This document shows, one piece after another, positions 1-64,000 of a stretch of DNA of 64,000 bases. How positions within the stretch are numbered: the stretch's first letter is position 1; every line of letters begins with the position of its first letter. Under the pieces are notes generated by a model. That model saw only the letters and a program-made list of their open reading frames with translations. It did not search any database and was not told the DNA's origin. A program made the translations under genes and the position numbers. The DNA lies in NCBI RefSeq assembly GCF_004114615.1, contig NZ_CP035300.1:2046001-2110000 (forward strand). Direction: 5' to 3'. This DNA is from Dyella sp. M7H15-1. GTDB taxonomy: Bacteria > Pseudomonadota > Gammaproteobacteria > Xanthomonadales > Rhodanobacteraceae.

Positions 1-396
1 TTGTTCGACATTCACGGCGCGCTAATAAGCAGCAATAGTGCAAGCGTAACCCGTCGTTTCGTATTGCGGGAGGAACGTGAAGGGACATTATCGGTGCAAG
101 CATCCTCCAGAGAAGGGTGTAGGCACCTAGAACTTTCACTAGGCTCGATCATCCACGCTTTATAGAAGTAGGCGACGAAGGAAAAAAACACCTGCAAAAC
201 GCCACAAAAGCGATTCAGTGCAATCACAGCAACCGGGATCAGGTTGAACGATGAATAATCAACCCGGCCCCGATAGTTCGAATGGGATGTCTGTACGGCA
301 TCCATGGCCAACGTCCCCATCAGTTCGTACCGTTGTAGTTGTCGATCGTCTGTACCAGGCGATGTATGGCGCTGTTCAAGCGCCTGTTGATCCCAC
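1..396. other. Region at window edge without a supported gene
   Basis: This stretch lies downstream of the histidine kinase stop codon. Open frames exist on both strands, but the longest one (minus strand, from 470) starts inside the 3' end of the kinase gene and has no recognisable domain, ribosome site or sensible composition. No RNA gene or repeat was recognised. It is best treated as intergenic or as decayed sequence continuing beyond the left edge. Confidence 0.5.
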
Positions 397-2670
397 TTAC
401 GCATACGGCAATACGATGCGGAAATCCGTACCTTGTCCTGGCTGACTGATGACGGTGATGAAGCCGCCATGCCGTTCGACCACCGTTTTCACGAACGGCA
501 AACCCAGCCCGACACCCATGTCCGCGCTGCTTCCGCTACCACCCACCTGGAAGAACGGGTCGAACAGATGAATCAGGTCGTCTTCGGCAATACCGATACC
601 CCGATCGATGATATGCAACACCATGCCTTCCTCGCCTTGGTCAACGATGCGCACGGTAATGGCGGTATGCGAAGGCGAGTATTTCAGCGCGTTGTCGATC
701 ACATTAACCAGGGCACGGATTAGCATGTCCGGGTTACCCATCAGCAAGGTGTCTTCCAGGTCGCACTCCGGGCCGATCAGTTCGATGGTCTTATGCTCGG
801 CTGCCATCCATAGCTGATCGACCGCTTCGGTGGCTATGTCCAGCAAGGCAATCGGTGCAAAGGTCTCGTACCGGATCTGTTCGGCGCGCGAAAGCTGCAG
901 GAAATCTTTTGCGACACGCAGGGAATAATCGGCTTGCCGACGCAGGTTTTCGAGAAAGGCGGGGTCGTTCGGCGCTTCGCGACGCTGGCCTTCTGCGCGT
1001 TCCTCAATCAATGAAAGAATGGTGGAAAGCGGGCTGCGCAGGTCATGCGCGATATGGCGCAAGGCCGCCTTGTCATGCGTGACGCCTTCCTTGATACCGG
1101 CGATGTCGATCAAGCAGACCAGAAAGGAGGCGCGACCTTCTTCCACGCCGGGATACAAGGAAGTATCAACACTGGCATAAGGCACGTAGAGCAACATGTG
1201 TTCGCGTCCGCCGAGCGTGACCTCTTCACTGGCGCTCTCTTCGCCATGGCAATACGCGACTACCAGCTGCTGCACTTCGTCCAGCGAAAGGGCGGCATCG
1301 TCTTGACGCGCATCCGCAGCCAGCAACTCCGCGGCCTTGGCGTTCCACACTGAGATCTTCTGGTCGACCACCACGAACACGGGATACGGCAACTGGTTGA
1401 TCATGCTGACGAAGGTGTTCTGCAAACTGCGAATTTCCCGCAGAGCCTGACGCACTTCGCGCAAGGGATCGCGCTTGCGCTCCAGCGCGATCGGCTTGGC
1501 ATCAGGCAGCTCCGTCACACCCATCGTGGCGGCCACCGCCCGCAATTTGCCAATCTCGCGCTTCAGCAGATTCTGAGTGCGACGCAAACGCTCCCACGCA
1601 AAGTGCGTATAAATGAAAACGCATACCAGCGGCAGCAATCCAAGGCCCATCCAGCGATGCAGTCCAGCCAGCAGTGCCATCGGAAACAGGAACATCAACA
1701 CGAACCAGCCGAACGCTGCGACATGCATCCAGTAGCCGGGCACGCGCAGGCAGATAAACACCATGCCTAGCGCGATGGCAAGGTAGATCGGCACGGCTAC
1801 CGCACCCGGCAACTCACTGGCCATGTTGCCGCTGACGACGGCATCCGCCATCAGCGCATCCAGTTGTGCACGCGATGCTGCATCCATATTGAGGGAAGAA
1901 ATCTGAAAACCCGCGTCCTCACCCATCACCTCGCCCACAAACACTATGCGGCCGGCGAAGGTTTCAGCGGGCACTTTGCCATCTATGACATCGGCAAAGG
2001 AGTAGGAGGGAATTTGTTGCGAATGGCTCAACATCACCAGCACGGCGTGCGTACGCATGGAGGCCAGCGATAACGTATAGGAACGCAGGTGCACGTGTGG
2101 CAGTTCAAGCACGTGCTGCACACCTGCCACCCGAACGGCTTCCATGACGATGTTCGGATGTCCACCCAAGGTTTCCGGAAGCCGTGGCACAAACCCGGTC
2201 ACCACGCCATAGTGCCCCAGCGTGATATGACGCTGGCCGCGTCCCGCCGCTGCCTTGCTCAAGGCAGGCGGCCATAGGTCTACGCTGGAACCTGACGTAT
2301 TGGCGGAAATCGGCAGCACCACACGACTATTGCGCGTCATGGCCGTCGCCAGTTCATCGGTATGCAGGTCTGCCGCCAGCGTGTAGTCGAGGGTGATGCT
2401 TGCTGCGCGATCGAGACGCTGCAACAAGGTGGCAGTGCGTGACGTCAAGCCATCCGTGCCGTATTCACTCAGTGTCTTGTCGTCGATCAGCACCACTGCA
2501 ACCTGATCGGAGCTTGGGTACGCGAATAAGCGCGTTGCGGTATCGAACAACACCTTGTCGAGAGCTCCGGACATGGAGGCACCCATTGGGTGCCAACTGA
2601 AAGCAGCCAGCAACAGCAGCGCACCGACGATGAGAATGCGCGCCTGGGTAGTGCGCGAGAGGCGTCGCAT
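397..2670 (-). CDS. CHASE2-domain sensor histidine kinase
   Basis: Membrane sensor kinase of a two-component system. After an N-terminal membrane segment (about residues 9-28) comes an extracytoplasmic CHASE2-type sensor region that includes VVLIDDKTLSEYG. A cluster of hydrophobic segments (roughly 290-365) returns the chain to the membrane. A short coiled coil and a PAS-like stretch (VFVVVDQKISVWNAKAAELL) precede the kinase core. The phospho-acceptor histidine is H542 in IAHDLRSPLS, the N box is NVIDNALKYSP (about 656), and the G boxes are DRGIGIAEDD and GVGLGLPFVK. The regulator gene lies 130 bp upstream on the same strand, so the two probably form an operon. The ATG at 2670 is chosen; an in-frame TTG at 2691 is possible. 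The signal sensed is unknown. Confidence 0.9.
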   Translation of the reverse strand: MRRLSRTTQARILIVGALLLLAAFSWHPMGASMSGALDKVLFDTATRLFAYPSSDQVAVVLIDDKTLSEYGTDGLTSRTATLLQRLDRAASITLDYTLAADLHTDELATAMTRNSRVVLPISANTSGSSVDLWPPALSKAAAGRGQRHITLGHYGVVTGFVPRLPETLGGHPNIVMEAVRVAGVQHVLELPHVHLRSYTLSLASMRTHAVLVMLSHSQQIPSYSFADVIDGKVPAETFAGRIVFVGEVMGEDAGFQISSLNMDAASRAQLDALMADAVVSGNMASELPGAVAVPIYLAIALGMVFICLRVPGYWMHVAAFGWFVLMFLFPMALLAGLHRWMGLGLLPLVCVFIYTHFAWERLRRTQNLLKREIGKLRAVAATMGVTELPDAKPIALERKRDPLREVRQALREIRSLQNTFVSMINQLPYPVFVVVDQKISVWNAKAAELLAADARQDDAALSLDEVQQLVVAYCHGEESASEEVTLGGREHMLLYVPYASVDTSLYPGVEEGRASFLVCLIDIAGIKEGVTHDKAALRHIAHDLRSPLSTILSLIEERAEGQRREAPNDPAFLENLRRQADYSLRVAKDFLQLSRAEQIRYETFAPIALLDIATEAVDQLWMAAEHKTIELIGPECDLEDTLLMGNPDMLIRALVNVIDNALKYSPSHTAITVRIVDQGEEGMVLHIIDRGIGIAEDDLIHLFDPFFQVGGSGSSADMGVGLGLPFVKTVVERHGGFITVISQPGQGTDFRIVLPYA

Positions 2671-2801
2671 ATTGGGCTTGCTCGATAACAACTGACGCCC
2701 CCGATTTCCTGTGATGGAAGCCCGGACATGATTGGCACACCACCACCCTTGCCGCGCAAGGATGGTGTCCGGTCATGCATCAGATAAGAAGAAAGCCGCA
2801 C

Positions 2802-3575
2802 TCAATATAGCGGGGAGGCATGCGGAGCAGAAGCCCGCAAACCACGTGCCGGCGCCCGTTTACGCCCTGCTTGCAGCAGTTCTTCCAAGCGATAGCCGCG
2901 GTTGTAGACGGTGGAAATCAACATACCGTTCTTGGAGCGCAGATGCAGCGATTTGCGCAGCTTGCTGACATAGGTAGCAATCGTCGCATCATACTTAGAA
3001 TCGTTTTCGCCCCAGATATTTTCGCGCAGTTCTTCCTTGGTCACCGCGCAGCCGACGTTGCGGAAGAAATGCATGGCCAGCGCAAATTCGCGGTCCGACA
3101 GATTATTCACCAGAACCTGTCCATCCACACCGTCCACCAGCACGCTGCCTGCATCGGCATCGAGGGTGTAGCGCCCGACCTTGATCTTTCGTTCGCGCAA
3201 ATGCTCGGGGTAATACTTGCGTGCCTGCGCGCGGATGCGTGCCACCAGTTCGGCTTCGCGGGCGGGCTTGACGATGTAATCGTCCGCTCCGGCATCCAAA
3301 CCCTGCACGATGCTTGCCTCGTCGTCGTGCTGGGTCAGCATGATGATCGGCACATGTTGATGCTCGGGGGTGGTACGCGCCCATTTCAGGACATCGATGC
3401 CGCATTTGCCTGGCACATCCCAATCGAGCAGCAGCATGTCGGCCGGCTCGCTCTGGAGCATGCTCACGAAACTGTCGCCATCATGGCGGATCACGCTTTC
3501 ATAGCCCGCCTTGTGCAACCAATTGGAAACGGAATGGGCAAGTTTGACAGTGTCTTCGAGAATGGCGATGCGCAC
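2802..3575 (-). CDS. OmpR/PhoB-family response regulator
   Basis: Receiver domain followed by a winged-helix DNA-binding domain, the partner of the CHASE2 kinase just downstream. The receiver starts MRIAILEDTVKLAHS, with acidic residues near position 8, the phospho-acceptor in LLLDWDVPG (D51) and the conserved lysine in IVKPAREAEL. The C-terminal half (VRNVGCAVTKEELRENIWG-like segment to YNRGYRLEELL) is a Trans_reg_C domain. A GTG start at 3575 is chosen because a GAGG ribosome site lies just upstream and the receiver fold begins exactly there. The open frame extends 42 codons further to 3701, but that extension is unlike any receiver. Predicted length is 257 residues, slightly long for the family. 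Confidence 0.9.
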   Translation of the reverse strand: MRIAILEDTVKLAHSVSNWLHKAGYESVIRHDGDSFVSMLQSEPADMLLLDWDVPGKCGIDVLKWARTTPEHQHVPIIMLTQHDDEASIVQGLDAGADDYIVKPAREAELVARIRAQARKYYPEHLRERKIKVGRYTLDADAGSVLVDGVDGQVLVNNLSDREFALAMHFFRNVGCAVTKEELRENIWGENDSKYDATIATYVSKLRKSLHLRSKNGMLISTVYNRGYRLEELLQAGRKRAPARGLRASAPHASPLY

Positions 3576-4018
3576 GGTCGTGTCCTCACGCAATGAAAGA
3601 TTCTTTCCGGATCGGCCCTTGCAACCACTGGCGCTGTTCTCACTGGCGCCTTCGTTCTGATGGCGCCGGCTGAGTCTGGCATCCCCTGCGAGGATGGACA
3701 AATCATACGAATCCTAAAGCCATTCAGGGATAGGACTAGGCTTAAATATTCTCAATGAAATGTGAAAAAACAAGTGGTTATACGTAGAAAATGGCAACGC
3801 CTTGTTATTTCACATCATCTTCACGGACTGGATCCCCACCTCCTATCTCTGGACGTCCCGAAACCAAGCAGGGACGAGTTACCTCCGCTTCTCTCTCGGG
3901 ATTAGCGTCGAATCTCAACTGTGCGATTCGACTCAGGTGTTCCACGGAGGAACAGGCACATTGACGTTGCAGAGCAAAAAACGGGGGATACCTCAAATGC
4001 CCCGGAGAGCTCACGAAG
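3576..4018. other. Non-coding interval upstream of the response regulator
   Basis: About 440 bp with no convincing gene. It should hold the promoter of the regulator-kinase operon (transcribed leftwards) and the 3' end of the small gene at 4019. It is more AT-rich around 3720-3800 than the coding neighbours. A perfect 8-bp inverted repeat sits at 3907-3932 and is listed separately. Confidence 0.6.
3907..3932. promoter_or_regulatory. Inverted repeat, 8-bp arms
   Basis: GTCGAATC and GATTCGAC flank a 10-base spacer, giving a perfect dyad. It lies between the small orphan gene (4019-4396, minus) and the response regulator gene (minus). It could be an operator for the two-component operon or a hairpin downstream of the orphan gene. 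No T-run follows, so a classical terminator is unlikely. Confidence 0.35.
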
Positions 4019-4396
4019 TCAAGGTTTGGGCGTAAAAACCTTTTTGACATCATAACCATGCATGTGCCTATGCTCGCTTCCATCAGATAATTCGACGATG
4101 GTCCTGCGTGTCCTCCCATTTTCATCTGCAATGACCGAACCTATGTACCCCTTGACTTCAGGCGCTACAAACCCATGCTCTGATAGCTCGTTGGCCAAGG
4201 TTTGTGCGTAAGCTTCCTGCTTATCCTCACCCTTACCCCCCGTTTTGGTAGTGTCATCCAATGTGCCACTATCGAATAAAGTAAGTCTGCGCGCCTCAGC
4301 CGAATGACAAGTAAGCGTCTCAAATTTGCTAAAACCTGCAGGCAGCGTTCCTTCCAGTTTGGCTGCAATTTCTTTCGCAGTAATAAACTCAAGCAT
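4019..4396 (-). CDS. Small orphan protein with a possible caspase-like fragment
   Basis: A 125-residue protein not confidently recognised. The N-terminal part, with an alternating helix and strand leading to FETLTCHSAEARRL (C30, H31), resembles the segment around the catalytic cysteine of caspase-like or clan CD peptidase and toxin domains. The usual upstream catalytic histidine block is absent, so it could be a C-terminal fragment. The rest is a soluble stretch ending in GYIGSVIADENGRTRRTIVEL and a short basic tail. There is no signal peptide or membrane segment. It is divergent from thiS, with only 43 bp between the start codons. Codon usage is less GC-biased than in thiG next door, hinting at acquisition. 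The function is unknown. Confidence 0.55.
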   Translation of the reverse strand: MLEFITAKEIAAKLEGTLPAGFSKFETLTCHSAEARRLTLFDSGTLDDTTKTGGKGEDKQEAYAQTLANELSEHGFVAPEVKGYIGSVIADENGRTRRTIVELSDGSEHRHMHGYDVKKVFTPKP

Positions 4397-4427
4397 TCCT
4401 TGCTCTACGACCCGTCGCCGGGCCGGC

Positions 4428-4433
4428 TACAAT
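4428..4433 (+). promoter_or_regulatory. Candidate -10 element (TACAAT) for a leaderless thiS transcript
   Basis: TACAAT ends six bases before the thiS ATG at 4440, placing the expected transcription start at or next to the start codon. The only purine-rich stretch upstream, GGGTGG, abuts the ATG and is too close to act as a ribosome site. Both points fit a leaderless message. No good -35 hexamer was found at 17 bp. Confidence 0.4.
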
Positions 4434-4439
4434 GGGTGG

Positions 4440-4640
4440 ATGCAGATCACTTTGAATGGCCATCCGCACGATTGCGGCCAAGGCGCCACCGTCATCCAAT
4501 TGCTCCTCGAAACCGGTTATGCCGGTCGCCGTGTCGCGGTGGAGGTCAACCACGAGATCGTGCCGCGCAGCATGCACGAGAGTCATGAACTGCGCGAAGG
4601 CGATCAGGTGGAGATCGTCCACGCCATCGGCGGCGGCTGA
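4440..4640 (+). CDS. thiS: Sulfur carrier protein ThiS
   Basis: A 66-residue ubiquitin-fold sulfur carrier for thiazole synthesis in thiamine biosynthesis. Its C-terminal di-glycine (HAIGGG) is adenylated by ThiF, converted to a thiocarboxylate and presented to ThiG. The chain starts MQITLNGHPHDC and contains the usual VAVEVNHEIVPRS strand. Length is typical. The gene is immediately followed by thiG (46 bp gap), a common thiSG arrangement. No other thi genes or a THI-box riboswitch were seen here, so the remaining pathway genes must lie elsewhere. Confidence 0.95.
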   Translation: MQITLNGHPHDCGQGATVIQLLLETGYAGRRVAVEVNHEIVPRSMHESHELREGDQVEIVHAIGGG

Positions 4641-4686
4641 TCCGATCCGACACCTTCTTCCTCGCGCCCAGATGTGATGTAGCCCT

Positions 4687-5487
4687 ATGAATATCAAGAC
4701 GCTTGACAACACCGACCCCCTGATCATCGCCAGCAAAAACTACGGCTCGCGCCTGCTGACCGGCACCGGCAAGTACAAGGACTTGGACGAAACTCGCCGC
4801 GCCACCCAGGCCGCGGGCGCCGAGATCGTCACTGCCGCCATCCGCCGCGTGAACCTTGGCCAGGATCCCAACGCACCGAGCCTGCTCGATGCCCTGCCCC
4901 CGCACGAATTCACCCTGCTGCCCAATACCGCCGGCTGTTATAACGCGGTCGATGCCGTGCGTACCTGTAAGCTGGCGCGCGAGTTGCTGAATGGCCACAA
5001 GCTGGTGAAGCTGGAAGTGCTGGGCGACGAACGCACGCTGTTCCCGGATGTGGTGGAAACCCTGAAGGCCGCCGAACAGCTCGTCGTCGACGGCTTCGAC
5101 GTGATGGTCTACACCAGCGACGATCCGATCCTGGCGCGCAAGCTGGAAGAGATTGGCTGCGTGGCAGTGATGCCGCTGGCCGCACCCATCGGCTCCGGCC
5201 TTGGCATCCAGAACCGCTACAACCTGCTGGAAATCATCGAGAACGCCAAGGTGCCGATCATCGTCGACGCTGGCGTGGGCACCGCTTCCGATGCGGCGAT
5301 CGCGATGGAACTTGGCTGCGACGGCGTACTGATGAATACCGCCATTGCCGGCGCCAAGGATCCGGTGCTGATGGCCCATGCGATGAAGCTGGCCATCGAA
5401 GCCGGCCGTGCCGCATTCCGTGCTGGCCGCATTCCGCGCAAACGCTTTGCCTCGGCTTCCAGCCCGATCGACGGCACCATCGGCTGA
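4687..5487 (+). CDS. thiG: Thiazole synthase ThiG
   Basis: TIM-barrel enzyme that condenses 1-deoxy-D-xylulose 5-phosphate, dehydroglycine and the ThiS thiocarboxylate into the thiazole phosphate moiety of thiamine. It has 266 residues, normal for the family. Visible signatures are the N-terminal [12 protein letters not shown], the Schiff-base lysine region [16 protein letters not shown], the [14 protein letters not shown] loop, and the phosphate-binding end [31 protein letters not shown]. The stop codon overlaps the trmB start by one base (TGATG), which implies translational coupling in a thiS-thiG-trmB unit. Confidence 0.97.
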
Positions 5488-6191
5488 TGAGCGATCGCGC
5501 CGACCACGACGCCACCCCCTACATGCGCCGCATCCGCAGTTTCGCGCTGCGCGAAGGCCGCATGACGCCAGCCCAACAGCGTGCGTTCGATGACCATTGG
5601 GCGCGTTTCGGTATCGACTACTCAGGCACTGCGCAAGATTTCAACGCGCATTTCGGTCGGCATGCCCCGCTTGTGCTGGAAATCGGCTTTGGCAATGGCG
5701 AAGCGCTCGCCTGGGCCAGCGAGCATGACCTGGTACGCGACTACCTCGGCGTGGAGGTGCATGGCCCCGGCGTCGGGCGGCTGATGAATGCCCTGGCCGC
5801 GCGGGATGCCGCCCATGTGCGCATCTACAAGCACGACGCCGTCGAGGTGCTGGAACACGAGATTCCCGCCGGCACGCTAGCCGAGGCCCGCATCTGGTTC
5901 CCCGATCCCTGGCACAAGAAGCGCCATAACAAGCGTCGCATCATCCAGCCTGATTTTGTTGCCCTGCTCGCCACGCGCATGACACCCGACGGATTGCTGC
6001 ACCTGGCCACCGACTGGGAGCCCTATGCGCAGCATATGGTCGCGGTGATGGAAGCCTCGCCAGGCTGGCGTAATACAGCCGGCCCCGGGCAGTACACCGA
6101 AAAGCCGGATTGGCGTATCGAGACCCACTTCGAACGACGTGGCTTGAGGCTCGGCCATGGCGTTTGGGATCTTCTGTACCGCAAGGCCTGA
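5487..6191 (+). CDS. trmB: tRNA (guanine-N7)-methyltransferase TrmB
   Basis: SAM-dependent enzyme that forms m7G at position 46 in the variable loop of tRNAs. It has 234 residues with the family hallmarks: the SAM site [17 protein letters not shown], the acidic motif before the second strand ([13 protein letters not shown]), and the diagnostic [15 protein letters not shown] followed by QPDFV. The start codon overlaps the thiG stop. Coupling to thiSG is a recurrent gene order in Xanthomonadales-type genomes rather than a functional link. Confidence 0.96.
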
Positions 6192-6363
6192 GCCCCGGGC
6201 TGGGTGACCCCAACCATCCACCGACGCCCGCAATGCGGCAACGGTTCACCAGCTAAGCACCCCACACGCTTATACTTTCCTGTCAAACAGGGACGAGTCC
6301 TCGCGTGAAGCAACTGCTGCCCAACTTCCAGCCTTGTCCAGCGCCCGACAGGGATGATCGATA

Positions 6364-8205
6364 GTGGCGCTAACCCTCACCCCCGAAATGATCCTGGTAC
6401 TCGGGCTGGTGTGTTTCACCATGCTCATGTTGGTGCTGGAGTGGGTCCGCGCTGACATGGTGGCCTTGCTGGTGGTGGTGGTGATCGGCCTGACCGGACT
6501 GATCCCTTCTGACCGCGTTTTCAATGGTTTTGCCGGTAACGCCGTGATTGCGATCATCGCGATCATGATCATGGGCGCCGGACTCGACCGTGCCGGCGTG
6601 CTCGGCCTGACCGCCCAGTTCGTGATGCGCATGGCACGCGGCAAGGAATCTCGGCTGGGTGTGGTGATCAACTCGGTGACCAGCCTTTTCAGCGCGGTGA
6701 TTCCGAGCCAGGCGCTCGCCGCCCTGATGATCCCGGTGACCAGCCGTCTCTCCGCACGTACCGGCGTGCCGATCTCACGGCTGCTGCTGCCGATGGCGTT
6801 CTGCATCCTCACCGCCACCAACACCACGCTGATCGCCAACTCGCCGCTGATTGTCCTCAACGACCTGATCGCCAGCGCCAACGCCAACCTGCCACCGGGT
6901 GCGCAAACCGTGCCCAAGTTCGGTCTCTTCAGCGTGACGCCGATCGGTTTGACCCTGGCGGTGGCAGGCATCCTGTTTTTCTACTTTTTCACCCACAAAC
7001 TGCTGCCAGATCGCGAGGACGAACGGCATAAAGTAACGCCGGGCCGTACCGAAAGTTACTTCGCCGAGACTTACGGCATCGTGGGTGAAACCGCCGAACT
7101 GACCGTCACCGCGGAAAGCCCGCTGGTCGGCATGAGCATCGGCGAAGTCGAGCAACTGCACGGCGCACCGCTGATCCTGGCGATCAAGAGCGGCAGCGAA
7201 GCGCGCATGGCACCGCCGGCTGACCAGGTGATCTGGGTCGGCTCCATTCTTGGCGTGCTGGGGCCGCGCGAAGAACTCAACCGCTTCGCCAACAACCAGC
7301 TCTGCAAGTTGTCGCCGCGCATGCGTCAGTTGGGCGAGCTGTTCAACCCCACGCGCGCCGGCATTTCCGAGGCGGTGATTCCGCCCAGCTCGCGCTTCCT
7401 CAAACAGTCGGTGGGCGATCTGCGTTTGCGCAAGCGTTATGGCATTTCGGTACTGGCGATCACGCGCGGCGATCACGTCTATCGCGATGATCTGCGCGCC
7501 GTCAGCCTGCGCACCGGCGATACATTGGTACTGCATTCGAGCTGGAAAGCCTTGCAGGAAGTGTCGGAAGACAAGGATCTGGTCGTCGTCACCGACGTCC
7601 CGCGCGAAGAACAGCGCCCCAACAAAATCTGGCAGGCGGTGGGCTTTTTCCTGCTGGCGAAATGCCTCGCCCTGTTCACCAACCTCGATCTTTCCGTGGC
7701 GATGATGACCGGCGCCATCGGCATGCTGCTCAGTGGCGTGTTGAATATGGATGAGGCGTACAAGGCCGTAAACTGGAAGACGATCTTTGTGACCGCCTGC
7801 CTTATTCCACTGGGCTGGTCGATGGACGCCACCGGCACCGCTGCATGGGTTGCACAGGAAGTGTTGCTGCACCTCGGCCGCGCCTCGCCGTGGATCCTGC
7901 AAGGCTCACTGGCCATTCTCACCTTGCTGTTCTCACAGGTGATGTCAAACGTGGGCGCCACGGTGATGATGGTGCCGGTGGCGATCAGTGTGGCGGTTGC
8001 CACGGGTGGCAACCCTTCTGCCTACGCGTTGATCGTTGCGGTGTCCTCGTCCAACACCTTCCTGCTGAGCTCCGGCCACCCGGCCCTGATGATGGTGACG
8101 GGGCCTGGCGATTACAGCAGCAGGGATTTCATGCGTGCCGGCATTCCGCTGACGTTTATCGTCCTGGTGATCACGTTAATCGCCATTAATCTGATGTATC
8201 GCTAA
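6364..8205 (+). CDS. SLC13/DASS-family permease with two RCK_C (TrkA-C) domains
   Basis: A 613-residue inner-membrane transporter. About five hydrophobic segments in residues 1-220 and another block from about 425 to the end form the CitMHS/Na-sulfate symporter fold. Between them, at about residues 230-410, lie two cytoplasmic TrkA-C-like domains (for example SPLVGMSIGEVEQLHG and SVGDLRLRKRYGISVLAITRG) that probably bind a regulatory ligand. The substrate cannot be read; sulfate, dicarboxylates or other anions are possible. The start is a GTG at 6364 with AGGGA about ten bases upstream. The gene stands alone between trmB and the sugar dehydrogenase. Confidence 0.88.
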   Translation: MALTLTPEMILVLGLVCFTMLMLVLEWVRADMVALLVVVVIGLTGLIPSDRVFNGFAGNAVIAIIAIMIMGAGLDRAGVLGLTAQFVMRMARGKESRLGVVINSVTSLFSAVIPSQALAALMIPVTSRLSARTGVPISRLLLPMAFCILTATNTTLIANSPLIVLNDLIASANANLPPGAQTVPKFGLFSVTPIGLTLAVAGILFFYFFTHKLLPDREDERHKVTPGRTESYFAETYGIVGETAELTVTAESPLVGMSIGEVEQLHGAPLILAIKSGSEARMAPPADQVIWVGSILGVLGPREELNRFANNQLCKLSPRMRQLGELFNPTRAGISEAVIPPSSRFLKQSVGDLRLRKRYGISVLAITRGDHVYRDDLRAVSLRTGDTLVLHSSWKALQEVSEDKDLVVVTDVPREEQRPNKIWQAVGFFLLAKCLALFTNLDLSVAMMTGAIGMLLSGVLNMDEAYKAVNWKTIFVTACLIPLGWSMDATGTAAWVAQEVLLHLGRASPWILQGSLAILTLLFSQVMSNVGATVMMVPVAISVAVATGGNPSAYALIVAVSSSNTFLLSSGHPALMMVTGPGDYSSRDFMRAGIPLTFIVLVITLIAINLMYR

Positions 8206-8380
8206 AATCGGCGCTTGTGTGCGCGGATGGTTTGCGGGAATGCTCCGCGCAGTCATAGCCCGCGCCAGCGGGAATATCGTGCGGTCGGGTTAACAGGGAT
8301 TGACTAGCCTCGCTGTTGTGAAAATGTCTCCGCTTGCGCGGGCATGACGGTCATATTCAATCAGTTATCTGGGAGCTCCC

Positions 8381-9664
8381 GTGACAACCCATCATCGCGA
8401 CCCTCGCCTTGCCGTCATCGGACTTGGCTACGTCGGCTTGCCGCTCGCCGTGGAGTTCGGCCGTTTGTTCGACACTGTCGGTTACGACATCGATGCCGCA
8501 CGCATCGATGCGCTGAAGCTCGGGACGGACGGCAATCAGGAAACCACCGTCGAGGAACTTGCCGCAGCGAAACAACTACGCTTCGCTACCGACCTGGAAT
8601 CCCTGCGCGACCGCAACGTCTTCATTATCACCGTGCCGACGCCGGTGGACGAGCACAAGCGACCGGACTTCACTCCGCTGATCCGCGCCAGCCAGATGGT
8701 CGGCGCGGTGTTGAAGCATGGCGATATCGTGATCTACGAATCGACTGTGTATCCAGGCGCTACCGAAGAAATCTGCGTGCCAGAACTCGAACGTGCTTCC
8801 GGCTTGCGCTTCAATCTCGATTTCACCGTGGGTTATAGCCCGGAGCGCATCAATCCCGGTGACACGCTGCGTAGGCTCACCACGATCCCCAAGATCACTT
8901 CCGGTTCCACTGCGCAAGCGGCGGATTTTGTTGACGCGCTGTACGCGCGCATCATCACCGCCGGCACACACAAGGCGCCGAGCCTGAAAGTGGCCGAAGC
9001 GGCCAAGGTCATCGAGAACACCCAGCGCGATGCCAATATCGCTTTGATCAACGAATTCGCGCTCATCTTTCACCGCCTTGGCATCGACACGCAGGATGTG
9101 CTAGCCGCCGCGGGCACCAAATGGAACTTCCTGCCCTTTCAGCCTGGATTGGTTGGCGGGCATTGCATCGGCGTCGATCCGTACTACCTGATCCAGAAAG
9201 CGCAATCCACCGGCTACTACCCGGACATCCTATTGGCCTGCCGCCGCATCAACGATGCGATGGGCCAGCACGTCGCCAGCGAAGTGATCAAGCTGATGGT
9301 CGGCCAGGGCCACGCGATCCGCGGCAGCCGCGTGCTGGTGCTCGGGCTTACCTTCAAGGAAAACTGCCCTGACCTGCGCAACACGCGTGTGGTCGAGCTG
9401 GTGCGCGAGCTGGAAAGCTACGGCGCATCGGTCGATGTGTACGATCCGTGGGCCGATGCGAACGAGGCTCACGACCATTACGGGCTGAGCCTGCTGCCGG
9501 AGATCGAGTCAAATGGCAGCTATGCCGCGGTGGTGCTCGCTGTCGCTCACCAGCAATTCAAACCGGGCGGCGATTACGACATGCGTGCGCTGACCATGCC
9601 CAACGGGGTGGTTTACGACATCAAAGGCATGCTGCCCAAGGATCAGGTCGACGCACGGCTGTAA
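8381..9664 (+). CDS. Nucleotide-sugar dehydrogenase (UDP-GlcNAc/GalNAc 6-dehydrogenase type, TviB/WbpA-like)
   Basis: NAD-dependent enzyme of the UDP-glucose/GDP-mannose dehydrogenase family that oxidises C6 of a UDP-sugar in two steps to a uronic acid. It has 427 residues with the Rossmann motif VIGLGYVGLPLAVEFG at the N terminus, the central dimerisation helix, the catalytic cysteine in GLVGGHCIGVDPYYL, and the C-terminal domain beginning VLVLGLTFKENCPDLRNTR. GVDPYYL with the long helix after it resembles the Vi-antigen TviB branch more than UDP-glucose dehydrogenases. The start is GTG with GGGAG upstream. No glycosyltransferases or polysaccharide genes flank it, so it is an orphan here. 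Confidence 0.9.
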   Translation: MTTHHRDPRLAVIGLGYVGLPLAVEFGRLFDTVGYDIDAARIDALKLGTDGNQETTVEELAAAKQLRFATDLESLRDRNVFIITVPTPVDEHKRPDFTPLIRASQMVGAVLKHGDIVIYESTVYPGATEEICVPELERASGLRFNLDFTVGYSPERINPGDTLRRLTTIPKITSGSTAQAADFVDALYARIITAGTHKAPSLKVAEAAKVIENTQRDANIALINEFALIFHRLGIDTQDVLAAAGTKWNFLPFQPGLVGGHCIGVDPYYLIQKAQSTGYYPDILLACRRINDAMGQHVASEVIKLMVGQGHAIRGSRVLVLGLTFKENCPDLRNTRVVELVRELESYGASVDVYDPWADANEAHDHYGLSLLPEIESNGSYAAVVLAVAHQQFKPGGDYDMRALTMPNGVVYDIKGMLPKDQVDARL

Positions 9665-9699
9665 CGCCGGAGCGAGGTGATCCTTAAGGCAGCGCTACC

Positions 9700-10044
9700 T
9701 TAACGGTCGAGCATTATCTCTCCCTGCTCCACTCGCACCGGTACGTCGTGCAGGCTTTCACCCTTGCATGGGCCGCCGATGCACTCGCCGTTGTCGACAC
9801 GGAAGCTGGCGCCGTGTGCCGCACACACCAATACGCCCTTGGAAACCAGGAATTTGCCCGGCGCCCAGTCCAAGCGACGACCGGCATGCGGACAGATGTT
9901 GAGCCAGGCGTTCACGCGCTCGCCCTGGCGCAGCAGGATCACGCTTTCCTCGCCTTCTGGCATCAGCACATCCACCGCTATTGCTTCGCCGTCGTGCATA
10001 TCATCAAGCCGGCAAAGACGGCGCAGGGAGGTTGCTGTATCCAT
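9700..10044 (-). CDS. Rieske-type [2Fe-2S] ferredoxin
   Basis: Small soluble Rieske protein of 114 residues. The two cluster-binding motifs are CPH (in LNICPHAGRRLDW) and CAAH (in LVCAAHGASFRVD), giving the two-cysteine, two-histidine ligand set. There is no signal or membrane segment, so it is cytoplasmic, like the ferredoxin subunits of dioxygenases or NirD-like proteins. The ATG at 10044 is chosen because AAGG sits nine bases upstream. It converges with the sugar dehydrogenase and is divergent from the small membrane protein. No oxygenase or reductase partner is nearby, so its redox partner is unknown. Confidence 0.9.
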   Translation of the reverse strand: MDTATSLRRLCRLDDMHDGEAIAVDVLMPEGEESVILLRQGERVNAWLNICPHAGRRLDWAPGKFLVSKGVLVCAAHGASFRVDNGECIGGPCKGESLHDVPVRVEQGEIMLDR

Positions 10045-10120
10045 CGGCACTTGCCTTGGAGGCCAGAAGGCCTCATTGTCACACACGTAAGTCATTGATT
10101 TTACCACACGGATTTTTAAC

Positions 10121-10402
10121 ATGCGCATTGTTTTACCGCTGATGCATCGTCGCCGTAATCCGCTAGCCCAGGCATTGAGTCTGGTCCTGGGCCTGCTCGT
10201 CATCGGTGTCCTGATGGTGTTTGGGCTGGCCGTGGCGGGCGTGCTGATGGTCGGCGGTGCGTTGTGGCTGGGGTGGCGTCAGTGGAAGCGCGGCGGCCTG
10301 ACGCGCTCGTCTGCCCGCCAGGCACGAGAGCCGGAAGTGCTGGAAGGCGAGTACGTGGTGATCCACCATTCGCGTCCTGCCACCCATCATGGAAGCCGGT
10401 AA
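10121..10402 (+). CDS. Small conserved membrane protein
   Basis: A 93-residue protein with a short basic N terminus and one long hydrophobic stretch (about residues 18-50, probably two helices or a hairpin: LVLGLLVIGVLMVFG then VAGVLMVGGALWLGW). A basic linker follows, with a cytoplasmic tail that contains the motif EVLEGEYVV. Similar small proteins with a membrane hairpin and an EGEY-like tail are common in Xanthomonadales, but no function is known. It lies head to head with the Rieske ferredoxin gene (76 bp between starts) and converges with the ABC permease. Confidence 0.75.
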   Translation: MRIVLPLMHRRRNPLAQALSLVLGLLVIGVLMVFGLAVAGVLMVGGALWLGWRQWKRGGLTRSSARQAREPEVLEGEYVVIHHSRPATHHGSR

Positions 10403-10435
10403 AGATCAGAGCATCCCTAGCTCCATGCGAGTAAC

Positions 10436-11752
10436 TCACAGCTCGCGCAATGCCGTGGTAACCGGCAAACGTGCTGCCCTGAGTGCCGGGAATAAGCCGC
10501 CGACAAAGCCGATCGCCAGCGCCCACTTCAAACCTTCCCACAACAGTCCCGGCGTCACCTTGAAAGTAAACGCCAGTTGCCCGGTGGTACCGGTCGCCAA
10601 GGTGGAAGCCGTCCAGCCGTTGAAAATCAGCCAGGCCAGCAAGCCGCCGATAAGACCACCAAGCAGGGCCAGCAACATGGTTTCCAGCATCACCGCGACG
10701 ACCACTGGCACGCCACGGAAACCCATGGCACGCAGCGTGGCAATTTCCCGCGCGCGGGCAGCCACAGCGGCGAACATGGTATTGAGTGCACCAAAGATGG
10801 CGCCGATCGCCATGATCAAACCCACGGTAATGCCCATCACGCGCATCACCTTGCTCATGCCTTCGGATTGCTTGCTGAAGTAGTTGAGCGTGGTGTCCAC
10901 ATCCACTTGCACGCGCGGATCGCTGGCCAGCGTCGCCTTGAACGTATCCATCGCTTTGGCGTCGGTGAGCTTGGCGAACACGGAAGTGCGACTGCTGCCA
11001 CGGCGATAGGTTTCCGCCACGACCCCGGCATCGCCCCAGATTTCCGAATCGTAGGCATCGCCGGATGCAAACACGCCCACCACATTCCAGGTTTGCGCGC
11101 CGAGCTTCACTTCGTGCCCAGGCTGCAGACCCACGAACTGCCGCTGCGCCCCCTGTCCGACCACCAGCTCGCGCATGCCAGACTGGAAGGCACGACCTGC
11201 AATGATCTTTGCATTGGGACGTATCGCCCACGCCTGATCGTCGACACCACGCACTTGCACACTGCCCTCATCGTCTGGCCCACCGCCTCTCACCGGCAGA
11301 TTGGCCGCCACCACGATCTCGCCCGAAGTCATCGGCTTGCCCTGTTTGTCGCGCGCTATGCCTGGTGCCTGTTCGATGACCAGGATGCTGTCATGCGTCA
11401 ACACCGAACTGACTTCACTGGCCGAGCCGCCACGCAATACGATGGCCGTATCGTCACTGCCGGTCTTGCGCAACGTTTCGCTATAGCCCTCGCCCATGGC
11501 TAGCAACGCCACCAGCACACCTACCACGCCGGCAATGCCAATCACCACCACCGATGAAGACCCCAGCCGCTGCCTGAGCGTGCTGATACCTACGCCTGTC
11601 ACCGAGGCCGCCTGCCGACCACGCCGGCTCAATCCCATCCATGCAGCGAACAGCACCACCAGGGCCAGCACGGCATACCAGGGCAACTGCGCCCATACCA
11701 GCAGCGCCACCACCAAGACCACTAACACGAACAGATTGAATAGAAATCTCAT
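10436..11752 (-). CDS. MacB/FtsX-family ABC transporter permease (second permease)
   Basis: A 438-residue permease of the MacB_PCD/FtsX type. It has two N-terminal hydrophobic stretches, then the transmembrane segment VVVIGIAGVVGVLVALLAMGEG, a large periplasmic domain (about residues 100-290) ending in TTLNYFSKQSEGMSKVM, and three closing helices with the typical AREIATLRAMGFRG coupling segment. The ATG at 11752 has GGGAG eight bases upstream. It is the last gene of an operon of adaptor, ATPase, permease 1 and permease 2. This is the intact paralogue of the broken gene at 19225-19949. Confidence 0.92.
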   Translation of the reverse strand: MRFLFNLFVLVVLVVALLVWAQLPWYAVLALVVLFAAWMGLSRRGRQAASVTGVGISTLRQRLGSSSVVVIGIAGVVGVLVALLAMGEGYSETLRKTGSDDTAIVLRGGSASEVSSVLTHDSILVIEQAPGIARDKQGKPMTSGEIVVAANLPVRGGGPDDEGSVQVRGVDDQAWAIRPNAKIIAGRAFQSGMRELVVGQGAQRQFVGLQPGHEVKLGAQTWNVVGVFASGDAYDSEIWGDAGVVAETYRRGSSRTSVFAKLTDAKAMDTFKATLASDPRVQVDVDTTLNYFSKQSEGMSKVMRVMGITVGLIMAIGAIFGALNTMFAAVAARAREIATLRAMGFRGVPVVVAVMLETMLLALLGGLIGGLLAWLIFNGWTASTLATGTTGQLAFTFKVTPGLLWEGLKWALAIGFVGGLFPALRAARLPVTTALREL

Positions 11753-11766
11753 GATCACGACTCCCG

Positions 11767-12936
11767 TCACCGACCGGCCAGTGCATCGACAATATTCAGG
11801 CGCATCGCCCGCCATGCGGGGATGGCACCGACCACCGCACCAATGGCCAGCATCAATGCGATACCCAGCAGCCAGCTATCCGCGCCTACCGTAGGCAGGT
11901 TCAGCATGCCGCCACTACCCGCGCTGACAACGGGAATGAGCATTGCCGCCAGTGCGATGCCGACTACTCCTCCGAGCAGCACCAACAACACCGACTCCGC
12001 CAACACCATGGCCAGCACATCACGATCGGAAAAGCCCAAGGTTTTCAACACCGCCAATTCCGACGTGCGCTCGCGCACCGCCTGCATCATGGTGTTGCCC
12101 GTCAACAGCAGCAGCGTGAAGAACACCGCGCCCATGATCGAACCGACGATCAGGCCGATATCGGCCAGTTGCTTCATCCACGACGCTGTTGCCGCCGCTT
12201 CGGTCTGCGTGCGGGTTTCATGATCTGAATTGATCGATATCGCATCAATGGCCTTGGCAATTTGATCGGCCTGGTTGACGTCGTTGACGCGCGTCACGTA
12301 CCAGCCCACATGACCATCGTTGTAGCCTTTCATCACGGCATCATCGAAATATTTCCAGTGCATCAGGATCATCTGGCCATAGAAAGCCACGCTCTGGTCG
12401 GCGGGATGCATCACACCGACAATGTCGAAGGTCCAGTTCTTGCTGCCGTCCTGCTGCGGAAAAATATTCGACTGCAACGGAATCTTGTCACCTACTTTCC
12501 AGTGGTATTTTTCCATCAGCTTTTCGCCCACCAGAATGCCCGTCCGCGTGTTCAGATAGGCCTTTCGCGCGTCGTCACCGACCTGCACTTCCGGATACTG
12601 ATCGATGTAGTTGTCGCTCACGGCAAAGGTGAATACCTGATTGTGCGGATCCTGATACGCACCGCCAAACCAGTTCGCATAGGCGACCGACTTCACACCA
12701 TGCACCCCGGCGATCTTGTCACCCAGACCCTGTGGCAAGGTATCGATGAAGGACAGCTTGGAACCGGTCTGCAGGCGCTGCGCACCGTTGGCACTCTTGC
12801 CAGCCTGATCGAACGAAGTACGCACCGCGTCGAGCATGCCAAACAGCAAGAAGGCCGCTGCGATCGAGACCAGGGTAAGCACCGTGCGGGTCTTGCGCCG
12901 GAATAATGCTGCCCAGATGAGATGAAAATATTTCAT
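11767..12936 (-). CDS. MacB/FtsX-family ABC transporter permease (first permease)
   Basis: A 389-residue permease with an N-terminal transmembrane helix (LTLVSIAAAFLLFGMLDAV), a periplasmic domain of about 230 residues and three C-terminal helices preceded by the cytoplasmic coupling motif ERTSELAVLKTLGFSDRDV. It pairs with the permease just downstream to form a heterodimeric translocator. The ATPase (13021-13707) and the HlyD-type adaptor (13771-15012) belong to the same operon. It is clearly homologous to the permease at 18061-19212, sharing features such as IAFLLFG near the N terminus and LKTLGF/MKALGF before the last helices. The substrate is not predictable; lipids, peptides or toxic compounds are typical for the family. 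Confidence 0.92.
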   Translation of the reverse strand: MKYFHLIWAALFRRKTRTVLTLVSIAAAFLLFGMLDAVRTSFDQAGKSANGAQRLQTGSKLSFIDTLPQGLGDKIAGVHGVKSVAYANWFGGAYQDPHNQVFTFAVSDNYIDQYPEVQVGDDARKAYLNTRTGILVGEKLMEKYHWKVGDKIPLQSNIFPQQDGSKNWTFDIVGVMHPADQSVAFYGQMILMHWKYFDDAVMKGYNDGHVGWYVTRVNDVNQADQIAKAIDAISINSDHETRTQTEAAATASWMKQLADIGLIVGSIMGAVFFTLLLLTGNTMMQAVRERTSELAVLKTLGFSDRDVLAMVLAESVLLVLLGGVVGIALAAMLIPVVSAGSGGMLNLPTVGADSWLLGIALMLAIGAVVGAIPAWRAMRLNIVDALAGR

Positions 12937-13020
12937 GGAAAAACTCCTCTGCGACTTCCCTTCTACCCGTCATGGAGACGGCACCCGAAGGGCGGATGAG
13001 GGGTCAAGGCTGGCGGCAAA

Positions 13021-13707
13021 CTACGCCACCACTTGTTCGACCAGGGTGCCCTTGTCGAGGTGCAAGGTCTGGTCCGCATATTCGGCTGCCTTCGGATCGT
13101 GCGTGACCATCACGATGGTCTTGCCATGTTCACGATTGAGCTGACGCAGCAGGCCAAGCACTTCTTCCGCCGATTGACGGTCCAAGTCGCCCGTCGGCTC
13201 GTCACAGACCAGCAAATGGGGATCCGACACAATGGCCCGAGCAATCGCCACGCGCTGCTGCTGGCCGCCCGACAGTTCAGCCGGCTTGTGCGAGGCACGC
13301 TCGTCCAGGCCCACCAGTTGCAACGCGATGGCGGCATTCTTGCGCCGTTGTGCTGAAGAAAGCTTGGTCAGCAGCAGCGGCAGCTCAACATTCTTCTGCG
13401 CGCTCAACATCGGCATCAGATTGTAGAACTGGAACACGAAACCCACGTTCGACGCACGCCAGCGCGCCAGTGCACCGGCGCCGAGTTGGTCGATGCGCTG
13501 GCCAGCTACGGTAATGCTGCCGCCGGTTGGCGTATCCAGGCCACCCACCAGATTCAACAAGGTAGTCTTGCCTGAGCCCGAGGGTCCCATCAGGGCAAGG
13601 AAATCACCCTCCGCGATGTTGAGATTGATGTGATGCAGCACCTCAACTCTCTGTTTGCCGCGCTCATACACTTTGGAAAGATCGCGAATTTCGATCAACG
13701 TAACCAT
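13021..13707 (-). CDS. ABC transporter ATP-binding protein (MacB/LolD type)
   Basis: A 228-residue nucleotide-binding subunit. Visible motifs are Walker A GPSGSGKTTLLN (about residue 40), the Q loop in VFQFYNLMPMLSAQKNV, signature LSGGQQQRVAIARA, Walker B LLVCDEPTGDLD and the switch histidine in MVTHDPKAA. The FYNLMPMLSAQKNVELPL region is typical of the LolD/MacB group that works with FtsX-like permeases. It lies between the adaptor and the two permeases. It is the only ATPase near either permease pair, so it might also energise the divergent cluster at 18.0-19.9 kb. Confidence 0.95.
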   Translation of the reverse strand: MVTLIEIRDLSKVYERGKQRVEVLHHINLNIAEGDFLALMGPSGSGKTTLLNLVGGLDTPTGGSITVAGQRIDQLGAGALARWRASNVGFVFQFYNLMPMLSAQKNVELPLLLTKLSSAQRRKNAAIALQLVGLDERASHKPAELSGGQQQRVAIARAIVSDPHLLVCDEPTGDLDRQSAEEVLGLLRQLNREHGKTIVMVTHDPKAAEYADQTLHLDKGTLVEQVVA

Positions 13708-13770
13708 AGCTACAACCTCCTAAGTGGATCTCGCAGTGCCGACGCATCAGAAGCCGGCTGTCATTCGTGA

Positions 13771-15012
13771 TTAATGGACTTGCACGTTTACATCCGAACC
13801 GTCATGCAGGGCATCTGATGGCGACACCACCACGTCATCGCCTGGATTGACCGCAGCGGGAACCAGACGCATATCGCCGTAATGCTGCGAAGACGGCTGC
13901 ACGGCCTGACGATGTGCCTTGCCATTCGCAACGATGAAGACGCTGTCGCTACCGTCACGCTGGACGATCGCCTTCGCCGGCACCAGCACGCCTTTGGGCG
14001 CCTGTGCAGCAGAAACAGTCGGCGCGTTCTCCAGGAAAGATACGCGCACACCCATGTCCGGCACGATGCGTGCATCCTTCTGCTCCAGCGCCACGCGCAC
14101 CTTCACGGTCGCCTTGCCGCGATCGGCTGCCGGCACGATGGCAATCACGTGCGCGGGAATCTTCCAGTCCGGATACGCATCGAGCACCGCTTCTGCCGGC
14201 ATCTTCGGGACGACACGGCCGATATAGGCTTCATTGACATCGGCATCCACTTCCAGCGAATCCATGTCCACGATGGTGCCGATACCCGTGCGCGTGAAAC
14301 CGCCACCGGCTGAGAACGGCGAAATGATTTCACCGACCTGTGCATCCTTGGTGGTAATCACGCCATCGAATGGTGCACGCATGGTGCAGTAGTCGAAATT
14401 CACCTGGGCCTGCACGGTATTGGCATCGGCCGCCACCGCTTGCCGCTGTTGCGAAACCCGTTGTGCGCGCGTGCTGTCGGCAAGCGTACGCGCCTGTTCC
14501 GCCGCCTGCTTGGAAACCAGGCCCTGTTTGGCAAGCGCCTCATCGCGTGCCGCATCGCGCAGATTCTGCGTGAGCTGGCTCTGGTACTGGTCAACCAGTG
14601 CATGCGCAGCCTTGGCCTGTGCCGCGGCGGTATCCAGCGCGGCCTTGTACGCGCTGTCGTCCAGACGTGCCAGCACCTGATCTTTCTTGACGCGATCGCC
14701 TTCTTCAATCAACACCGCGGTCAAGGTGCCAGTGATCTGCGCGGATACGGTGGCCTGCCGACGCGCCGTAACGTAACCCGTCGCCTGCAATACGGCACCG
14801 ACGGATGGATCGCTGCCTGCCGCGATGGCCTGCGCGACATGCACGGGTATAGTGCGATGGCTGAACCACCAGCCGCCGCCGGCACCGAGCACCAGCAACA
14901 CGGCCACGATGCCGCCAACGATCCATCGCCAAGACCCTACTCCGCCCGCCGAATGTTCATCGCGCTGATGGCGCTCAATCTTCAATTCCTTCAGTAGATC
15001 GGTATTGGCCAC
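13771..15012 (-). CDS. HlyD/MacA-family periplasmic adaptor
   Basis: Membrane-fusion protein of 413 residues, first gene of the four-gene ABC operon. A short cytoplasmic N terminus is followed by one transmembrane helix (about 28-50, IVGGIVAVLLVLGAGGGWWF). Then come a biotinyl-lipoyl half-motif (ATVSAQITGTLTAVLIEEGDRVKKDQVLARLDD split around the hairpin), a long alanine- and glutamine-rich coiled-coil hairpin (about 120-190) and the barrel domains that include TMRAPFDGVITTKDAQVGE. It would link the inner-membrane permeases to an outer-membrane channel, which is not encoded nearby. Its promoter should lie in the palindrome-rich region at 15013-15240. Confidence 0.92.
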   Translation of the reverse strand: MANTDLLKELKIERHQRDEHSAGGVGSWRWIVGGIVAVLLVLGAGGGWWFSHRTIPVHVAQAIAAGSDPSVGAVLQATGYVTARRQATVSAQITGTLTAVLIEEGDRVKKDQVLARLDDSAYKAALDTAAAQAKAAHALVDQYQSQLTQNLRDAARDEALAKQGLVSKQAAEQARTLADSTRAQRVSQQRQAVAADANTVQAQVNFDYCTMRAPFDGVITTKDAQVGEIISPFSAGGGFTRTGIGTIVDMDSLEVDADVNEAYIGRVVPKMPAEAVLDAYPDWKIPAHVIAIVPAADRGKATVKVRVALEQKDARIVPDMGVRVSFLENAPTVSAAQAPKGVLVPAKAIVQRDGSDSVFIVANGKAHRQAVQPSSQHYGDMRLVPAAVNPGDDVVVSPSDALHDGSDVNVQVH

Positions 15013-15089
15013 GCTATGGTCCTGTTGTCCCCGATGTTTACACGATAGTAGCCCCGGTTATGTCCCCTCCACTGGCGCTCATCAATCTA

Positions 15090-15118
15090 TGTCAATGACA
15101 CCTGTCATGTCCCATGAC
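15090..15118. promoter_or_regulatory. Tandem palindromes with TGTCA/TGACA half-sites
   Basis: TGTCA-A-TGACA (15090-15100) is a perfect 5+1+5 dyad. It is followed by GTCATG-TCC-CATGAC (15104-15118), a perfect 6+3+6 dyad. A further GTCATGAC palindrome lies at 15233-15240. They sit 80-230 bp upstream of the adaptor start codon. This is the layout of an operator region for a dimeric repressor or activator, possibly the PadR protein of the opposite cluster, though no direct evidence links them. Confidence 0.45.
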
Positions 15119-15232
15119 GTACAGGCAGCCGCCGAATAGACAATGAGTGGGTCCGCCGTGAAATTCTCATGGAGGGCACGCCGATGCTTGCGCGTCACTG
15201 TCTCCGCCGCGAGCAGCGCGTGTTGAATACCT

Positions 15233-15240
15233 GTCATGAC
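15233..15240. promoter_or_regulatory. Isolated GTCATGAC palindrome
   Basis: An 8-bp perfect palindrome sharing its half-site with the tandem dyads at 15090-15118. It may be an additional, more distal binding site for the same regulator. Confidence 0.3.
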
Positions 15241-15601
15241 TAGCTTCTTACCGGGGAACATATTCAAAAAAGGTATGCCGATGGCAGACTCCACCGAACC
15301 GTATCACAGAAAAACGGAACGTCATCAGCCAGGCCACCGTGTCTGACTCATAAACCGCAACGTTTCCCGAGCGAGTAAAAGCGGCAAGATCAAACCTCAA
15401 ACATTCGACCCCACGGACTTCTGTCAACCCCACCGTGCGTGAGAAGCAACTCTCTGTCACCGCTCCAACCACTAATCCGCTCTCCGCATAATGGAACACC
15501 TACGTCGCCATAGAGAAATCTGACACATAAAGAGCATCTTTCCCTCGAGTTGCTGTCATCCAAGTTGCATTGATCACTCGGCACATTGCGAACCAGTTTA
15601 T

Positions 15602-15655
15602 TTCAAGGCGGCCTCACCCCATGAGGTTCGCCTTGAACCCTAAGCTCGCCTTGAA
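15602..15655 (+). promoter_or_regulatory. Leader hairpin with two alternative 3' arms
   Basis: TTCAAGGCG (15602-15610) can pair with CGCCTTGAA at 15629-15637. Inside that loop CCTCA and TGAGG form a second stem, so the whole makes a long, almost uninterrupted hairpin. A second copy of CGCCTTGAACCCT begins at 15647, 18 bases after the first copy, so the same 5' arm could pair with either 3' arm. The structure ends 30 bases before the start codon of the small ORF and just before its ribosome site. It may be an attenuator-like leader. There is no T-run, so it is not a classical terminator. Confidence 0.5.
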
Positions 15656-15684
15656 CCCTGCTACGTTTTAAGGAGCATCCGTCA

Positions 15685-15870
15685 GTGAAGGCATTTGGCA
15701 TCCCTGGATCGTCTGATTACGACATCACTCTCGATCATGCACATGGCGCTGACTTCTCTGTCAGTGAAGGTATGACTGTTTACGAGGCATGGATTCTCTT
15801 TTCCCTTCCATTGATAGGAGACGTGACGAAGCTACATAGAACACATGGGTGCGACGGTTTTAGGCAATAA
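15685..15870 (+). CDS. Small ORF upstream of the oxygenase (61 residues)
   Basis: GTG-initiated reading frame with a good AAGGAG ribosome site nine bases upstream, ending 13 bp before the oxygenase start. The product begins MKAFGIPGSSDYDITLDHAH, is mildly acidic, has one hydrophobic stretch (AWILFSLPLIG, about 35-45) and no recognisable domain. It could be a leader peptide for translational coupling, a small partner, or even a substrate of the hydroxylase (it has prolines at IPG and LPL). These are guesses; it could also be chance. Support comes only from the ribosome site and tight spacing. Confidence 0.4.
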   Translation: MKAFGIPGSSDYDITLDHAHGADFSVSEGMTVYEAWILFSLPLIGDVTKLHRTHGCDGFRQ

Positions 15871-15883
15871 GGGGATATAACTG

Positions 15884-16576
15884 ATGGCAATAACGACAAC
15901 ACGCCAAGGAAAGGGGATACAGCGAAATGTCTTACCGCGAGTGCGTCATCCTGAGCCACCGCGGGTTCTTGCTGATGACTGTACCGTCAACATTTCGCTG
16001 AGATTGGCGTCACCCATTGTTCGCTTGCTGGATGGATTGCTCTCGGGGCAGGAATGCGACGGTTTGATCGCCCTAGCCACCCCACGCTTGCAGCGATCAC
16101 TGGTCATTGCCGGGAGCGGCCGCGATAACATTCATCGTGCCCGTACTAGCGATGGCGTATTTCTTGATATTGGCGAGACGCCACTCATCAAACGCTTGGA
16201 GGAACGCATCGCCGCACTGCTTCGCATCCCAGTGAGCCACGGTGAAAAACTCCAGATACTACGTTACCTGCCCGGCCAGCAATATCAGCCACATCACGAT
16301 TGGTTTGATCCCGACAGCGCCAGCTACGAGGCCGTGACGTCGCATGGTGGGCAACGCGTGGCCAGCCTCGTGATGTATCTCAACACCCCGGAAATGGGCG
16401 GTGGAACTAACTTTCCAAATATTGGCCTTGCAGTCACTCCGATAAAGGGATCCGCTGTGTATTTTGCTTACAAAGAGAGAGAGCAGGCGACTTTGCATGC
16501 AGGCATGCCAGTTCTCAAGGGGGAGAAATGGATAGCGACGAAATGGCTGCGCGAAAGACCGCTTGACGCCGGCTGA
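15884..16576 (+). CDS. 2OG-Fe(II) oxygenase, prolyl 4-hydroxylase-like
   Basis: A 230-residue enzyme of the P4Hc family, which uses Fe(II), oxygen and 2-oxoglutarate to hydroxylate, classically, a peptidyl proline. The metal triad is H137 and D139 in QYQPHHDWFD, plus H205 in ATLHAGMPV. K215 in KGEKWIATKW is the expected 2-oxoglutarate carboxylate ligand, spaced ten residues from the distal histidine as in the family. LNTPEMGGGTNFPNIG is the usual connecting loop. There is no signal peptide, so it acts in the cytoplasm. The first clear enzyme of a cluster with PadR, a membrane protein and ABC permeases; the target is unknown. AAGGGGA upstream supports the start. Confidence 0.9.
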   Translation: MAITTTRQGKGIQRNVLPRVRHPEPPRVLADDCTVNISLRLASPIVRLLDGLLSGQECDGLIALATPRLQRSLVIAGSGRDNIHRARTSDGVFLDIGETPLIKRLEERIAALLRIPVSHGEKLQILRYLPGQQYQPHHDWFDPDSASYEAVTSHGGQRVASLVMYLNTPEMGGGTNFPNIGLAVTPIKGSAVYFAYKEREQATLHAGMPVLKGEKWIATKWLRERPLDAG

Positions 16577-16629
16577 TACGAGAAAAGCATCGTTTAAAGC
16601 CAAATCCAGGTGATTGCAAAGGAGGGGGA

Positions 16630-17013
16630 ATGGAAGCTGAGTTGGAGACCGAGCATCTGTCCATCGAACTCAGGCGCGGGATGATAACACTGGCCGTCCT
16701 GATTCAGCTCCGCTCTGAAAATCATGGTTACGGCGTGAAGCAGGCTCTATCGCAGCTAGGTATGTCGTTGAAGGAGGGCACGCTCTATCCCATGTTGCGT
16801 CGATTAGAAGCGCAAGGGGCATTGAAGAGCCGTTGGGATACGAAGGGGGACCGCATGCGTAAGTATTACTCTCTTTCGGAGCAAGGTGTTGTCATGCTCA
16901 ACGCTATGCAAAAACAGCGCGCACTGCTTGTTCAAATCATCGAAGAGTTGGAAAAATCGGCCTTCGATGAGTTTGCGAGTGCGCGTTCTAAGACACAACC
17001 GGAGCTGGAATGA
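16630..17013 (+). CDS. PadR-family transcriptional regulator
   Basis: A 127-residue winged-helix repressor. It contains RRGMITLAVLIQLRSENHGYGVKQALSQ (here split by reading as the first two helices), the PadR signature LKEGTLYPMLRRLEAQGAL and the wing SRWDTKGDRMRKYYSLSEQG, then a C-terminal dimerisation helix. A very strong ribosome site (GGAGGGGGA) precedes the ATG. Its stop overlaps the next start by four bases (ATGA), so it is coupled to the membrane protein that follows. PadR regulators paired with such membrane proteins are common beside ABC transporters and usually repress their own operon. Confidence 0.93.
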   Translation: MEAELETEHLSIELRRGMITLAVLIQLRSENHGYGVKQALSQLGMSLKEGTLYPMLRRLEAQGALKSRWDTKGDRMRKYYSLSEQGVVMLNAMQKQRALLVQIIEELEKSAFDEFASARSKTQPELE

Positions 17014-18008
17014 GTCCTTTCGACAAATACGCCAAAACGCTGTCCTATTTTCTGCCCGCGAGGATGCGCGACGAGGTTGTTCGTGAAGTCATGAGCAATC
17101 TCTATGAAGAGTTGGAGGCTGAAGCGAAAACGGATCAAGAAGGCGATCGCGAGCAGATGATGAAAAGGATATTGACGCGAAAGCCCCCGGCTCGTGCGCT
17201 TGCCGGATCTTTTGTCGAAAAACGTCACGAACTGATTGGTGGGCGTGTCTATCCCGTATATAAATGGACGCTCTGGGCATCCCTGATCACCACGCTAATA
17301 ACTATTTCTTCGCTTTCGCTGATGGATGGCTTTCGATGGGAAATGCTTGGTGAACTTGCGATCAGCTCGGTAGTGGTCTTCACCATCATCACTCTCATAT
17401 TCGTGGCGATAGATCAACTCGAGCCCCTTCGCCATGTGGCCGAATCCATGTCAATGATCCGGACTCAGGAGTTTACGCAAGTCAAAACCGCCGTTCTGGA
17501 TGTCACCAACCTGCCGCCACGCTACCGGCTTCATCGCCGCGTGCTGGCCATCGTACTTTTGTTCTGTCTTAACGTAGTGCCAGATCAGGTAGGTCTGGTT
17601 ATGCTGATCAGCGAGCCGCATTTTCGGGTGTCAACGTATCCGATCCTGTCCTTGCAGTTTCTTGGCGTGCCAAGGCTGGTTATTAGCGCTTGGTGTGTCA
17701 CCATCATACTGGTGGATGCGTTTTTGGCGTGGAAGAAGTCTTCGCGCTTCGAATTGATGACGGATATGTTCTTGCAATGTGCCGGCCTCTTGGTCGGCCT
17801 TTTCCTGCTTATCAATGGTCATATTTTCGCCATACCACATCCAGCGCAAGTCGCTAGCTATCCGAATGATTTGCGCATTGCAATGAATACTGTGGTCGCG
17901 CCGCCTTTGTTTCAGTCGCTGATGATCATCTTTTGGCTGGGTTGGCTGGCAAGGGCCTGGGGATTTTTTCAGAGATTTAGGCTCCATGTTTTATCCAGCG
18001 TGCTGTAA
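17010..18008 (+). CDS. PadR-associated membrane protein with HAAS-like N-terminal domain
   Basis: A 332-residue integral membrane protein. The first 75 residues (FDKYAKTLSYFLPARMRDEV, then an acidic helix and a PPARALAGSF turn) look like the HAAS/DUF1700-type cytoplasmic helical domain often encoded right after PadR genes. After this come about six hydrophobic segments (about 90-110, 120-140, 175-195, 225-245, 255-280 and 300-325). No catalytic motif is visible. It overlaps padR by four bases. It probably senses or anchors something for the regulator or the permease, but its role is not known. Confidence 0.75.
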   Translation: MSPFDKYAKTLSYFLPARMRDEVVREVMSNLYEELEAEAKTDQEGDREQMMKRILTRKPPARALAGSFVEKRHELIGGRVYPVYKWTLWASLITTLITISSLSLMDGFRWEMLGELAISSVVVFTIITLIFVAIDQLEPLRHVAESMSMIRTQEFTQVKTAVLDVTNLPPRYRLHRRVLAIVLLFCLNVVPDQVGLVMLISEPHFRVSTYPILSLQFLGVPRLVISAWCVTIILVDAFLAWKKSSRFELMTDMFLQCAGLLVGLFLLINGHIFAIPHPAQVASYPNDLRIAMNTVVAPPLFQSLMIIFWLGWLARAWGFFQRFRLHVLSSVL

Positions 18009-18060
18009 GCCAAGGTGTCTGCATTTTCTAGCGCGAACAAAAGGAACCAAGGAACGAACG

Positions 18061-19212
18061 ATGGGCTATATGGGGCTGGTGGTGTCGGGACTTCGTTATA
18101 AGCAATCACAAATAGTAGTAACCTTTGTATGCATATCGATTGCGTTCTTACTGTTTGGGGTGCTGATTAGCGTGCAACAAACTTTTACAGCGAGTCGCAG
18201 CGAGGCATCATCTCATCGCGTGCGAAGCCAGGGCAGCAGTGCCATGACCGCGCCTATCCCCGTGAGCTATGCACAAAAGATTGCTTCCGTACCAGGTGTC
18301 GCTTCGGTGCTCTATGTCAATGCGGAGCCGGCCGCCTACCAAGACGATCCGAGGCATCTGTTATTGCAGGCGGTCTCCGCGCCTGATCTATTTGGGACTT
18401 TTCCCGAGCTGAAAGTGCCGGATGACCAACGCAGGGCATTCTTTAACGATAAGCAGTCGCTGTTGGTCGGTCCGGACATACTCAAGCGTTATGGCTGGCA
18501 ATTGGGCCAGACGGTGACACTTCAAACCAACGTGCTGGACACAGCCGGTTCGGCGAGCTGGTCTTTTCACATCAATGCGGTCTATCACAGTGACGATCCA
18601 AAAGTGCCTGGCGATCTCACATTCGTTCACTACGCTTATTTCAATGACGCGAGAATAGGTAACAAGGATGTCGTGATCGGATTCGTCACTTCCATTGACG
18701 CACCTGATCAAGCTACGCGTATTGCATCCGAGATTGATCAACTCTTCGCCACATCGTCACCGAGACTCATTACGCATCCAGAAAATCAAGAAATGGAAAA
18801 TCAGCTCACTCAACTCGTTGATTTCAGCAAGATCACCGTGATGGTGGCAGGACTCGTATTCATGTCCATGTTGCTGCTTTCGCATAACGTATGGCATGAA
18901 CGGGTGCAAATGCGTCGGGTCGAGCTAGCCACGATGAAGGCCCTTGGGTTTCAGCCAGGTAGCGTATTAGCGCTAGTCATTGTGGAAGCGATGACACTCA
19001 CCTTCGCCGGCGCATTTTGCGGACTGGCAATGGCGATGGGCTTGGTAACCGCGCTTCGTCCGCATGTGGAAAATTTCCTTCCAGGATTTCATTTCCCCCT
19101 CCCTGGCATTGCTTTTTATGCCGCCATGGCGATCGGATTTGCCGTGCTTTCGTCCGGGCTACCCGCGTACAAGGCCAGCCGCCTTCCGCTTCGCCCAAGT
19201 TCTCGCGATTAA
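18061..19212 (+). CDS. MacB/FtsX-family ABC permease, paralogue of the 11.8-12.9 kb gene
   Basis: A 383-residue permease. The ATG at 18061 is preferred to the longer frame from 17986 because AAGGAA lies upstream and the paralogue starts at the same point. It has an N-terminal helix (VVTFVCISIAFLLFGVLISV), a periplasmic domain, the coupling segment RRVELATMKALGFQPGSV and C-terminal helices. It closely follows the intact permease at 11767-12936 but is more diverged and less GC-rich. Its expected partner, immediately downstream, is broken, and this cluster has no ATPase of its own. Either it works with the neighbouring system or it is on the way to decay. Confidence 0.85.
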   Translation: MGYMGLVVSGLRYKQSQIVVTFVCISIAFLLFGVLISVQQTFTASRSEASSHRVRSQGSSAMTAPIPVSYAQKIASVPGVASVLYVNAEPAAYQDDPRHLLLQAVSAPDLFGTFPELKVPDDQRRAFFNDKQSLLVGPDILKRYGWQLGQTVTLQTNVLDTAGSASWSFHINAVYHSDDPKVPGDLTFVHYAYFNDARIGNKDVVIGFVTSIDAPDQATRIASEIDQLFATSSPRLITHPENQEMENQLTQLVDFSKITVMVAGLVFMSMLLLSHNVWHERVQMRRVELATMKALGFQPGSVLALVIVEAMTLTFAGAFCGLAMAMGLVTALRPHVENFLPGFHFPLPGIAFYAAMAIGFAVLSSGLPAYKASRLPLRPSSRD

Positions 19213-19224
19213 GGGGGAGACACT

Positions 19225-19949
19225 GTGAAAGCCGTGTTGAGTCGATTCTTGTCGTTGCTCGTCATGTCGATCCACTCGCTTCCGTCAAGGACATCGTCGT
19301 CGATCGTCGCGGTCGTTGGATTTGCTGTGACGGGAGGCGTGTTGGTGTCCGTCCTTGCACTTGCCAGCGGCCTGTCTGGCTTCTGGCGGTCGGCTGGATC
19401 GGATGATGTCGCCATCATCCTAGCCAGAAGTTCGTTTTCCGAAGTTGGAAGTCGCTTCGCTCGAAACACGGCCGCATTGGTCCAGCAAATGTATTTCGAG
19501 AACATGATTATCTCGTGCAGCAGGCGGATCGTTTCAGGAAGTTGGCACTGATTCCAGGATTGGCGATCGTCCTGGTAATGGGAATCGCAGCGATGCTCGC
19601 TGCGGTCAATACCATGTTGTCGGCCATCCAGAGCCGACTGAGGGAGTTGGCAACGCTTCGAGCCATTGGATTCGACCCCATCACTGTTGCCGCGCAGTTA
19701 CTGACCGAGGCGCTGATACTTGGCTTTCTGGGAGGAGCAATTGGGGCATTGACCTCAGTCAGTTTTCTGCATGGTCAGTCTGTGCTTACCTCCAACGGCT
19801 TTAGCGCCATGGCGATCAGCTTATCCGTACGCCCCGAAGCGGCCCTTGCTGCGATCGGCGCGGTGCTCTTATGCGCGCTAATCGCTGGTGCGTGGCCGGC
19901 GATCCTCATATCTAGAATTTGTATCGCGGATGCGTTGCGCAAGACCTGA
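19225..19949 (+). pseudogene. Second ABC permease, broken by an internal deletion and frameshift
   Basis: The 5' part (MKAVLSRFLSLLVMSIHSLP through the first transmembrane helix to AALVQQM) matches the N terminus of the MacB-type permease at 10436-11752. The 3' part, in a different frame from about 19490, reads FREHDYLVQQADRFRKLAL followed by the three closing helices and the coupling motif SRLRELATLRAIGF. Against the intact paralogue about 150 residues of periplasmic domain are missing and the join is out of frame, so translation would stop at 19551. Restart at the GTG at 19515 could give only the C-terminal membrane part. Confidence 0.88.
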
Positions 19950-20075
19950 TATTTGGCATCAGTTACGAAGAGGCGTGAGTATGCGAGAGCTTGAGCATGT
20001 TCGCGATTGAGCTGACAACGATTTCCGTGGGTCACTATTCGCTTCCTTGCCACCATTCGCTGCTAACTTTCCTAT

Positions 20076-20762
20076 ATGCGCTACGTCATCGATCCCCCAA
20101 CCCTCCCCAGTATTCCTGTCATCGGACGCGAAGAACGCTTTCCTGTCCGCCGTGTGTTCTGCATCGGCCGCAATTACGCCGAGCATGCACGCGAAATGGG
20201 CGCGAGTGTGGATGCTTCGGCACCCATGTTCTTCTGCAAGCCGGCCGACGCGGTGGTTACTGATGGTGCCGACCTGCCCTACCCCCAAGCCACTGTTAAC
20301 CTGCACCACGAAGTGGAAATGGTGGTGGCGCTGAAGACAGGCGGCCGTGATCTGGATGCTCACCAGGCCGCCGAAGCAATCTTCGGTTACGGGGTGGGAC
20401 TGGATCTGACTCGCCGCGATCTGCAGGCCATCGCCAAGGCCAAAGGCCATCCCTGGGATGTCGCCAAGGGCTTCGACCATTCCGCGCCGGTATCCGCGCT
20501 TCGCATGGCCAGCGAGGTCTCCCCCGGTGCGGAGACCGAAATCAGCTTGCAAGTGAATGGCACGTTGCGCCAGTGCGGACATCTGGGCGAGATGGTGCAT
20601 AGCGTGGTCGACATCATCAAGACATTGTCCACGCTGTTCGAGCTCAAGCCTGGTGATGTGATCTTCACAGGCACACCGGCCGGGGTGGCGGCGCTTGAAC
20701 GCGGCGACCGCTTTCATGCGGAACTACAGGACATTGCCACGCTGGATGGCAAAGTCGCCTGA
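20076..20762 (+). CDS. Fumarylacetoacetate hydrolase (FAH) family protein
   Basis: A 228-residue metal-dependent enzyme of the FAH superfamily, which cleaves or decarboxylates C-C bonds in 2-oxo acids (fumarylpyruvate hydrolases, oxaloacetate decarboxylases and similar). Visible features are VFCIGRNYAEHAREMG, the metal-binding acidic residues in NLHHEVEMVVAL, the DLTRRDLQAIAKAKGHPWDVAKGFD block and the C-terminal GDVIFTGTPAGVAAL. The exact substrate is not decidable from sequence. It stands alone, with a short AT-rich spacer after the decayed permease and mscL 78 bp downstream. Confidence 0.93.
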   Translation: MRYVIDPPTLPSIPVIGREERFPVRRVFCIGRNYAEHAREMGASVDASAPMFFCKPADAVVTDGADLPYPQATVNLHHEVEMVVALKTGGRDLDAHQAAEAIFGYGVGLDLTRRDLQAIAKAKGHPWDVAKGFDHSAPVSALRMASEVSPGAETEISLQVNGTLRQCGHLGEMVHSVVDIIKTLSTLFELKPGDVIFTGTPAGVAALERGDRFHAELQDIATLDGKVA

Positions 20763-20784
20763 GGGCCACCGTAACAAGCACTTC

Positions 20785-20797
20785 TAACAGCCTGTTA
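20785..20797. promoter_or_regulatory. TAACAG-C-CTGTTA palindrome upstream of mscL
   Basis: A perfect 6+1+6 dyad located 44-56 bp upstream of the mscL start codon, in the short spacer after the FAH-family gene. It could be an operator for mscL or part of its promoter. No known regulator is implied. Confidence 0.3.
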
Positions 20798-20840
20798 AAG
20801 TCCACACCGCCATCAGGCGCACAACCTTGGGGAGACAACA

Positions 20841-21242
20841 ATGGGCATGCTGCAGGAATTCAAAGCATTTGCGATGCGTGGCAATGTGGTCGACATGGCG
20901 GTCGGTATCGTCATTGGTGGCGCGTTTGGCAAGATCGTTTCGTCGCTAGTCAGCGACATCATCATGCCGCCCATTGGCTGGATCACGGGCGGCATCGACT
21001 TCTCGGCGATGAAGTGGGTGATACGTCCGGCCGACAACAGCAACCCCGCGCACAAGGTCGCCGAGATCTCCGTCAATTACGGCAGTTTCGTCAACACGGT
21101 GATTGCCTTTGTAATCGTCGCGTTCGCCATCTTCATCCTGGTCAAGATCATCAATAAGATGCACATCCGCACCACCTCAGCGACTCCGGCGGAAGTGGCC
21201 CTGCTTACCGACATTCGCGATCTGTTGAAAAATCGGCAGTAA
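20841..21242 (+). CDS. mscL: Large-conductance mechanosensitive channel MscL
   Basis: A 133-residue inner-membrane channel subunit that opens under high membrane tension to release solutes during hypo-osmotic shock. It has the conserved N-terminal helix and first pore helix ([22 protein letters not shown]), [19 protein letters not shown], a periplasmic loop, the second helix ([20 protein letters not shown]) and a cytoplasmic C-terminal helix ([11 protein letters not shown]). Length is normal. GGGGAG precedes the ATG. The loop (residues about 50-70) is slightly longer than in E. coli. Confidence 0.97.
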
Positions 21243-21321
21243 ACCCTTGCAGCTATGACTTCCGGCCTAAGCATCAACTGGGACGGGCTCCATAATGGAG
21301 GTTGGTCATCGGGAGTCTTTC

Positions 21322-22764
21322 ATGCGCCGTCCTGCTCTCACCTTGCTCGCCGCCAGCCTGATGCTGGTCTATGGATTTGCCGGCGCCACGGATGCGCCCA
21401 CCACGATTCCCGCCGCCGCCGTGCAGACTGCCGAGCAGCTACGCGACAAGGCGTTGCATGATGACACCGCCTACACGACGGTCGAGGCCCTGACTACCGA
21501 GATCGGCTCGCGTCTGGCCGGTGGCGTGAACGATCAACGCGCCCGGGAATGGGCCATCGCACGCTTCAAGGCACTTGGCTTTGACAAGGTCTATACCGAA
21601 CCGGTGACCTATCCGCTGTGGGTGCGTCGCAGCGAGCACGGCGCCATCGTCGCCCCCTTCCCGCAACCATTGACGCTGACCGCGCTGGGTTACTCCCCGG
21701 GTACGCCCAAGGGTGGGCTGACCGCGGAGGTGATGCCGTTCGCCAGCCTGGATGCCTTGAAGGCCGCCGATCCGGCCACGGTGAAGGGCAAGATCGTCTA
21801 TATCGGCTTTCGCATGCACCGCACCAAGGACGGCCGCGACTACGACCTCGGCTCCGGCATCCGCATGCAAGGGCCAGTCGTGGCCATGGGCAAGGGAGCG
21901 GCGGGTTTCCTGTTGCGCTCGGCGGGAACGGATGCCAGCAGCCGCACCCCCCATACGGGCCTGACCGGCTTTACCGATCCAGCCAAATCGATTCCAGCGG
22001 CAGCGCTCTCCAACCCGGATGCCGATCAGCTCGAGCGCGTGCTCGCCTACGGCAAGCCGGTCACGGTGAAGCTGGATCTGGACTGCGGCATCGAAGGCCA
22101 ATACACCGGATACAACGTGATCGGTGATCTTGTTGGCCGCAAATATCCGGATCAAGTGGTCGCCATCGGCGGCCATCTCGATTCCTGGGATCCGGGCACC
22201 GGCGCCATCGATGACGGTGCCGGCGTGGCGATTGCCCTGGGTGCCGCCAAACTGATTCACGATCTGCCGCAGCGCCCGGATCGCACGGTGCGGGTGATCG
22301 CCTTCGCCAACGAGGAAATGGGTTTGTGGGGCGGTCGTGCGTATGCGGACAAACATGCCGCCGCCGTGGGCAGCTTCCAGCTCGGTTCCGAATCCGACCT
22401 CGGCGCGGCGCCAGTCTGGCAGATGAGTGCCAGCGTAAAACCGCAAGCACGCGGCGCTATCGAGCAGATAGCCAAGGTGCTTCAGCCAATTGGCGTAGCC
22501 TACGACGCCAAGCAGCCGGGCGGAGGCGGCTCCGATCTTTCACAGATGCACCGCAAGGGCATGGCTGCGTTGACGTTGGCCCAGGACGCCACCTACTACT
22601 TCGACTGGCACCACACCGCGAACGACACTCTGGACAAGATCGATCCAAAGCAGCTTGCGCAGAACGTGGCGGTGTATGCCGTATTCAGTTACATGGCCGC
22701 ACAAGCGGATGGCGACTTCGGTTCGGCGCCGGGCGCGTTTGCCCACGATGGCGCGGAGGAATAA
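21322..22764 (+). CDS. Exported M28-family zinc aminopeptidase
   Basis: A 480-residue peptidase with an N-terminal signal peptide (MRRPALTLLAASLMLVYGFAGA). A PA-type insert at about 130-260 is followed by the M28 catalytic domain. Zinc ligands and catalytic residues are visible: H and D in GGHLDSWDPGTGAIDDGAG, the paired glutamates in AFANEEMGLWGG, the aspartate in ESDLGAAP, and the last histidine in FDWHHTANDTLDKID. It probably trims N-terminal residues of peptides in the periplasm or outside the cell. The ATG at 21322 is chosen because GGGAG lies six bases upstream and a signal peptide starts there. It converges with the MarR gene. Confidence 0.93.
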   Translation: MRRPALTLLAASLMLVYGFAGATDAPTTIPAAAVQTAEQLRDKALHDDTAYTTVEALTTEIGSRLAGGVNDQRAREWAIARFKALGFDKVYTEPVTYPLWVRRSEHGAIVAPFPQPLTLTALGYSPGTPKGGLTAEVMPFASLDALKAADPATVKGKIVYIGFRMHRTKDGRDYDLGSGIRMQGPVVAMGKGAAGFLLRSAGTDASSRTPHTGLTGFTDPAKSIPAAALSNPDADQLERVLAYGKPVTVKLDLDCGIEGQYTGYNVIGDLVGRKYPDQVVAIGGHLDSWDPGTGAIDDGAGVAIALGAAKLIHDLPQRPDRTVRVIAFANEEMGLWGGRAYADKHAAAVGSFQLGSESDLGAAPVWQMSASVKPQARGAIEQIAKVLQPIGVAYDAKQPGGGGSDLSQMHRKGMAALTLAQDATYYFDWHHTANDTLDKIDPKQLAQNVAVYAVFSYMAAQADGDFGSAPGAFAHDGAEE

Positions 22765-22802
22765 GCGCGCCGGTCAGGTCGCGTTCAAAAGCAGGTGCGG
22801 CC

Positions 22803-23273
22803 TTAATCCTCTTTGAGGGGTTCGACCGGCGCTTCGGTGACATCGAGCGCCTGCAGGTTTTCCTTGATCCGGGTCATCACGTCCATGGCCTGGGACATTT
22901 CCTCGTAGGTAACGCCCGCCGTACATTCACGGCGCAGCTCATAGGCAATGCGCTCCATATCATCGATCACGTCGCTGGCCTGTGCCGTGATGTAAAGACG
23001 CCACGCCCGTCGATCCTTGGGATCCGGCCGACGCTCGACAAAACCCGCCGCCTGCAGCCGGTCGATCACACGCCCCACGGCGATGGGCTCCATTTCCAGG
23101 AAGTCGGCCAACTCGGTCTGACGCAGGCCCTCGCGGTGGTGCAACATCTTGGTGGCGCGCCACTGGGCGCGTGTCAGGCCGAATTTCACCGCGCGCCGAT
23201 CGAAATGCTTGCGGAACAACAGGGTGACGTCATTCAGCAGGTAACCAAAGGAAATATCTTCCGTTTTTGGCAT
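22803..23273 (-). CDS. MarR-family transcriptional regulator
   Basis: A 156-residue winged-helix regulator. The core reads [27 protein letters not shown] as helix-turn-helix entry, then [35 protein letters not shown] as recognition helix and wing. Flanking helices form the dimer interface. It is divergent from the macrodomain gene, with 52 bp between start codons, and convergent with the M28 peptidase. The direct repeat in the divergent spacer could be its binding site. The ligand and targets are unknown. Confidence 0.92.
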
Positions 23274-23301
23274 GATTCAGCACTCTGGGTGTCACCGTTC
23301 A

Positions 23302-23319
23302 CATAAGCTAAGCATAAGC
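23302..23319. promoter_or_regulatory. Direct repeat CATAAGC x2 in the divergent marR/macrodomain spacer
   Basis: CATAAGC occurs at 23302-23308 and again at 23313-23319, 11 bp apart (one helical turn), in the 52-bp spacer between marR and the macrodomain gene. It may be a regulator site or overlap a promoter. Confidence 0.3.
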
Positions 23320-23325
23320 CCAAAG

Positions 23326-23749
23326 ATGCCTATGATTGTCATCACTGCCAACCTTACCCGACTGGCCCTTGACGCCATCGTGAATGCTGCCAACCCGAGG
23401 TTGCTGGGTGGCGGCGGTGTGGACGGCGCCATCCATCGTGCAGTCGGACCAGCGCTGCTGGCAGCTTGCCGCACATTGCCCGAGGTCGCGCCCGATGTAC
23501 GCTGCCCTGTTGGCGAGGCTCGCATCACACCGGGCTTCAATCTGCCGGCCCGCTATGTCATCCATACCGTAGGGCCAGTGTGGCACGGTGGCCATGCCGG
23601 TGAAGCCGCCTTGTTGGCGAGTTGCTATCGCTCAAGCATCGCATTGGCGATGGAGCACGATCTGCACAGCATCGGTTTTCCGGCGATCAGTTGCGGCGTG
23701 TACGGCTATCCCCCCGAGCAGGCTGCGCGAGTGGCGGTTGCCACCTTGC
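23326..23749 (+). pseudogene. Macrodomain (O-acetyl-ADP-ribose deacetylase-like) gene, 5' part, interrupted by IS21
   Basis: N-terminal 141 codons of a macrodomain protein that would remove or bind ADP-ribose derivatives. Visible are the ADP-ribose loop [20 protein letters not shown], the [21 protein letters not shown] strand and [21 protein letters not shown], all as in YmdB-type deacetylases. The gene is cut at 23749 by the IS21 element. Reading into the IS gives an abnormal tail ending at 23787. The missing C-terminal part is found at 26388-26485. The 154-residue hybrid could still be made, but lacks the final strand and helix. Confidence 0.93.
23745..23749. repeat. Left target-site duplication CTTGC
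   Basis: CTTGC directly precedes the left IS end and recurs at 26383-26387 directly after the right end. Removing the IS and one copy restores the macrodomain reading frame. Confidence 0.85.
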
Positions 23750-23753
23750 TGCG

Positions 23754-23799
23754 GATTTCGGCGATCGTGACCGCGTATTTCGGTTGATCGTGACCGGTC
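23754..23799. repeat. IS21 left-end terminal repeats (2 x 23 bp)
   Basis: ATTTCGG followed by a CGTGACCG core occurs at 23754 and again at 23777, exactly 23 bp apart. These are inverse copies of the four repeats at the right end. Confidence 0.75.
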
Positions 23800-23842
23800 A
23801 GCGCCAGTCATTGTGCGGTGCACTCGAGTGTAACTGGACCGG

Positions 23843-24601
23843 TCACGATGAGGTATCGGCGGCTGGCTTGGCGGAGGACTTTCGGCGCATCGATTCGCCC
23901 TTCAGCACGATGCGATGAGAGCGGTGTACGAGACGGTCGAGGATGGCATCGGCGAGGGTGGGATCGTTGAGCCAGGCGTGCCAGTGTTCGATCGGTAGCT
24001 GGCTGGTGATGAGGGTCGATTTGCCGTTGCCGCGATCGTCGATGACCTCCAGCAGATCATGGCGCGCCGCCTGATCGAGCGGTGTCATGCCCCAATCGTC
24101 AAGGATTAGCACGTCGATGCGCGCCAACTGAGCAAGCACGCGACCGAAGCTGCCGTCGGCGTGGGCGATGCGTAGCATCTCGGCGAGGCGTGGCACACGC
24201 TGATACAGCACCGGGAAGCCTTGGCGGCAGGCATGTTGTCCAAGCGCACACGCCAGCCACGTTTTACCAACCCCGGTCGGACCGGTCAGCAACACACTTT
24301 GCCCCTGCCGGATCCAGTCGCCGCCGGACAAGGTGGCGATCAGGCGTTTGTCGATACCGCGGTCGGCGCTGTACTGCACATCTTCCAGGCAGGCCTGGGC
24401 GTGTTTGAGCTTGGCCACACGAAGTAATCGTTCCTGCCGTCGACCGTCACGCCAATGGCGTTCGCGATCGACCAGCATGCCGAGCCGATCTTCGAACGGC
24501 AGATCGTGACAGGCCGGCAACAGGCGCTGTTCTTCCAGCGCCTGTGCCATGCCGTCGAGCTTGAGGGCACGCAAGTGTTCAAGGGTGGGATGGATCAACA
24601 A
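23843..24601 (-). CDS. istB: IS21 helper ATPase IstB
   Basis: AAA+ ATPase (DnaC-like) that assists the IstA transposase in target selection and assembly. It has 252 residues from a TTG at 24601, which has AAGGAG at good spacing. An ATG at 24655 would add 18 residues overlapping istA. Visible motifs are Walker [19 protein letters not shown], Walker [14 protein letters not shown], sensor region [16 protein letters not shown] and the C-terminal [16 protein letters not shown]. The N-terminal IS21-type helical region [19 protein letters not shown] is complete. It is immediately downstream of istA. Confidence 0.93.
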
Positions 24602-24614
24602 GGTGGTCTCCTTT

Positions 24615-26183
24615 TCAGTGAGTGGTGGGTGGATCGCGGTAATAGGTGGGGCCACGCAGGTTGACGTGGTCGGGTGTGACCCAGTCGGTTTGGGCGATGG
24701 CGCTGGGCAAGGGGTGTTGATCGAGCTTGTTGTGCAGGATCGACTGCACGGATTTGCGCGTGCGCGAACCGATCGCCCACGCGCGTGCGCAGGCCGCTTC
24801 CAGGCGGTCGTCGCCGTACTGGCGCGCGAGCGCCAGCAGCCCCAGGCAACTGCGATAGCCCATCTCCGGATGCGGGCGCTCGGTCAGCAGGTGCTCGACC
24901 AACTGACGGGTTGCCGCGCCGATCGTGTCGGCCCAGTGCAGGAAGCGACCGGGTGACCATTCCCGATGCGCACGATGTGCGGCCGGCATGTGGTCGGCGA
25001 CGGTGGTGTGGCGTCCGCGCGCCGGGGAGCGGACGTGGCTGGCGATGCGCTGGCCGGCATGCAGGATCTCGACGGTGGTGTCGGTGATGCGCGCCTCGAC
25101 GGTCTTGCGTACCAGGCTATGCGGCACGCTGTAGTAATGGCCATCGACCTCGATGTGGTAATCGATGTTGACCTTGCACGGCTTGAAGCGCGCCGGCTCA
25201 TAGGGTTGCGCCGGCAAGGGCATCAGGGCGGGACGGTCGATCGTCTCGAACCACGAACGGCGCGAGCCGTCGAGCTTCTTGAACGGCCGTGCATTCAAGT
25301 CCGTCAGCAGGTCGGCGATGGCGTGATTGAGAGCGCTGAAGGTAAAAAAGCACGGATGGCGCAAGCGCGCGAGGATCCAGCGCTCGACCACCTGCACGCC
25401 GACCTCGACCTTGGCCTTGTCCTGCGGGCGTCGTGGGCGGGCCGGCAGGATCGCCATGCCGTAATGCTCTGCACACGCCTGCGTAGCACGGTTGAGCACG
25501 GGCTCGTAGCGATCCGGCTGGGTGATCAGCGCGCGCGGATTGTCAGGTACCACCAGCGCCGGCACGCCACCAAAAAATGCCAACGCCTGCGTCAAGCCGC
25601 GCAGCCAGTCGATCTGCGTTTCGCCCGGTGTGGCGCAGGCATAGGTGAAACTGGACGCACCCAGCACGGCCACGAAGATGTGCGCTCGCCGCAGCTCGCC
25701 GGTGTCGGGGTTGACGACGCCAAGGGTGGGGCCGGCGTAGTCGATAAACAGCTTTTCACCGGCAACGTGCAACTGACGCATCGAGCGGCGCAGCGAGGCC
25801 GTGTAGTCGTGGAGGTGCTGGCAAAACTGGGTGTATTGGTACGTGAGACGGCCAGCGTTCGCGTCGCAGTATTCCTGCCACAACAATTGTCGCGTGACGC
25901 CTTTGCGGCGCAACTCCCGATGCACCCATGGCAGATCGATGGGTGCCCGCTCGCCACGCACGGCGGGTGGTGACATACACAACTGGGCGGCAATCGCGTT
26001 GTCGTCCATGGCGGACAGGCCGGGCCAGTCCAGTCCGGCGGCCGTGGCACGTTTCACGTACTTGCTGACCACGCCCTTGGACAGACCCAAGGCCAAGGCG
26101 ATGCGTTCGTGCGAGAGGTCGCACTCCAGCTTCAGTCGAAGACATTCTTTGATCTTGCGCATAGCTACTCGCGGGGTCGGCAT
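24615..26183 (-). CDS. istA: IS21 transposase IstA
   Basis: DDE transposase of 522 residues. The N terminus has a helix-turn-helix ([20 protein letters not shown]). The catalytic core shows the first aspartate in [14 protein letters not shown], the second in [11 protein letters not shown] and the glutamate after the lysine in [14 protein letters not shown]. The C-terminal Mu-like beta-barrel region includes [15 protein letters not shown]. The start at ATG 26183 ([17 protein letters not shown]) is typical of the family. No frameshift or premature stop is seen. Confidence 0.94.
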
Positions 26184-26288
26184 CGCCACTCCAAAAAGCC
26201 GTGGAGGATGCCGTTGCGTTGAAGTTATGCACAACGAGGGGCGCGTTTCGGTAAGCCGTGACCGCTGATTTCGGTGACCGTCGAAAAT

Positions 26289-26380
26289 CGGTCACGATCA
26301 ACCGAAACGGGCGGTCACGGCTTACCGAAATGACCGGTCACGCCTTACCGAAATGGGCGGTCACGATGGGCCGAAATACG
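26289..26380. repeat. IS21 right-end terminal repeats (4 x 23 bp)
   Basis: Four tandem copies of a 23-bp unit, CGGTCACG then six variable bases then CCGAAA, begin at 26289, 26312, 26335 and 26358 with perfect 23-bp periodicity. The last ends two bases before the IS end. They are inverted relative to the two left-end copies. IS21 elements are known to carry multiple terminal repeats bound by the transposase. Confidence 0.9.
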
Positions 26381-26382
26381 CA

Positions 26383-26387
26383 CTTGC
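26383..26387. repeat. Right target-site duplication CTTGC
   Basis: Second copy of the 5-bp duplication flanking the IS21 element. Confidence 0.85.
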
Positions 26388-26485
26388 GCGCTGTGCTTGC
26401 TACACACCCCCATATGGATGTGCGGCTTTGTTGTTTCGACGATCGCATGGCGACGATCTGGCGGAATGCGCTTAATCAAGCTTGA
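26388..26485 (+). pseudogene. Macrodomain gene, 3' part separated by IS21
   Basis: Reads RAVLATHPHMDVRLCCFDDR then MATIWRNALNQA and stop, matching the last strand and helix of YmdB-like macrodomains (VxFxCFDxxxxxxY/W). Joined to 23326-23749 after removing the IS and one CTTGC, it gives one frame of 174 codons including the stop. It has no start of its own. Its last 14 bases overlap the 3' end of batD on the opposite strand. Confidence 0.93.
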
Positions 26486-28202
26486 AGGGGTAGAGCGGAG
26501 GCAAGGGTGAGTCCTCGCTTGACTCGCCTTCGCGGCGCCATACAAATCCCTGCGCAAAAACTTCTGCCAGAGGAGTGGTGTCTTCGGCGGACGCCCCGGC
26601 GTACTGCAGGCGTTGCAAGCCATCGATGGCTGCCCGTTGTTGTTCCGAGGCAAGCGCCTGGGACACCTGTCCAAGGTTTTGCAGACCGGGACGCTCGCTG
26701 CGCGCCCAGGCCAAAAGACGCCGGGCTTGCGCCGTGCGGTCCTTGCCGCGTGCTGCTTGCATGAACGCGTGACGCGAAGAACGCACTGAATCGCTGTGCC
26801 CAGAGCCCTCACGCAGCGCATCGGAAGGAACTGTCTTGCGTCGACGCCACCACCCGAAGGCGACGACGCTAATTACCCACAAACCGATGCTGCCGATCGC
26901 AATCCAGCGCCAAAGTGTAGGCGACGATGGCGCTGCGACATTCCCAACAGCTCCAACACTACTGGCTGTTGCGGGGACGACATTCGCCACTGCAGTGTGT
27001 GCCACCGATGCGGGGGTCGCCGGTGCGTTGTTTGCTGACGGCAACACGGTTAGCGTATGCGCAGGTAGTGAGGCGACCTGCTTCTGGCCGGTCTGCACGT
27101 TGAACCAGGTCAAGGTCATCGCCGGAATGGTCAACGTGCCCGTACGCTGCGGAAAGATCGCAAAACTGCGTTCGCGATGCCCAGTCAGCCACTGGCCATC
27201 GTCATGGGTGGTGTCGATGGTTTGATCGGGATACACCGTTCCGCCATCGATGGTGGGAAGGCTCAGTGGCGGCAAGCTATCGGCTGGCACGCCAACCGCC
27301 TGGATGCTCATGTGCAAATTGATCGGCTGTCCTACCTGCGCCTTGTCGTCACCTGGCAAGCCTTCCAGTTTCAGCGTCAAGGCGCGTGCCGGCAACCATG
27401 TTGTCGAACCCCAATCCGACGGTGGCGCCTGCACATTCACAATAAGTGGGGACGAATCGGCGGTGACCGGCGAGGTATTTCCAAACAGCCCGCCCTGACC
27501 GAAGAAGCTGCCCGGATCATTCGGATTAGCAGGGTCAACGGCTTCGCCTTGGAACTCGATCGAAGGAATCGTCAGCGAACCGGCTCGTTGTGGAATCAAC
27601 GCGTAACGCCGCTCGATGACGTGATAGCGCCTGCCATTGCGCACGGCTTCATCATTGGTATCGGCACCGAGTTTGCGTATGTCCGTACCATCGGGATGCG
27701 GGTCGGGCAAAGAGCCGCTGTTCAAATTGACATCGAAGAACAGACGCACGGTGTATAGCAATTGCTGTCCGACATAAACATGATCTGGATTAACGGCAAC
27801 TTCGATAAAGATATCTTTGCGTGTATCCGCGCTGGCAGCGTTATCTGGCGAACCGACATGCAAGGTCAGTGGCGCTGTCTGACTGCCTGCTATCGATAGC
27901 GATGGAATCTGCAGATCACCCATGTGTTTGGGGCGCAAGGCGATGCCGATTATCAGCTCCGCACTTGGCCGACCATTCATGACCGTGAGCGTGCTGTTGG
28001 TGGATGTGCCCAGCACTTCGAAATCGTTATCCAGCACACTTAGATCCGGCGTATTGGCACTCATGCTGCCGTCGATGCGCAGATTGAGCGTTACCGTTTC
28101 GCCAAGGTGCACGTCATTGCGGTCCAACGAGGCTTGCACGCTGGCTGCCACCGCGCTGAGCGGCAACAACAGGCAAAGCAGCAGCAACCAGCGATAACTC
28201 AT
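26472..28202 (-). CDS. batD: BatD-like oxygen-tolerance membrane protein
   Basis: A 576-residue protein, last gene of the MoxR/Bat operon. It has an N-terminal signal sequence (LLLLCLLLPLSAVAA), then extracytoplasmic beta-rich BatD repeats beginning VQASLDRNDVHLGETVTLNL. VAVNPDHVYVGQQLLYTVRLF starts the second repeat and a proline-rich spacer follows. A single transmembrane helix at about 450 (IAIGSIGLWVISVVAFGWW) leads to a cytoplasmic tail. In other bacteria the Bat proteins contribute to aerotolerance or envelope stress resistance, but their mechanism is unclear. The ATG overlaps the stop of batBC by four bases. Confidence 0.92.
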   Translation of the reverse strand: MSYRWLLLLCLLLPLSAVAASVQASLDRNDVHLGETVTLNLRIDGSMSANTPDLSVLDNDFEVLGTSTNSTLTVMNGRPSAELIIGIALRPKHMGDLQIPSLSIAGSQTAPLTLHVGSPDNAASADTRKDIFIEVAVNPDHVYVGQQLLYTVRLFFDVNLNSGSLPDPHPDGTDIRKLGADTNDEAVRNGRRYHVIERRYALIPQRAGSLTIPSIEFQGEAVDPANPNDPGSFFGQGGLFGNTSPVTADSSPLIVNVQAPPSDWGSTTWLPARALTLKLEGLPGDDKAQVGQPINLHMSIQAVGVPADSLPPLSLPTIDGGTVYPDQTIDTTHDDGQWLTGHRERSFAIFPQRTGTLTIPAMTLTWFNVQTGQKQVASLPAHTLTVLPSANNAPATPASVAHTAVANVVPATASSVGAVGNVAAPSSPTLWRWIAIGSIGLWVISVVAFGWWRRRKTVPSDALREGSGHSDSVRSSRHAFMQAARGKDRTAQARRLLAWARSERPGLQNLGQVSQALASEQQRAAIDGLQRLQYAGASAEDTTPLAEVFAQGFVWRREGESSEDSPLPPLYPFKLD

Positions 28203-30205
28203 GGTTGATCTCCAGCTTCCGGTTGCTCGCCCATGCGCTCCCGGTATTCCAGCTCAAATTTGCGGCGCAGCAAGGCGCCCGGGTCGTCGGGCACGCGCTC
28301 CAGAGCGTGGCGCACATCGTTGGGGAGCTTGGACAGCGGGTCATCGCTATCGACGGCTCCCAGCTCGTGCGCTTGCGGCGCTTTTTGCGTCTTGCGTCCC
28401 TCTTGGGCGAGCGCCTGATTCATCTGCTGCTGCAAGCCTTGCTGTGCTTTGTCCGCCTGCGCTCGTTCGCTGGACGAGGGCGGTGCAGGAGCCTGCTTCG
28501 ACGCATCCTGACCGGATGAATTTTGCTGGCCTTGTTGCGAATCCTGGTTTTGCTGCTTATCGGTTTGCTGCGAACCTTGCGACGCATTCGCACTGTTCTG
28601 CCGCAGGTTGGCCTTGCCTTGATCCTGTTGGTTGTGGCCTTGCTGATCTGGGCTGTTTTGCTGGCCGTTGTTCTGTTGCGGTCCGGATGATTTGTCACCC
28701 TTCCGTGGCTGATTCTGAGGATTGTCGCCCTGCTGTTGACCGGACGATTGTCCTGCATGGCCTTGCTGGCCACCTTGCTTGTTCTGATTGCCCTGCCCAC
28801 TGCCAGCGCGCTGTTGCTGCTGCGATGAGCCATTCTGCGGCGGCTTGCGCATGGCTTCTTCCACGGCCTTGCGATTCGCCCTCGCATCGTCGTTGTGCGG
28901 ATCGAGTTTCAGCGCTTGATCGTAGGCCTTGATGGCATCGGGATAACGTCCCAGCTTGGCAAGCGCGTTACCCAGATTGTATGGGGCATCCGCGCCCTTG
29001 GCTTGTTCGAGTGCTTGAGCCGCGGCGGCATAATCTTTGGCGCGATAGGCCGCTGCGCCACGCAACGCCGGATCTTGCGCCAATCGCTGGGCTTTGGCAG
29101 CGTCGCCGCGCTGCAAGGCACGCGCGGCTTGCTGATCGGGACGCTGCCACCAATCTTGCCAGCTCATAGCCTGCGCGGGACTGGACCAAAGCGGCAGCAA
29201 CGCCAGCGGCACCAGCAAAACCCAGCCGCGCCGGAAAGCCATCGCCGCCACCAGCAACAACGGCAGGAGCAGCCATGGTCCGCGATCCTGCCACGCGTCA
29301 CCACTGCGACCTTCGGCTACCAAGGCATGCTGGATCGGCTGTAGCGCGGCGTGCAATGCGGCGATATCGCTACCATTGTCGTTCATGGCCACGTAGACAC
29401 CACCGCCTGCCCGAGCAAGGGCGCGCAAGTTTTCATCGTTACGGCGCGCCACAACCATGTTGCCTTGGTCATCATGCAGGAAGCTGCCATCGGCCTGCGG
29501 AACCGGCACGCCCTGGTCCGTTCCTATGCCCAAAACGGACACACGCACTCCGGATGACAGAGCCTTGCGTGCCGCGGCCAGTGCCGCGGCGTTCGCATCA
29601 TCGGTCAGCAATACCAGTGAGGCGCTGCCCGATTTGGCGTTCTGGATCAGTTGCACGCCTTGCTCGATAGCAGCGGCCGCATCGTTGCCATCGACTGGCA
29701 TGGTGTCCGGCCCCATAGCATTGAGCAAGTCATCCAGGCTATGCGCATCGCTGGTCAGCGGCGCGACGACAAAGGATTGCCCCGCATAGCCGATCAGCGC
29801 GTTCAAGCCATCTTTGTTTGCAACGAGCAGGTCGCGTGCCTTGTAGCGAGCCCGCTCCATGCGGCTGGGCTGCACATCCCGTGCTTGCATATGTTGCGAC
29901 AGTGAAATAGCGATGACTTGCGCGGCATGATGGGTGTACAAAGGCTCGGTAACACGACTCCAGGTAGGGCCAGACAGCGCCAACACACCTAGCGTCCAAC
30001 CCAAGGCGAACAAGCACGAGGGCCAACGCGTACGCTGAGTGCGACCGCTCAGCAGATGGGGAAGCAACTCTGCATCAGCCAGACGACTGAGTTCACGCTC
30101 AGCGGTATCCCAGCGCGAATCGAACCACAGCACCAGCGGCGGCGCCAACAGACCCCATAGCCACTGTGGCTGCAGGAAATGGAATTGATTCAGGACCTCG
30201 CTCAC
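28199..30205 (-). CDS. BatB-BatC fusion: VWA membrane protein with TPR and Gln-rich tail
   Basis: A 668-residue protein combining two usually separate Bat proteins. The first half is BatB-like: two N-terminal helices (PQWLWGLLAPPLVLWF, FALGWTLGVLALSGPTW) and a VWA domain. Its MIDAS is degenerate (VIAISLSQHMQ instead of DxSxS). Two further helices follow around 320-365. The second half is BatC-like, with TPR units (AYRAKDYAAAAQALEQA, DAPYNLGNALAKLGRYPDAI) and a tail of about 170 residues very rich in Gln, Asn, Gly and Ser. The GTG start at 30205 overlaps the batA stop (GTGA). Confidence 0.9.
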   Translation of the reverse strand: MSEVLNQFHFLQPQWLWGLLAPPLVLWFDSRWDTAERELSRLADAELLPHLLSGRTQRTRWPSCLFALGWTLGVLALSGPTWSRVTEPLYTHHAAQVIAISLSQHMQARDVQPSRMERARYKARDLLVANKDGLNALIGYAGQSFVVAPLTSDAHSLDDLLNAMGPDTMPVDGNDAAAAIEQGVQLIQNAKSGSASLVLLTDDANAAALAAARKALSSGVRVSVLGIGTDQGVPVPQADGSFLHDDQGNMVVARRNDENLRALARAGGGVYVAMNDNGSDIAALHAALQPIQHALVAEGRSGDAWQDRGPWLLLPLLLVAAMAFRRGWVLLVPLALLPLWSSPAQAMSWQDWWQRPDQQAARALQRGDAAKAQRLAQDPALRGAAAYRAKDYAAAAQALEQAKGADAPYNLGNALAKLGRYPDAIKAYDQALKLDPHNDDARANRKAVEEAMRKPPQNGSSQQQQRAGSGQGNQNKQGGQQGHAGQSSGQQQGDNPQNQPRKGDKSSGPQQNNGQQNSPDQQGHNQQDQGKANLRQNSANASQGSQQTDKQQNQDSQQGQQNSSGQDASKQAPAPPSSSERAQADKAQQGLQQQMNQALAQEGRKTQKAPQAHELGAVDSDDPLSKLPNDVRHALERVPDDPGALLRRKFELEYRERMGEQPEAGDQP

Positions 30206-31179
30206 GCGGCAGTGCTCCGCAAACGTGGCCACAACATGCCCAGCAACAAGCACAGCGCCGAAGCGATAAGCGGTAGCCGGAACAGCTCATGCCGCAAGCG
30301 CAGACGGGGACCCTGTTGTGGCATCGGTTCCAGTGCATCAATGGCGCGATAGGCATCGGCAAGCTGATTGCCATCTGTCGCACGATAGAACTGCCCACCC
30401 GTCTCGCGTGCGATGTAGGTCAGCATATCGGCATCGAGATCGGCAGAGGGATTGATCACGCTGTCACCAAACAGTCCCGGCACGGTCATGCGGGTAGCTC
30501 CAATGCCGATGGCATAAATGCGCACGCCGGCCGCTTTCGCTGCTTTCGCTGCATCTTGGGGCGAGATGCTGCCGGAATTGTTGACGCCGTCAGTGAGCAG
30601 GATCAGCACGCGCGCTTGTTCCGGTAGCGCGGCAAGGCGCTTGACGGCTACGGCGATGGCGTCGCCAATGGCCGTTTCGGTACCCGGCAAGCCTACTGTG
30701 GCACTCTGCAGTTGCGCACGCACGGCATGGAGGTCATACGTTATCGGCGTAACAAGAAACGCCCGGGTCCCGAACAGCACCAGTCCCAGTTCATCACCTT
30801 GACGACGCGAAATGAAGTCACCCGCAATGGCCTCGACCGCGCCGAAACGGCTGAGTTGTTGACCCCCCAGTTGCATATCTGGCGTTTGCATGCTGCCCGA
30901 AAGGTCAACGGCAAACATCATGGCCCGGCCACTATGTTGCTGGGGTTGCGGTGGCCCCAGTGTCTGCGGCCGTGCGGCCGCGGCGAGCAGGCACAGCCAT
31001 CCCAAAACCAGCAACCACGACCCCGCACTGCGGGTTGTAACGCCATCACCAACACGCCATGCCAACGACGCGTGAGGCAAGTGCAACGCCCGCCCTGGCT
31101 GCGCTGGTTGCAACGCGCGCCACGCAAACCATGGCAACGGCAAGAATGCGAAAACCCATGGCCAGGCGAACTCAGACAT
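30202..31179 (-). CDS. batA: BatA-like VWA-domain membrane protein
   Basis: A 325-residue membrane-anchored von Willebrand A protein. It has N-terminal helices (FAWPWVFAFLPLPWFAW and LVLGWLCLLAAAARP), a VWA domain with an intact metal-ion-dependent adhesion site (FAVDLSGSMQTPD and the later ILLTDGVNNSG), and a C-terminal helix (PLIASALCLLLGMLWP). It overlaps the DUF4381 gene by eight bases upstream and batBC by four bases downstream. In the MoxR/Bat system the VWA proteins are thought to be partners of the MoxR ATPase. Confidence 0.94.
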   Translation of the reverse strand: MSEFAWPWVFAFLPLPWFAWRALQPAQPGRALHLPHASLAWRVGDGVTTRSAGSWLLVLGWLCLLAAAARPQTLGPPQPQQHSGRAMMFAVDLSGSMQTPDMQLGGQQLSRFGAVEAIAGDFISRRQGDELGLVLFGTRAFLVTPITYDLHAVRAQLQSATVGLPGTETAIGDAIAVAVKRLAALPEQARVLILLTDGVNNSGSISPQDAAKAAKAAGVRIYAIGIGATRMTVPGLFGDSVINPSADLDADMLTYIARETGGQFYRATDGNQLADAYRAIDALEPMPQQGPRLRLRHELFRLPLIASALCLLLGMLWPRLRSTAA

Positions 31180-31675
31180 CTCCCCTCTCCATGACCTTCA
31201 TGCGGCGTAGCGCGACATCCAGCCATCGCTGAGCTGCTGCCTGAACCTGCAGACGATCGAATTCGGCGTGTGGTTGATACATGCGCGCGTCCAACGTCAT
31301 CAGCGCATCCAGTGTTGCGTCATCCACCGGTATGTACGCCAGCACCTGTCTCCAGCGATCACCCTGGATGAGGTGCGCATCGGCGGCATAACGCCGCGCG
31401 GCACGGCGCAATAGCTGATGCAGGGCTGCTGCATACGTCGCATCATCATCCGCATGGCGTTTCGCAAGCAGCTCGATCTCAGCGAAAACGCGGCCACGAA
31501 TCGCTCGCCTTCCGTGAGTGCGCCGATAGAGCAACCAGCCAGCAATAGCGATCAGGCAAACTATGCCCAAAAGCACCCACCATCCAGGCGCGGGCGGCCA
31601 CCATGGTGGCCCGGGAGGCACGTGGATATCTCGCAGAGCCAGACTATCTTGTGCCTGCGGAGGAACACCGATCAT
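31172..31675 (-). CDS. DUF4381 family membrane protein
   Basis: A 167-residue protein of the small family always found between the DUF58 and batA genes. One transmembrane helix (WWVLLGIVCLIAIAGWLLYRR, about 30-50, here given in part) is preceded by the motif DSLALRDIHVPPGPPWWPPAPG. It is followed by a cytoplasmic helical domain (LLRRAARRYA). It overlaps its upstream neighbour by four bases and batA by eight. The function is unknown, presumably as a component of the MoxR/Bat membrane complex. Confidence 0.9.
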   Translation of the reverse strand: MIGVPPQAQDSLALRDIHVPPGPPWWPPAPGWWVLLGIVCLIAIAGWLLYRRTHGRRAIRGRVFAEIELLAKRHADDDATYAAALHQLLRRAARRYAADAHLIQGDRWRQVLAYIPVDDATLDALMTLDARMYQPHAEFDRLQVQAAAQRWLDVALRRMKVMERGDV

Positions 31676-32601
31676 CGCTTGCCTCCCGCATCACGCAACA
31701 ATGCAGATACCGATTCGAGGGGATCGGCAGCCGTATCGATCATGCGATACGGGATGCCAAGCGACTGCGCCATCGCCGCAAGCCGGACTTGCCCTGCCCC
31801 CAAACTTTGCTGGAAGGACTCGCGCTGACGCGCCGACTGGAGTACGAGCGTGCGACGTTGCCCATCATGTTCGATCGGATAGTGTCCCGAAGGAATCGGC
31901 GTGAGCTCAAGCACATCAGCGACGATCAACACCCGCACCGCGGTGTGCCACATCATTTCCGCCAGACGATTGCGCGAGATCTCATCACTGCTTTGGCCAT
32001 CCGTTATCAACAACACGCGATTGGCGCCACGCTGGAGCCGAATCACATGCTGCAAAGCTTGCGAGAGCGACTCGGACGCACCAAAGAAGCCGTCCCTTTT
32101 TGCCAGTGCACCGCACACATCCAGCGCACCGTGCACACCGGCTCGTGGACGTTGCAGGTGCCGGTCACCACCAAACTGCATTAATCCGACACGCTCGCCC
32201 GCATGGACGGCATACCAGGCGGCCAAGGCGGCAGCGCGCGCCGCCTGGACGGATTTGAAGCGCACGCGGGTTCCGAAATGCATGCTGGCGTGCTGGTCCA
32301 GCAAGATCAACAACTGCCCTTCGCGCTCTTCCTGGAACAGCTTGGTATGCAAGCGGCCACTGCGCGCCGTCAATCGCCAATCGAGGCGACGCACATCGTC
32401 GCCCGGCTGGTATGCCCTCGATTCGGCGTAATCCATGCCGCGACCATAAAGGCGGCTCGACTGAATGCCGACCCGGGTTGCGCGACTGTCCTGCGGAGGC
32501 AATCGCAAACGCTGCACGCGGCCGCACAACGCGATCAGCTCAGCCAGCGATACGCGCACCCGGCCATCGCCATCCTTATGATGCTGGACCACGGCATTCA
32601 C
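31672..32601 (-). CDS. DUF58 / VWA-like protein of the MoxR operon
   Basis: A 309-residue protein. The DUF58 signature is GMDYAESRAYQPGDDVRRLDWRLTARSG (given here as recognised, split around ESRAYQPGDD). A VWA-like second half includes LLILLDQHASMHFG and NRVLLITDGQSSD. There is no N-terminal membrane segment, so it is probably cytoplasmic. GTG at 32601 is chosen as start because it overlaps the moxR stop (GTGA) like the other junctions of this operon; the open frame runs 52 codons further, but inside moxR. It is probably a substrate or adaptor of MoxR. Confidence 0.9.
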   Translation of the reverse strand: MNAVVQHHKDGDGRVRVSLAELIALCGRVQRLRLPPQDSRATRVGIQSSRLYGRGMDYAESRAYQPGDDVRRLDWRLTARSGRLHTKLFQEEREGQLLILLDQHASMHFGTRVRFKSVQAARAAALAAWYAVHAGERVGLMQFGGDRHLQRPRAGVHGALDVCGALAKRDGFFGASESLSQALQHVIRLQRGANRVLLITDGQSSDEISRNRLAEMMWHTAVRVLIVADVLELTPIPSGHYPIEHDGQRRTLVLQSARQRESFQQSLGAGQVRLAAMAQSLGIPYRMIDTAADPLESVSALLRDAGGKR

Positions 32602-33593
32602 GGCAGCGGCACGAGATCCAGCAAACGGCCGATGACTTTTTCGCTGCGAACACCTTCGGCTTCCGCTTCGTAACTCAACAACACGCGATGACGAAGCACT
32701 TCGTAAACAATGGCGTGAACGTCTTCCGGCAACACAAACTCGCGCCCCGCCAGCCATGCGTGAGCACGCGAGCAGCGATCAAGTGCGATGGTGGCGCGCG
32801 GACTCGCACCCCAGGCGATCCAGCGCTTCAACTCCGGGCCATAACGACCCGCATCTCGCGTTGCGAGCACGAGCTGCGCCAGATATTGCTCCAAGGCTGG
32901 CGCCATATGCACGGCCAGCGCGGCTTCGCGTGCCGCAAAAACATCCTGCTGAGCCACCACTGTTTCGACATGTGCCGGCTGATGTAACGGCCTGGTTGCC
33001 TGCTCACGCGCCAGACGCAGAATGGCGAGTTCCGATGCCGCATCCGGATAACCGATGGTTACATGCATCACGAAACGATCGAGCTGTGCTTCCGGCAATG
33101 CGAAGGTGCCTTCCTGCTCGATCGGATTTTGCGTGGCCATGACCATGAACAGTTCAGGCAAGCGCCAGGTATTGCGCCCGACCGTGATTTGCCGTTCCGC
33201 CATCGCCTCCAGCAACGCAGATTGCACTTTTGCCGGGGCGCGGTTGATTTCATCGGCCAACACGATGTTGTGAAACAGCGGGCCACGCTCGAATTCGAAG
33301 CTGCCCGTCTGGGGCCGGAAGATATCCGTGCCGGTCAGGTCCGCCGGCAACAGGTCTGGAGTGAACTGAACGCGATGGAAGTCCGCTTCGATACGCCCGG
33401 CTAAGGCTTTCACTGCCGTGGTCTTGGCCAACCCGGGGGCGCCTTCGACCAGCAAGTGCCCATCGGCGAGCAGGGCGATCAGCAGGCAATCGATCAACCT
33501 TGGCTGACCTATGATTTGGCGCTGCAAATCGTCACGGAGTCGGGAAAACGCTTGTTGCAGACGTCCGGGAACGGGGACTTGGGGCATATCCAT
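32598..33593 (-). CDS. MoxR-family AAA+ ATPase
   Basis: A 331-residue AAA+ ATPase, first gene of the six-gene operon. Visible are the Walker A-like loop LLVEGAPGLAKTTAVKAL, the family motif VQFTPDLLPADLTGTDIF, Walker B IVLADEINRAPAKVQSALLEAM, sensor 1 MVMATQNPIEQEGTF and the C-terminal lid with SPRATIALDRCSRAHAW. MoxR proteins act as chaperone-like factors for VWA-domain partners, and four such partners follow it. The stop overlaps the DUF58 start. Confidence 0.95.
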   Translation of the reverse strand: MDMPQVPVPGRLQQAFSRLRDDLQRQIIGQPRLIDCLLIALLADGHLLVEGAPGLAKTTAVKALAGRIEADFHRVQFTPDLLPADLTGTDIFRPQTGSFEFERGPLFHNIVLADEINRAPAKVQSALLEAMAERQITVGRNTWRLPELFMVMATQNPIEQEGTFALPEAQLDRFVMHVTIGYPDAASELAILRLAREQATRPLHQPAHVETVVAQQDVFAAREAALAVHMAPALEQYLAQLVLATRDAGRYGPELKRWIAWGASPRATIALDRCSRAHAWLAGREFVLPEDVHAIVYEVLRHRVLLSYEAEAEGVRSEKVIGRLLDLVPLP

Positions 33594-33671
33594 CCGAAAA
33601 TCCTGTACTGCTTCGTGCCAGGTCAGACCACGACGAAGTAGGAAAGTTTGGTGGTGAATGTTGTTTTAACG

Positions 33672-33701
33672 GCAAGGGGCAGCACAGAGGCCGCCCCTTG
33701 C
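33672..33701 (-). terminator. Stem-loop downstream of pilQ
   Basis: GCAAGGGGC and GCCCCTTGC form a perfect 9-bp stem around a 12-base loop, 22 bp after the pilQ stop. The bases after the stem on the pilQ strand are CGTTAAAACA, with only a weak T content, so intrinsic termination is plausible but not certain. Confidence 0.5.
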
Positions 33702-33722
33702 TTCATACCGATCCGGCCTGAG

Positions 33723-35930
33723 TTATTGCAGGCTATCGCTCAGGATGCGTGGCGTCACGAAGATCAGCAATTCATCCTTGTCGTTGATGCGCTGCGTGCT
33801 GCGGAACAGGAAGCCCACGCCAGGGATATCACCCAGCCACGGCACCTTGTTGATGTTGTCGGTCTTGGTAATTTCATAGATGCCGCCCAGCACAACCGTC
33901 TGACCGTCATCCACCAGCACCGAGGTATTGAGCGAGCGCGTGTCGATCACCGGCACCTGACCGCTGCCCGGGACGGGGATGTAGTTGTGCAACGAATCCT
34001 TGTTCACATTGATCGCCAGATACACGCGGTTGTCGGCGGTAATGGTCGGCGTCACCTTCAGTTCCAGCACCGCGTCCTTGAAGGCTACCGTAGCCGTACC
34101 GCTGGCACCACCGCCGCCCACCGAGTTCTGATACGTGACGTAGCCGATTTCCTGACCCTGACGGATATCCGCTTCCTGCTGGTTAGCGGTGATCACACGT
34201 GGACTGGAGACGAGCTGACTACGACCTTCGGCCTGCGCGGCGGACAGCTCCAGGTCCAAGGCGTAATTCTTGCCTAGGATACCGGCGGCAATGGTTGAGA
34301 CGGTGCCGGTTGTCGGTGTGGCCGGCAGATTGACCTGCTGAAAGTTCTGCAATCCGTTGTAAGTCGTAGTGGTGGTGCCACTGCCAGTCGACGCCGCCGG
34401 CAGAAGGCCGCTGCCCAGTGACAGTGTCTGGCCGCTTGGGTTGACGTGCCTGCCATTGATACCCCACCGCACGCCCAGGTCGCGCTCGAAGTCGTCCGTC
34501 GCAATAACGATGCGCGATTCGATCAGCACCTGCTGCACTGGTCGATCGAGCTGGGAAATGATGGTGCGTAGTTCAGCCGTCTTTTCGGCCGTATCGTTGA
34601 TGAGCAGCGTGTTGGTGCGCTGATCGAAGGTAACGCTGCCGCGCGGCGAGAGGAACCCGCGATGTTCCGAGGCAGCACTATTAATGCCGCCACCAGCCAC
34701 GCTTTGCATGCTGCCACTGGTCAGCAACTTGGCGATGTCCTGCGCCTTGCCATAGCTAATCGGCACATAGGTCGTAATCAGCGGCGCCGTGTCTTCCGCC
34801 TTGAAGCGTGCATCAGCCAAACTCTGCTCGTAATCGGCCAATTCCTTCTGCGGCGCAATCCAGATCACGTTGCCGTCGCGGCGCTTGTCCAGATCCTTGG
34901 CGCGCAAGATCACGTCGAGCGCCTGATCCCAGGGCACATTGACCAGTCGCAGCGTAACACTGCCACCTACCGTATCCGAAGCCACCAGGTTCAGGCCGGA
35001 GTAGTCGGCCAGCAACTGCAGCGCAGAGCGCACAGGGATATCCTGAAAGTTGAAGGTCACGCGGTTACCCGTATAGACAGGTTGAGCGAAAGAACCGGGA
35101 TGGGTGTTCCTGTTGCTCTGCTTCTTCGGCGTTACTTCGATCACATACTGGTTACCCGTCTGGTACGACGAGGTTTCCACATCGCCGCTGTAGGCGATGT
35201 CCATATGTACGCCATTGAGTGTGGAACGCGGCGAGATGGATTGCACCGGCGTCGCAAAATCGAGCACGTTCAGACGCTGGGCCTGACTGGCCGGCAACTG
35301 TACGTTGTCGATGTCCACGGCAATGTTGTTGCCCTGGTTGTGCAGGCTGGCGTTGGCGCCGGCACCGTTAAAGTTGATCAGCACACGCCCGGAACCATTG
35401 GTGCCGCGCTGGAAGTCGATGTTGGTGATCGCTGGACCATTCAGTGCCGAGGGTAGCGCTTTGGACGGATCAATCGTCGATGCCGTAGTGACCGGCTGGG
35501 TCTGTGCGCCATTGTTTACCACCAACACCAAGCTGTTGCCTTCTACGTGCGACTTGTAGGTCGAGGACTGCATCAGCTCAACCACAACACGGGTGCGACC
35601 ACCCGCGGAAACAGCCGATACCCCGGTTGTGGCACCGACACCGATGTCCTGGTGACGTGCCGCATCGTTGGTCGTATTCGGGAAGTCGATCGCGATGCGC
35701 GGCGGATTGTTCGTGGTGAAAATATTGGGTTGCGGAAGCTGATTGTTGTCGAAGCTCATGCGCAGCTCGACACGACCGCCAGGCAAGCTCTTGTAGGTAA
35801 TGTTTTGCAGCGTGCTGGCCGCTGCCGTTGTGTTGGCCCATGCAGCAGCGCCCAACACCATCATTGTCATCAGGCAACGGCTCGCCAGGTGCATGGCACG
35901 GCTCCGGACTGGTTTGATTGGATTAGTCAT
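33723..35930 (-). CDS. pilQ: Type IV pilus secretin PilQ
   Basis: Outer-membrane secretin through which the type IV pilus is extruded. It has 735 residues with a signal peptide (about 1-38), two AMIN domains (QNITYKSLPGGRVELRMSF and the repeat near 155), an STN-type domain (FNFQDIPVRSALQLLADYSG), an N-domain (VPISYGKAQDIAKLL) and the secretin core, including VLIESRIVIATDDFERDLGVRWG and the C-terminal VPWLGDIPGVGFLFRS. It is last in pilMNOPQ, 19 bp after pilP. A glycine-rich loop (SVGGGGASGT) lies in the core. Confidence 0.97.
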   Translation of the reverse strand: MTNPIKPVRSRAMHLASRCLMTMMVLGAAAWANTTAAASTLQNITYKSLPGGRVELRMSFDNNQLPQPNIFTTNNPPRIAIDFPNTTNDAARHQDIGVGATTGVSAVSAGGRTRVVVELMQSSTYKSHVEGNSLVLVVNNGAQTQPVTTASTIDPSKALPSALNGPAITNIDFQRGTNGSGRVLINFNGAGANASLHNQGNNIAVDIDNVQLPASQAQRLNVLDFATPVQSISPRSTLNGVHMDIAYSGDVETSSYQTGNQYVIEVTPKKQSNRNTHPGSFAQPVYTGNRVTFNFQDIPVRSALQLLADYSGLNLVASDTVGGSVTLRLVNVPWDQALDVILRAKDLDKRRDGNVIWIAPQKELADYEQSLADARFKAEDTAPLITTYVPISYGKAQDIAKLLTSGSMQSVAGGGINSAASEHRGFLSPRGSVTFDQRTNTLLINDTAEKTAELRTIISQLDRPVQQVLIESRIVIATDDFERDLGVRWGINGRHVNPSGQTLSLGSGLLPAASTGSGTTTTTYNGLQNFQQVNLPATPTTGTVSTIAAGILGKNYALDLELSAAQAEGRSQLVSSPRVITANQQEADIRQGQEIGYVTYQNSVGGGGASGTATVAFKDAVLELKVTPTITADNRVYLAINVNKDSLHNYIPVPGSGQVPVIDTRSLNTSVLVDDGQTVVLGGIYEITKTDNINKVPWLGDIPGVGFLFRSTQRINDKDELLIFVTPRILSDSLQ

Positions 35931-35948
35931 TGCATCAGCCCCTGTTTT

Positions 35949-36482
35949 CTATTTCGCGACAAGCGCGATGCTGGCCGGACGTTCCATCCAGCCGCCATTG
36001 CCGTTTGAAACCAATTCGACCAGATCGACGTGATCGCTACTGATGGCAGTGATGCGACCATAGTTCTGGCCCATGTATTCATTTGCGTGCACGCGATGAA
36101 TCACCCCACCTGGGTCCTTGATCAGAGCCTCCATGGTGGCACCAGCACCGATCGTGCCAACCATCCTCAGGCTATCCAGCGCGTAAGCCTCAAGCGGCTG
36201 TCGGGCGCGGCCTTCATCCGGACGAGGACCATTGCTCTGATTCAACTCATCCGGACTCGGACTGAACGGATCACGCTTGTCCTGGTCGCTGTAGGTAAAT
36301 GTTTCGAAGGTCTTGATCACCGGCAGCGGCGGAATCGGAGCGCCACGCCTGGCCTTTTCCTGCGCAACCCATTCGCGCAGATCCGACATGCCACGGGTGC
36401 AGCCCGCGAGCGCCAGCACGGCCCCCATCAACAGCAAGGCCTTAGCCAAGTGCGCGAGCTTCATGACAGACGGGTTGCTCAT
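35949..36482 (-). CDS. pilP: Type IV pilus inner-membrane lipoprotein PilP
   Basis: A 177-residue lipoprotein connecting the PilMNO platform to the PilQ secretin. It has a signal sequence with lipobox (VLALAGC, cysteine about 28), a proline-rich linker (IPPLPVIKTFETFTYSDQDKRDPF, recognised as the PilP PF motif region) and a beta domain starting LRMVGTIG and containing GVIHRVHANEYMGQNYGRI. The start overlaps the pilO stop by four bases. An internal ATG at 36464 (MKLAHLAK) is an alternative start. Confidence 0.95.
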   Translation of the reverse strand: MSNPSVMKLAHLAKALLLMGAVLALAGCTRGMSDLREWVAQEKARRGAPIPPLPVIKTFETFTYSDQDKRDPFSPSPDELNQSNGPRPDEGRARQPLEAYALDSLRMVGTIGAGATMEALIKDPGGVIHRVHANEYMGQNYGRITAISSDHVDLVELVSNGNGGWMERPASIALVAK

Positions 36483-37144
36483 TTCTGCTCCCCCACTTTT
36501 TTGCCCTTGGCGCTCGTTTCGCCCGTTTCGGAATCATCCAGGTAGCGGTACGTCTTCACTGTGCCTTGCAGTACCAGCAATTGATTCGGTCCGGGTTCGC
36601 CACCCTTGGCAGACGGGTTGAGCGGTGCCAACGACACATCGTGCATGGTAAGGATCACCACGCGCGGCAGCGAAGCCACGCCACTGATGAAGGTACCGAA
36701 CTGATGGTAGGTACCGATCATCTTGAGCTGGATCGGCTTCTCAGCGTAGAAGTCCTTCAGTATTTCAGTACCCGGCTGGAACAGCTCTTGTTGCAAGCCG
36801 GCCGACAATGCCGTTTGCGAAACATCCACCAGCAGTTCCGGCATTTCGGTCTTGCTGGGGAGCTGGCGCAGCAACTGGCGCAGCATGTCTTTCATTTCGT
36901 CGAGCTGCTGTTGCAGCGCTTCGAGATTGACTGACTTGGCCTGCTTCTCCGAAAACTCCTGCTTGAGCTTTTCTTCCTTGGCGGCCAGGTTTTGCAAGGT
37001 GTCCTGCTGGTCGTTGATAAAGACATACCAGCCGATAAAGCCGATCACCAGGAACAGCAGTACGGTAAACAAGGTCTTGACCGACTTCGGCCAGCCGCCG
37101 ATGTTGTTGCGATCCAGACTGCGCAAATCGTTGAGGAGTTTCAT
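36479..37144 (-). CDS. pilO: Type IV pilus alignment protein PilO
   Basis: A 221-residue bitopic inner-membrane protein: a short cytoplasmic tail, one helix (TVLLFLVIGFIGWYVFI, about 28-45), a periplasmic coiled coil (about 55-95) and a ferredoxin-like domain with FYAEKPIQLKMIGTYHQFG. It dimerises with PilN. Its start abuts the pilN stop and its end overlaps pilP, so the genes are translationally coupled. Confidence 0.96.
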   Translation of the reverse strand: MKLLNDLRSLDRNNIGGWPKSVKTLFTVLLFLVIGFIGWYVFINDQQDTLQNLAAKEEKLKQEFSEKQAKSVNLEALQQQLDEMKDMLRQLLRQLPSKTEMPELLVDVSQTALSAGLQQELFQPGTEILKDFYAEKPIQLKMIGTYHQFGTFISGVASLPRVVILTMHDVSLAPLNPSAKGGEPGPNQLLVLQGTVKTYRYLDDSETGETSAKGKKVGEQK

Positions 37145-37866
37145 TATTTGGCTCCTCCCTTGATCGACACAGCGTTGGGTTGAGTCGGCGCCTGCGCCGC
37201 GGCCGGAGGTGTCGGTGTCATGGCCGGCTTGGCCTGGGGATTCACCGGTACCACCGGAGCTGCATGGATGCTGCTGGTGCTGGACGAGGCAGGTACCGCC
37301 CCACCCTGTGCCGCACCATCATCCTTCGGCTTTTGCAGGACCACGGTCAGCCCAAAGCTGTAGGGCATGCGCGAGGCGTCATGACTGTTCTCGGTCTTGC
37401 TCAGATCCGTCTGCCCCATCCATGGCGACGCTTCGATGTTGCGCATGTATTCGGCGACGCTGGCGTTCGATTGCGCCACGCCACCCAGCATCATCTGATC
37501 GCCGGTCTGCTTGATCGAGGTGAGGCGCGCACTGCCTGGAATGGTCTTCACTAGTTCGTCGAACAGATGCACCATCTGCGAGCGATTGGCCTGCAGTTGC
37601 TCGATGATCTGTTTGCGGGCTAGCAACTGCGCGCGCACTTTTTCCAGATCATTGATCTTGGTCAGGCGTGCATCGACCTGTTTGATTTGGTCCTGCAAAT
37701 AGGTATTGCGCTCATTCTGGTTGTCGATGCGCATGCTCATCCACAGACCCCACAGCAGCAGGAATCCGATCGCGGCCAGCGCTGAGGCGCCAAGCTGCGT
37801 GAAAAACTCGCGCTGACGCTGTTTGCGACGCTCTGCGCGCCAGGGAAGTAGGTTGATGCGTGCCAT
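37144..37866 (-). CDS. pilN: Type IV pilus assembly protein PilN
   Basis: A 240-residue bitopic protein. It starts MARINLLPWRAERRKQRQ, the conserved N terminus that binds PilM. A helix (AALAAIGFLLLWGLWM-like, about 25-42), a coiled coil and the periplasmic domain with PGSARLTSIKQTGDQMMLGG follow. The C terminus has an extra alanine- and proline-rich tail (about 195-240). The ATG at 37866 overlaps the pilM stop by one base; a longer open frame upstream runs inside pilM and is rejected. Confidence 0.95.
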   Translation of the reverse strand: MARINLLPWRAERRKQRQREFFTQLGASALAAIGFLLLWGLWMSMRIDNQNERNTYLQDQIKQVDARLTKINDLEKVRAQLLARKQIIEQLQANRSQMVHLFDELVKTIPGSARLTSIKQTGDQMMLGGVAQSNASVAEYMRNIEASPWMGQTDLSKTENSHDASRMPYSFGLTVVLQKPKDDGAAQGGAVPASSSTSSIHAAPVVPVNPQAKPAMTPTPPAAAQAPTQPNAVSIKGGAK

Positions 37867-38924
37867 CAGTCGAAACTCCTCATGGCGAGTCCGACCGCGA
37901 TCATCAGAGCCGGTGCATCCTGGGTGAGCGACTGTGCCTGCACCCGGCTGGACAGCGACATGCGGGCCAGCGGATTGGCGACGATGCAAGGCAGGCCAAG
38001 CTGCTCTTCCAGCATCGCGCTGATGCCTTCGATCGACGCACAACCACCCGCCAGCACGACCTGGTCGACCTTGCTGAATTCGCTACCGGCGTAGAAGAAC
38101 TGCAGCAAGCGACTGATCTGCTGCACCAGCGACTCCTTGAACGGCAGCAATGTTTCGGTCTCGTAGGATTCCGGCAGACCACCTTTGCGCTTGGCGCGAC
38201 CGGCTTCCTCGTAAGAAAGGCCATAGCGGCGCATGATTTCGTCGGTGAGCTGCTTGCCACCGAACACTTGCTCGCGCGAATAGATGGTGCGCTGGTTCTT
38301 GAGCACGGAGAGCGTGGTCATGGTGGCGCCGATATCGACCACTGCCACCAGCGCATCGCGGCCGACATTCAACTGATCGGCGATCAGCGTGAAAGCGTTC
38401 TCCATCGCGAAGGCTTCCACGTCGATCACCTGCGCGGCCAAGCCGCCCAGATCGAGCGCGGCCACGCGCATATCGACATTCTCCGTGCGCGACGCAGCCA
38501 ACAGCACGTTGTTCATTTCGGGACTGTCGCGCACCGGACCCAGCACCTCGAAATCGAGACTGACTTCCTCGATCGGATACGGGATGTACTGGTTGGCCTC
38601 GACCTGGATCTGACCCTCAAGATCCTCGTCAGAAAGCTCCACCGCCATCGGCACAATGCGCGTAATCACGGCCGAGCCGGCTACTGCCGCCGCCGCATGC
38701 TTGATCTTGGCGCCGGAGCGCGTCAGCGCGCGGCGTACCGCCTCACCGACCGCCTCGACCTCGACGATGTTTTTCTCGACGACGGCATTGGGGGGCAGCG
38801 GCTCGATCGCGTAGTGCTCCACGCGATAGCGGCCTCCAGTCTGGCTGAGCTGCAGCAGCTTGACGGCGGTCGAACTGATATCGACACCAACAAGCGGCGG
38901 CTTCTTGGGTGTAAAGAGCCCCAC
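37866..38924 (-). CDS. pilM: Type IV pilus actin-like ATPase PilM
   Basis: A 352-residue cytoplasmic actin-fold protein that recruits PilN. Visible are the N-terminal LVGVDISSTAVKLLQLS phosphate loop, VVDIGATMTTLSVLKN and VVLAGGCASIEGISAML. First gene of pilMNOPQ, divergent from mrcA, a gene order widely conserved in gammaproteobacteria. Confidence 0.96.
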   Translation of the reverse strand: MGLFTPKKPPLVGVDISSTAVKLLQLSQTGGRYRVEHYAIEPLPPNAVVEKNIVEVEAVGEAVRRALTRSGAKIKHAAAAVAGSAVITRIVPMAVELSDEDLEGQIQVEANQYIPYPIEEVSLDFEVLGPVRDSPEMNNVLLAASRTENVDMRVAALDLGGLAAQVIDVEAFAMENAFTLIADQLNVGRDALVAVVDIGATMTTLSVLKNQRTIYSREQVFGGKQLTDEIMRRYGLSYEEAGRAKRKGGLPESYETETLLPFKESLVQQISRLLQFFYAGSEFSKVDQVVLAGGCASIEGISAMLEEQLGLPCIVANPLARMSLSSRVQAQSLTQDAPALMIAVGLAMRSFD

Positions 38925-39353
38925 GATGATTCCCCCTTGACCCCTGGCGCTTCCGCCAGTACCCGGCAGGATTGCCGGGTCATTTAATCCAAAAATTAAC
39001 GCAATAGCAACGGCCTACATGATCTTCTTCGAGACTTTTGGCGTGATGGCCTGCACATTTGGACTAACCCGACGGATACCGCGATTAAGGTTTTGCTAAT
39101 CCATCGCTAATGTCGCACATACTGCAACATCTATACTCTTAACCGTTTTGACTCAAGTCTCGATTGGAATGATCTGATTCGTTTTGCGCAATGGCATGAT
39201 GCCCGACAGCTTGCAAGGTGTAGCGCAGCGATAACGTGAGTGAGGATTACCAGATCGCGCGGCACATCTGCCAAAACCCTCCTGGCATCGCACCACTCTT
39301 TTATAATCAATACGTTGGGACTGACCCCGTCTGTCCGCATCACATAAATCAAC
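38925..39353. other. Divergent promoter region pilM / mrcA
   Basis: About 430 bp without a supported gene, more AT-rich than its flanks (39000-39180). It should carry the promoter of pilMNOPQ (leftwards) and mrcA (rightwards). A TATAAT hexamer at 39302 is listed separately. Several short open frames here lack ribosome sites. Confidence 0.65.
39302..39307 (+). promoter_or_regulatory. Consensus -10 element TATAAT upstream of mrcA
   Basis: Perfect TATAAT 47 bp before the mrcA start codon. The expected -35 position (CTCCTG) is poor. It probably belongs to the mrcA promoter. Confidence 0.45.
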
Positions 39354-41873
39354 ATGACGCGAATTCTGAAAGCCCTTCTGCGCTGGTTCCTGATTCTCGG
39401 TTTCAGCGGGCTCCTGCTGATCGCTGCGGCCGCCGGTGTGGCTTACTGGCTGGTCGCCCCCCGACTCCCCTCGGTGGCGGTGCTTAAGGATTACCACATG
39501 CAAGTGCCGCTGCGCATCCTGAGCGCCGATGGCAAGTTGATTGCAACATTTGGTGAGACGCGACGCATCCCTGTGTCCATCGACCAGGTACCGGACATGG
39601 TCAAGCACGCCGTGCTGTCGGCGGAGGATGCGGATTTCTACACCCACCCGGGTGTGGACTGGCGCGGCGTGATGCGCGCCGGCTTCCATGTGCTGGCTTC
39701 CGGCGGCAACAAGACCCAGGGCGGCTCCACCATCACCCAGCAGGTGGCACGCAACTTCTTCCTGAGCCCGGAAAAGCTGTATTCGCGCAAGCTGATCGAG
39801 ATGTTCATCGCCCTGCGCATGGAAGGCGAGCTCAGCAAGGACCAGATCCTGGAGCTTTACCTCAACAAAATGTTCCTGGGGCACCGCTCCTACGGCATCG
39901 CCGCGGCGGCCGAATATTACTATGGCAAGCGCCTGGATCAGCTCACCGTGGCCCAGTCCGCAGCGATCGCCTCTACCTTCCAGCTCCCCTCGGCGGTCAA
40001 TCCGCTGACCAATACGCAGCGGCTGATCGCTCGCCGCAATTGGGTGATCAGCCAGATGCTGGAGCACAAATACATCACCCAGGCGCAATACCAGGAAGCC
40101 ATCAACGCGCCGGATGACGCCGCGCCACATGAGCAGCCGATCCAAGTGGAAGCGCCCTACCTTGCCGAGATGGCGCGCCTCCAAGCGCTGGACCGCCTTG
40201 GCAACGATGCGTTGACCGAGGGGTATGTGGTCAAGACCACCATCCTCAGTACCCGCCAACAGGCTGCCGTGACTGCCGTGCGCGATGGCCTGTCCATCTA
40301 CGATCACCGTCACGGCTGGCGTGGCCCCGAAGCGCATCTGGAACTGTCCACGGGTGCTAGCGATGCGGACTACGGCAACCTGCTGTCCAGTTACTACGAT
40401 CTCGCCGGCCTGACGCCGGGACTGGTCATCGCCTCCTCGGCCAGTGAGGCCTCCGTCTACCTGCCTGATAAACAAACCATCAAGCTCAATCTCGCCACCG
40501 TGGCTTGGGCCCGCCCTTATATCAATGAGAGCCGGGTCGGCGCTGCGCCTAAGACTGTCAGCGAGGTACTCAAGCCCGGCGACATCATCCGCATGATTCG
40601 CGACGACAAGGGTGTGTGGCAGCTCACCCAGATTCCCAAGGCACAGGCTGCCATGGTGTCACTGAGTCCTGAGGACGGCGCCATCCAATCGCTGGTAGGT
40701 GGTTTCAACTTCCAGCGCAGCAAGTTCAACCGTGCCGTGATGGCCGCACGCCAGCCGGGCTCAAGCTTCAAGCCATTCATTTATTCGGCGGCCTTCGAGC
40801 GCGGGTATACAGCCGCGTCGATCATCAACGACGCGCCGCTTGCCTTGCCCGATCCCTCCCAGCCGAATGGCCTATGGACACCCTCCAACGACGATAACAA
40901 GTTTGCCGGCCCCATCCGCTTGCGCGAGGCGCTGATCGAGTCGAAGAACCTGGTTTCGGTACGTTTGCTCGACGCCATCGGGGTGCGTTATGCACGCGAC
41001 TACATCACCCGCTTCGGCTTCCCACTGGATGCCTTGCCAGCCAACCTGTCGATGGCGCTGGGCACGGCCTCGGTGTCGCCGTTGAGTATGGCGCGCGGCT
41101 ATGCCGTGTTTGCCAACGGCGGCTATCTGGTCACCCCGTACTTCATCAACGAGATCGATGATCGCGACGGCAAGCCCGTCTATGTCGCCAACCCACAACG
41201 CGCCTGCGCCAGCTGCCAGGCACGCCTGCTGCAAAACACCCCGCCCGCGCCGCCGCCAACCAGCATGTTGACGAATGGTGTTCCAGCCAGTTCATCCAGC
41301 GCTCCGCCGCCCGCCGTGGCCACGGCGGGCGAAACGTCGCTGCCGGCGGATGCGCACAATGGCGAGACCTCGCCCATGCTGGCACCGCACGTGATCGACA
41401 TCCGCAACGACTATCTCGTTACGTCCCTGATGAAAGACGTGATTACCTCCCCAATGGGCACCGGCTACGCAGCCAAGGTGCTCAACCGCCCGGACCTGGC
41501 CGGCAAGACCGGTTCCACCAATGATCATCGCGATGCCTGGTTCGTGGGCTTCAACGGTGACCTGGCGACTGCCGTGTGGGTGGGTTTCGACGATTTCACC
41601 TCGTTGGGCAAGGGCGAATTTGGCGCCAAGGCGGCACTACCGATCTGGATCGACTATATGGGCAATGTCCTCAAGGATCTGCCAGAAAGCAGCCTGCCCA
41701 TGCCACCCGGTATCACCACGGTACAGATCAACCGTGAGAGCGGCTTGCCGACCGGACAAGGCGATCCGGACGCCATGTCGGAAATCTTCAAAGTCGAGGA
41801 TGTCGACCGCCTGCATAACCAGGCCATGCAACAACAAACCCAGGATCAACAGCAGGCCAATGACATCTTCTGA
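39354..41873 (+). CDS. mrcA: Class A penicillin-binding protein 1A
   Basis: Bifunctional peptidoglycan glycosyltransferase and transpeptidase, 839 residues. One N-terminal membrane helix (about 12-34). The GT51 domain has catalytic E91 in SAEDADFYTHPG, then GGSTITQQVARNFFL and KMFLGHRSYGIAAAAEYYY. An OB-like insert (about 300-420) precedes the transpeptidase domain, which has the SxxK motif S470-S-F-K473 (RQPGSSFKPF), SKN in ESKNLVS and KTG at K718 (LAGKTGSTNDHRDAW). A proline- and alanine-rich insert at about 620-670 lies within the transpeptidase domain. It is divergent from the pil operon. Confidence 0.97.
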   Translation: MTRILKALLRWFLILGFSGLLLIAAAAGVAYWLVAPRLPSVAVLKDYHMQVPLRILSADGKLIATFGETRRIPVSIDQVPDMVKHAVLSAEDADFYTHPGVDWRGVMRAGFHVLASGGNKTQGGSTITQQVARNFFLSPEKLYSRKLIEMFIALRMEGELSKDQILELYLNKMFLGHRSYGIAAAAEYYYGKRLDQLTVAQSAAIASTFQLPSAVNPLTNTQRLIARRNWVISQMLEHKYITQAQYQEAINAPDDAAPHEQPIQVEAPYLAEMARLQALDRLGNDALTEGYVVKTTILSTRQQAAVTAVRDGLSIYDHRHGWRGPEAHLELSTGASDADYGNLLSSYYDLAGLTPGLVIASSASEASVYLPDKQTIKLNLATVAWARPYINESRVGAAPKTVSEVLKPGDIIRMIRDDKGVWQLTQIPKAQAAMVSLSPEDGAIQSLVGGFNFQRSKFNRAVMAARQPGSSFKPFIYSAAFERGYTAASIINDAPLALPDPSQPNGLWTPSNDDNKFAGPIRLREALIESKNLVSVRLLDAIGVRYARDYITRFGFPLDALPANLSMALGTASVSPLSMARGYAVFANGGYLVTPYFINEIDDRDGKPVYVANPQRACASCQARLLQNTPPAPPPTSMLTNGVPASSSSAPPPAVATAGETSLPADAHNGETSPMLAPHVIDIRNDYLVTSLMKDVITSPMGTGYAAKVLNRPDLAGKTGSTNDHRDAWFVGFNGDLATAVWVGFDDFTSLGKGEFGAKAALPIWIDYMGNVLKDLPESSLPMPPGITTVQINRESGLPTGQGDPDAMSEIFKVEDVDRLHNQAMQQQTQDQQQANDIF

Positions 41874-42013
41874 CGCCTGACGAGCCGTTCAGCAACAGGC
41901 TTGCTGCAGAAACCTGTACTCCAGGGGTCGAGGAAGTGCAACAAAGCATCTTCTCAACATCCTGATCATTTTCCGGTAGTCTTGCCTCGGACGCGCAACA
42001 GAGGGCCGGGACA

Positions 42014-42650
42014 ATGGCACGAGGCGAGCACCATCGCATCCACGCACACGACCGTGTGCAGCGCAACCGGCTACGCGTCGCTCAGGAGGCGGCGCGGCTG
42101 ATGAGCGAACACGGTATCCGCGACTTCCATCACGCCAAACGCAAGGCCGCCGAACGATTGGGCGTCCTTGACGAACAAGCCCTTCCACGCAATCACGAGA
42201 TCGAACAGGCCCTACGCGAACACCAGCGTATTTTCCAAGGCGAGAGCCAGCCACTATTACTGAAAAGCCGCCATCGAAGCCATGCACTTTCTGCAACGTT
42301 TCGAGCCCCGGCTGGTGGGCGCTGTATTGGAAGGTACGGCAGATGCCCATTCCGCTGTTTGCCTGCATGTGTTCAGTGACGATCCGGAAGCCGTCGGCAT
42401 CTATCTGCGCGAACACGGTGTACCGATAGAAACGCAGACCCGTCGCTTACGCGTGAGTCGTGAGGAGCAGGTGGAATATCCCGTACTGCTGTTCGCAGCC
42501 GACAAACTTCCGTTCGATCTCACCGTACTTCCGCTCAATGCATTGCGTCAGGCTCCATTCGATCGCATCGACGAGAAACCCATGCGTCGCGCCTCGCTAC
42601 CCATGGTCGAAATCATGCTGGCCGAGGAAGAAAACGAGCAGATGGCATGA
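42014..42650 (+). pseudogene. Conserved hypothetical (nucleotidyltransferase-like) gene with a +1 frameshift
   Basis: Two overlapping frames form one protein. The first starts MARGEHHRIHAHDRVQRNRL and runs to QPLLLK. The second continues AAIEAMHFLQRFEPRLVGAV then EGTADAHSAVCLHVF and ends at 42650. The frames switch at an A4 run at 42263-42266; with three As the sequence reads straight through to a protein of 211 residues. Intact relatives of this length occur in Xanthomonadales with nucleotidyltransferase-like features (GAVLEGTAD, then FDLTVLP), but the reaction is unknown. It may be a true pseudogene or an indel error in the sequence. It overlaps the MAPEG gene start by four bases. Confidence 0.75.
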
Positions 42651-43054
42651 GCGTAACCATGATTCAGAACCTGCCGGCCCTAGTCACCCTACTGACGGTT
42701 ATCCTGCAATTTGGCACCATGTTTGCCGTGGGGCACGCACGCGGGAAATACCAGATCCATGCACCAGCGATCAGCGGACATCCTGCCTTCGAGCGCGCCT
42801 ATCGCGTGCAGATGAACACGCTGGAATGCACCTTGATGTTCCTGCCCACACTGTGGCTGGCCGCGCATTACGGTTATGTGATATGGGCAGGGGTGGCAGG
42901 TCTGGTATGGGTCGCGGCACGCATCTGGTACGCACTGGCCTACCTGCAGGACGCGAGTAAGCGCGGGCCAGGATACATGGTCAGCATGGTGGGCTGGGGC
43001 GCGTTGGTGATCATGGCCGTGTTGGGATTGGGCCGTGCGATGCTGGCCGGTTGA
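42647..43054 (+). CDS. MAPEG-family membrane protein
   Basis: A 135-residue inner-membrane protein with four hydrophobic segments. The family motif is in the second part (GHPAFERAYRVQMNTLECTL). Eukaryotic members are glutathione S-transferases and eicosanoid enzymes; bacterial members are mostly uncharacterised. The ATG overlaps the previous frame by four bases and its stop overlaps the protease start, giving a three-gene translationally coupled unit. Confidence 0.9.
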   Translation: MSVTMIQNLPALVTLLTVILQFGTMFAVGHARGKYQIHAPAISGHPAFERAYRVQMNTLECTLMFLPTLWLAAHYGYVIWAGVAGLVWVAARIWYALAYLQDASKRGPGYMVSMVGWGALVIMAVLGLGRAMLAG

Positions 43055-43881
43055 CGCTGCGTATCATGGTTGTATGGCCGATCAAGCCAGGCGAAAACGT
43101 TTTGCCCTCATCACCGGATGACACAGCAAGCGCGCCTGGCGTGCTTTACGCACTTGGCCTGATCGTGGTGTATTTCCTGCTGCAGGTAGTCGCAGGCGCA
43201 GCCGTCAGTCTGGTGGTTGGATGGCTGGAGAAATCGCGGCATCCGAACCTCTCGCAGGCTCAAGTACATGAGCATGTGATGACCTTGCTGCAGCGGCCGG
43301 ACAGCAATGCCTTGCTGGTTATCCTTACTTTGCCGGTGATCGTCTTGCTGATGCTGTGGTTCGTGTATCGCACTTGGCCTGCGCTATGGGCGCGCCCTCA
43401 TTCGCCTGGTTTCGGCTTGACGACACCCTCATCGGCAAGCTGGTATCCGGTTGCATTGCTGATCGGACTGGCGATGCCGCCCCTCGGCGCTTTGCTCACG
43501 CAACTGCTGGCACATGGTCACGCGGTAACGCAAAACGTCGAGGAGCTCAGCCGCCATGCTTCCGGCAATCTGCACCTGCCACTGGCGATCATCGCCGTCA
43601 CCGTCGGACCGATCATCGAAGAGGTGATGTTTCGCGGCGTGCTGCTGTCGGCGCTGATGCACCGGCTATCGACGCGCTGGTCGGTGGTCATCTGCGCCGC
43701 GTTGTTCGGCGCCGTGCATCTGGGGGGACTGGATTTCCAGTGGTATGCGGTGCCGAACCTGATCCTGCTGGCCGTAGCGCTGTGCTGGCTGCGCCTGAAA
43801 TCGGCGTCGCTATGGCCAGCGATTCTCACGCATGGCGTTTACAATCTGTTCGCACTGATCGCGTTGTTTGCCGCTACGTAA
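43051..43881 (+). CDS. CPBP-family intramembrane glutamic protease
   Basis: A 276-residue polytopic membrane protein of the Rce1/CAAX-protease-like (ABI) family. The active-site motif is EEVMFRGVLLSAL (EExxxR), followed by ALFGAVHLGG and then a final helix with HGVYNLFAL. About seven hydrophobic segments are seen. The start is uncertain: TTG at 43051 overlaps the MAPEG stop (TTGA), and an ATG at 43066 is an alternative. Bacterial members often process peptides or control envelope signalling, but the substrate here is unknown. Confidence 0.9.
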   Translation: MTLRIMVVWPIKPGENVLPSSPDDTASAPGVLYALGLIVVYFLLQVVAGAAVSLVVGWLEKSRHPNLSQAQVHEHVMTLLQRPDSNALLVILTLPVIVLLMLWFVYRTWPALWARPHSPGFGLTTPSSASWYPVALLIGLAMPPLGALLTQLLAHGHAVTQNVEELSRHASGNLHLPLAIIAVTVGPIIEEVMFRGVLLSALMHRLSTRWSVVICAALFGAVHLGGLDFQWYAVPNLILLAVALCWLRLKSASLWPAILTHGVYNLFALIALFAAT

Positions 43882-43888
43882 ACCCTCA

Positions 43889-43918
43889 TCGTCGTCCCGG
43901 CCCGCGCCGGGACGACGA
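43889..43918. terminator. Perfect 13-bp hairpin (REP-like) between convergent genes
   Basis: TCGTCGTCCCGGC and GCCGGGACGACGA form a 13-bp perfect stem with a 4-base loop, eight bases after the protease stop and 83 bp from the maf stop. It is symmetric and lacks a T-run, as in the GTC-CCGGC type repetitive palindromes common in Xanthomonadales intergenic regions. It may serve as a bidirectional terminator or mRNA stabiliser. Confidence 0.7.
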
Positions 43919-44000
43919 GCGAAAAGTGGACATGTCGCGCTCACGCAAATGTGATCAAGAGACAGGCGCAAGCGAGGGCTAAATGTCTTTTGCAGGGTCG

Positions 44001-44594
44001 CTAAGCCCCGGCATGTACCAGGTCGGTGGAGTGGAAGTTCTTCAGCAAACGGGTTGTCTCGAACAACGGCAAGCCCATCACCCCGGAATAGCTACCCTCC
44101 AGGTATTCGATCAAGGTCGCGCCACGCCCCTGTATGGCATAGGCTCCCGCCCGGCCAAAGGGTTCATCGCTGGCGACATAAGCGGCAATAGCCGCTTCAT
44201 CGAGTTTTGTAAAGCGTACGCGCGATATACACACATCACCCTGTTCGCGCCCAATCGCCACCAGCCACACGGCGGACATCACCTCATGCGTGCGCCCGGA
44301 CAGGCGTTGCAACATCGCTACCGCATCGTCGGCATCGCGTGGCTTACCAAAGACGTCGCCATCCAGCACCACCTCCGTATCCGAGCCGAGCACTACCGCA
44401 TTCACGCGACCAACCGCGGTCAGATGTGCCAGTCCCGCCTGTGCCTTGTCGCGTGCGACACGAGAGACGTAATCCTGTGGTGACTCGCCTGGCTCCCTCT
44501 GTTCTGGCACATCGACATGCAATACCGAAAAAGCGATGCCCACCTGTTCAAGCAACTCACGACGGCGCGGTGATTGCGAGGCCAGATAAAGCAC
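44001..44594 (-). CDS. Maf-like nucleotide pyrophosphatase
   Basis: A 197-residue protein of the Maf/HAM1 group that hydrolyses non-canonical or modified nucleoside triphosphates to monophosphates. It starts [19 protein letters not shown] (after the initiator), continues [13 protein letters not shown] and contains the Maf signature [25 protein letters not shown] (recognised as AGAYAIQG and [14 protein letters not shown]). The GTG at 44594 has GGAG upstream. It is divergent from ald. YhdE and YceF subclasses cannot be separated with certainty here, though AYAIQGRGA fits the YhdE (dTTP/UTP) type. Confidence 0.93.
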
Positions 44595-44683
44595 GGAATA
44601 TCTCCGTCGTCGAGGGTGAAGACAAGCATGGCCGCAAGATGCTGCGAAAAAATGGCATATAACGCATTGTGATGAACGAGAAA

Positions 44684-44693
44684 TTGCGCAATA
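44684..44693. promoter_or_regulatory. ATTGCGCAAT palindrome in the maf/ald spacer
   Basis: A 10-bp perfect dyad 72 bp before the ald start, in the divergent spacer. Alanine dehydrogenase genes are often controlled by Lrp/AsnC-type regulators, which bind AT-rich dyads, but no regulator gene is nearby. Confidence 0.3.
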
Positions 44694-44765
44694 TCTCAAT
44701 CATAATGCGATCCATGCCAAGCCGGGATAACCGGCGCGTTATCACCCTTTCCAGAGAGACCATTC

Positions 44766-45884
44766 ATGCGCATCGGTGTGCCGAAAGAGATCAAAAACCA
44801 CGAGTACCGCGTAGGCCTTGTCCCGTCATCTGTGCAAGAATTGATGCACAACGGCCATCAGGTGATGGTTCAGAAAGATGCGGGGCTCGGTGCGGGCTTG
44901 ACCGATGCCGACTACATAGCTGCTGGCGCCACGATCGTGGATTCTGCTGACCAGATCTTTGCCGACGCCAACATGATCGTGAAGGTGAAGGAGCCGCTGG
45001 CGGCGGAGCGCAAGAAGCTCCGCAACGGCCAGATCCTATTCACTTACTTGCACTTGGCCCCCGACGCGGAACAGACTCACGACCTGGTCGCCTCCGGCGC
45101 CATCTGCATCGCTTACGAAACGGTCACCGCATCCAGTGGGTCACTGCCGCTGCTGACGCCGATGTCAGAAGTGGCCGGGCGCCTGGCACCGCAAGTAGGC
45201 GCACATTCGCTGGAAAAAGCCCAGGGCGGACGCGGTGTGCTGCTCGGCGGCGTACCGGGTGTGCCGGCGGCGGAAGTGGTGATCCTGGGCGGCGGTGTTT
45301 CCGGTACGCATGCGGCCACCATTGCGGTGGGCATGGGCGCCAAGGTGACCGTGGTCGATCGTTCAGCAGAAGCGCTGAAGCGGCTCGCCACGCAATTTGG
45401 CACATCCATTTCCACGGTGTTCTCCACCCGCTCGGCCATCGAGGAGCTAGTGCGCCGCGCCGACCTCTTGATCGGCACCGTGCTAGTGCCGGGCGCCGCC
45501 GCTCCCAAGCTGGTAACGCATGACATGGTGCGCACGATGAAGCTAGGCTCGGTGATCGTGGACGTGGCCATCGACCAGGGCGGCTGTGTGGAAACCTCGC
45601 ACGCCACCACCCACTCCGATCCCACCTATGTGGTCGACGGTGTAGTGCACTACTGCGTGGCCAACATGCCGGGTGCGGTAGCGCGCACCTCGACGTTCGC
45701 GCTCAACAACGTCACCCTGCCGTTTGCACTGTCGCTGGCCAACAACGGCTGGAAGAAAGCCCTTGCGCAAGACATGCATCTACGCAACGGCTTGAACGTG
45801 TGCGAAGGCAAAGTCACCTGCGAACCGGTGGCCCAGGCGCATAACCTGCCCTACGTGAAAGCCGAGACGCTGATCGGGCTGTAA
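44766..45884 (+). CDS. ald: Alanine dehydrogenase
   Basis: NAD-dependent enzyme interconverting L-alanine and pyruvate plus ammonia. It has 372 residues with the N-terminal MRIGVPKEIKNHEYRVGLVP, the catalytic lysine/histidine region (MIVKVKEPL, YLHLAPD), the Rossmann loop VVILGGGVSGTHAATIAVGMGA and the C-terminal substrate lid (HYCVANMPGAVARTSTFALNN). Full length and well conserved. It stands alone. Confidence 0.96.
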   Translation: MRIGVPKEIKNHEYRVGLVPSSVQELMHNGHQVMVQKDAGLGAGLTDADYIAAGATIVDSADQIFADANMIVKVKEPLAAERKKLRNGQILFTYLHLAPDAEQTHDLVASGAICIAYETVTASSGSLPLLTPMSEVAGRLAPQVGAHSLEKAQGGRGVLLGGVPGVPAAEVVILGGGVSGTHAATIAVGMGAKVTVVDRSAEALKRLATQFGTSISTVFSTRSAIEELVRRADLLIGTVLVPGAAAPKLVTHDMVRTMKLGSVIVDVAIDQGGCVETSHATTHSDPTYVVDGVVHYCVANMPGAVARTSTFALNNVTLPFALSLANNGWKKALAQDMHLRNGLNVCEGKVTCEPVAQAHNLPYVKAETLIGL

Positions 45885-46067
45885 TGTCGACCATGCGAAA
45901 TCCGCGTCCTCCCCTGCCATACGCCTGTCTCTTGATCACATTTCCTTTGGCGCGAAATGTTCGTTTTTTCGTTCGCCGTCCCGGCCCAGGCCCACTGCGG
46001 TAGCGGATGCGGAGACTTGCGAGACATCGGATGGGTGAACCCCTCTCCGGGAGAAGGGGCTCACGCC

Positions 46068-46265
46068 CTACTCCCTTGCGCACATCACGCGACCGCCTGT
46101 GCGCAATCCATCCTTGCAGCGATACAGATAGCGCCAATTCAAGACATCCGGCATGTAGGTCTGAGTTTCGCTGAAGCCCAGTTCCAGCAACTGCTTTTAA
46201 CCATCAAACAGCGGCACCCGTATGTCGAGATCGCGAATGCTGGCCTGGTGAATCGTGAAGTTCAT
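46068..46265 (-). pseudogene. Remnant: GNAT-like N terminus plus an unrelated or distant C-terminal piece
   Basis: On the minus strand an ATG at 46265 opens MNFTIHQASIRDLDIRVPLF, typical of the first strand and helix of a GNAT acetyltransferase. It ends at an in-frame TAA after 22 codons. The same frame continues KQLLELGFSETQTYMPDVLN then WRYLYRCKDGLRTG and stops at 46068. This looks like the two ends of one gene, or of two genes, joined by a large deletion. No function is possible as it stands. It lies between ald and rlmH. Confidence 0.6.
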
Positions 46266-46306
46266 GCTCATTCCGATGGCAGGGCATCCCACCGTGTCGA
46301 CTTGCG

Positions 46307-46777
46307 TTACGCGCGATGGTAAGGATGGCCGGCAAGCAAGGTCGTTGCGCGATACAACTGCTCGGCCAGCACCAGCCGTACCAGCATATGCGGCAAGGTC
46401 AGCGGGCCCAATGACCACTTTTGATCGGCGCGTGCCAAAACGTCAGGCGAGTGGCCATCCGGTCCACCGATCAGAAACGCCAGATCACGCCCAGCCATGC
46501 GCCATGTCGCAAGCTGCCTGGCGAGCTCTTCGCTGGACCACGTTTTGCCATGGCCATCGAGAGCAATCACATGGATATCGCGCGGCAATGCGGCAAGGAT
46601 GGCGGCGCCTTCATCGTGCATGGCCCGCGCATCATCACGGCCCTTGCCGCGTGCGCCGGGCTTCAGTTCGATCAATTCGAGGGGCAAATCGTGGGACAGC
46701 CGTTTACGGTATTCGGCAAACCCTTCTGCAACCCATGTAGGCATACGTTCGCCGATGGCGATCAGACGGGCACGCAT
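46307..46777 (-). CDS. rlmH: 23S rRNA pseudouridine-1915 N3-methyltransferase RlmH
   Basis: SPOUT-class methyltransferase that modifies pseudouridine 1915 in helix 69 of 23S rRNA. It has 156 residues, the expected length. It starts MRARLIAIGERMPTWVAEGF and shows IALDGHGKTWSSEELA, FLIGGPDGHSPDVLARA and the C-terminal knot with LTLPHMLVRLVLAEQLYRA and GHPYHR. An upstream ATG at 46792 would add five residues and overlap rsfS; 46777 is preferred. It follows rsfS in the usual order. Confidence 0.96.
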   Translation of the reverse strand: MRARLIAIGERMPTWVAEGFAEYRKRLSHDLPLELIELKPGARGKGRDDARAMHDEGAAILAALPRDIHVIALDGHGKTWSSEELARQLATWRMAGRDLAFLIGGPDGHSPDVLARADQKWSLGPLTLPHMLVRLVLAEQLYRATTLLAGHPYHRA

Positions 46778-46788
46778 GCCAGATTTTA

Positions 46789-47178
46789 TCAACCCGTAGC
46801 CAGGGCAGCTTCGCCCTCGGCGTCGCGGTCACCCACGGTCCACAGGCGTTCGAGCCCATAGAACTCGCGGATGCGCGGCAGCATAACGTGCACGATCACG
46901 TCGCCCAGATCCACCAGCACCCACTCCGCTTCCTGTTCGCCTTCGACACCCAGTGGCATCACGCCCGTCTGTTTGGCGAACTTGACCACTTCGTCGGCGA
47001 TGGATTTGACGTGGCGTGCCGAGGTGCCGGAAGCAATCACGAGCAGGTCGGCGATGGAGGTTTTGCCGCGTACATCGATCTCACGGATGTCCTTGGCTTT
47101 GAGATCTTCGAGGGCGGCGATAACGGACTTGCGCAGGTCAGCCGTGGTGACAGCCTTGGTATGGCGGATGGTGGTCAA
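46789..47178 (-). CDS. rsfS: Ribosomal silencing factor RsfS
   Basis: A 129-residue protein that binds uL14 and blocks subunit joining when nutrients are scarce. It shows [34 protein letters not shown] and [20 protein letters not shown]. The start is a TTG at 47178 with AGAGG upstream. In most gammaproteobacteria it directly follows nadD; here nadD lies 5.6 kb away, separated by an accessory block. Confidence 0.95.
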
Positions 47179-47301
47179 GAGTTGGGGCCTCTTCGGCGTT
47201 TCGGCAGCACGGGATCGCGCAAGCGCAGTATATCCGCCTTGTCATGACGGAACGTCAAGCGCTTATTACCGTTATGTCTTCGAACGTTTGATCCGGGTAA
47301 C

Positions 47302-47982
47302 CTACGGCCGAGAGTGCGCTGGTGACAGCAGCCGCCCGCCCATGGCGGCATTCAGGCCAACCACGATCACCACCGCCAGCGCGTGCACCAGCAGGTCCGA
47401 CGCCGTGGCATCGAAGTTATGCACGATCTCCAGCAGGCAGGCTGACGCCGAAGCGCTGGCCAAACCCACCAGCACCGCCGTCAGCACTGGTCGCAGCGGA
47501 CAGGCGCGTCGCAGCAGCCAGATCAACAGGCCCGACAGCGGGATCGAAAAGCCAACGATGAAGATTAGGCAATCGTTGGCGCCGTGCAGATCCATCACAG
47601 GCATGCCGGGAATGTGCGCACGCAGACAACCCAGGCCACTGGCGCCGACCCACAACAAGGCACCCGGCACCGGTACCCATGCCCATAACAAGGAGCGCCC
47701 CGGCACCGCGAGTACGAAGGCTGCGATGGTCGCCGTGATGGCAGTGAGCACCGCGCCGCAGGCAGCCCAACCAAGATCCGGCGCAACCACCCAACGATGC
47801 AGCATGGTGCGGGCGCCATGATGCATAAGCAGCACCCCGGCCATGACCACCACCACCGCCAGCCAGCCGAGCGCGCGCCGCCACGGCGGCAGCAAGCGCC
47901 GCACCGGCGTCAGCTCGGCGCCGAGCGCGTCGATCAGAGCTTGATGGCGTGATGCATTAGACATCGGGTTCAGGCTATCCAT
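47302..47982 (-). CDS. nrsF: NrsF-like (DUF1109) membrane anti-sigma factor
   Basis: A 226-residue protein with six hydrophobic segments (roughly 38-56, 68-90, 96-115, 138-158, 168-188 and 195-212). It matches the DUF1109/NrsF family of membrane anti-sigma factors encoded after SigF-type ECF sigma genes. Short N-terminal cytoplasmic part (HQALIDALGAELTPVRRL). It overlaps the sigma gene stop by eight bases. Cysteines are visible (GCLRA, RRACPLR), which in this family could be redox or metal sensors, though this is inferred. Confidence 0.88.
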   Translation of the reverse strand: MDSLNPMSNASRHQALIDALGAELTPVRRLLPPWRRALGWLAVVVVMAGVLLMHHGARTMLHRWVVAPDLGWAACGAVLTAITATIAAFVLAVPGRSLLWAWVPVPGALLWVGASGLGCLRAHIPGMPVMDLHGANDCLIFIVGFSIPLSGLLIWLLRRACPLRPVLTAVLVGLASASASACLLEIVHNFDATASDLLVHALAVVIVVGLNAAMGGRLLSPAHSRP

Positions 47983-48646
47983 TCAAACGGTCACGCAAGG
48001 TTTTCAGTGCGCGGTGCAGATTCACTTTCAAAGCACCAGTCTTGCGGCCGGTGCTTTCGGCGGCCTCGGCCAGCGAGCGCTCCTTTAAACCAAGCTGCTC
48101 GACCGCCTCGCGCTGACCGGGCGGCAAGGTGTCGATCGCCTCGCGCAAGCGCTTGGCCTCCTGCTCGCGTTCCGTACCAACACTGGCATCGTCGCGATCA
48201 GCATGGGTCTCGTAGGCTAGCTCATCATGCACTTCGCGCCGGCCGTGCCGGCCATGGCTGCGCAGCACATCGATGGCGCGCCGGCTGGCAATGGCCGACA
48301 GCCAAGCATCATAAGAACGTGCCGGGTCGAAGGTATGGCGTACGCGATGCACGGTCAGCAGGGTTTCCTGCACCACGTCATCCAGCGCATCCACGGCCAC
48401 GCCCTGCCGCCTTGCCACCGCACGAATCAAAGCCACCGAATCGCTCAACAGACGCGAGTAGGCGCGCTGGTCGCCGGCTTGCGCGTCGGCCATCCACGCT
48501 GCCCGCTGCCGGTCAGCCTGTTCGTTGGCACGGATGGATTCGGTGGACACAGCCTTGACAGTACCCGCGGCCCTGTTTGGAAGCCCGCGTAGTAAGGCCC
48601 ACGGACCTTCAAAGGTCAAGGCATCGACGGTCAGGGACTGCGGCAT
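47975..48646 (-). CDS. sigF: ECF sigma factor, SigF type
   Basis: A 223-residue extracytoplasmic-function sigma factor. Region 2 includes AYSRLLSDSVALIRAVARRQ and LDDVVQETLLTVHRVRHTFD then YDAWLSAIASRRAIDVLR. Region 4 includes LPPGQREAVEQLGLKERSLAEAAESTG and LKVNLHRALKTLR. It sits upstream of and overlapping its NrsF-like anti-sigma. A promoter of the SigF type (GTAACC-N16-CGAATA) lies just upstream, implying autoregulation, and a twin promoter faces dipZ. The ATG at 48646 lies about 25 bases after the expected transcript start. Confidence 0.93.
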   Translation of the reverse strand: MPQSLTVDALTFEGPWALLRGLPNRAAGTVKAVSTESIRANEQADRQRAAWMADAQAGDQRAYSRLLSDSVALIRAVARRQGVAVDALDDVVQETLLTVHRVRHTFDPARSYDAWLSAIASRRAIDVLRSHGRHGRREVHDELAYETHADRDDASVGTEREQEAKRLREAIDTLPPGQREAVEQLGLKERSLAEAAESTGRKTGALKVNLHRALKTLRDRLNG

Positions 48647-48676
48647 GAACGATCCAGCACACTGCTACAAAGCACC

Positions 48677-48704
48677 TATTCGCCACACTAGTGACCGGGG
48701 TTAC
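48677..48704 (-). promoter_or_regulatory. SigF-type promoter for sigF-nrsF
   Basis: On the minus strand: GTAACC (48704-48699), 16-base spacer, CGAATA (48682-48677). This matches the -35 GTAACC and -10 CGAA pattern with 16-bp spacing known for Caulobacter SigF. Expected start near 48670, followed by a short leader to the sigF ATG at 48646. Confidence 0.8.
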
Positions 48705-48730
48705 ACCGCAGGCAGAGCGGGGCACACTTT

Positions 48731-48758
48731 GTAACGGCTTCGCACCAAGCAGCGAATA
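48731..48758 (+). promoter_or_regulatory. SigF-type promoter for dipZ-msrB
   Basis: On the plus strand: GTAACG (48731-48736), 16-base spacer, CGAATA (48753-48758). It is the near twin of the sigF promoter on the opposite strand, differing in one -35 base. Expected start near 48765, 25 bp before the dipZ ATG at 48790. Confidence 0.78.
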
Positions 48759-48789
48759 CTCACTAGAAGCCGAAGCCAGAGCCGATTTC

Positions 48790-50514
48790 ATGATCTTGCT
48801 GATCCTTGCTTTCCTGGGTGGCGTGCTGACCATTCTCAGCCCGTGCATCCTTCCCGTATTGCCGTTCGTATTTGCCCGCGCCGACCGGCCGTTCGCACGC
48901 AACAGCCTGCCGATGCTGCTCGGCATGGCGCTCACGTTCGCGCTGGTTGCCACTTTGGCTGCCGTCGGCGGCGGTTGGGCAGTGCGCGCCAATCAATATG
49001 GACGTTACCTTGCACTGGCCATGCTGGCGGTGCTTGGCTTCACACTGCTCTCCACGCATGTCGCCGAGTGGACCACCCGTCCTTTTGTAAAGCTGGGCAA
49101 TCGACTGAGCGCACGTTCGGAAACGCAACACGATTCCATATGGTCCGCCGCAGGATGGGGTGTAGCCACCGGCTTGCTGTGGGCTCCCTGCGCCGGCCCA
49201 ATTCTGGGATTGCTATTGACCGGCGCGGCTATCCATGGCGCCAGCGTGCAAACCACTTTATTGTTGCTTACCTATGCAGCCGGCGCGGCCGTTTCCCTGG
49301 CACTCGCACTACTGATTGGAGGCCGCGTATTCGCCTTGATGAAGCGCTCGCTCGGTGCGGGGGAATGGATACGTCGCGCATTGGGCGCACTGGTGCTTGC
49401 TGGCGTGGTTGCCGTTGCAATGGGGGTCGACACAGGACTGCTTACACGCATCTCGTTGGCGAGCACCAGCGACATCGAACAGACACTGATCAACGCTGTG
49501 CGCCCCACGCCCGTTGCAGCATCACCCACTCCCAAAGTGGGCGACGCATTGCCGATCGAGGGCGAATTTCCATCACTCGCCGGCGCCACGCAGTGGTTCA
49601 ACAGTTCGCCACTTACCCCTGAATCGTTACGCGGCAAAGTGGTGCTGGTGGATTTCTGGACCTACTCCTGCATCAACTGCATCCGCTCACTACCTTATGT
49701 GAATGCCTGGGCGAAGAAATATCGTGATCACGGACTGGTGGTGATCGGCGTGCACTCACCGGAATTCGCCTTCGAGAAAGATCCTGCCAATGTTGCCAGG
49801 GCGATCAAAGATTTTGGCATTGGCTACCCGGTCGCCGTGGATAGCGACTACGCGATCTGGCAAGCCTTCCACAACGAATACTGGCCGGCACATTACTTTA
49901 TCGACGCGCATGGGCAGATTCGCGCGCACCATTTCGGCGAAGGCGACTACATGGGCAGTGAAGACATGATCCGCCGCCTGCTAACGGACGCAGGCTACAA
50001 AAATCTGCCTGGCGGCCATGTACAACCTGGCGCCACCGGCGCGGAAGCGGCCGGCTCCGGCGATGCCATCCGTTCACCGGAAACCTATGTAGGTTATGCC
50101 CGCAGCGAGCATTTCATCGGTGGACAGATGGCGCACGACGATAGCTGGCAGTACCGCGCACCCAACACATTGCAAATCAACCAATGGGCGCTCAACGGCA
50201 ACTGGACAGTCGGCGCACAAAGCGCCGCGCTGGATAAAACCGGTGGCGGCATCGTGTATCGCTTCCGTGGCCGCGATCTGCATCTTGTGCTTGGCCCAGG
50301 CAAGGATGGCAAGCCCGTGCGCTTCCGCGTCACCCTCGACGGTAAGGCACCGGGCGACGATCACGGCGCGGATACCGATGCCGATGGCAACGGCACCGTC
50401 ACCCACCAACGCTTGTATCAGCTCGTGCGCCAGGCACACGGCACGGGTGAGCGCGTCTTCGAAATCACCTTCCTCGACCCAGATGTACACGCTTACGCCT
50501 TTACCTTCGGCTAA
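48790..50514 (+). CDS. dipZ: DipZ: cytochrome c biogenesis/thiol-disulfide membrane protein with thioredoxin domain
   Basis: A 574-residue protein. The first part (about 1-230) is a CcdA/DsbD-like membrane domain with the two conserved cysteines in SPCILPVLPFV and LLWAPCAGPILG. Next comes an extracytoplasmic TlpA-like thioredoxin domain (about 265-405) with active site YSCINCIRSLP, and a C-terminal beta-sandwich (about 430-574; SEHFIGGQMAHDDSWQY, then VFEITFLDPDVHAYAFTFG region). This three-part layout is that of DipZ. It should carry electrons from the cytoplasm to extracytoplasmic partners. The ATG at 48790 is chosen because the membrane domain begins there (MILLILAFLGGVLTILSPC). Confidence 0.93.
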   Translation: MILLILAFLGGVLTILSPCILPVLPFVFARADRPFARNSLPMLLGMALTFALVATLAAVGGGWAVRANQYGRYLALAMLAVLGFTLLSTHVAEWTTRPFVKLGNRLSARSETQHDSIWSAAGWGVATGLLWAPCAGPILGLLLTGAAIHGASVQTTLLLLTYAAGAAVSLALALLIGGRVFALMKRSLGAGEWIRRALGALVLAGVVAVAMGVDTGLLTRISLASTSDIEQTLINAVRPTPVAASPTPKVGDALPIEGEFPSLAGATQWFNSSPLTPESLRGKVVLVDFWTYSCINCIRSLPYVNAWAKKYRDHGLVVIGVHSPEFAFEKDPANVARAIKDFGIGYPVAVDSDYAIWQAFHNEYWPAHYFIDAHGQIRAHHFGEGDYMGSEDMIRRLLTDAGYKNLPGGHVQPGATGAEAAGSGDAIRSPETYVGYARSEHFIGGQMAHDDSWQYRAPNTLQINQWALNGNWTVGAQSAALDKTGGGIVYRFRGRDLHLVLGPGKDGKPVRFRVTLDGKAPGDDHGADTDADGNGTVTHQRLYQLVRQAHGTGERVFEITFLDPDVHAYAFTFG

Positions 50515-50573
50515 GAGATGCTCTGATCTATTCCACGCACCCGTCACCGCACTGCATGAAACAGGAGATTCCC

Positions 50574-51200
50574 ATGTCTTCCACACTCGACCCCAAGACC
50601 ATGGATCGACGCTTTTTTTTGCTGACGGCATTGGGCGGTGGCGCCGTGCTTGCCGTGGGCGGCATATCAGCCATACGTCTGCTCGGCGGCAAGAGCAACG
50701 GCTCGATGACTGCTGCGATACCCGCCGCCGCGCCGATGCAGGATATGCTGCTGGAATGCTTTTCCGACGACGATGGCCACCGTCTTGCGCCGTGCCACGT
50801 ACGCAAGCTGGTGCTGACGGAAGCGCAATGGCATCAGCGTCTTTCCGATGCGGCATTCAACGTCATGCGCCGAGCCGGCACTGAGATGGCATTCAGTGGC
50901 CCGCATGAAAAACCGCAAAGCAAGGGCATCTATCGGTGTGCCGGTTGCAACACAGCGCTGTTTGATGCGGCAACGCAGTTTGATTCCGGCACAGGTTGGC
51001 CGAGTTTCTGGCAGCCGATGGCGAAGCAGAATGTGATTGAAAGTCACGACACCCGTTTTGGCATGATTCGCACAGCAGTCAGTTGTGCGGGATGTGACAG
51101 CCATCTTGGGCATGTATTTGACGACGGGCCGGCGCCTACCGGGCTGCGGTATTGCATGAATTCGGTGGCGATGAATTTTGTAGCGTTTCGGGTGAGCTAA
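50574..51200 (+). CDS. msrB: Exported peptide-methionine (R)-S-oxide reductase MsrB
   Basis: A 208-residue enzyme that reduces methionine-R-sulfoxide in proteins. The N terminus has a twin-arginine-like signal (MDRRFFLLTALGGGAVLAVGG). The MsrB domain shows YRCAGCNTALFDAATQFDSGTGWPSFW (recognised as CAGC and GTGWPSF), AVSCAGCDSHLGHVFDDGP and the catalytic cysteine in LRYCMNSVAMNF. Both CxxC zinc pairs are present. GGAG six bases before the ATG at 50574 decides the start. It is 59 bp after dipZ, whose thioredoxin domain is the obvious reductant, and both sit behind the SigF-type promoter. Confidence 0.94.
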   Translation: MSSTLDPKTMDRRFFLLTALGGGAVLAVGGISAIRLLGGKSNGSMTAAIPAAAPMQDMLLECFSDDDGHRLAPCHVRKLVLTEAQWHQRLSDAAFNVMRRAGTEMAFSGPHEKPQSKGIYRCAGCNTALFDAATQFDSGTGWPSFWQPMAKQNVIESHDTRFGMIRTAVSCAGCDSHLGHVFDDGPAPTGLRYCMNSVAMNFVAFRVS

Positions 51201-51273
51201 GTCGATCAACATATTTCACCCATCGAGCAATATCAGGTATTTGCCGTAGGAAATATAGATTTCGAGGTGAGAA

Positions 51274-51406
51274 CATGCTTCAGCAGAAGAGCTGCATCTC
51301 AAGCTATAGCTTTCGGATGACTCAGCGACAGGATAAATCGCCGACCCTTGATCGCTTCAGACACATTATTGCAACCACAAGTGCTTGCATAGAAAGAGTT
51401 ATTTAA
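51274..51406 (+). CDS. Small ORF preceding the AT-rich gene (43 residues)
   Basis: ATG-started frame with GAGGTG seven bases upstream, ending three bases before the start codon of the large AT-rich gene. The product (MLQQKSCISSYSFRMTQRQD and so on) is short, serine-rich and has no recognisable feature. It could be a leader peptide coupled to the next gene or chance. Confidence 0.3.
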
Positions 51407-51409
51407 TAA

Positions 51410-52768
51410 ATGAACCCCGCAATTTCAACTGGACTTACTGGCACTTATCAGGTAGCGCAAGCACTGGCATCAAAAGAGCCGGCTCCATCGACAAATAGTG
51501 AACCCCAAGGATTGAAGGCTCTCTCGGATCCAAAAATATTCGCATTGGATGCCCATGACATAGACCGTCGTAATTCGGTCATGGAAACATGTCGATCCCT
51601 AACAAATCATTCAGATGCCCCGCATCGTATATGTGAGATAAATATTGTTAAGGCACATGACAATCTAAGTCTAGAATTCAGCGACGATCCGTCGACAAAA
51701 CCAATAGCTACCCTAACCGATATTCAGGCCGACTTTAAGAACGACGCCCATGCGAAAGCGCAGATCGTTGATCTGGCAGAAAACGTATTGCAGCAGTCAG
51801 GTCAACTTCAATATCTCAATGATAATATCGATTCCTTCACAAAAGAAGGATTCCATCCGGTTATAACCATCGATTATTATGGCGATAGAAAAACCGACGT
51901 AAATACAATAGGCTTCCATAGAGATTCCACGGATTCGACGCTTTTTGTGGATTTGATATATAATACTAACCACCCCATTGATGGTCCTGAATATTTAAAA
52001 AGCGGAACGTTGGATCAAGACTATTTCAAAGAATTTGTCCAACCCAATATGCCGACCACCGCATTAGAGCACATCAACGCGGAAAGCATTGAGCATGATG
52101 GCGCGAATCAAAAAATTAAGTTGTGCCGAATTCCAGCAGACGGAGTGGTCGGCTTCACTGATGCACTTGTTTTTCATTCAACACCCCAAGAAGCGAGTCG
52201 AGCCGTTCTTAAAGAAGATCTCTTCGGTCATTTGAACAATGATTCAGGCAACAATTCCGATATTAATGAATATGCATTCAAACACGCATATCGTTTAGAA
52301 AACCCTGGATCAATTAAAGGTGAAGAATTAGAAAATCTTGAAGAATACGTGGAAAATATTTCTCCATGGAATAAGAGAAATTTCGATGAAATTTCAGAAA
52401 CATTCAGGCCTATTGCAAAGCTTATACTAAACTCGCGTGACGGTGATAAGATATATAAAATTGACGTACAAGAAGCCATGATCGAACATGGTTTTGGTGT
52501 GGAAGCTGCTCAAGACTACGCAGATACACTTTATCACAGGACCCTTCGTCAAAACCCACTAGATGAAGTAGCGCTAATCAATTGTGGAAACACCTGTCAT
52601 TCGCGATTGACCTCTACATCTTTTCCGCTCCCCGGAAAAATGGAAAGAGAGAAGAGTCTTGAGCGCACTGGTGCTCAGGGACGCAACCAAGCGCCATTAA
52701 ATAACGGTGCACAACCCAGAGAATTTTTACGTCTTTGGGTACAGTTCAAAAAGAGTGATCCTACGTAA
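51410..52768 (+). CDS. AT-rich orphan protein with dioxygenase-like HxD...H signature; candidate effector
   Basis: A 452-residue protein, probably horizontally acquired: its DNA is clearly more AT-rich than all neighbours. The N terminus (about 1-45) is polar, rich in Ser, Thr, Ala and Pro and without a signal peptide, as in type III effectors. The middle part shows H170 and D172 (GFHRDSTDSTLFVDLIY) and H256 (FTDALVFHSTPQEASR), with R264 eight residues later. This order resembles the metal triad and 2-oxoglutarate arginine of Fe(II) dioxygenases. The C-terminal third is charged and helical. No family is recognised with certainty, and no PIP-box-like motif is seen upstream. Confidence 0.6.
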   Translation: MNPAISTGLTGTYQVAQALASKEPAPSTNSEPQGLKALSDPKIFALDAHDIDRRNSVMETCRSLTNHSDAPHRICEINIVKAHDNLSLEFSDDPSTKPIATLTDIQADFKNDAHAKAQIVDLAENVLQQSGQLQYLNDNIDSFTKEGFHPVITIDYYGDRKTDVNTIGFHRDSTDSTLFVDLIYNTNHPIDGPEYLKSGTLDQDYFKEFVQPNMPTTALEHINAESIEHDGANQKIKLCRIPADGVVGFTDALVFHSTPQEASRAVLKEDLFGHLNNDSGNNSDINEYAFKHAYRLENPGSIKGEELENLEEYVENISPWNKRNFDEISETFRPIAKLILNSRDGDKIYKIDVQEAMIEHGFGVEAAQDYADTLYHRTLRQNPLDEVALINCGNTCHSRLTSTSFPLPGKMEREKSLERTGAQGRNQAPLNNGAQPREFLRLWVQFKKSDPT

Positions 52769-52781
52769 AGCGCAAGCACAT

Positions 52782-53426
52782 TCAATGCATCAACGCCCCA
52801 CGATACGGCGCCAACAACGCTGGATCATCAAACAGACCCGCTGGCAACAGATAGCGCGGATCTCGCCCTTCCGCCAGCAATTCGCGAATGCGCGTCGCGG
52901 AAACCTCCAGCGGCGTCACCATCAATTCGATCACGCGTCCCGCAGGCTGCCCACGAATCACGTTCAAGTCTTCGGTACGGCGCGGTGCCACAGTACGCTC
53001 CAATTCCACTGGCATGCACGCATCAACGCCTGGCCGGTTAATCATACCGATATGTGTCACATCAAAAAGATCTCGCCAGCGATGCCAACTGCGCAATCCG
53101 GCGAAAGCATCGGCGCCAAGCAGCAGCACCAGCGGACGATCACCCAACTCCCGGCGAAATTCGTACAACGTGTCGATGGTGTAGGAAGGCCCGTGGCGAT
53201 TGAGCTCGCGCGTATCCAGCGTCAGGCGTGACTGCCCGCACAATGCCGCCCGCAGCATCCCGACGCGTTGTTCCGCACTCGCCGTAGGAGGGGAGCGGTG
53301 CGGCGGCACGCTGGCCGGCATCAAGCGCACCTCGGCATCAAGCAGTTCAGCCGCTTCCCAGGCAACGCTGAGGTGACCGATGTGGATCGGATCAAACGTG
53401 CCGCCAAAAATCGCGAGCGGTTTCAT
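52782..53426 (-). CDS. nadD: Nicotinate-nucleotide adenylyltransferase NadD
   Basis: A 214-residue enzyme that joins nicotinate mononucleotide and ATP to deamido-NAD in NAD synthesis. It shows AIFGGTFDPIHIGHLSVAWEA (recognised as GGTFDPIHIGH), VLLLGADAFAGLRSWHRW and the C-terminal ISxTxxR-like motif VSATRIRELLAEG. It follows holA on the same strand but is separated from its usual downstream partner rsfS by the accessory block at 47.3-52.8 kb. Confidence 0.96.
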   Translation of the reverse strand: MKPLAIFGGTFDPIHIGHLSVAWEAAELLDAEVRLMPASVPPHRSPPTASAEQRVGMLRAALCGQSRLTLDTRELNRHGPSYTIDTLYEFRRELGDRPLVLLLGADAFAGLRSWHRWRDLFDVTHIGMINRPGVDACMPVELERTVAPRRTEDLNVIRGQPAGRVIELMVTPLEVSATRIRELLAEGRDPRYLLPAGLFDDPALLAPYRGALMH

Positions 53427-53449
53427 GCAGACGCGTCCTGCTTTTTACG

Positions 53450-53600
53450 CCCTCGCCCCTACGGGGCGAGGGTTGGGGTGAGGGACTGGGGTTCGCCTTA
53501 AACGGTAACCAAGGCCGCAGTGCTGCTGAAAAGCACGCATTATTACGACATCTCGCAAAATTGCCCCCTCACCCCAACCCTCTCCCCAAAGGGGAGAGGG
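53450..53600. repeat. Paired inverted REP-like elements (BIME-like)
   Basis: Left unit: CCCTCGCCCC-TAC-GGGGCGAGGG (53450-53472) followed by TTGGGGTGAGGG (53473-53484). Right unit, inverted: CCCTCACCCCAA (53566-53577) followed by CCCTCTCCCC-AAA-GGGGAGAGGG (53578-53600). The two units are mirror images around a spacer of about 80 bp between nadD and holA. This is the structure of a bacterial interspersed mosaic element. A similar CCCCTCTCC...GGGAGAAGGGG half-element occurs near 46040-46060. Confidence 0.85.
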
Positions 53601-53623
53601 AGAAAAACGGGGGTTGCGTGCTT

Positions 53624-54634
53624 TCATGTCAGCACCTGCGCTGCCCGTGCCTCGGCCATCGCCGCGATCAAGCGCTGCGCTTCCAGCCACGCATCGCCCG
53701 CCTCACGCCCTTTGGCAATGCGGTCGATGCGCGCGGCGCGCGCCAGGCATTGCATCCAGTGTTCGCGTGGCGCTCGGCGAAGCGCCTTGCGAAAAAGCTG
53801 CTCGCGTGCCGGCCACAAACGTTCCGCGCGCGCTTGCGCGGCGAAGTCGTGGGCGTTGGCCAGACGCAAGGCGAGCTGAAGCTGGTTGACCAACCAGCCC
53901 ATCAACGCAATCAGTTCATCACCTTCGGCGCGCAAGCCATCGAGGATGCGCAAGGCGCGTGCGCCGTCGCCACCCAAGGCGGCATCGGAGAGTTTGAAGG
54001 CATCGTAACGGGCGCTGTCCGCAACCAGATGCTCCATCTCGTCGGCATTGATTTTGTCCTGCCCGTGCAATATCGCCAGCTTGTCGATTTCCTGCGCGGC
54101 GGCAAGCAGGTTGCCTTCCACGCGCTCGGCCAGCAGCGACACCGCCTCGGGTACGGCAGTCAGTCCGCGCGAAGCAAGGCGTGCGCCGATCCACGCTCGC
54201 CATTCGTTGGGGCGCGGTGCATTGAACACCACCATGCTGCCAGTGCTGTCTACCTGTTTGGTCCACGCGCCTTCATGCTTGTTGCTCCATTCCGCCGCGG
54301 TAATCAGCAAAGTGACATCGGGTGGCGGGTTGGCGCAGAACGCGGTGATCGCCTTGGCGCCTTCGGTGCCAGGGCGACCGGAGGGAAGACGCAAATCAAG
54401 CAGGCGCCGGGTAGCGAACAAGGACATGCTGACGGCAGAACGCGCCAGTTCGTCCCAATCAAAATGCGCACTCACGTCCAGCACATCGCGCTCGGTGTAG
54501 CCAAGCTTGCGTGCTTGCGCACGCAAGGCGTCGGCGGCCTCCAGTACCAATAATTCCTCACCGGCGAGCAAGTACACGGGACCCAAACTGTTGCTAGCCA
54601 GGACCTTTTGCCACTGCGCGTGGTTAAGTGGCAT
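53624..54634 (-). CDS. holA: DNA polymerase III delta subunit HolA
   Basis: A 336-residue clamp-loader subunit that opens the beta clamp. It starts MPLNHAQWQKVLASNSLGPV then YLLAGEELLVLEAADALRAQ. The N-terminal domain carries the degenerate nucleotide-binding fold. VEGNLLAAAQEIDKLAIL and the C-terminal collar follow. Four bases separate... the next gene lptE stops upstream at 54640, so lptE and holA are tightly linked. Length is typical. Confidence 0.95.
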   Translation of the reverse strand: MPLNHAQWQKVLASNSLGPVYLLAGEELLVLEAADALRAQARKLGYTERDVLDVSAHFDWDELARSAVSMSLFATRRLLDLRLPSGRPGTEGAKAITAFCANPPPDVTLLITAAEWSNKHEGAWTKQVDSTGSMVVFNAPRPNEWRAWIGARLASRGLTAVPEAVSLLAERVEGNLLAAAQEIDKLAILHGQDKINADEMEHLVADSARYDAFKLSDAALGGDGARALRILDGLRAEGDELIALMGWLVNQLQLALRLANAHDFAAQARAERLWPAREQLFRKALRRAPREHWMQCLARAARIDRIAKGREAGDAWLEAQRLIAAMAEARAAQVLT

Positions 54635-54639
54635 ACGGT

Positions 54640-55233
54640 TTATTGATTATCCGCAGGTGTGGTGTTGTATTGCGTCGGCTCCTGCGTGGTACTGCCCGTT
54701 GCCGGCAGAGGACCGGCAGCCTTTGCCGCAGCCTCTTCACCGTGCTTGGCAACGGCTTGCAGGCGGAACAGCAACGCCTGCACGGCGTCGTCGACCAGAC
54801 TGCCCTGAATCTGCTCCATCTGCGACTGCGTGCCGACCGGCTGGCTGGCGTCGTAGCTGTATTCACGCTGGAAGTCCATGGTCTCCATCGGCACGATCGT
54901 GTCGCCCTTCGCATCCGAGGCAGTAAACGCCACGTGGTAGCGCACCGCGAATTCAGTCACCTGCGCAATGCCGTTCACAGTCAGGCTTTGCACGTTGAAG
55001 TTTTGTGCCGGGACATGAAGTTCGGCAATGCCAGGGCCCGATTTGTCTTCCACCACCACATTCGAAGCCAACAGGGCACGCGCCAGCTTGCGCTGAAAGT
55101 CGCCGCCACCACCGACCGTAAGGTGCACGCGCTCCATGCCTTTGGGCAAGGCGGCACTACCGCGCAAGTGGAACCCGCAGGCGGTGAGTGCGAACACGGA
55201 CAGCAGCGAAACGATTTTCAGCGTGCGGTTCAT
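54640..55233 (-). CDS. lptE: LPS-assembly lipoprotein LptE
   Basis: A 197-residue outer-membrane lipoprotein that plugs the LptD barrel for lipopolysaccharide export. It has a signal sequence and lipobox (LLSVFALTAC) followed by GFHLRGSAALPKGMERVHL, typical of LptE. The C-terminal tail is rich in Ala, Thr and Gln. The ATG at 55233 has AGGA at good spacing. It lies five bases after leuS, in the conserved leuS-lptE-holA order. Confidence 0.95.
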   Translation of the reverse strand: MNRTLKIVSLLSVFALTACGFHLRGSAALPKGMERVHLTVGGGGDFQRKLARALLASNVVVEDKSGPGIAELHVPAQNFNVQSLTVNGIAQVTEFAVRYHVAFTASDAKGDTIVPMETMDFQREYSYDASQPVGTQSQMEQIQGSLVDDAVQALLFRLQAVAKHGEEAAAKAAGPLPATGSTTQEPTQYNTTPADNQ

Positions 55234-55237
55234 GAAG

Positions 55238-57925
<2,688 letters not shown>

Positions 57926-57993
57926 CTATCGCCCTGTGCTACGTTGAACGCGGCAGACTAGCAGAAATGTGTTATCAGGGCGCGCGCTCACCA

Positions 57994-58599
57994 TCAAGGA
58001 CAGACCGCCGAGCCGCCAGCCGCCCATGCCGGTGCAACGGCCGCGATTTGCCCAGCCAAGTCGGACAGGGCCTGCTGATGGGCGGCAACCAATCCATCGT
58101 AACCCTGCCCGGGAGTTTCGCTGATACGGCTACTGCAAGTGAGTACGGCATTGCCTTTCAGCAGGCGGATCGACCAGGTCGCGTCGATCAATGCGTAGTT
58201 GCCCGGGGAAGATTCAAAACGGTGTAGCTCGACTTTGATGCGCAGCACCGGCTTGCCGCCCACCGGTAAGCCGCTGCCGATGTCCCGCGCATCCAAGCGA
58301 TGCGACAAATCGATGGACAGCGCGCCGCGCACCTCGTCAGCTAGCGGCCCGATCCAGCGCTCGCCATCCAACAAAGCCACGGCCTGGCCACCTTGCCGCA
58401 CCACCAACTGCGGCACATCCACCTGCGCGGGAATACCCACCGGCAGCAGTTCGAACTGGAAGCTGGCCGGTGGCACTACCGCATCGGCCTGCGTGTTGTC
58501 CGGTGCAGGGACCAGCGTGTAGTAGTGCACCGGCGCCGATGCGCAAGCCGACAACACTGCCGCACCAAACACCACCAGCAGGTGTCGCATACGAGTCAT
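57994..58599 (-). CDS. pqiC: PqiC-type outer-membrane auxiliary lipoprotein
   Basis: A 201-residue lipoprotein of the ABC-type transport auxiliary (PqiC/YmbA) family. Lipobox VLSACAS after the signal sequence, then APVHYYTLVPAPD, PVGIPAQVDVPQLVVR and a conserved AEVRGALSIDLS-like helix (DEVRGALSIDLSHRL). It overlaps pqiB by four bases. It anchors the PqiB tube to the outer membrane in lipid transport between the membranes. Confidence 0.92.
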   Translation of the reverse strand: MTRMRHLLVVFGAAVLSACASAPVHYYTLVPAPDNTQADAVVPPASFQFELLPVGIPAQVDVPQLVVRQGGQAVALLDGERWIGPLADEVRGALSIDLSHRLDARDIGSGLPVGGKPVLRIKVELHRFESSPGNYALIDATWSIRLLKGNAVLTCSSRISETPGQGYDGLVAAHQQALSDLAGQIAAVAPAWAAGGSAVCP

Positions 58600-60278
58600 G
58601 GCTTGCTCCCTTGCTGCGGCTTGGTGGTGGAGGAACCGGTGTCCGCCGCGGGTGGTGCGTCTGCACTGCGCCCACGGATCAGCGAACTGGGATGCGTACC
58701 CAGGTAATCGGTCAGCGTGCGTAGTGAACGGGCCATGCGTTGCAACTCCTGCAGCGTGCTGCCGAGGTTCTGTTGCAAGGGTGAATCGGGCGAGAACGCG
58801 TTGTTGGCCGTACCGAGGGTCTGGTTGGCCCCCTTCAGCGTGTCCTGAAACTGCGGCAATACTTGGTTGTTGACCTGGTTGAGTGTCTTGTTGAGCGAGA
58901 CTAGGGTCTGGTTGAGGTTGTTGCCGATGCTGTCAAACGGGATCTTCCGGATCTTGTCCACGATCTCCGCTAACTGCTCCTGCAACTTGTCGAAATTACC
59001 TGGTGCGGTGGGAATTTCCAGTGGACGCACACTCGGATCGTAGGTGGCCTTGGGCGCGTTCTTCAGGAAATCCAGCGAAATGAAGAGCTGGCCGGTCAGC
59101 AGATTGCCAACCTTCGCCTGCGCGCGCAGGCCATGCGCCACCAGCGTACCTATCAGATGGGACATGTCGTCGTCGTCACCCTGCGAACGGGCTTGCGCCA
59201 TCAGTTTCTGATGCGCCCGACCAAGGCGATCCGGATACACCACCGCCCCTACGTAGATCGGAAAGTGCCCGGTCTTTTCGTCGTAATCCATGCGGATCGA
59301 CACCACGCTGCCGATGTTCATGCCGAGGAACTCCACCGGCGCATCCACGGCCAGGCCACGTAGCGGCTGGTCGAAACGCATGCGGATGTAATGCGGCTCG
59401 CCATCCGGCGGCGCCATCGCATGGGCCTGCGTGTCGAATAGCGTGAAGACCGCATCTTGCGGCGCAACTTCCGCAGTAGGATGGGGCCCCGGCGCATCCA
59501 GGAAGGCCACGCCACCGGCCAACACGGTGGCCAGTGATTGGGTATTGAGCTTCAGACCATCCGCACCCAGCGACACATCCACGCCGCTAGCATTCCAGAA
59601 GCGCGAGTCGGTGGTTACGAATTTGTCGTAAGGACGCTCTACGAAGACTTGCAGGGTCACACCTTTACCGTCGTCATTGAGTTTGTAAGAGGCCACGCGT
59701 CCCACTTGCAGGCGGCGAAAATAGACCGGCGAGCCGATATCCAGCGAGCCCAAATCGCCGCTATGCAAAATGAAGCTCTTGCCTTCCGCATCGTGCGTGA
59801 CGGAGGGCGGCGTCTCCAGACCAGCGAAATCCGTCTGTTTCTGCTTGGAGTTGCCTACGTCCACACCGATAAAGGAACCTGACAGCAGGGTATCGATGCC
59901 GGATACACCACCCAGCCCGATGCGCGGGCGGACCACCCAAAAGCGCGAATCGGCGACGGCGATGCCAGCCGCTGTCTTATCCAAATCCACGTTCACCACC
60001 ACCTTGCGGCGATCGGAATTCAGGCGAATGGTGCTGACTTTGCCGATCACTACGTTCTTGTACTTCACCACTGTCTTGCCAGGGTCCAGCCCTTCGGCCG
60101 TCTGGAAGGTGATGGCGATGGTCGGCCCCTGCTGCATCCATGCATGGATGACTAGCGACAGGCCCACCAAGGCCGCCACGATCGGCACTAGCCAGATCAG
60201 CGACGCATTGACGCGGCGATGCCGTATCACCGGCTCCGGTAGGCCATCGCTCATGGGGGTCTTGCTTTCGTCAGTCAT
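58596..60278 (-). CDS. pqiB: PqiB-like MCE (MlaD) intermembrane transport protein
   Basis: A 560-residue protein: one N-terminal helix (NASLIWLVPIVAALVGLSLV), then three MCE domains (starting near TIAITFQTAEGLDPGKT, GSPVYFRRLQVGRVASY and DAPVEFLGMNIGSVVSI). A long C-terminal coiled coil (about 420-530) follows, rich in Asn, Gln and Leu, which forms the needle in PqiB-type proteins. The start overlaps the preceding pqiA gene by eight bases. It bridges the periplasm for phospholipid movement and is linked in E. coli to paraquat-inducible stress and membrane integrity. Confidence 0.95.
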   Translation of the reverse strand: MTDESKTPMSDGLPEPVIRHRRVNASLIWLVPIVAALVGLSLVIHAWMQQGPTIAITFQTAEGLDPGKTVVKYKNVVIGKVSTIRLNSDRRKVVVNVDLDKTAAGIAVADSRFWVVRPRIGLGGVSGIDTLLSGSFIGVDVGNSKQKQTDFAGLETPPSVTHDAEGKSFILHSGDLGSLDIGSPVYFRRLQVGRVASYKLNDDGKGVTLQVFVERPYDKFVTTDSRFWNASGVDVSLGADGLKLNTQSLATVLAGGVAFLDAPGPHPTAEVAPQDAVFTLFDTQAHAMAPPDGEPHYIRMRFDQPLRGLAVDAPVEFLGMNIGSVVSIRMDYDEKTGHFPIYVGAVVYPDRLGRAHQKLMAQARSQGDDDDMSHLIGTLVAHGLRAQAKVGNLLTGQLFISLDFLKNAPKATYDPSVRPLEIPTAPGNFDKLQEQLAEIVDKIRKIPFDSIGNNLNQTLVSLNKTLNQVNNQVLPQFQDTLKGANQTLGTANNAFSPDSPLQQNLGSTLQELQRMARSLRTLTDYLGTHPSSLIRGRSADAPPAADTGSSTTKPQQGSKP

Positions 60279-60894
60279 CTTCGTCCTTGCCATCCCAAAT
60301 AAGGCGTGGATCAAAATTCATCGAGGCCAGCATGGTGAGTACAACGGTAAGACCGAAATACACGACTCCGGGCAACGGCTCCACCGCGCTGAAGAAACCA
60401 AACTGCACCAGGGCCGTGAGCAGCGATACCACGAACACATCCAGCATCGACCAGTAGCCGATGAACTCGACCAGACGATAAAGCCTGGCTCGCTGCGCAC
60501 GAGCCCAATGGCTGCCGCGGTGCACGCTGAGCAACAAGGTGCCCATCACCAGAAATTTCATCATCGGCACCACGATACTGGCGGTGAAGACGATCACCGC
60601 AAGATCCGGCGATCCTTTCACCCATAGCTCCATCACGCCACTGAGGATGGTGTTGTCATCGACACTCCCCAGACTTACCGTGCGCATGATCGGCAACACA
60701 TTGGCCGGAATGTACAGGATGAAGGCAGCAATCAGCAGCGCCCAGGTGCGTGCGCAGCTATCGGGCTTGCGCCGGTGCAGCGAGGCGCCACACCTGGGAC
60801 AGGCCGCATCCGGAACCTGCGTGTCACGGCAGACCAGTCCGCATACGTGACAGCCGATCAGGCCTAACTCATGCGCACGCGGCATGGCGTTCAT
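60271..60894 (-). CDS. PqiA-like protein, second half
   Basis: A 207-residue membrane protein matching the second PqiA domain. It begins with a zinc-ribbon-like motif (GCHVCGLVCRD then CPRCGASLHRR) and has four transmembrane segments (WALLIAAFILYIPANVLPIM, DLAVIVFTASIVVPMM, LVEFIGYWSMLDVFVVSLL and GLTVVLTMLAS regions). The ATG at 60894 overlaps the stop of the upstream half by four bases. In E. coli both halves are one protein; here they are separate, tightly coupled genes. Confidence 0.93.
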   Translation of the reverse strand: MNAMPRAHELGLIGCHVCGLVCRDTQVPDAACPRCGASLHRRKPDSCARTWALLIAAFILYIPANVLPIMRTVSLGSVDDNTILSGVMELWVKGSPDLAVIVFTASIVVPMMKFLVMGTLLLSVHRGSHWARAQRARLYRLVEFIGYWSMLDVFVVSLLTALVQFGFFSAVEPLPGVVYFGLTVVLTMLASMNFDPRLIWDGKDEDD

Positions 60895-61538
60895 GGCGCG
60901 TCTTCCGGAATCTTGTCCCACAACTGGCGCACATCGATGCCGGAAAAGATGGTGATCAGGATGGCCAGTACCGCATAGGCAAACACACCGGCATCCGGCG
61001 TCACATCGAAATAGAGCTGCGCCTTGACAATGGATACCAGCACACCGAGCACAAACACCTCGCTCATGGTCCACGGCTGGATGTAGTGCAATACCACCAT
61101 CACCTGTCTGAACCCGGGCGCCCGGCGCCCCCATCGCGCATAAATGAGCAGCCAACCCAGCGCCAGCATCTTGCACAGGGGGAAAAAAAACAGCGTGCCG
61201 GCCGCCAGCACCGCCACCACCTGCGAGTGCTCGCGCCACATCATCATGATGATGCCCCACAATCTGGCGTGAATCTGCTCGCCATTGAAACCCAGCGTAA
61301 TGATGGGCCAGACGTTGGCCTGCACGAACACCACCATGACGGTGGCGACCAAGGCCAGCATCGCGTCAAGGCTCAGCCGCTGATGCCACTCCAGCACCGC
61401 ATGGCAACGCGCACAACGGGCCACATCGCCACGCACCAGCGGGCGCCGGCGATGCACTGTGTCGCAATGCTCGCAAACCAGCAGCGACGAGGTGAGTGCC
61501 GGCTGGATTTGCCCGTTACTGGAAGAAGGCAGGGTCAT
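60891..61538 (-). CDS. PqiA-like protein, first half
   Basis: A 215-residue membrane protein matching the first PqiA domain. A zinc-ribbon-like motif (VCEHCDTVHRR then CARCHAVLEWH) precedes four transmembrane segments (LDAMLALVATVMVVFVQANV, VVAVLAAGTLFFFPLCKML, MSEVFVLGVLVSIVK and FAYAVLAILITIFSG). The ATG at 61538 starts MTLPSSSNG. It forms the start of an operon pqiA1-pqiA2-pqiB-pqiC with overlapping junctions and is divergent from the thioredoxin gene. Confidence 0.93.
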   Translation of the reverse strand: MTLPSSSNGQIQPALTSSLLVCEHCDTVHRRRPLVRGDVARCARCHAVLEWHQRLSLDAMLALVATVMVVFVQANVWPIITLGFNGEQIHARLWGIIMMMWREHSQVVAVLAAGTLFFFPLCKMLALGWLLIYARWGRRAPGFRQVMVVLHYIQPWTMSEVFVLGVLVSIVKAQLYFDVTPDAGVFAYAVLAILITIFSGIDVRQLWDKIPEDAP

Positions 61539-61632
61539 GCCGGTAATTCTCGCAAATCCGAGGCAACCGTGGCGCACTTGATATGCTCCGCGCAGCCCCG
61601 ACCTGTGTGGGAATCATCTTGAGGAGCCATTT

Positions 61633-62499
<867 letters not shown>

Positions 62500-62576
62500 T
62501 CATGGTTGGACCACTGAACATAAGTCGTGCAAGGCTGGAATTCTTTTTCGAACGGTCGCCGTGGTACAGCCTGCAC

Positions 62577-62598
62577 GGGCAGGCACAGGGGCCTGCCC
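62577..62598. terminator. Hairpin between convergent cnoX and laccase genes
   Basis: GGGCAGGC and GCCTGCCC form a perfect 8-bp stem around a 6-base loop, 78 bp after cnoX and 11 bp before the laccase stop. It is a symmetric, GC-rich hairpin without a clear T-run, probably a bidirectional terminator or a repetitive palindrome. Confidence 0.6.
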
Positions 62599-62608
62599 CT
62601 ACGACCCG

Positions 62609-64000
62609 TCATGCGGGCACCACCTCAAACGGCCGCATCATTTCATTCGCCTCGTGTTCCAACAGGTGGCAATGCCACACATACTTGCCCACGTAACCGT
62701 CGAAGCGCACGATGATGCGTGTGATCATTCCCGGCCACGCCTGCGCCACATCTTTCCATCCCGCCTCTTCCGGCCCTGGCGGCTGCGCCGGACCGGTGTA
62801 GCGAATGGTTTTCGATTCCAGCCATTCGCCCTGATCGAACGGCCGGCGATCCAGAATCTGGAAACGCACCAGATGCAGATGGATCGGATGCGTATCGTCG
62901 GTGAGGTTGATAAAGCTCCAGGTTTCGGTGCTACCCAACACCGGCTTTTCGGTGACGGGTTCGTGCCAACGCTTGCCGTTGAGCAACATCATCATGGGTT
63001 CGGCGACGCAGTCGTCATATTCGTCCAGCGTCATCAAGCGCTGGTGGGTTGCCACGGATTCGGGCATGCGCGGCACGTCGCGTAGTACGGCCGGCACAAC
63101 ACTGGCGTCGCGCACACGACTGCTGCCGACGCGAAACTGCATGATCGGCAGCGCGTCGTTGATTAGCTCGACCTGTTGCCCGGCCATGGAAGAAAAATCG
63201 ATCACCAGATCGACGCGTTCGGCCGGCGCCACCAGCGTGCTTTTCTGCGTCACCGGCGCAGCAAGCAGTCCCTGGTCGCTGCCAATCTGCTGGAACGGCC
63301 GGCCACCCGCCAGTTTCAAATGGAAGAAGCGCGCGTTGGCGGCATTGAGCACGCGGAAGCGATAACGGCGCGGCTCGACATCGAGATACGGCAGCAGCGT
63401 ACCGTTGATCAGCATGGCATCGCCGAACACTTCCGACACCCATGGCGCTTGACTGTTGCCGGATACGGGGTAGTAAAGTTGCGCATCTCTGGTGAGCAGG
63501 CGATCGCTTAGCGTCAACGGAATCTCGTATTCGCCATGGGGCAGGCCCAGCGATTGCTCGTGATCGTCACGCAGGATCAAGTTACCGAACATACCTGCAT
63601 AGATATTCAGGCGATTGATGCCCATTGCGTGATCGTGATACCAAAGCGCGGCCGCATCCTGCTTGTTCGGATAGGTGTGCAGGCGCGACTGGCCTGGCAC
63701 ATACCAGTCGTCCGGATAACCATCGCTTTCCGTTTGCACGCGTGCACCATGCACGTGCACAATGGCGCGCACTTCGGGCTGGTCTTTCTCGGCGCCATGG
63801 ATGTTATGGTCGATGGGCAGGAAATGTCTGGTCGGCAACGCGTTGCGCCACTCGATGCGCATAGGCTTGCCACTTAGCGCCTCGATCGTCGGCCCCGGCA
63901 TGCTGCCGCCGTAGGTCCACACACGTGTCGACGGCAAATCGCGATGCAGGCGCTGCTCCGTTTCCTTCATGTCGACGCGTACCCGCTTGCCCTGATCGGC
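62609..64000 (-). CDS. CotA-like multicopper oxidase (laccase), 5' end outside the window
   Basis: Partial gene; the frame is open to the right edge (464 codons visible). It closely follows spore-coat laccase CotA and bilirubin oxidases: HRDLPSTRVWTYGGSMPGPT, then copper-binding VHVHG (here AIVHVHGARV), LWYHDHAMGINRLN, HPIHLHLVRFQILD and the type 1/type 3 motif VWHCHLLEHEANEMM. In CotA a methionine follows at the axial position; MM is present here. It would oxidise phenols, bilirubin or metal ions with reduction of oxygen to water. An ATG at 63970 exists, but relatives have more sequence upstream. Whether it is exported cannot be seen. Confidence 0.93.
   Translation of the reverse strand, partial: ADQGKRVRVDMKETEQRLHRDLPSTRVWTYGGSMPGPTIEALSGKPMRIEWRNALPTRHFLPIDHNIHGAEKDQPEVRAIVHVHGARVQTESDGYPDDWYVPGQSRLHTYPNKQDAAALWYHDHAMGINRLNIYAGMFGNLILRDDHEQSLGLPHGEYEIPLTLSDRLLTRDAQLYYPVSGNSQAPWVSEVFGDAMLINGTLLPYLDVEPRRYRFRVLNAANARFFHLKLAGGRPFQQIGSDQGLLAAPVTQKSTLVAPAERVDLVIDFSSMAGQQVELINDALPIMQFRVGSSRVRDASVVPAVLRDVPRMPESVATHQRLMTLDEYDDCVAEPMMMLLNGKRWHEPVTEKPVLGSTETWSFINLTDDTHPIHLHLVRFQILDRRPFDQGEWLESKTIRYTGPAQPPGPEEAGWKDVAQAWPGMITRIIVRFDGYVGKYVWHCHLLEHEANEMMRPFEVVPA

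What the first reader, a model, noticed from the sequence alone, without database searches (positions are those of the whole stretch)
48677..48758. Two divergent SigF-type promoters control sigF-nrsF and dipZ-msrB
GTAACC-N16-CGAATA on the minus strand and GTAACG-N16-CGAATA on the plus strand face away from each other in one short spacer. Both have exactly 16 bases between the hexamers and both sit at a sensible distance from a start codon. They match the Caulobacter SigF pattern (GTAACC-N16-CGAA, recalled from the literature). The sigma gene would be autoregulated and would switch on a membrane thiol carrier (DipZ) plus an exported MsrB. This predicts a small dedicated regulon for extracytoplasmic methionine-sulfoxide repair controlled by a NrsF-type membrane sensor.
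Basis: partly seen in the sequence, partly recalled or inferred. Interest (0 to 1): 0.85.

Follow-up and report, generated by a model that had tools for sequence, protein, structure and literature searches.

The report
Divergent SigF promoters for methionine-repair genes
A stress sigma factor, its membrane sensor and genes for repairing oxidised methionine outside the cytoplasm share one kind of promoter that relatives keep, so this looks like a dedicated repair regulon of a known type with a new make-up.

Summary
Two divergent GTAAC[C/G]-N16-CGAATA sites end 30 and 31 nt before the starts of sigF-nrsF and dipZ-msrB. GTAAC-N17-CGAATA occurs 4 times in the 3.52-Mb genome (reversed control 0): these two, one 28 nt before an exported msrA, one before a fimbrial-looking gene. 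In 69 genomes with this sigma factor (own included) the site precedes sigF in 69 of 69 and dipZ in 61 of 61 where dipZ was found (strict in 57, spacer 15 in 4). It precedes msrA in 67 of 67 tested sigF+ genomes and in 0 of 23 tested sigF- genomes. An unguided dyad search returns the same motif first. Further predicted members: a divergent thioredoxin/CcdA-like pair in the genus and, in 18 of 68 genomes read, an exported methionine-rich MXKDX-type peptide after nrsF. The kind is known: alpha- and betaproteobacterial SigF/NrsF systems use this promoter and several control Msr enzymes. New are the family-wide thiol-driven MsrA+MsrB regulon and an NrsF branch with another periplasmic cysteine pair (C119, C138), the second classic sensing cysteine being absent. 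No transcript or mutant data exist; all regulation is inferred.

The parts
48677..48704 (-). predicted SigF promoter of sigF-nrsF, GTAACC-N16-CGAATA
   Evidence: strict motif upstream of sigF in 69 of 69 genomes
48731..48758 (+). predicted SigF promoter of dipZ-msrB, GTAACG-N16-CGAATA
   Evidence: upstream of dipZ in 57 of 61 strictly and 4 of 61 with spacer 15
47975..48646 (-). sigF-like ECF sigma factor, 223 aa
   Evidence: PF04542 and PF08281 above cut-off; ORF
47302..47982 (-). nrsF-like membrane anti-sigma factor, 226 aa, overlaps the end of sigF
   Evidence: PF06532, 76.6 bits against cut-off 26.8; about six hydrophobic segments
48790..50514 (+). dipZ-like membrane thiol carrier: DsbD_TM + Redoxin (CxxC 294/297) + Thioredoxin_10, 574 aa
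50574..51200 (+). exported or anchored MsrB, Tat-like RR signal (by eye), zinc-type, catalytic C194; a start at 50556 is also possible
   Evidence: PF01641 155 bits, TIGR00357 162 bits; alignment A1

Best explanation
The spacer holds two back-to-back promoters for the sigma factor encoded beside it. NrsF holds SigF at the inner membrane. Damage at the periplasmic face (reactive chlorine, peroxide or metal; which one is not known) inactivates NrsF through periplasmic cysteines and SigF is released. SigF then transcribes its own operon and dipZ-msrB, and elsewhere exported msrA and a ccdA-like gene; in genus relatives also an exported thioredoxin, and in part of the family a methionine-rich MXKDX-type peptide. 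The products form one thiol-driven line for periplasmic methionine-sulfoxide repair: DipZ and CcdA/Trx bring electrons across the membrane, MsrA and MsrB reduce S- and R-sulfoxides, and the MXKDX peptide is a renewable sink. Shown by sequence: the motifs, their conservation and co-occurrence with sigF, and the gene identities. Inferred: SigF binding, induction, export, electron flow and sensing chemistry.
For: Motif pair in place. sigF motif 69 of 69, dipZ 57 of 61 strict plus 4 of 61 with N15; of 8 genomes without dipZ in the stretch read, 6 have msrB opposite sigF and the motif precedes it in 6 of 6. Exhaustive dyad search over the same upstreams ranks GTAAC-17-CGAA first for both genes; 200 scrambled decoys reach at most 1 of 69 and 0 of 61. 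msrA 67 of 67 sigF+, 0 of 23 sigF-. ccdA 12 of 12 in the genus; 0 of 14 ccdA paralogues. Met-rich peptide gene after nrsF in 18 of 68 genomes read; strict motif before it in 15, and in the other three (G069, G009, and G042 read as L043) when the later ATG is taken. Literature (passages): the same promoter in Caulobacter SigF (PMC3511200), Bradyrhizobium EcfF, whose regulon holds Msr enzymes plus a DsbD-like protein and a periplasmic thioredoxin (PMC3420878), and Brucella BcrS (PMC8315932).
Against: No expression data. The genomes are related, so the counts are not independent trials; the nearest to an independent contrast is genus g24 (3 tested sigF+ with motif, 4 tested sigF- without, one of these read only to a contig end). 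The own genome's trx promoter is degenerate (CAAA for CGAA). In Caulobacter the msrA homologues did not respond, sigF itself is not strongly autoregulated under metal stress, and the inducer was chromium or cadmium, not oxidants (PMC3511200, abstract passage and section 6). The fourth CGAATA hit of the genome precedes a fimbrial-looking gene that the model does not explain, and 12 of the 69 genus hits have no recognisable target. msrB2 has the motif in only 3 of 9 loci scanned. The sigF start is extrapolated in the relatives; in some the motif would overlap it (distances 11-76 nt).
Confidence: 0.88

Rival explanations
1. The two motifs are promoters, but of another ECF sigma factor with the same specificity; the neighbouring SigF is only one of several users.
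For: In Caulobacter and Brucella the sigF promoter keeps activity without SigF, so another factor contributes (PMC3511200, PMC8315932, passages). A classic SigF/NrsF locus in the same family (L310) carries the same kind of motif pair.
Against: The own genome has one PF06532 match. The msrA motif is absent in all 10 tested genomes that have the classic NrsF type and in the other 13 tested sigF- genomes.
Confidence: 0.08
2. The sites are a conserved binding site for a classical regulator rather than -35/-10 elements.
For: Conservation by itself does not distinguish binding sites from promoters.
Against: Fixed spacing and orientation; the -35 starts 55-62 nt before the dipZ ATG in 55 of 57 strict cases whatever the intergenic gap; the motif matches 5'-mapped SigF-type promoters; co-occurrence with the sigma gene.
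Confidence: 0.03
3. Chance matches.
For: GTAACS-N16-CGAA has 10 genome hits against 27 for its reversed control, so most hits of the short pattern are noise; the hit inside dipZ is an example.
Against: 69 of 69 and 61 of 61 conservation, decoys near zero.
Confidence: 0.01

Closest known systems
Bradyrhizobium japonicum EcfF-OsrA (PMC3420878, passages read)
   Same: Sigma plus DUF1109 anti-sigma, autoregulated, GTAAC-type promoter; the regulon holds MetSO reductases with a DsbD-like protein (Bll1027) and a membrane-anchored periplasmic thioredoxin (Bll1026) proposed to feed one of them.
   Different: There the listed targets lie at other loci; here dipZ-msrB (or msrB) is mostly divergent from sigF, and NrsF has C119/C138 where OsrA has C129/C179.
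Caulobacter crescentus SigF-NrsF (PMC3511200, passages and section 6 read)
   Same: Promoter GTAACC-N16-CGAA, six-helix membrane NrsF, a target operon next to sigF.
   Different: Its regulon is YedY, DUF692/DUF2063/DUF2282 and DoxX genes; msrA homologues did not respond; metal-induced.
SigF-NrsF-MrpX-YedYZ of (per)chlorate reducers such as Azospira suillum (PMC4623255 and PMC8315932 passages; the primary paper is not held and was not read)
   Same: Methionine-rich periplasmic peptide plus MetSO reductase under SigF/NrsF; two related islands also carry MsrA and MsrB homologues predicted to be exported.
   Different: YedYZ there; here thiol-driven MsrA/MsrB with DipZ and CcdA/Trx.
Brucella melitensis BcrS-AbcS (PMC8315932, passages read)
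   Same: ECF16 sigma, DUF1109 anti-sigma, TGTAAC promoter, BcrX (MrpX homologue), HOCl response.
   Different: BcrPQ are MsrP/MsrQ homologues.
Haemophilus influenzae RpoE2-HrsE and Neisseria SigE (PMC7907618, passages read)
   Same: ECF sigma factor driving periplasmic MsrAB and a DoxX cluster; HOCl-linked in Haemophilus.
   Different: Small cytoplasmic anti-sigma factor (67 aa in Haemophilus), not NrsF.

Membership tests
SigF/NrsF (ECF16-type) system | ECF sigma factor with regions 2 and 4 only | tested here: met
   PF04542 and PF08281 above cut-off; the only other Pfam match is PF04545, also region 4, just under its cut-off
SigF/NrsF (ECF16-type) system | adjacent six-helix DUF1109/PF06532 anti-sigma gene | tested here: met
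   PF06532 76.6 bits; hydropathy gives about six segments. Much weaker than the classic type in the same family (E 4e-21 against about 1e-70)
SigF/NrsF (ECF16-type) system | promoter GTAACC-N16-CGAA at sigF and targets | tested here: met
SigF/NrsF (ECF16-type) system | both conserved cysteines of the characterised anti-sigma factors (C131/C181, C129/C179) | tested here: not met
   First one present (C138, 70 of 70 rows); at the second the window has V187-H188 and no Cys. Another Cys, C119, is invariant in this branch (69 of 70 rows, W in the one classic row). The classic row is one genome (G076), used in place of the named proteins, which were not fetched
SigF/NrsF (ECF16-type) system | assignment to ECF16 by the ECF classification models | not testable with these tools
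   no such model library on hand
SigF/NrsF (ECF16-type) system | NrsF binds and inhibits SigF | not testable with these tools
   needs two-hybrid or deletion
MXKDX / MrpX-like methionine sink (relatives only, not in the window) | small protein of the MXKDX repeat family | tested here: met
   TIGR02953 over cut-off in 3 of 3 proteins scanned, of 18 found
MsrB | SelR domain with catalytic Cys | tested here: met
   TIGR00357 162 bits; C194 invariant in 23 of 23 rows

The most novel reading that the evidence does not exclude
This branch is a closed redox loop. NrsF senses through a new periplasmic pair (C119-C138 at the ends of one loop) that forms a disulfide under oxidant; the DipZ made from the divergent promoter both feeds the Msr enzymes and re-reduces that pair, switching the response off once repair has caught up. 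In part of the family an MXKDX peptide is the sacrificial substrate, so MXKDX peptides there would be recyclable methionine sinks run by thiol-driven Msr enzymes rather than by MsrPQ.
Probability: 0.25. Interest if true: 0.7.

Novelty: new variant of a known kind. Interest (0 to 1): 0.52.

Why it matters
It gives a complete, testable regulon for repair of methionine outside the cytoplasm in a gammaproteobacterial family where I found none described in the held library. The set (both Msr types, two membrane electron importers, a methionine sink) ties little-studied genes, MXKDX peptides among them, to one predicted signal. A sensor branch with a different cysteine pair lets one ask which cysteines of NrsF-type sensors read the oxidant.

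Tried and rejected
The short pattern GTAACS-N16-CGAA as a genome-wide predictor was rejected: 10 hits against 27 for its reversed control. The hit at 49605-49630 inside dipZ was rejected: no counterpart inside dipZ in the other loci. The fourth CGAATA hit of the genome, before a fimbrial-looking gene (L057/L090), is left as unexplained or chance. Spacer-15 hits in the own genome (15 hits, reversed control 48) were only listed, not followed. A methionine-rich gene beside nrsF in the own genome: none in the 827 nt read after it; the rest of the genome was not searched for one. The extra MsrB cysteine pair (C62, C74) as a general resolving pair was rejected: absent together in 5 of 23 rows. A structure of NrsF to measure the C119-C138 distance was not obtained. 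The class-wide search (E <= 1e-35) found this sigma factor only in the own genome among 369 sampled genomes; weaker relatives were not sought there. A first count of methionine-rich genes (15) was replaced by 18 of 68.

Full report
Observation. The two sites are present as described. In 64 kb the pattern GTAACS-N16-CGAA is expected 0.10 times and occurs 3 times, two of them divergent in one 82-nt spacer. Over the genome (G000, 3,523,985 bases, window at C1:2046001-2110000) GTAAC-N17-CGAATA occurs 4 times, its reversed control 0 times. One of the other two sites ends 28 nt before an exported msrA (L056). The other precedes a fimbrial-looking gene (L057). In 16 genus genomes the pattern has 69 hits against 18 for the control. 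By my reading, 39 of the 69 lie at sigF, dipZ, msrA, trx or ccdA, 10 before other genes (3 cupin/AraC, 2 DoxX-like, msrB2, a second MsrA, a Cys-rich protein, one DUF1223-looking, one fimbrial-looking), 12 before nothing I recognise, and 8 were not examined.

Genes. nrsF is PF06532, the sigma factor has regions 2 and 4, DipZ is DsbD_TM + Redoxin + Thioredoxin_10, MsrB is SelR. DipZ has four cysteines: C19 and C134 in the membrane part and C294/C297 in the thioredoxin part. In 23 MsrB rows (window plus 22 of the 23 named loci with an msrB match; L046, a partial match, was left out) the catalytic C194 and the four zinc-type cysteines are invariant, R13 of the twin-arginine-like signal too, R12 nearly so. 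MsrA looks like a lipoprotein by eye; of 30 MsrA models 25 have only two cysteines, the lipobox-like one and the catalytic one, and 5 (L105, L118, L120, L126, L130) have extra ones before the lipobox, where the start codon is uncertain. Export is my reading of the N-termini; no signal-peptide program was run.

Conservation at the locus. A search of 147 family genomes (own included) finds the sigma factor in 75 at E <= 1e-20. I of them sigF+ (62% identity or more) and left out 6 with 34-38% identity (G006, G011, G076, G101, G112, G143). In all 69 the strict motif GTAAC-N17-CGAA lies at sigF, 11-76 nt before the extrapolated first residue; the small values mean that the extrapolated start is too early there. 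dipZ was found divergent in 61, strict motif in 57. The four others (G080, G115, G092, G094) have GTAACC-N15-CGAATA 57 nt before the start. Of the 57 strict sites 55 start 55-62 nt before the dipZ ATG; G135 has 72 and G145 has 87, and G145 also has an N15 site at 57 that may be the real one. The sigF-dipZ gap runs from 101 to 2015 nt. In 8 of 69 no dipZ was found in the stretch read: in 6 msrB lies in its place with the motif in 6 of 6, in 2 (G134, G124) there was nothing to test. The named loci are Dyella, Rhodanobacter and bins (one labelled Eremiobacteraeota), so the window is from a Dyella-like genome.

Unguided check. Scoring every 5-mer/gap 12-20/4-mer dyad in the upstreams puts GTAAC-17-CGAA first for sigF (69 of 69) and dipZ (57 of 61). 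200 scrambled decoys reach at most 1 of 69 and 0 of 61.

Co-occurrence. Upstream of the exported msrA orthologue (300 nt read) the motif is present in 67 of 67 tested sigF+ genomes; the other 2 of 69 (G069, G128) had no close msrA match and were not tested. It is present in 0 of 23 tested genomes out of the 78 not called sigF+, chosen for their close msrA matches. One of the 23 (G138) was read only to a contig end. Ten of the 23 carry the classic NrsF type instead. In genus g24 the three tested sigF+ genomes have the motif and the four tested sigF- genomes lack it. These are related genomes, not 90 independent trials.

Further members. In 12 genus genomes (own included) an exported thioredoxin and a CcdA-like importer form a second divergent pair: ccdA strict motif 12 of 12; trx strict 8, spacer 15 in 3, degenerate in the own genome; G040 of another genus has both. 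Fourteen ccdA paralogues examined have none. A cytoplasmic-type msrB2 has the motif in the 3 closest orthologues (G066, G092, G017) and in none of 6 more distant loci scanned. Three of these proteins were scanned and all match TIGR02953, pentapeptide MXKDX. The leader often folds into a hairpin.

Sensor. The NrsF alignment has 70 rows: 68 genomes of this branch, the window protein again, and one classic NrsF (G076). C138 (the C131/C129 type) is in 70 of 70 rows; C119 in 69 of 70 (W in the classic row); C161 in 55; a Cys beside the invariant His188 in 58, but Val in the window. Hydropathy with the positive-inside rule, my reading, puts C119 and C138 at the two ends of the third-to-fourth helix loop on the periplasmic face. 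Because the second classic cysteine was tested and not met, I file the system as SigF/NrsF-like, not as an ECF16 member.

Literature. Passages read: PMC3511200 (also section 6), PMC8315932, PMC3420878, PMC7907618, PMC4623255. They show the same promoter, the same sigma/anti-sigma type and, in several systems, Msr enzymes as targets; PMC3420878 already proposes a DsbD-like/thioredoxin feed of an Msr. The mechanism is therefore known in kind. Searches for a gammaproteobacterial SigF/NrsF regulon of this make-up found none in the held library; that library misses most subscription journals, so this is weak evidence.

Limits. No expression evidence; inducer unknown; NrsF structure not obtained; the own genome could be searched by pattern but not scanned with a weight matrix.

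Noticed in passing
L013, L014, L016, L017, L018, L022, L024, L274, L281, L284, L285, L291, L292, L296, L297, L299, L302, L306; L043, L047, L048: SigF-type promoter and methionine-rich MXKDX-type peptide gene directly after nrsF; the leader often begins with a stable hairpin a few nt after the -10.
   Followed up: partly
L191 2250-3544 (G000:C1:527749-529043): Divergent exported thioredoxin and CcdA-like importer in the window's own genome; ccdA has a strict SigF motif, trx a degenerate one.
   Followed up: yes
L069, L073, L193: Cupin/AraC-like regulator gene 30-37 nt after the CGAA of a GTAAC-N17-CGAATA site in three genus genomes (G080, G038, G051); only the L193 protein was scanned (Cupin_6).
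   Followed up: no
L065, L205: DoxX-like genes behind the same motif in G092 and G080; the L205 protein matches PF07681, L065 by eye. DoxX is a SigF target in Caulobacter (PMC3511200).
   Followed up: no
L243 (G017): A further divergent pair of SigF-type motifs, between msrB2 and a gene for a Cys-rich protein (CTQCGKCC near its start).
   Followed up: no
L038, L039, L040 at position 5409; L003 and L008 at 2087: A further strict motif inside the 5' part of sigF, on the sigF strand, in three genomes (L003/L038 and L008/L039 are the same contigs by length); internal promoter or coding coincidence.
   Followed up: no
window 51410-52768: 452-aa ORF after msrB without any Pfam or NCBIfam match.
   Followed up: no
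L310 (G076): Classic SigF/NrsF locus in the same family also has a divergent GTAACC motif pair, while msrA of that genome has none.
   Followed up: partly
alignment A1, window MsrB C62 and C74: Extra cysteine pair before the SelR domain, present together in 18 of 23 and absent together in 5 of 23 rows.
   Followed up: partly
L040: A contig labelled Candidatus Eremiobacteraeota carries a Dyella-like sigF-nrsF-dipZ-msrB locus (78-83% identity); probably a mislabelled or mixed bin.
   Followed up: no
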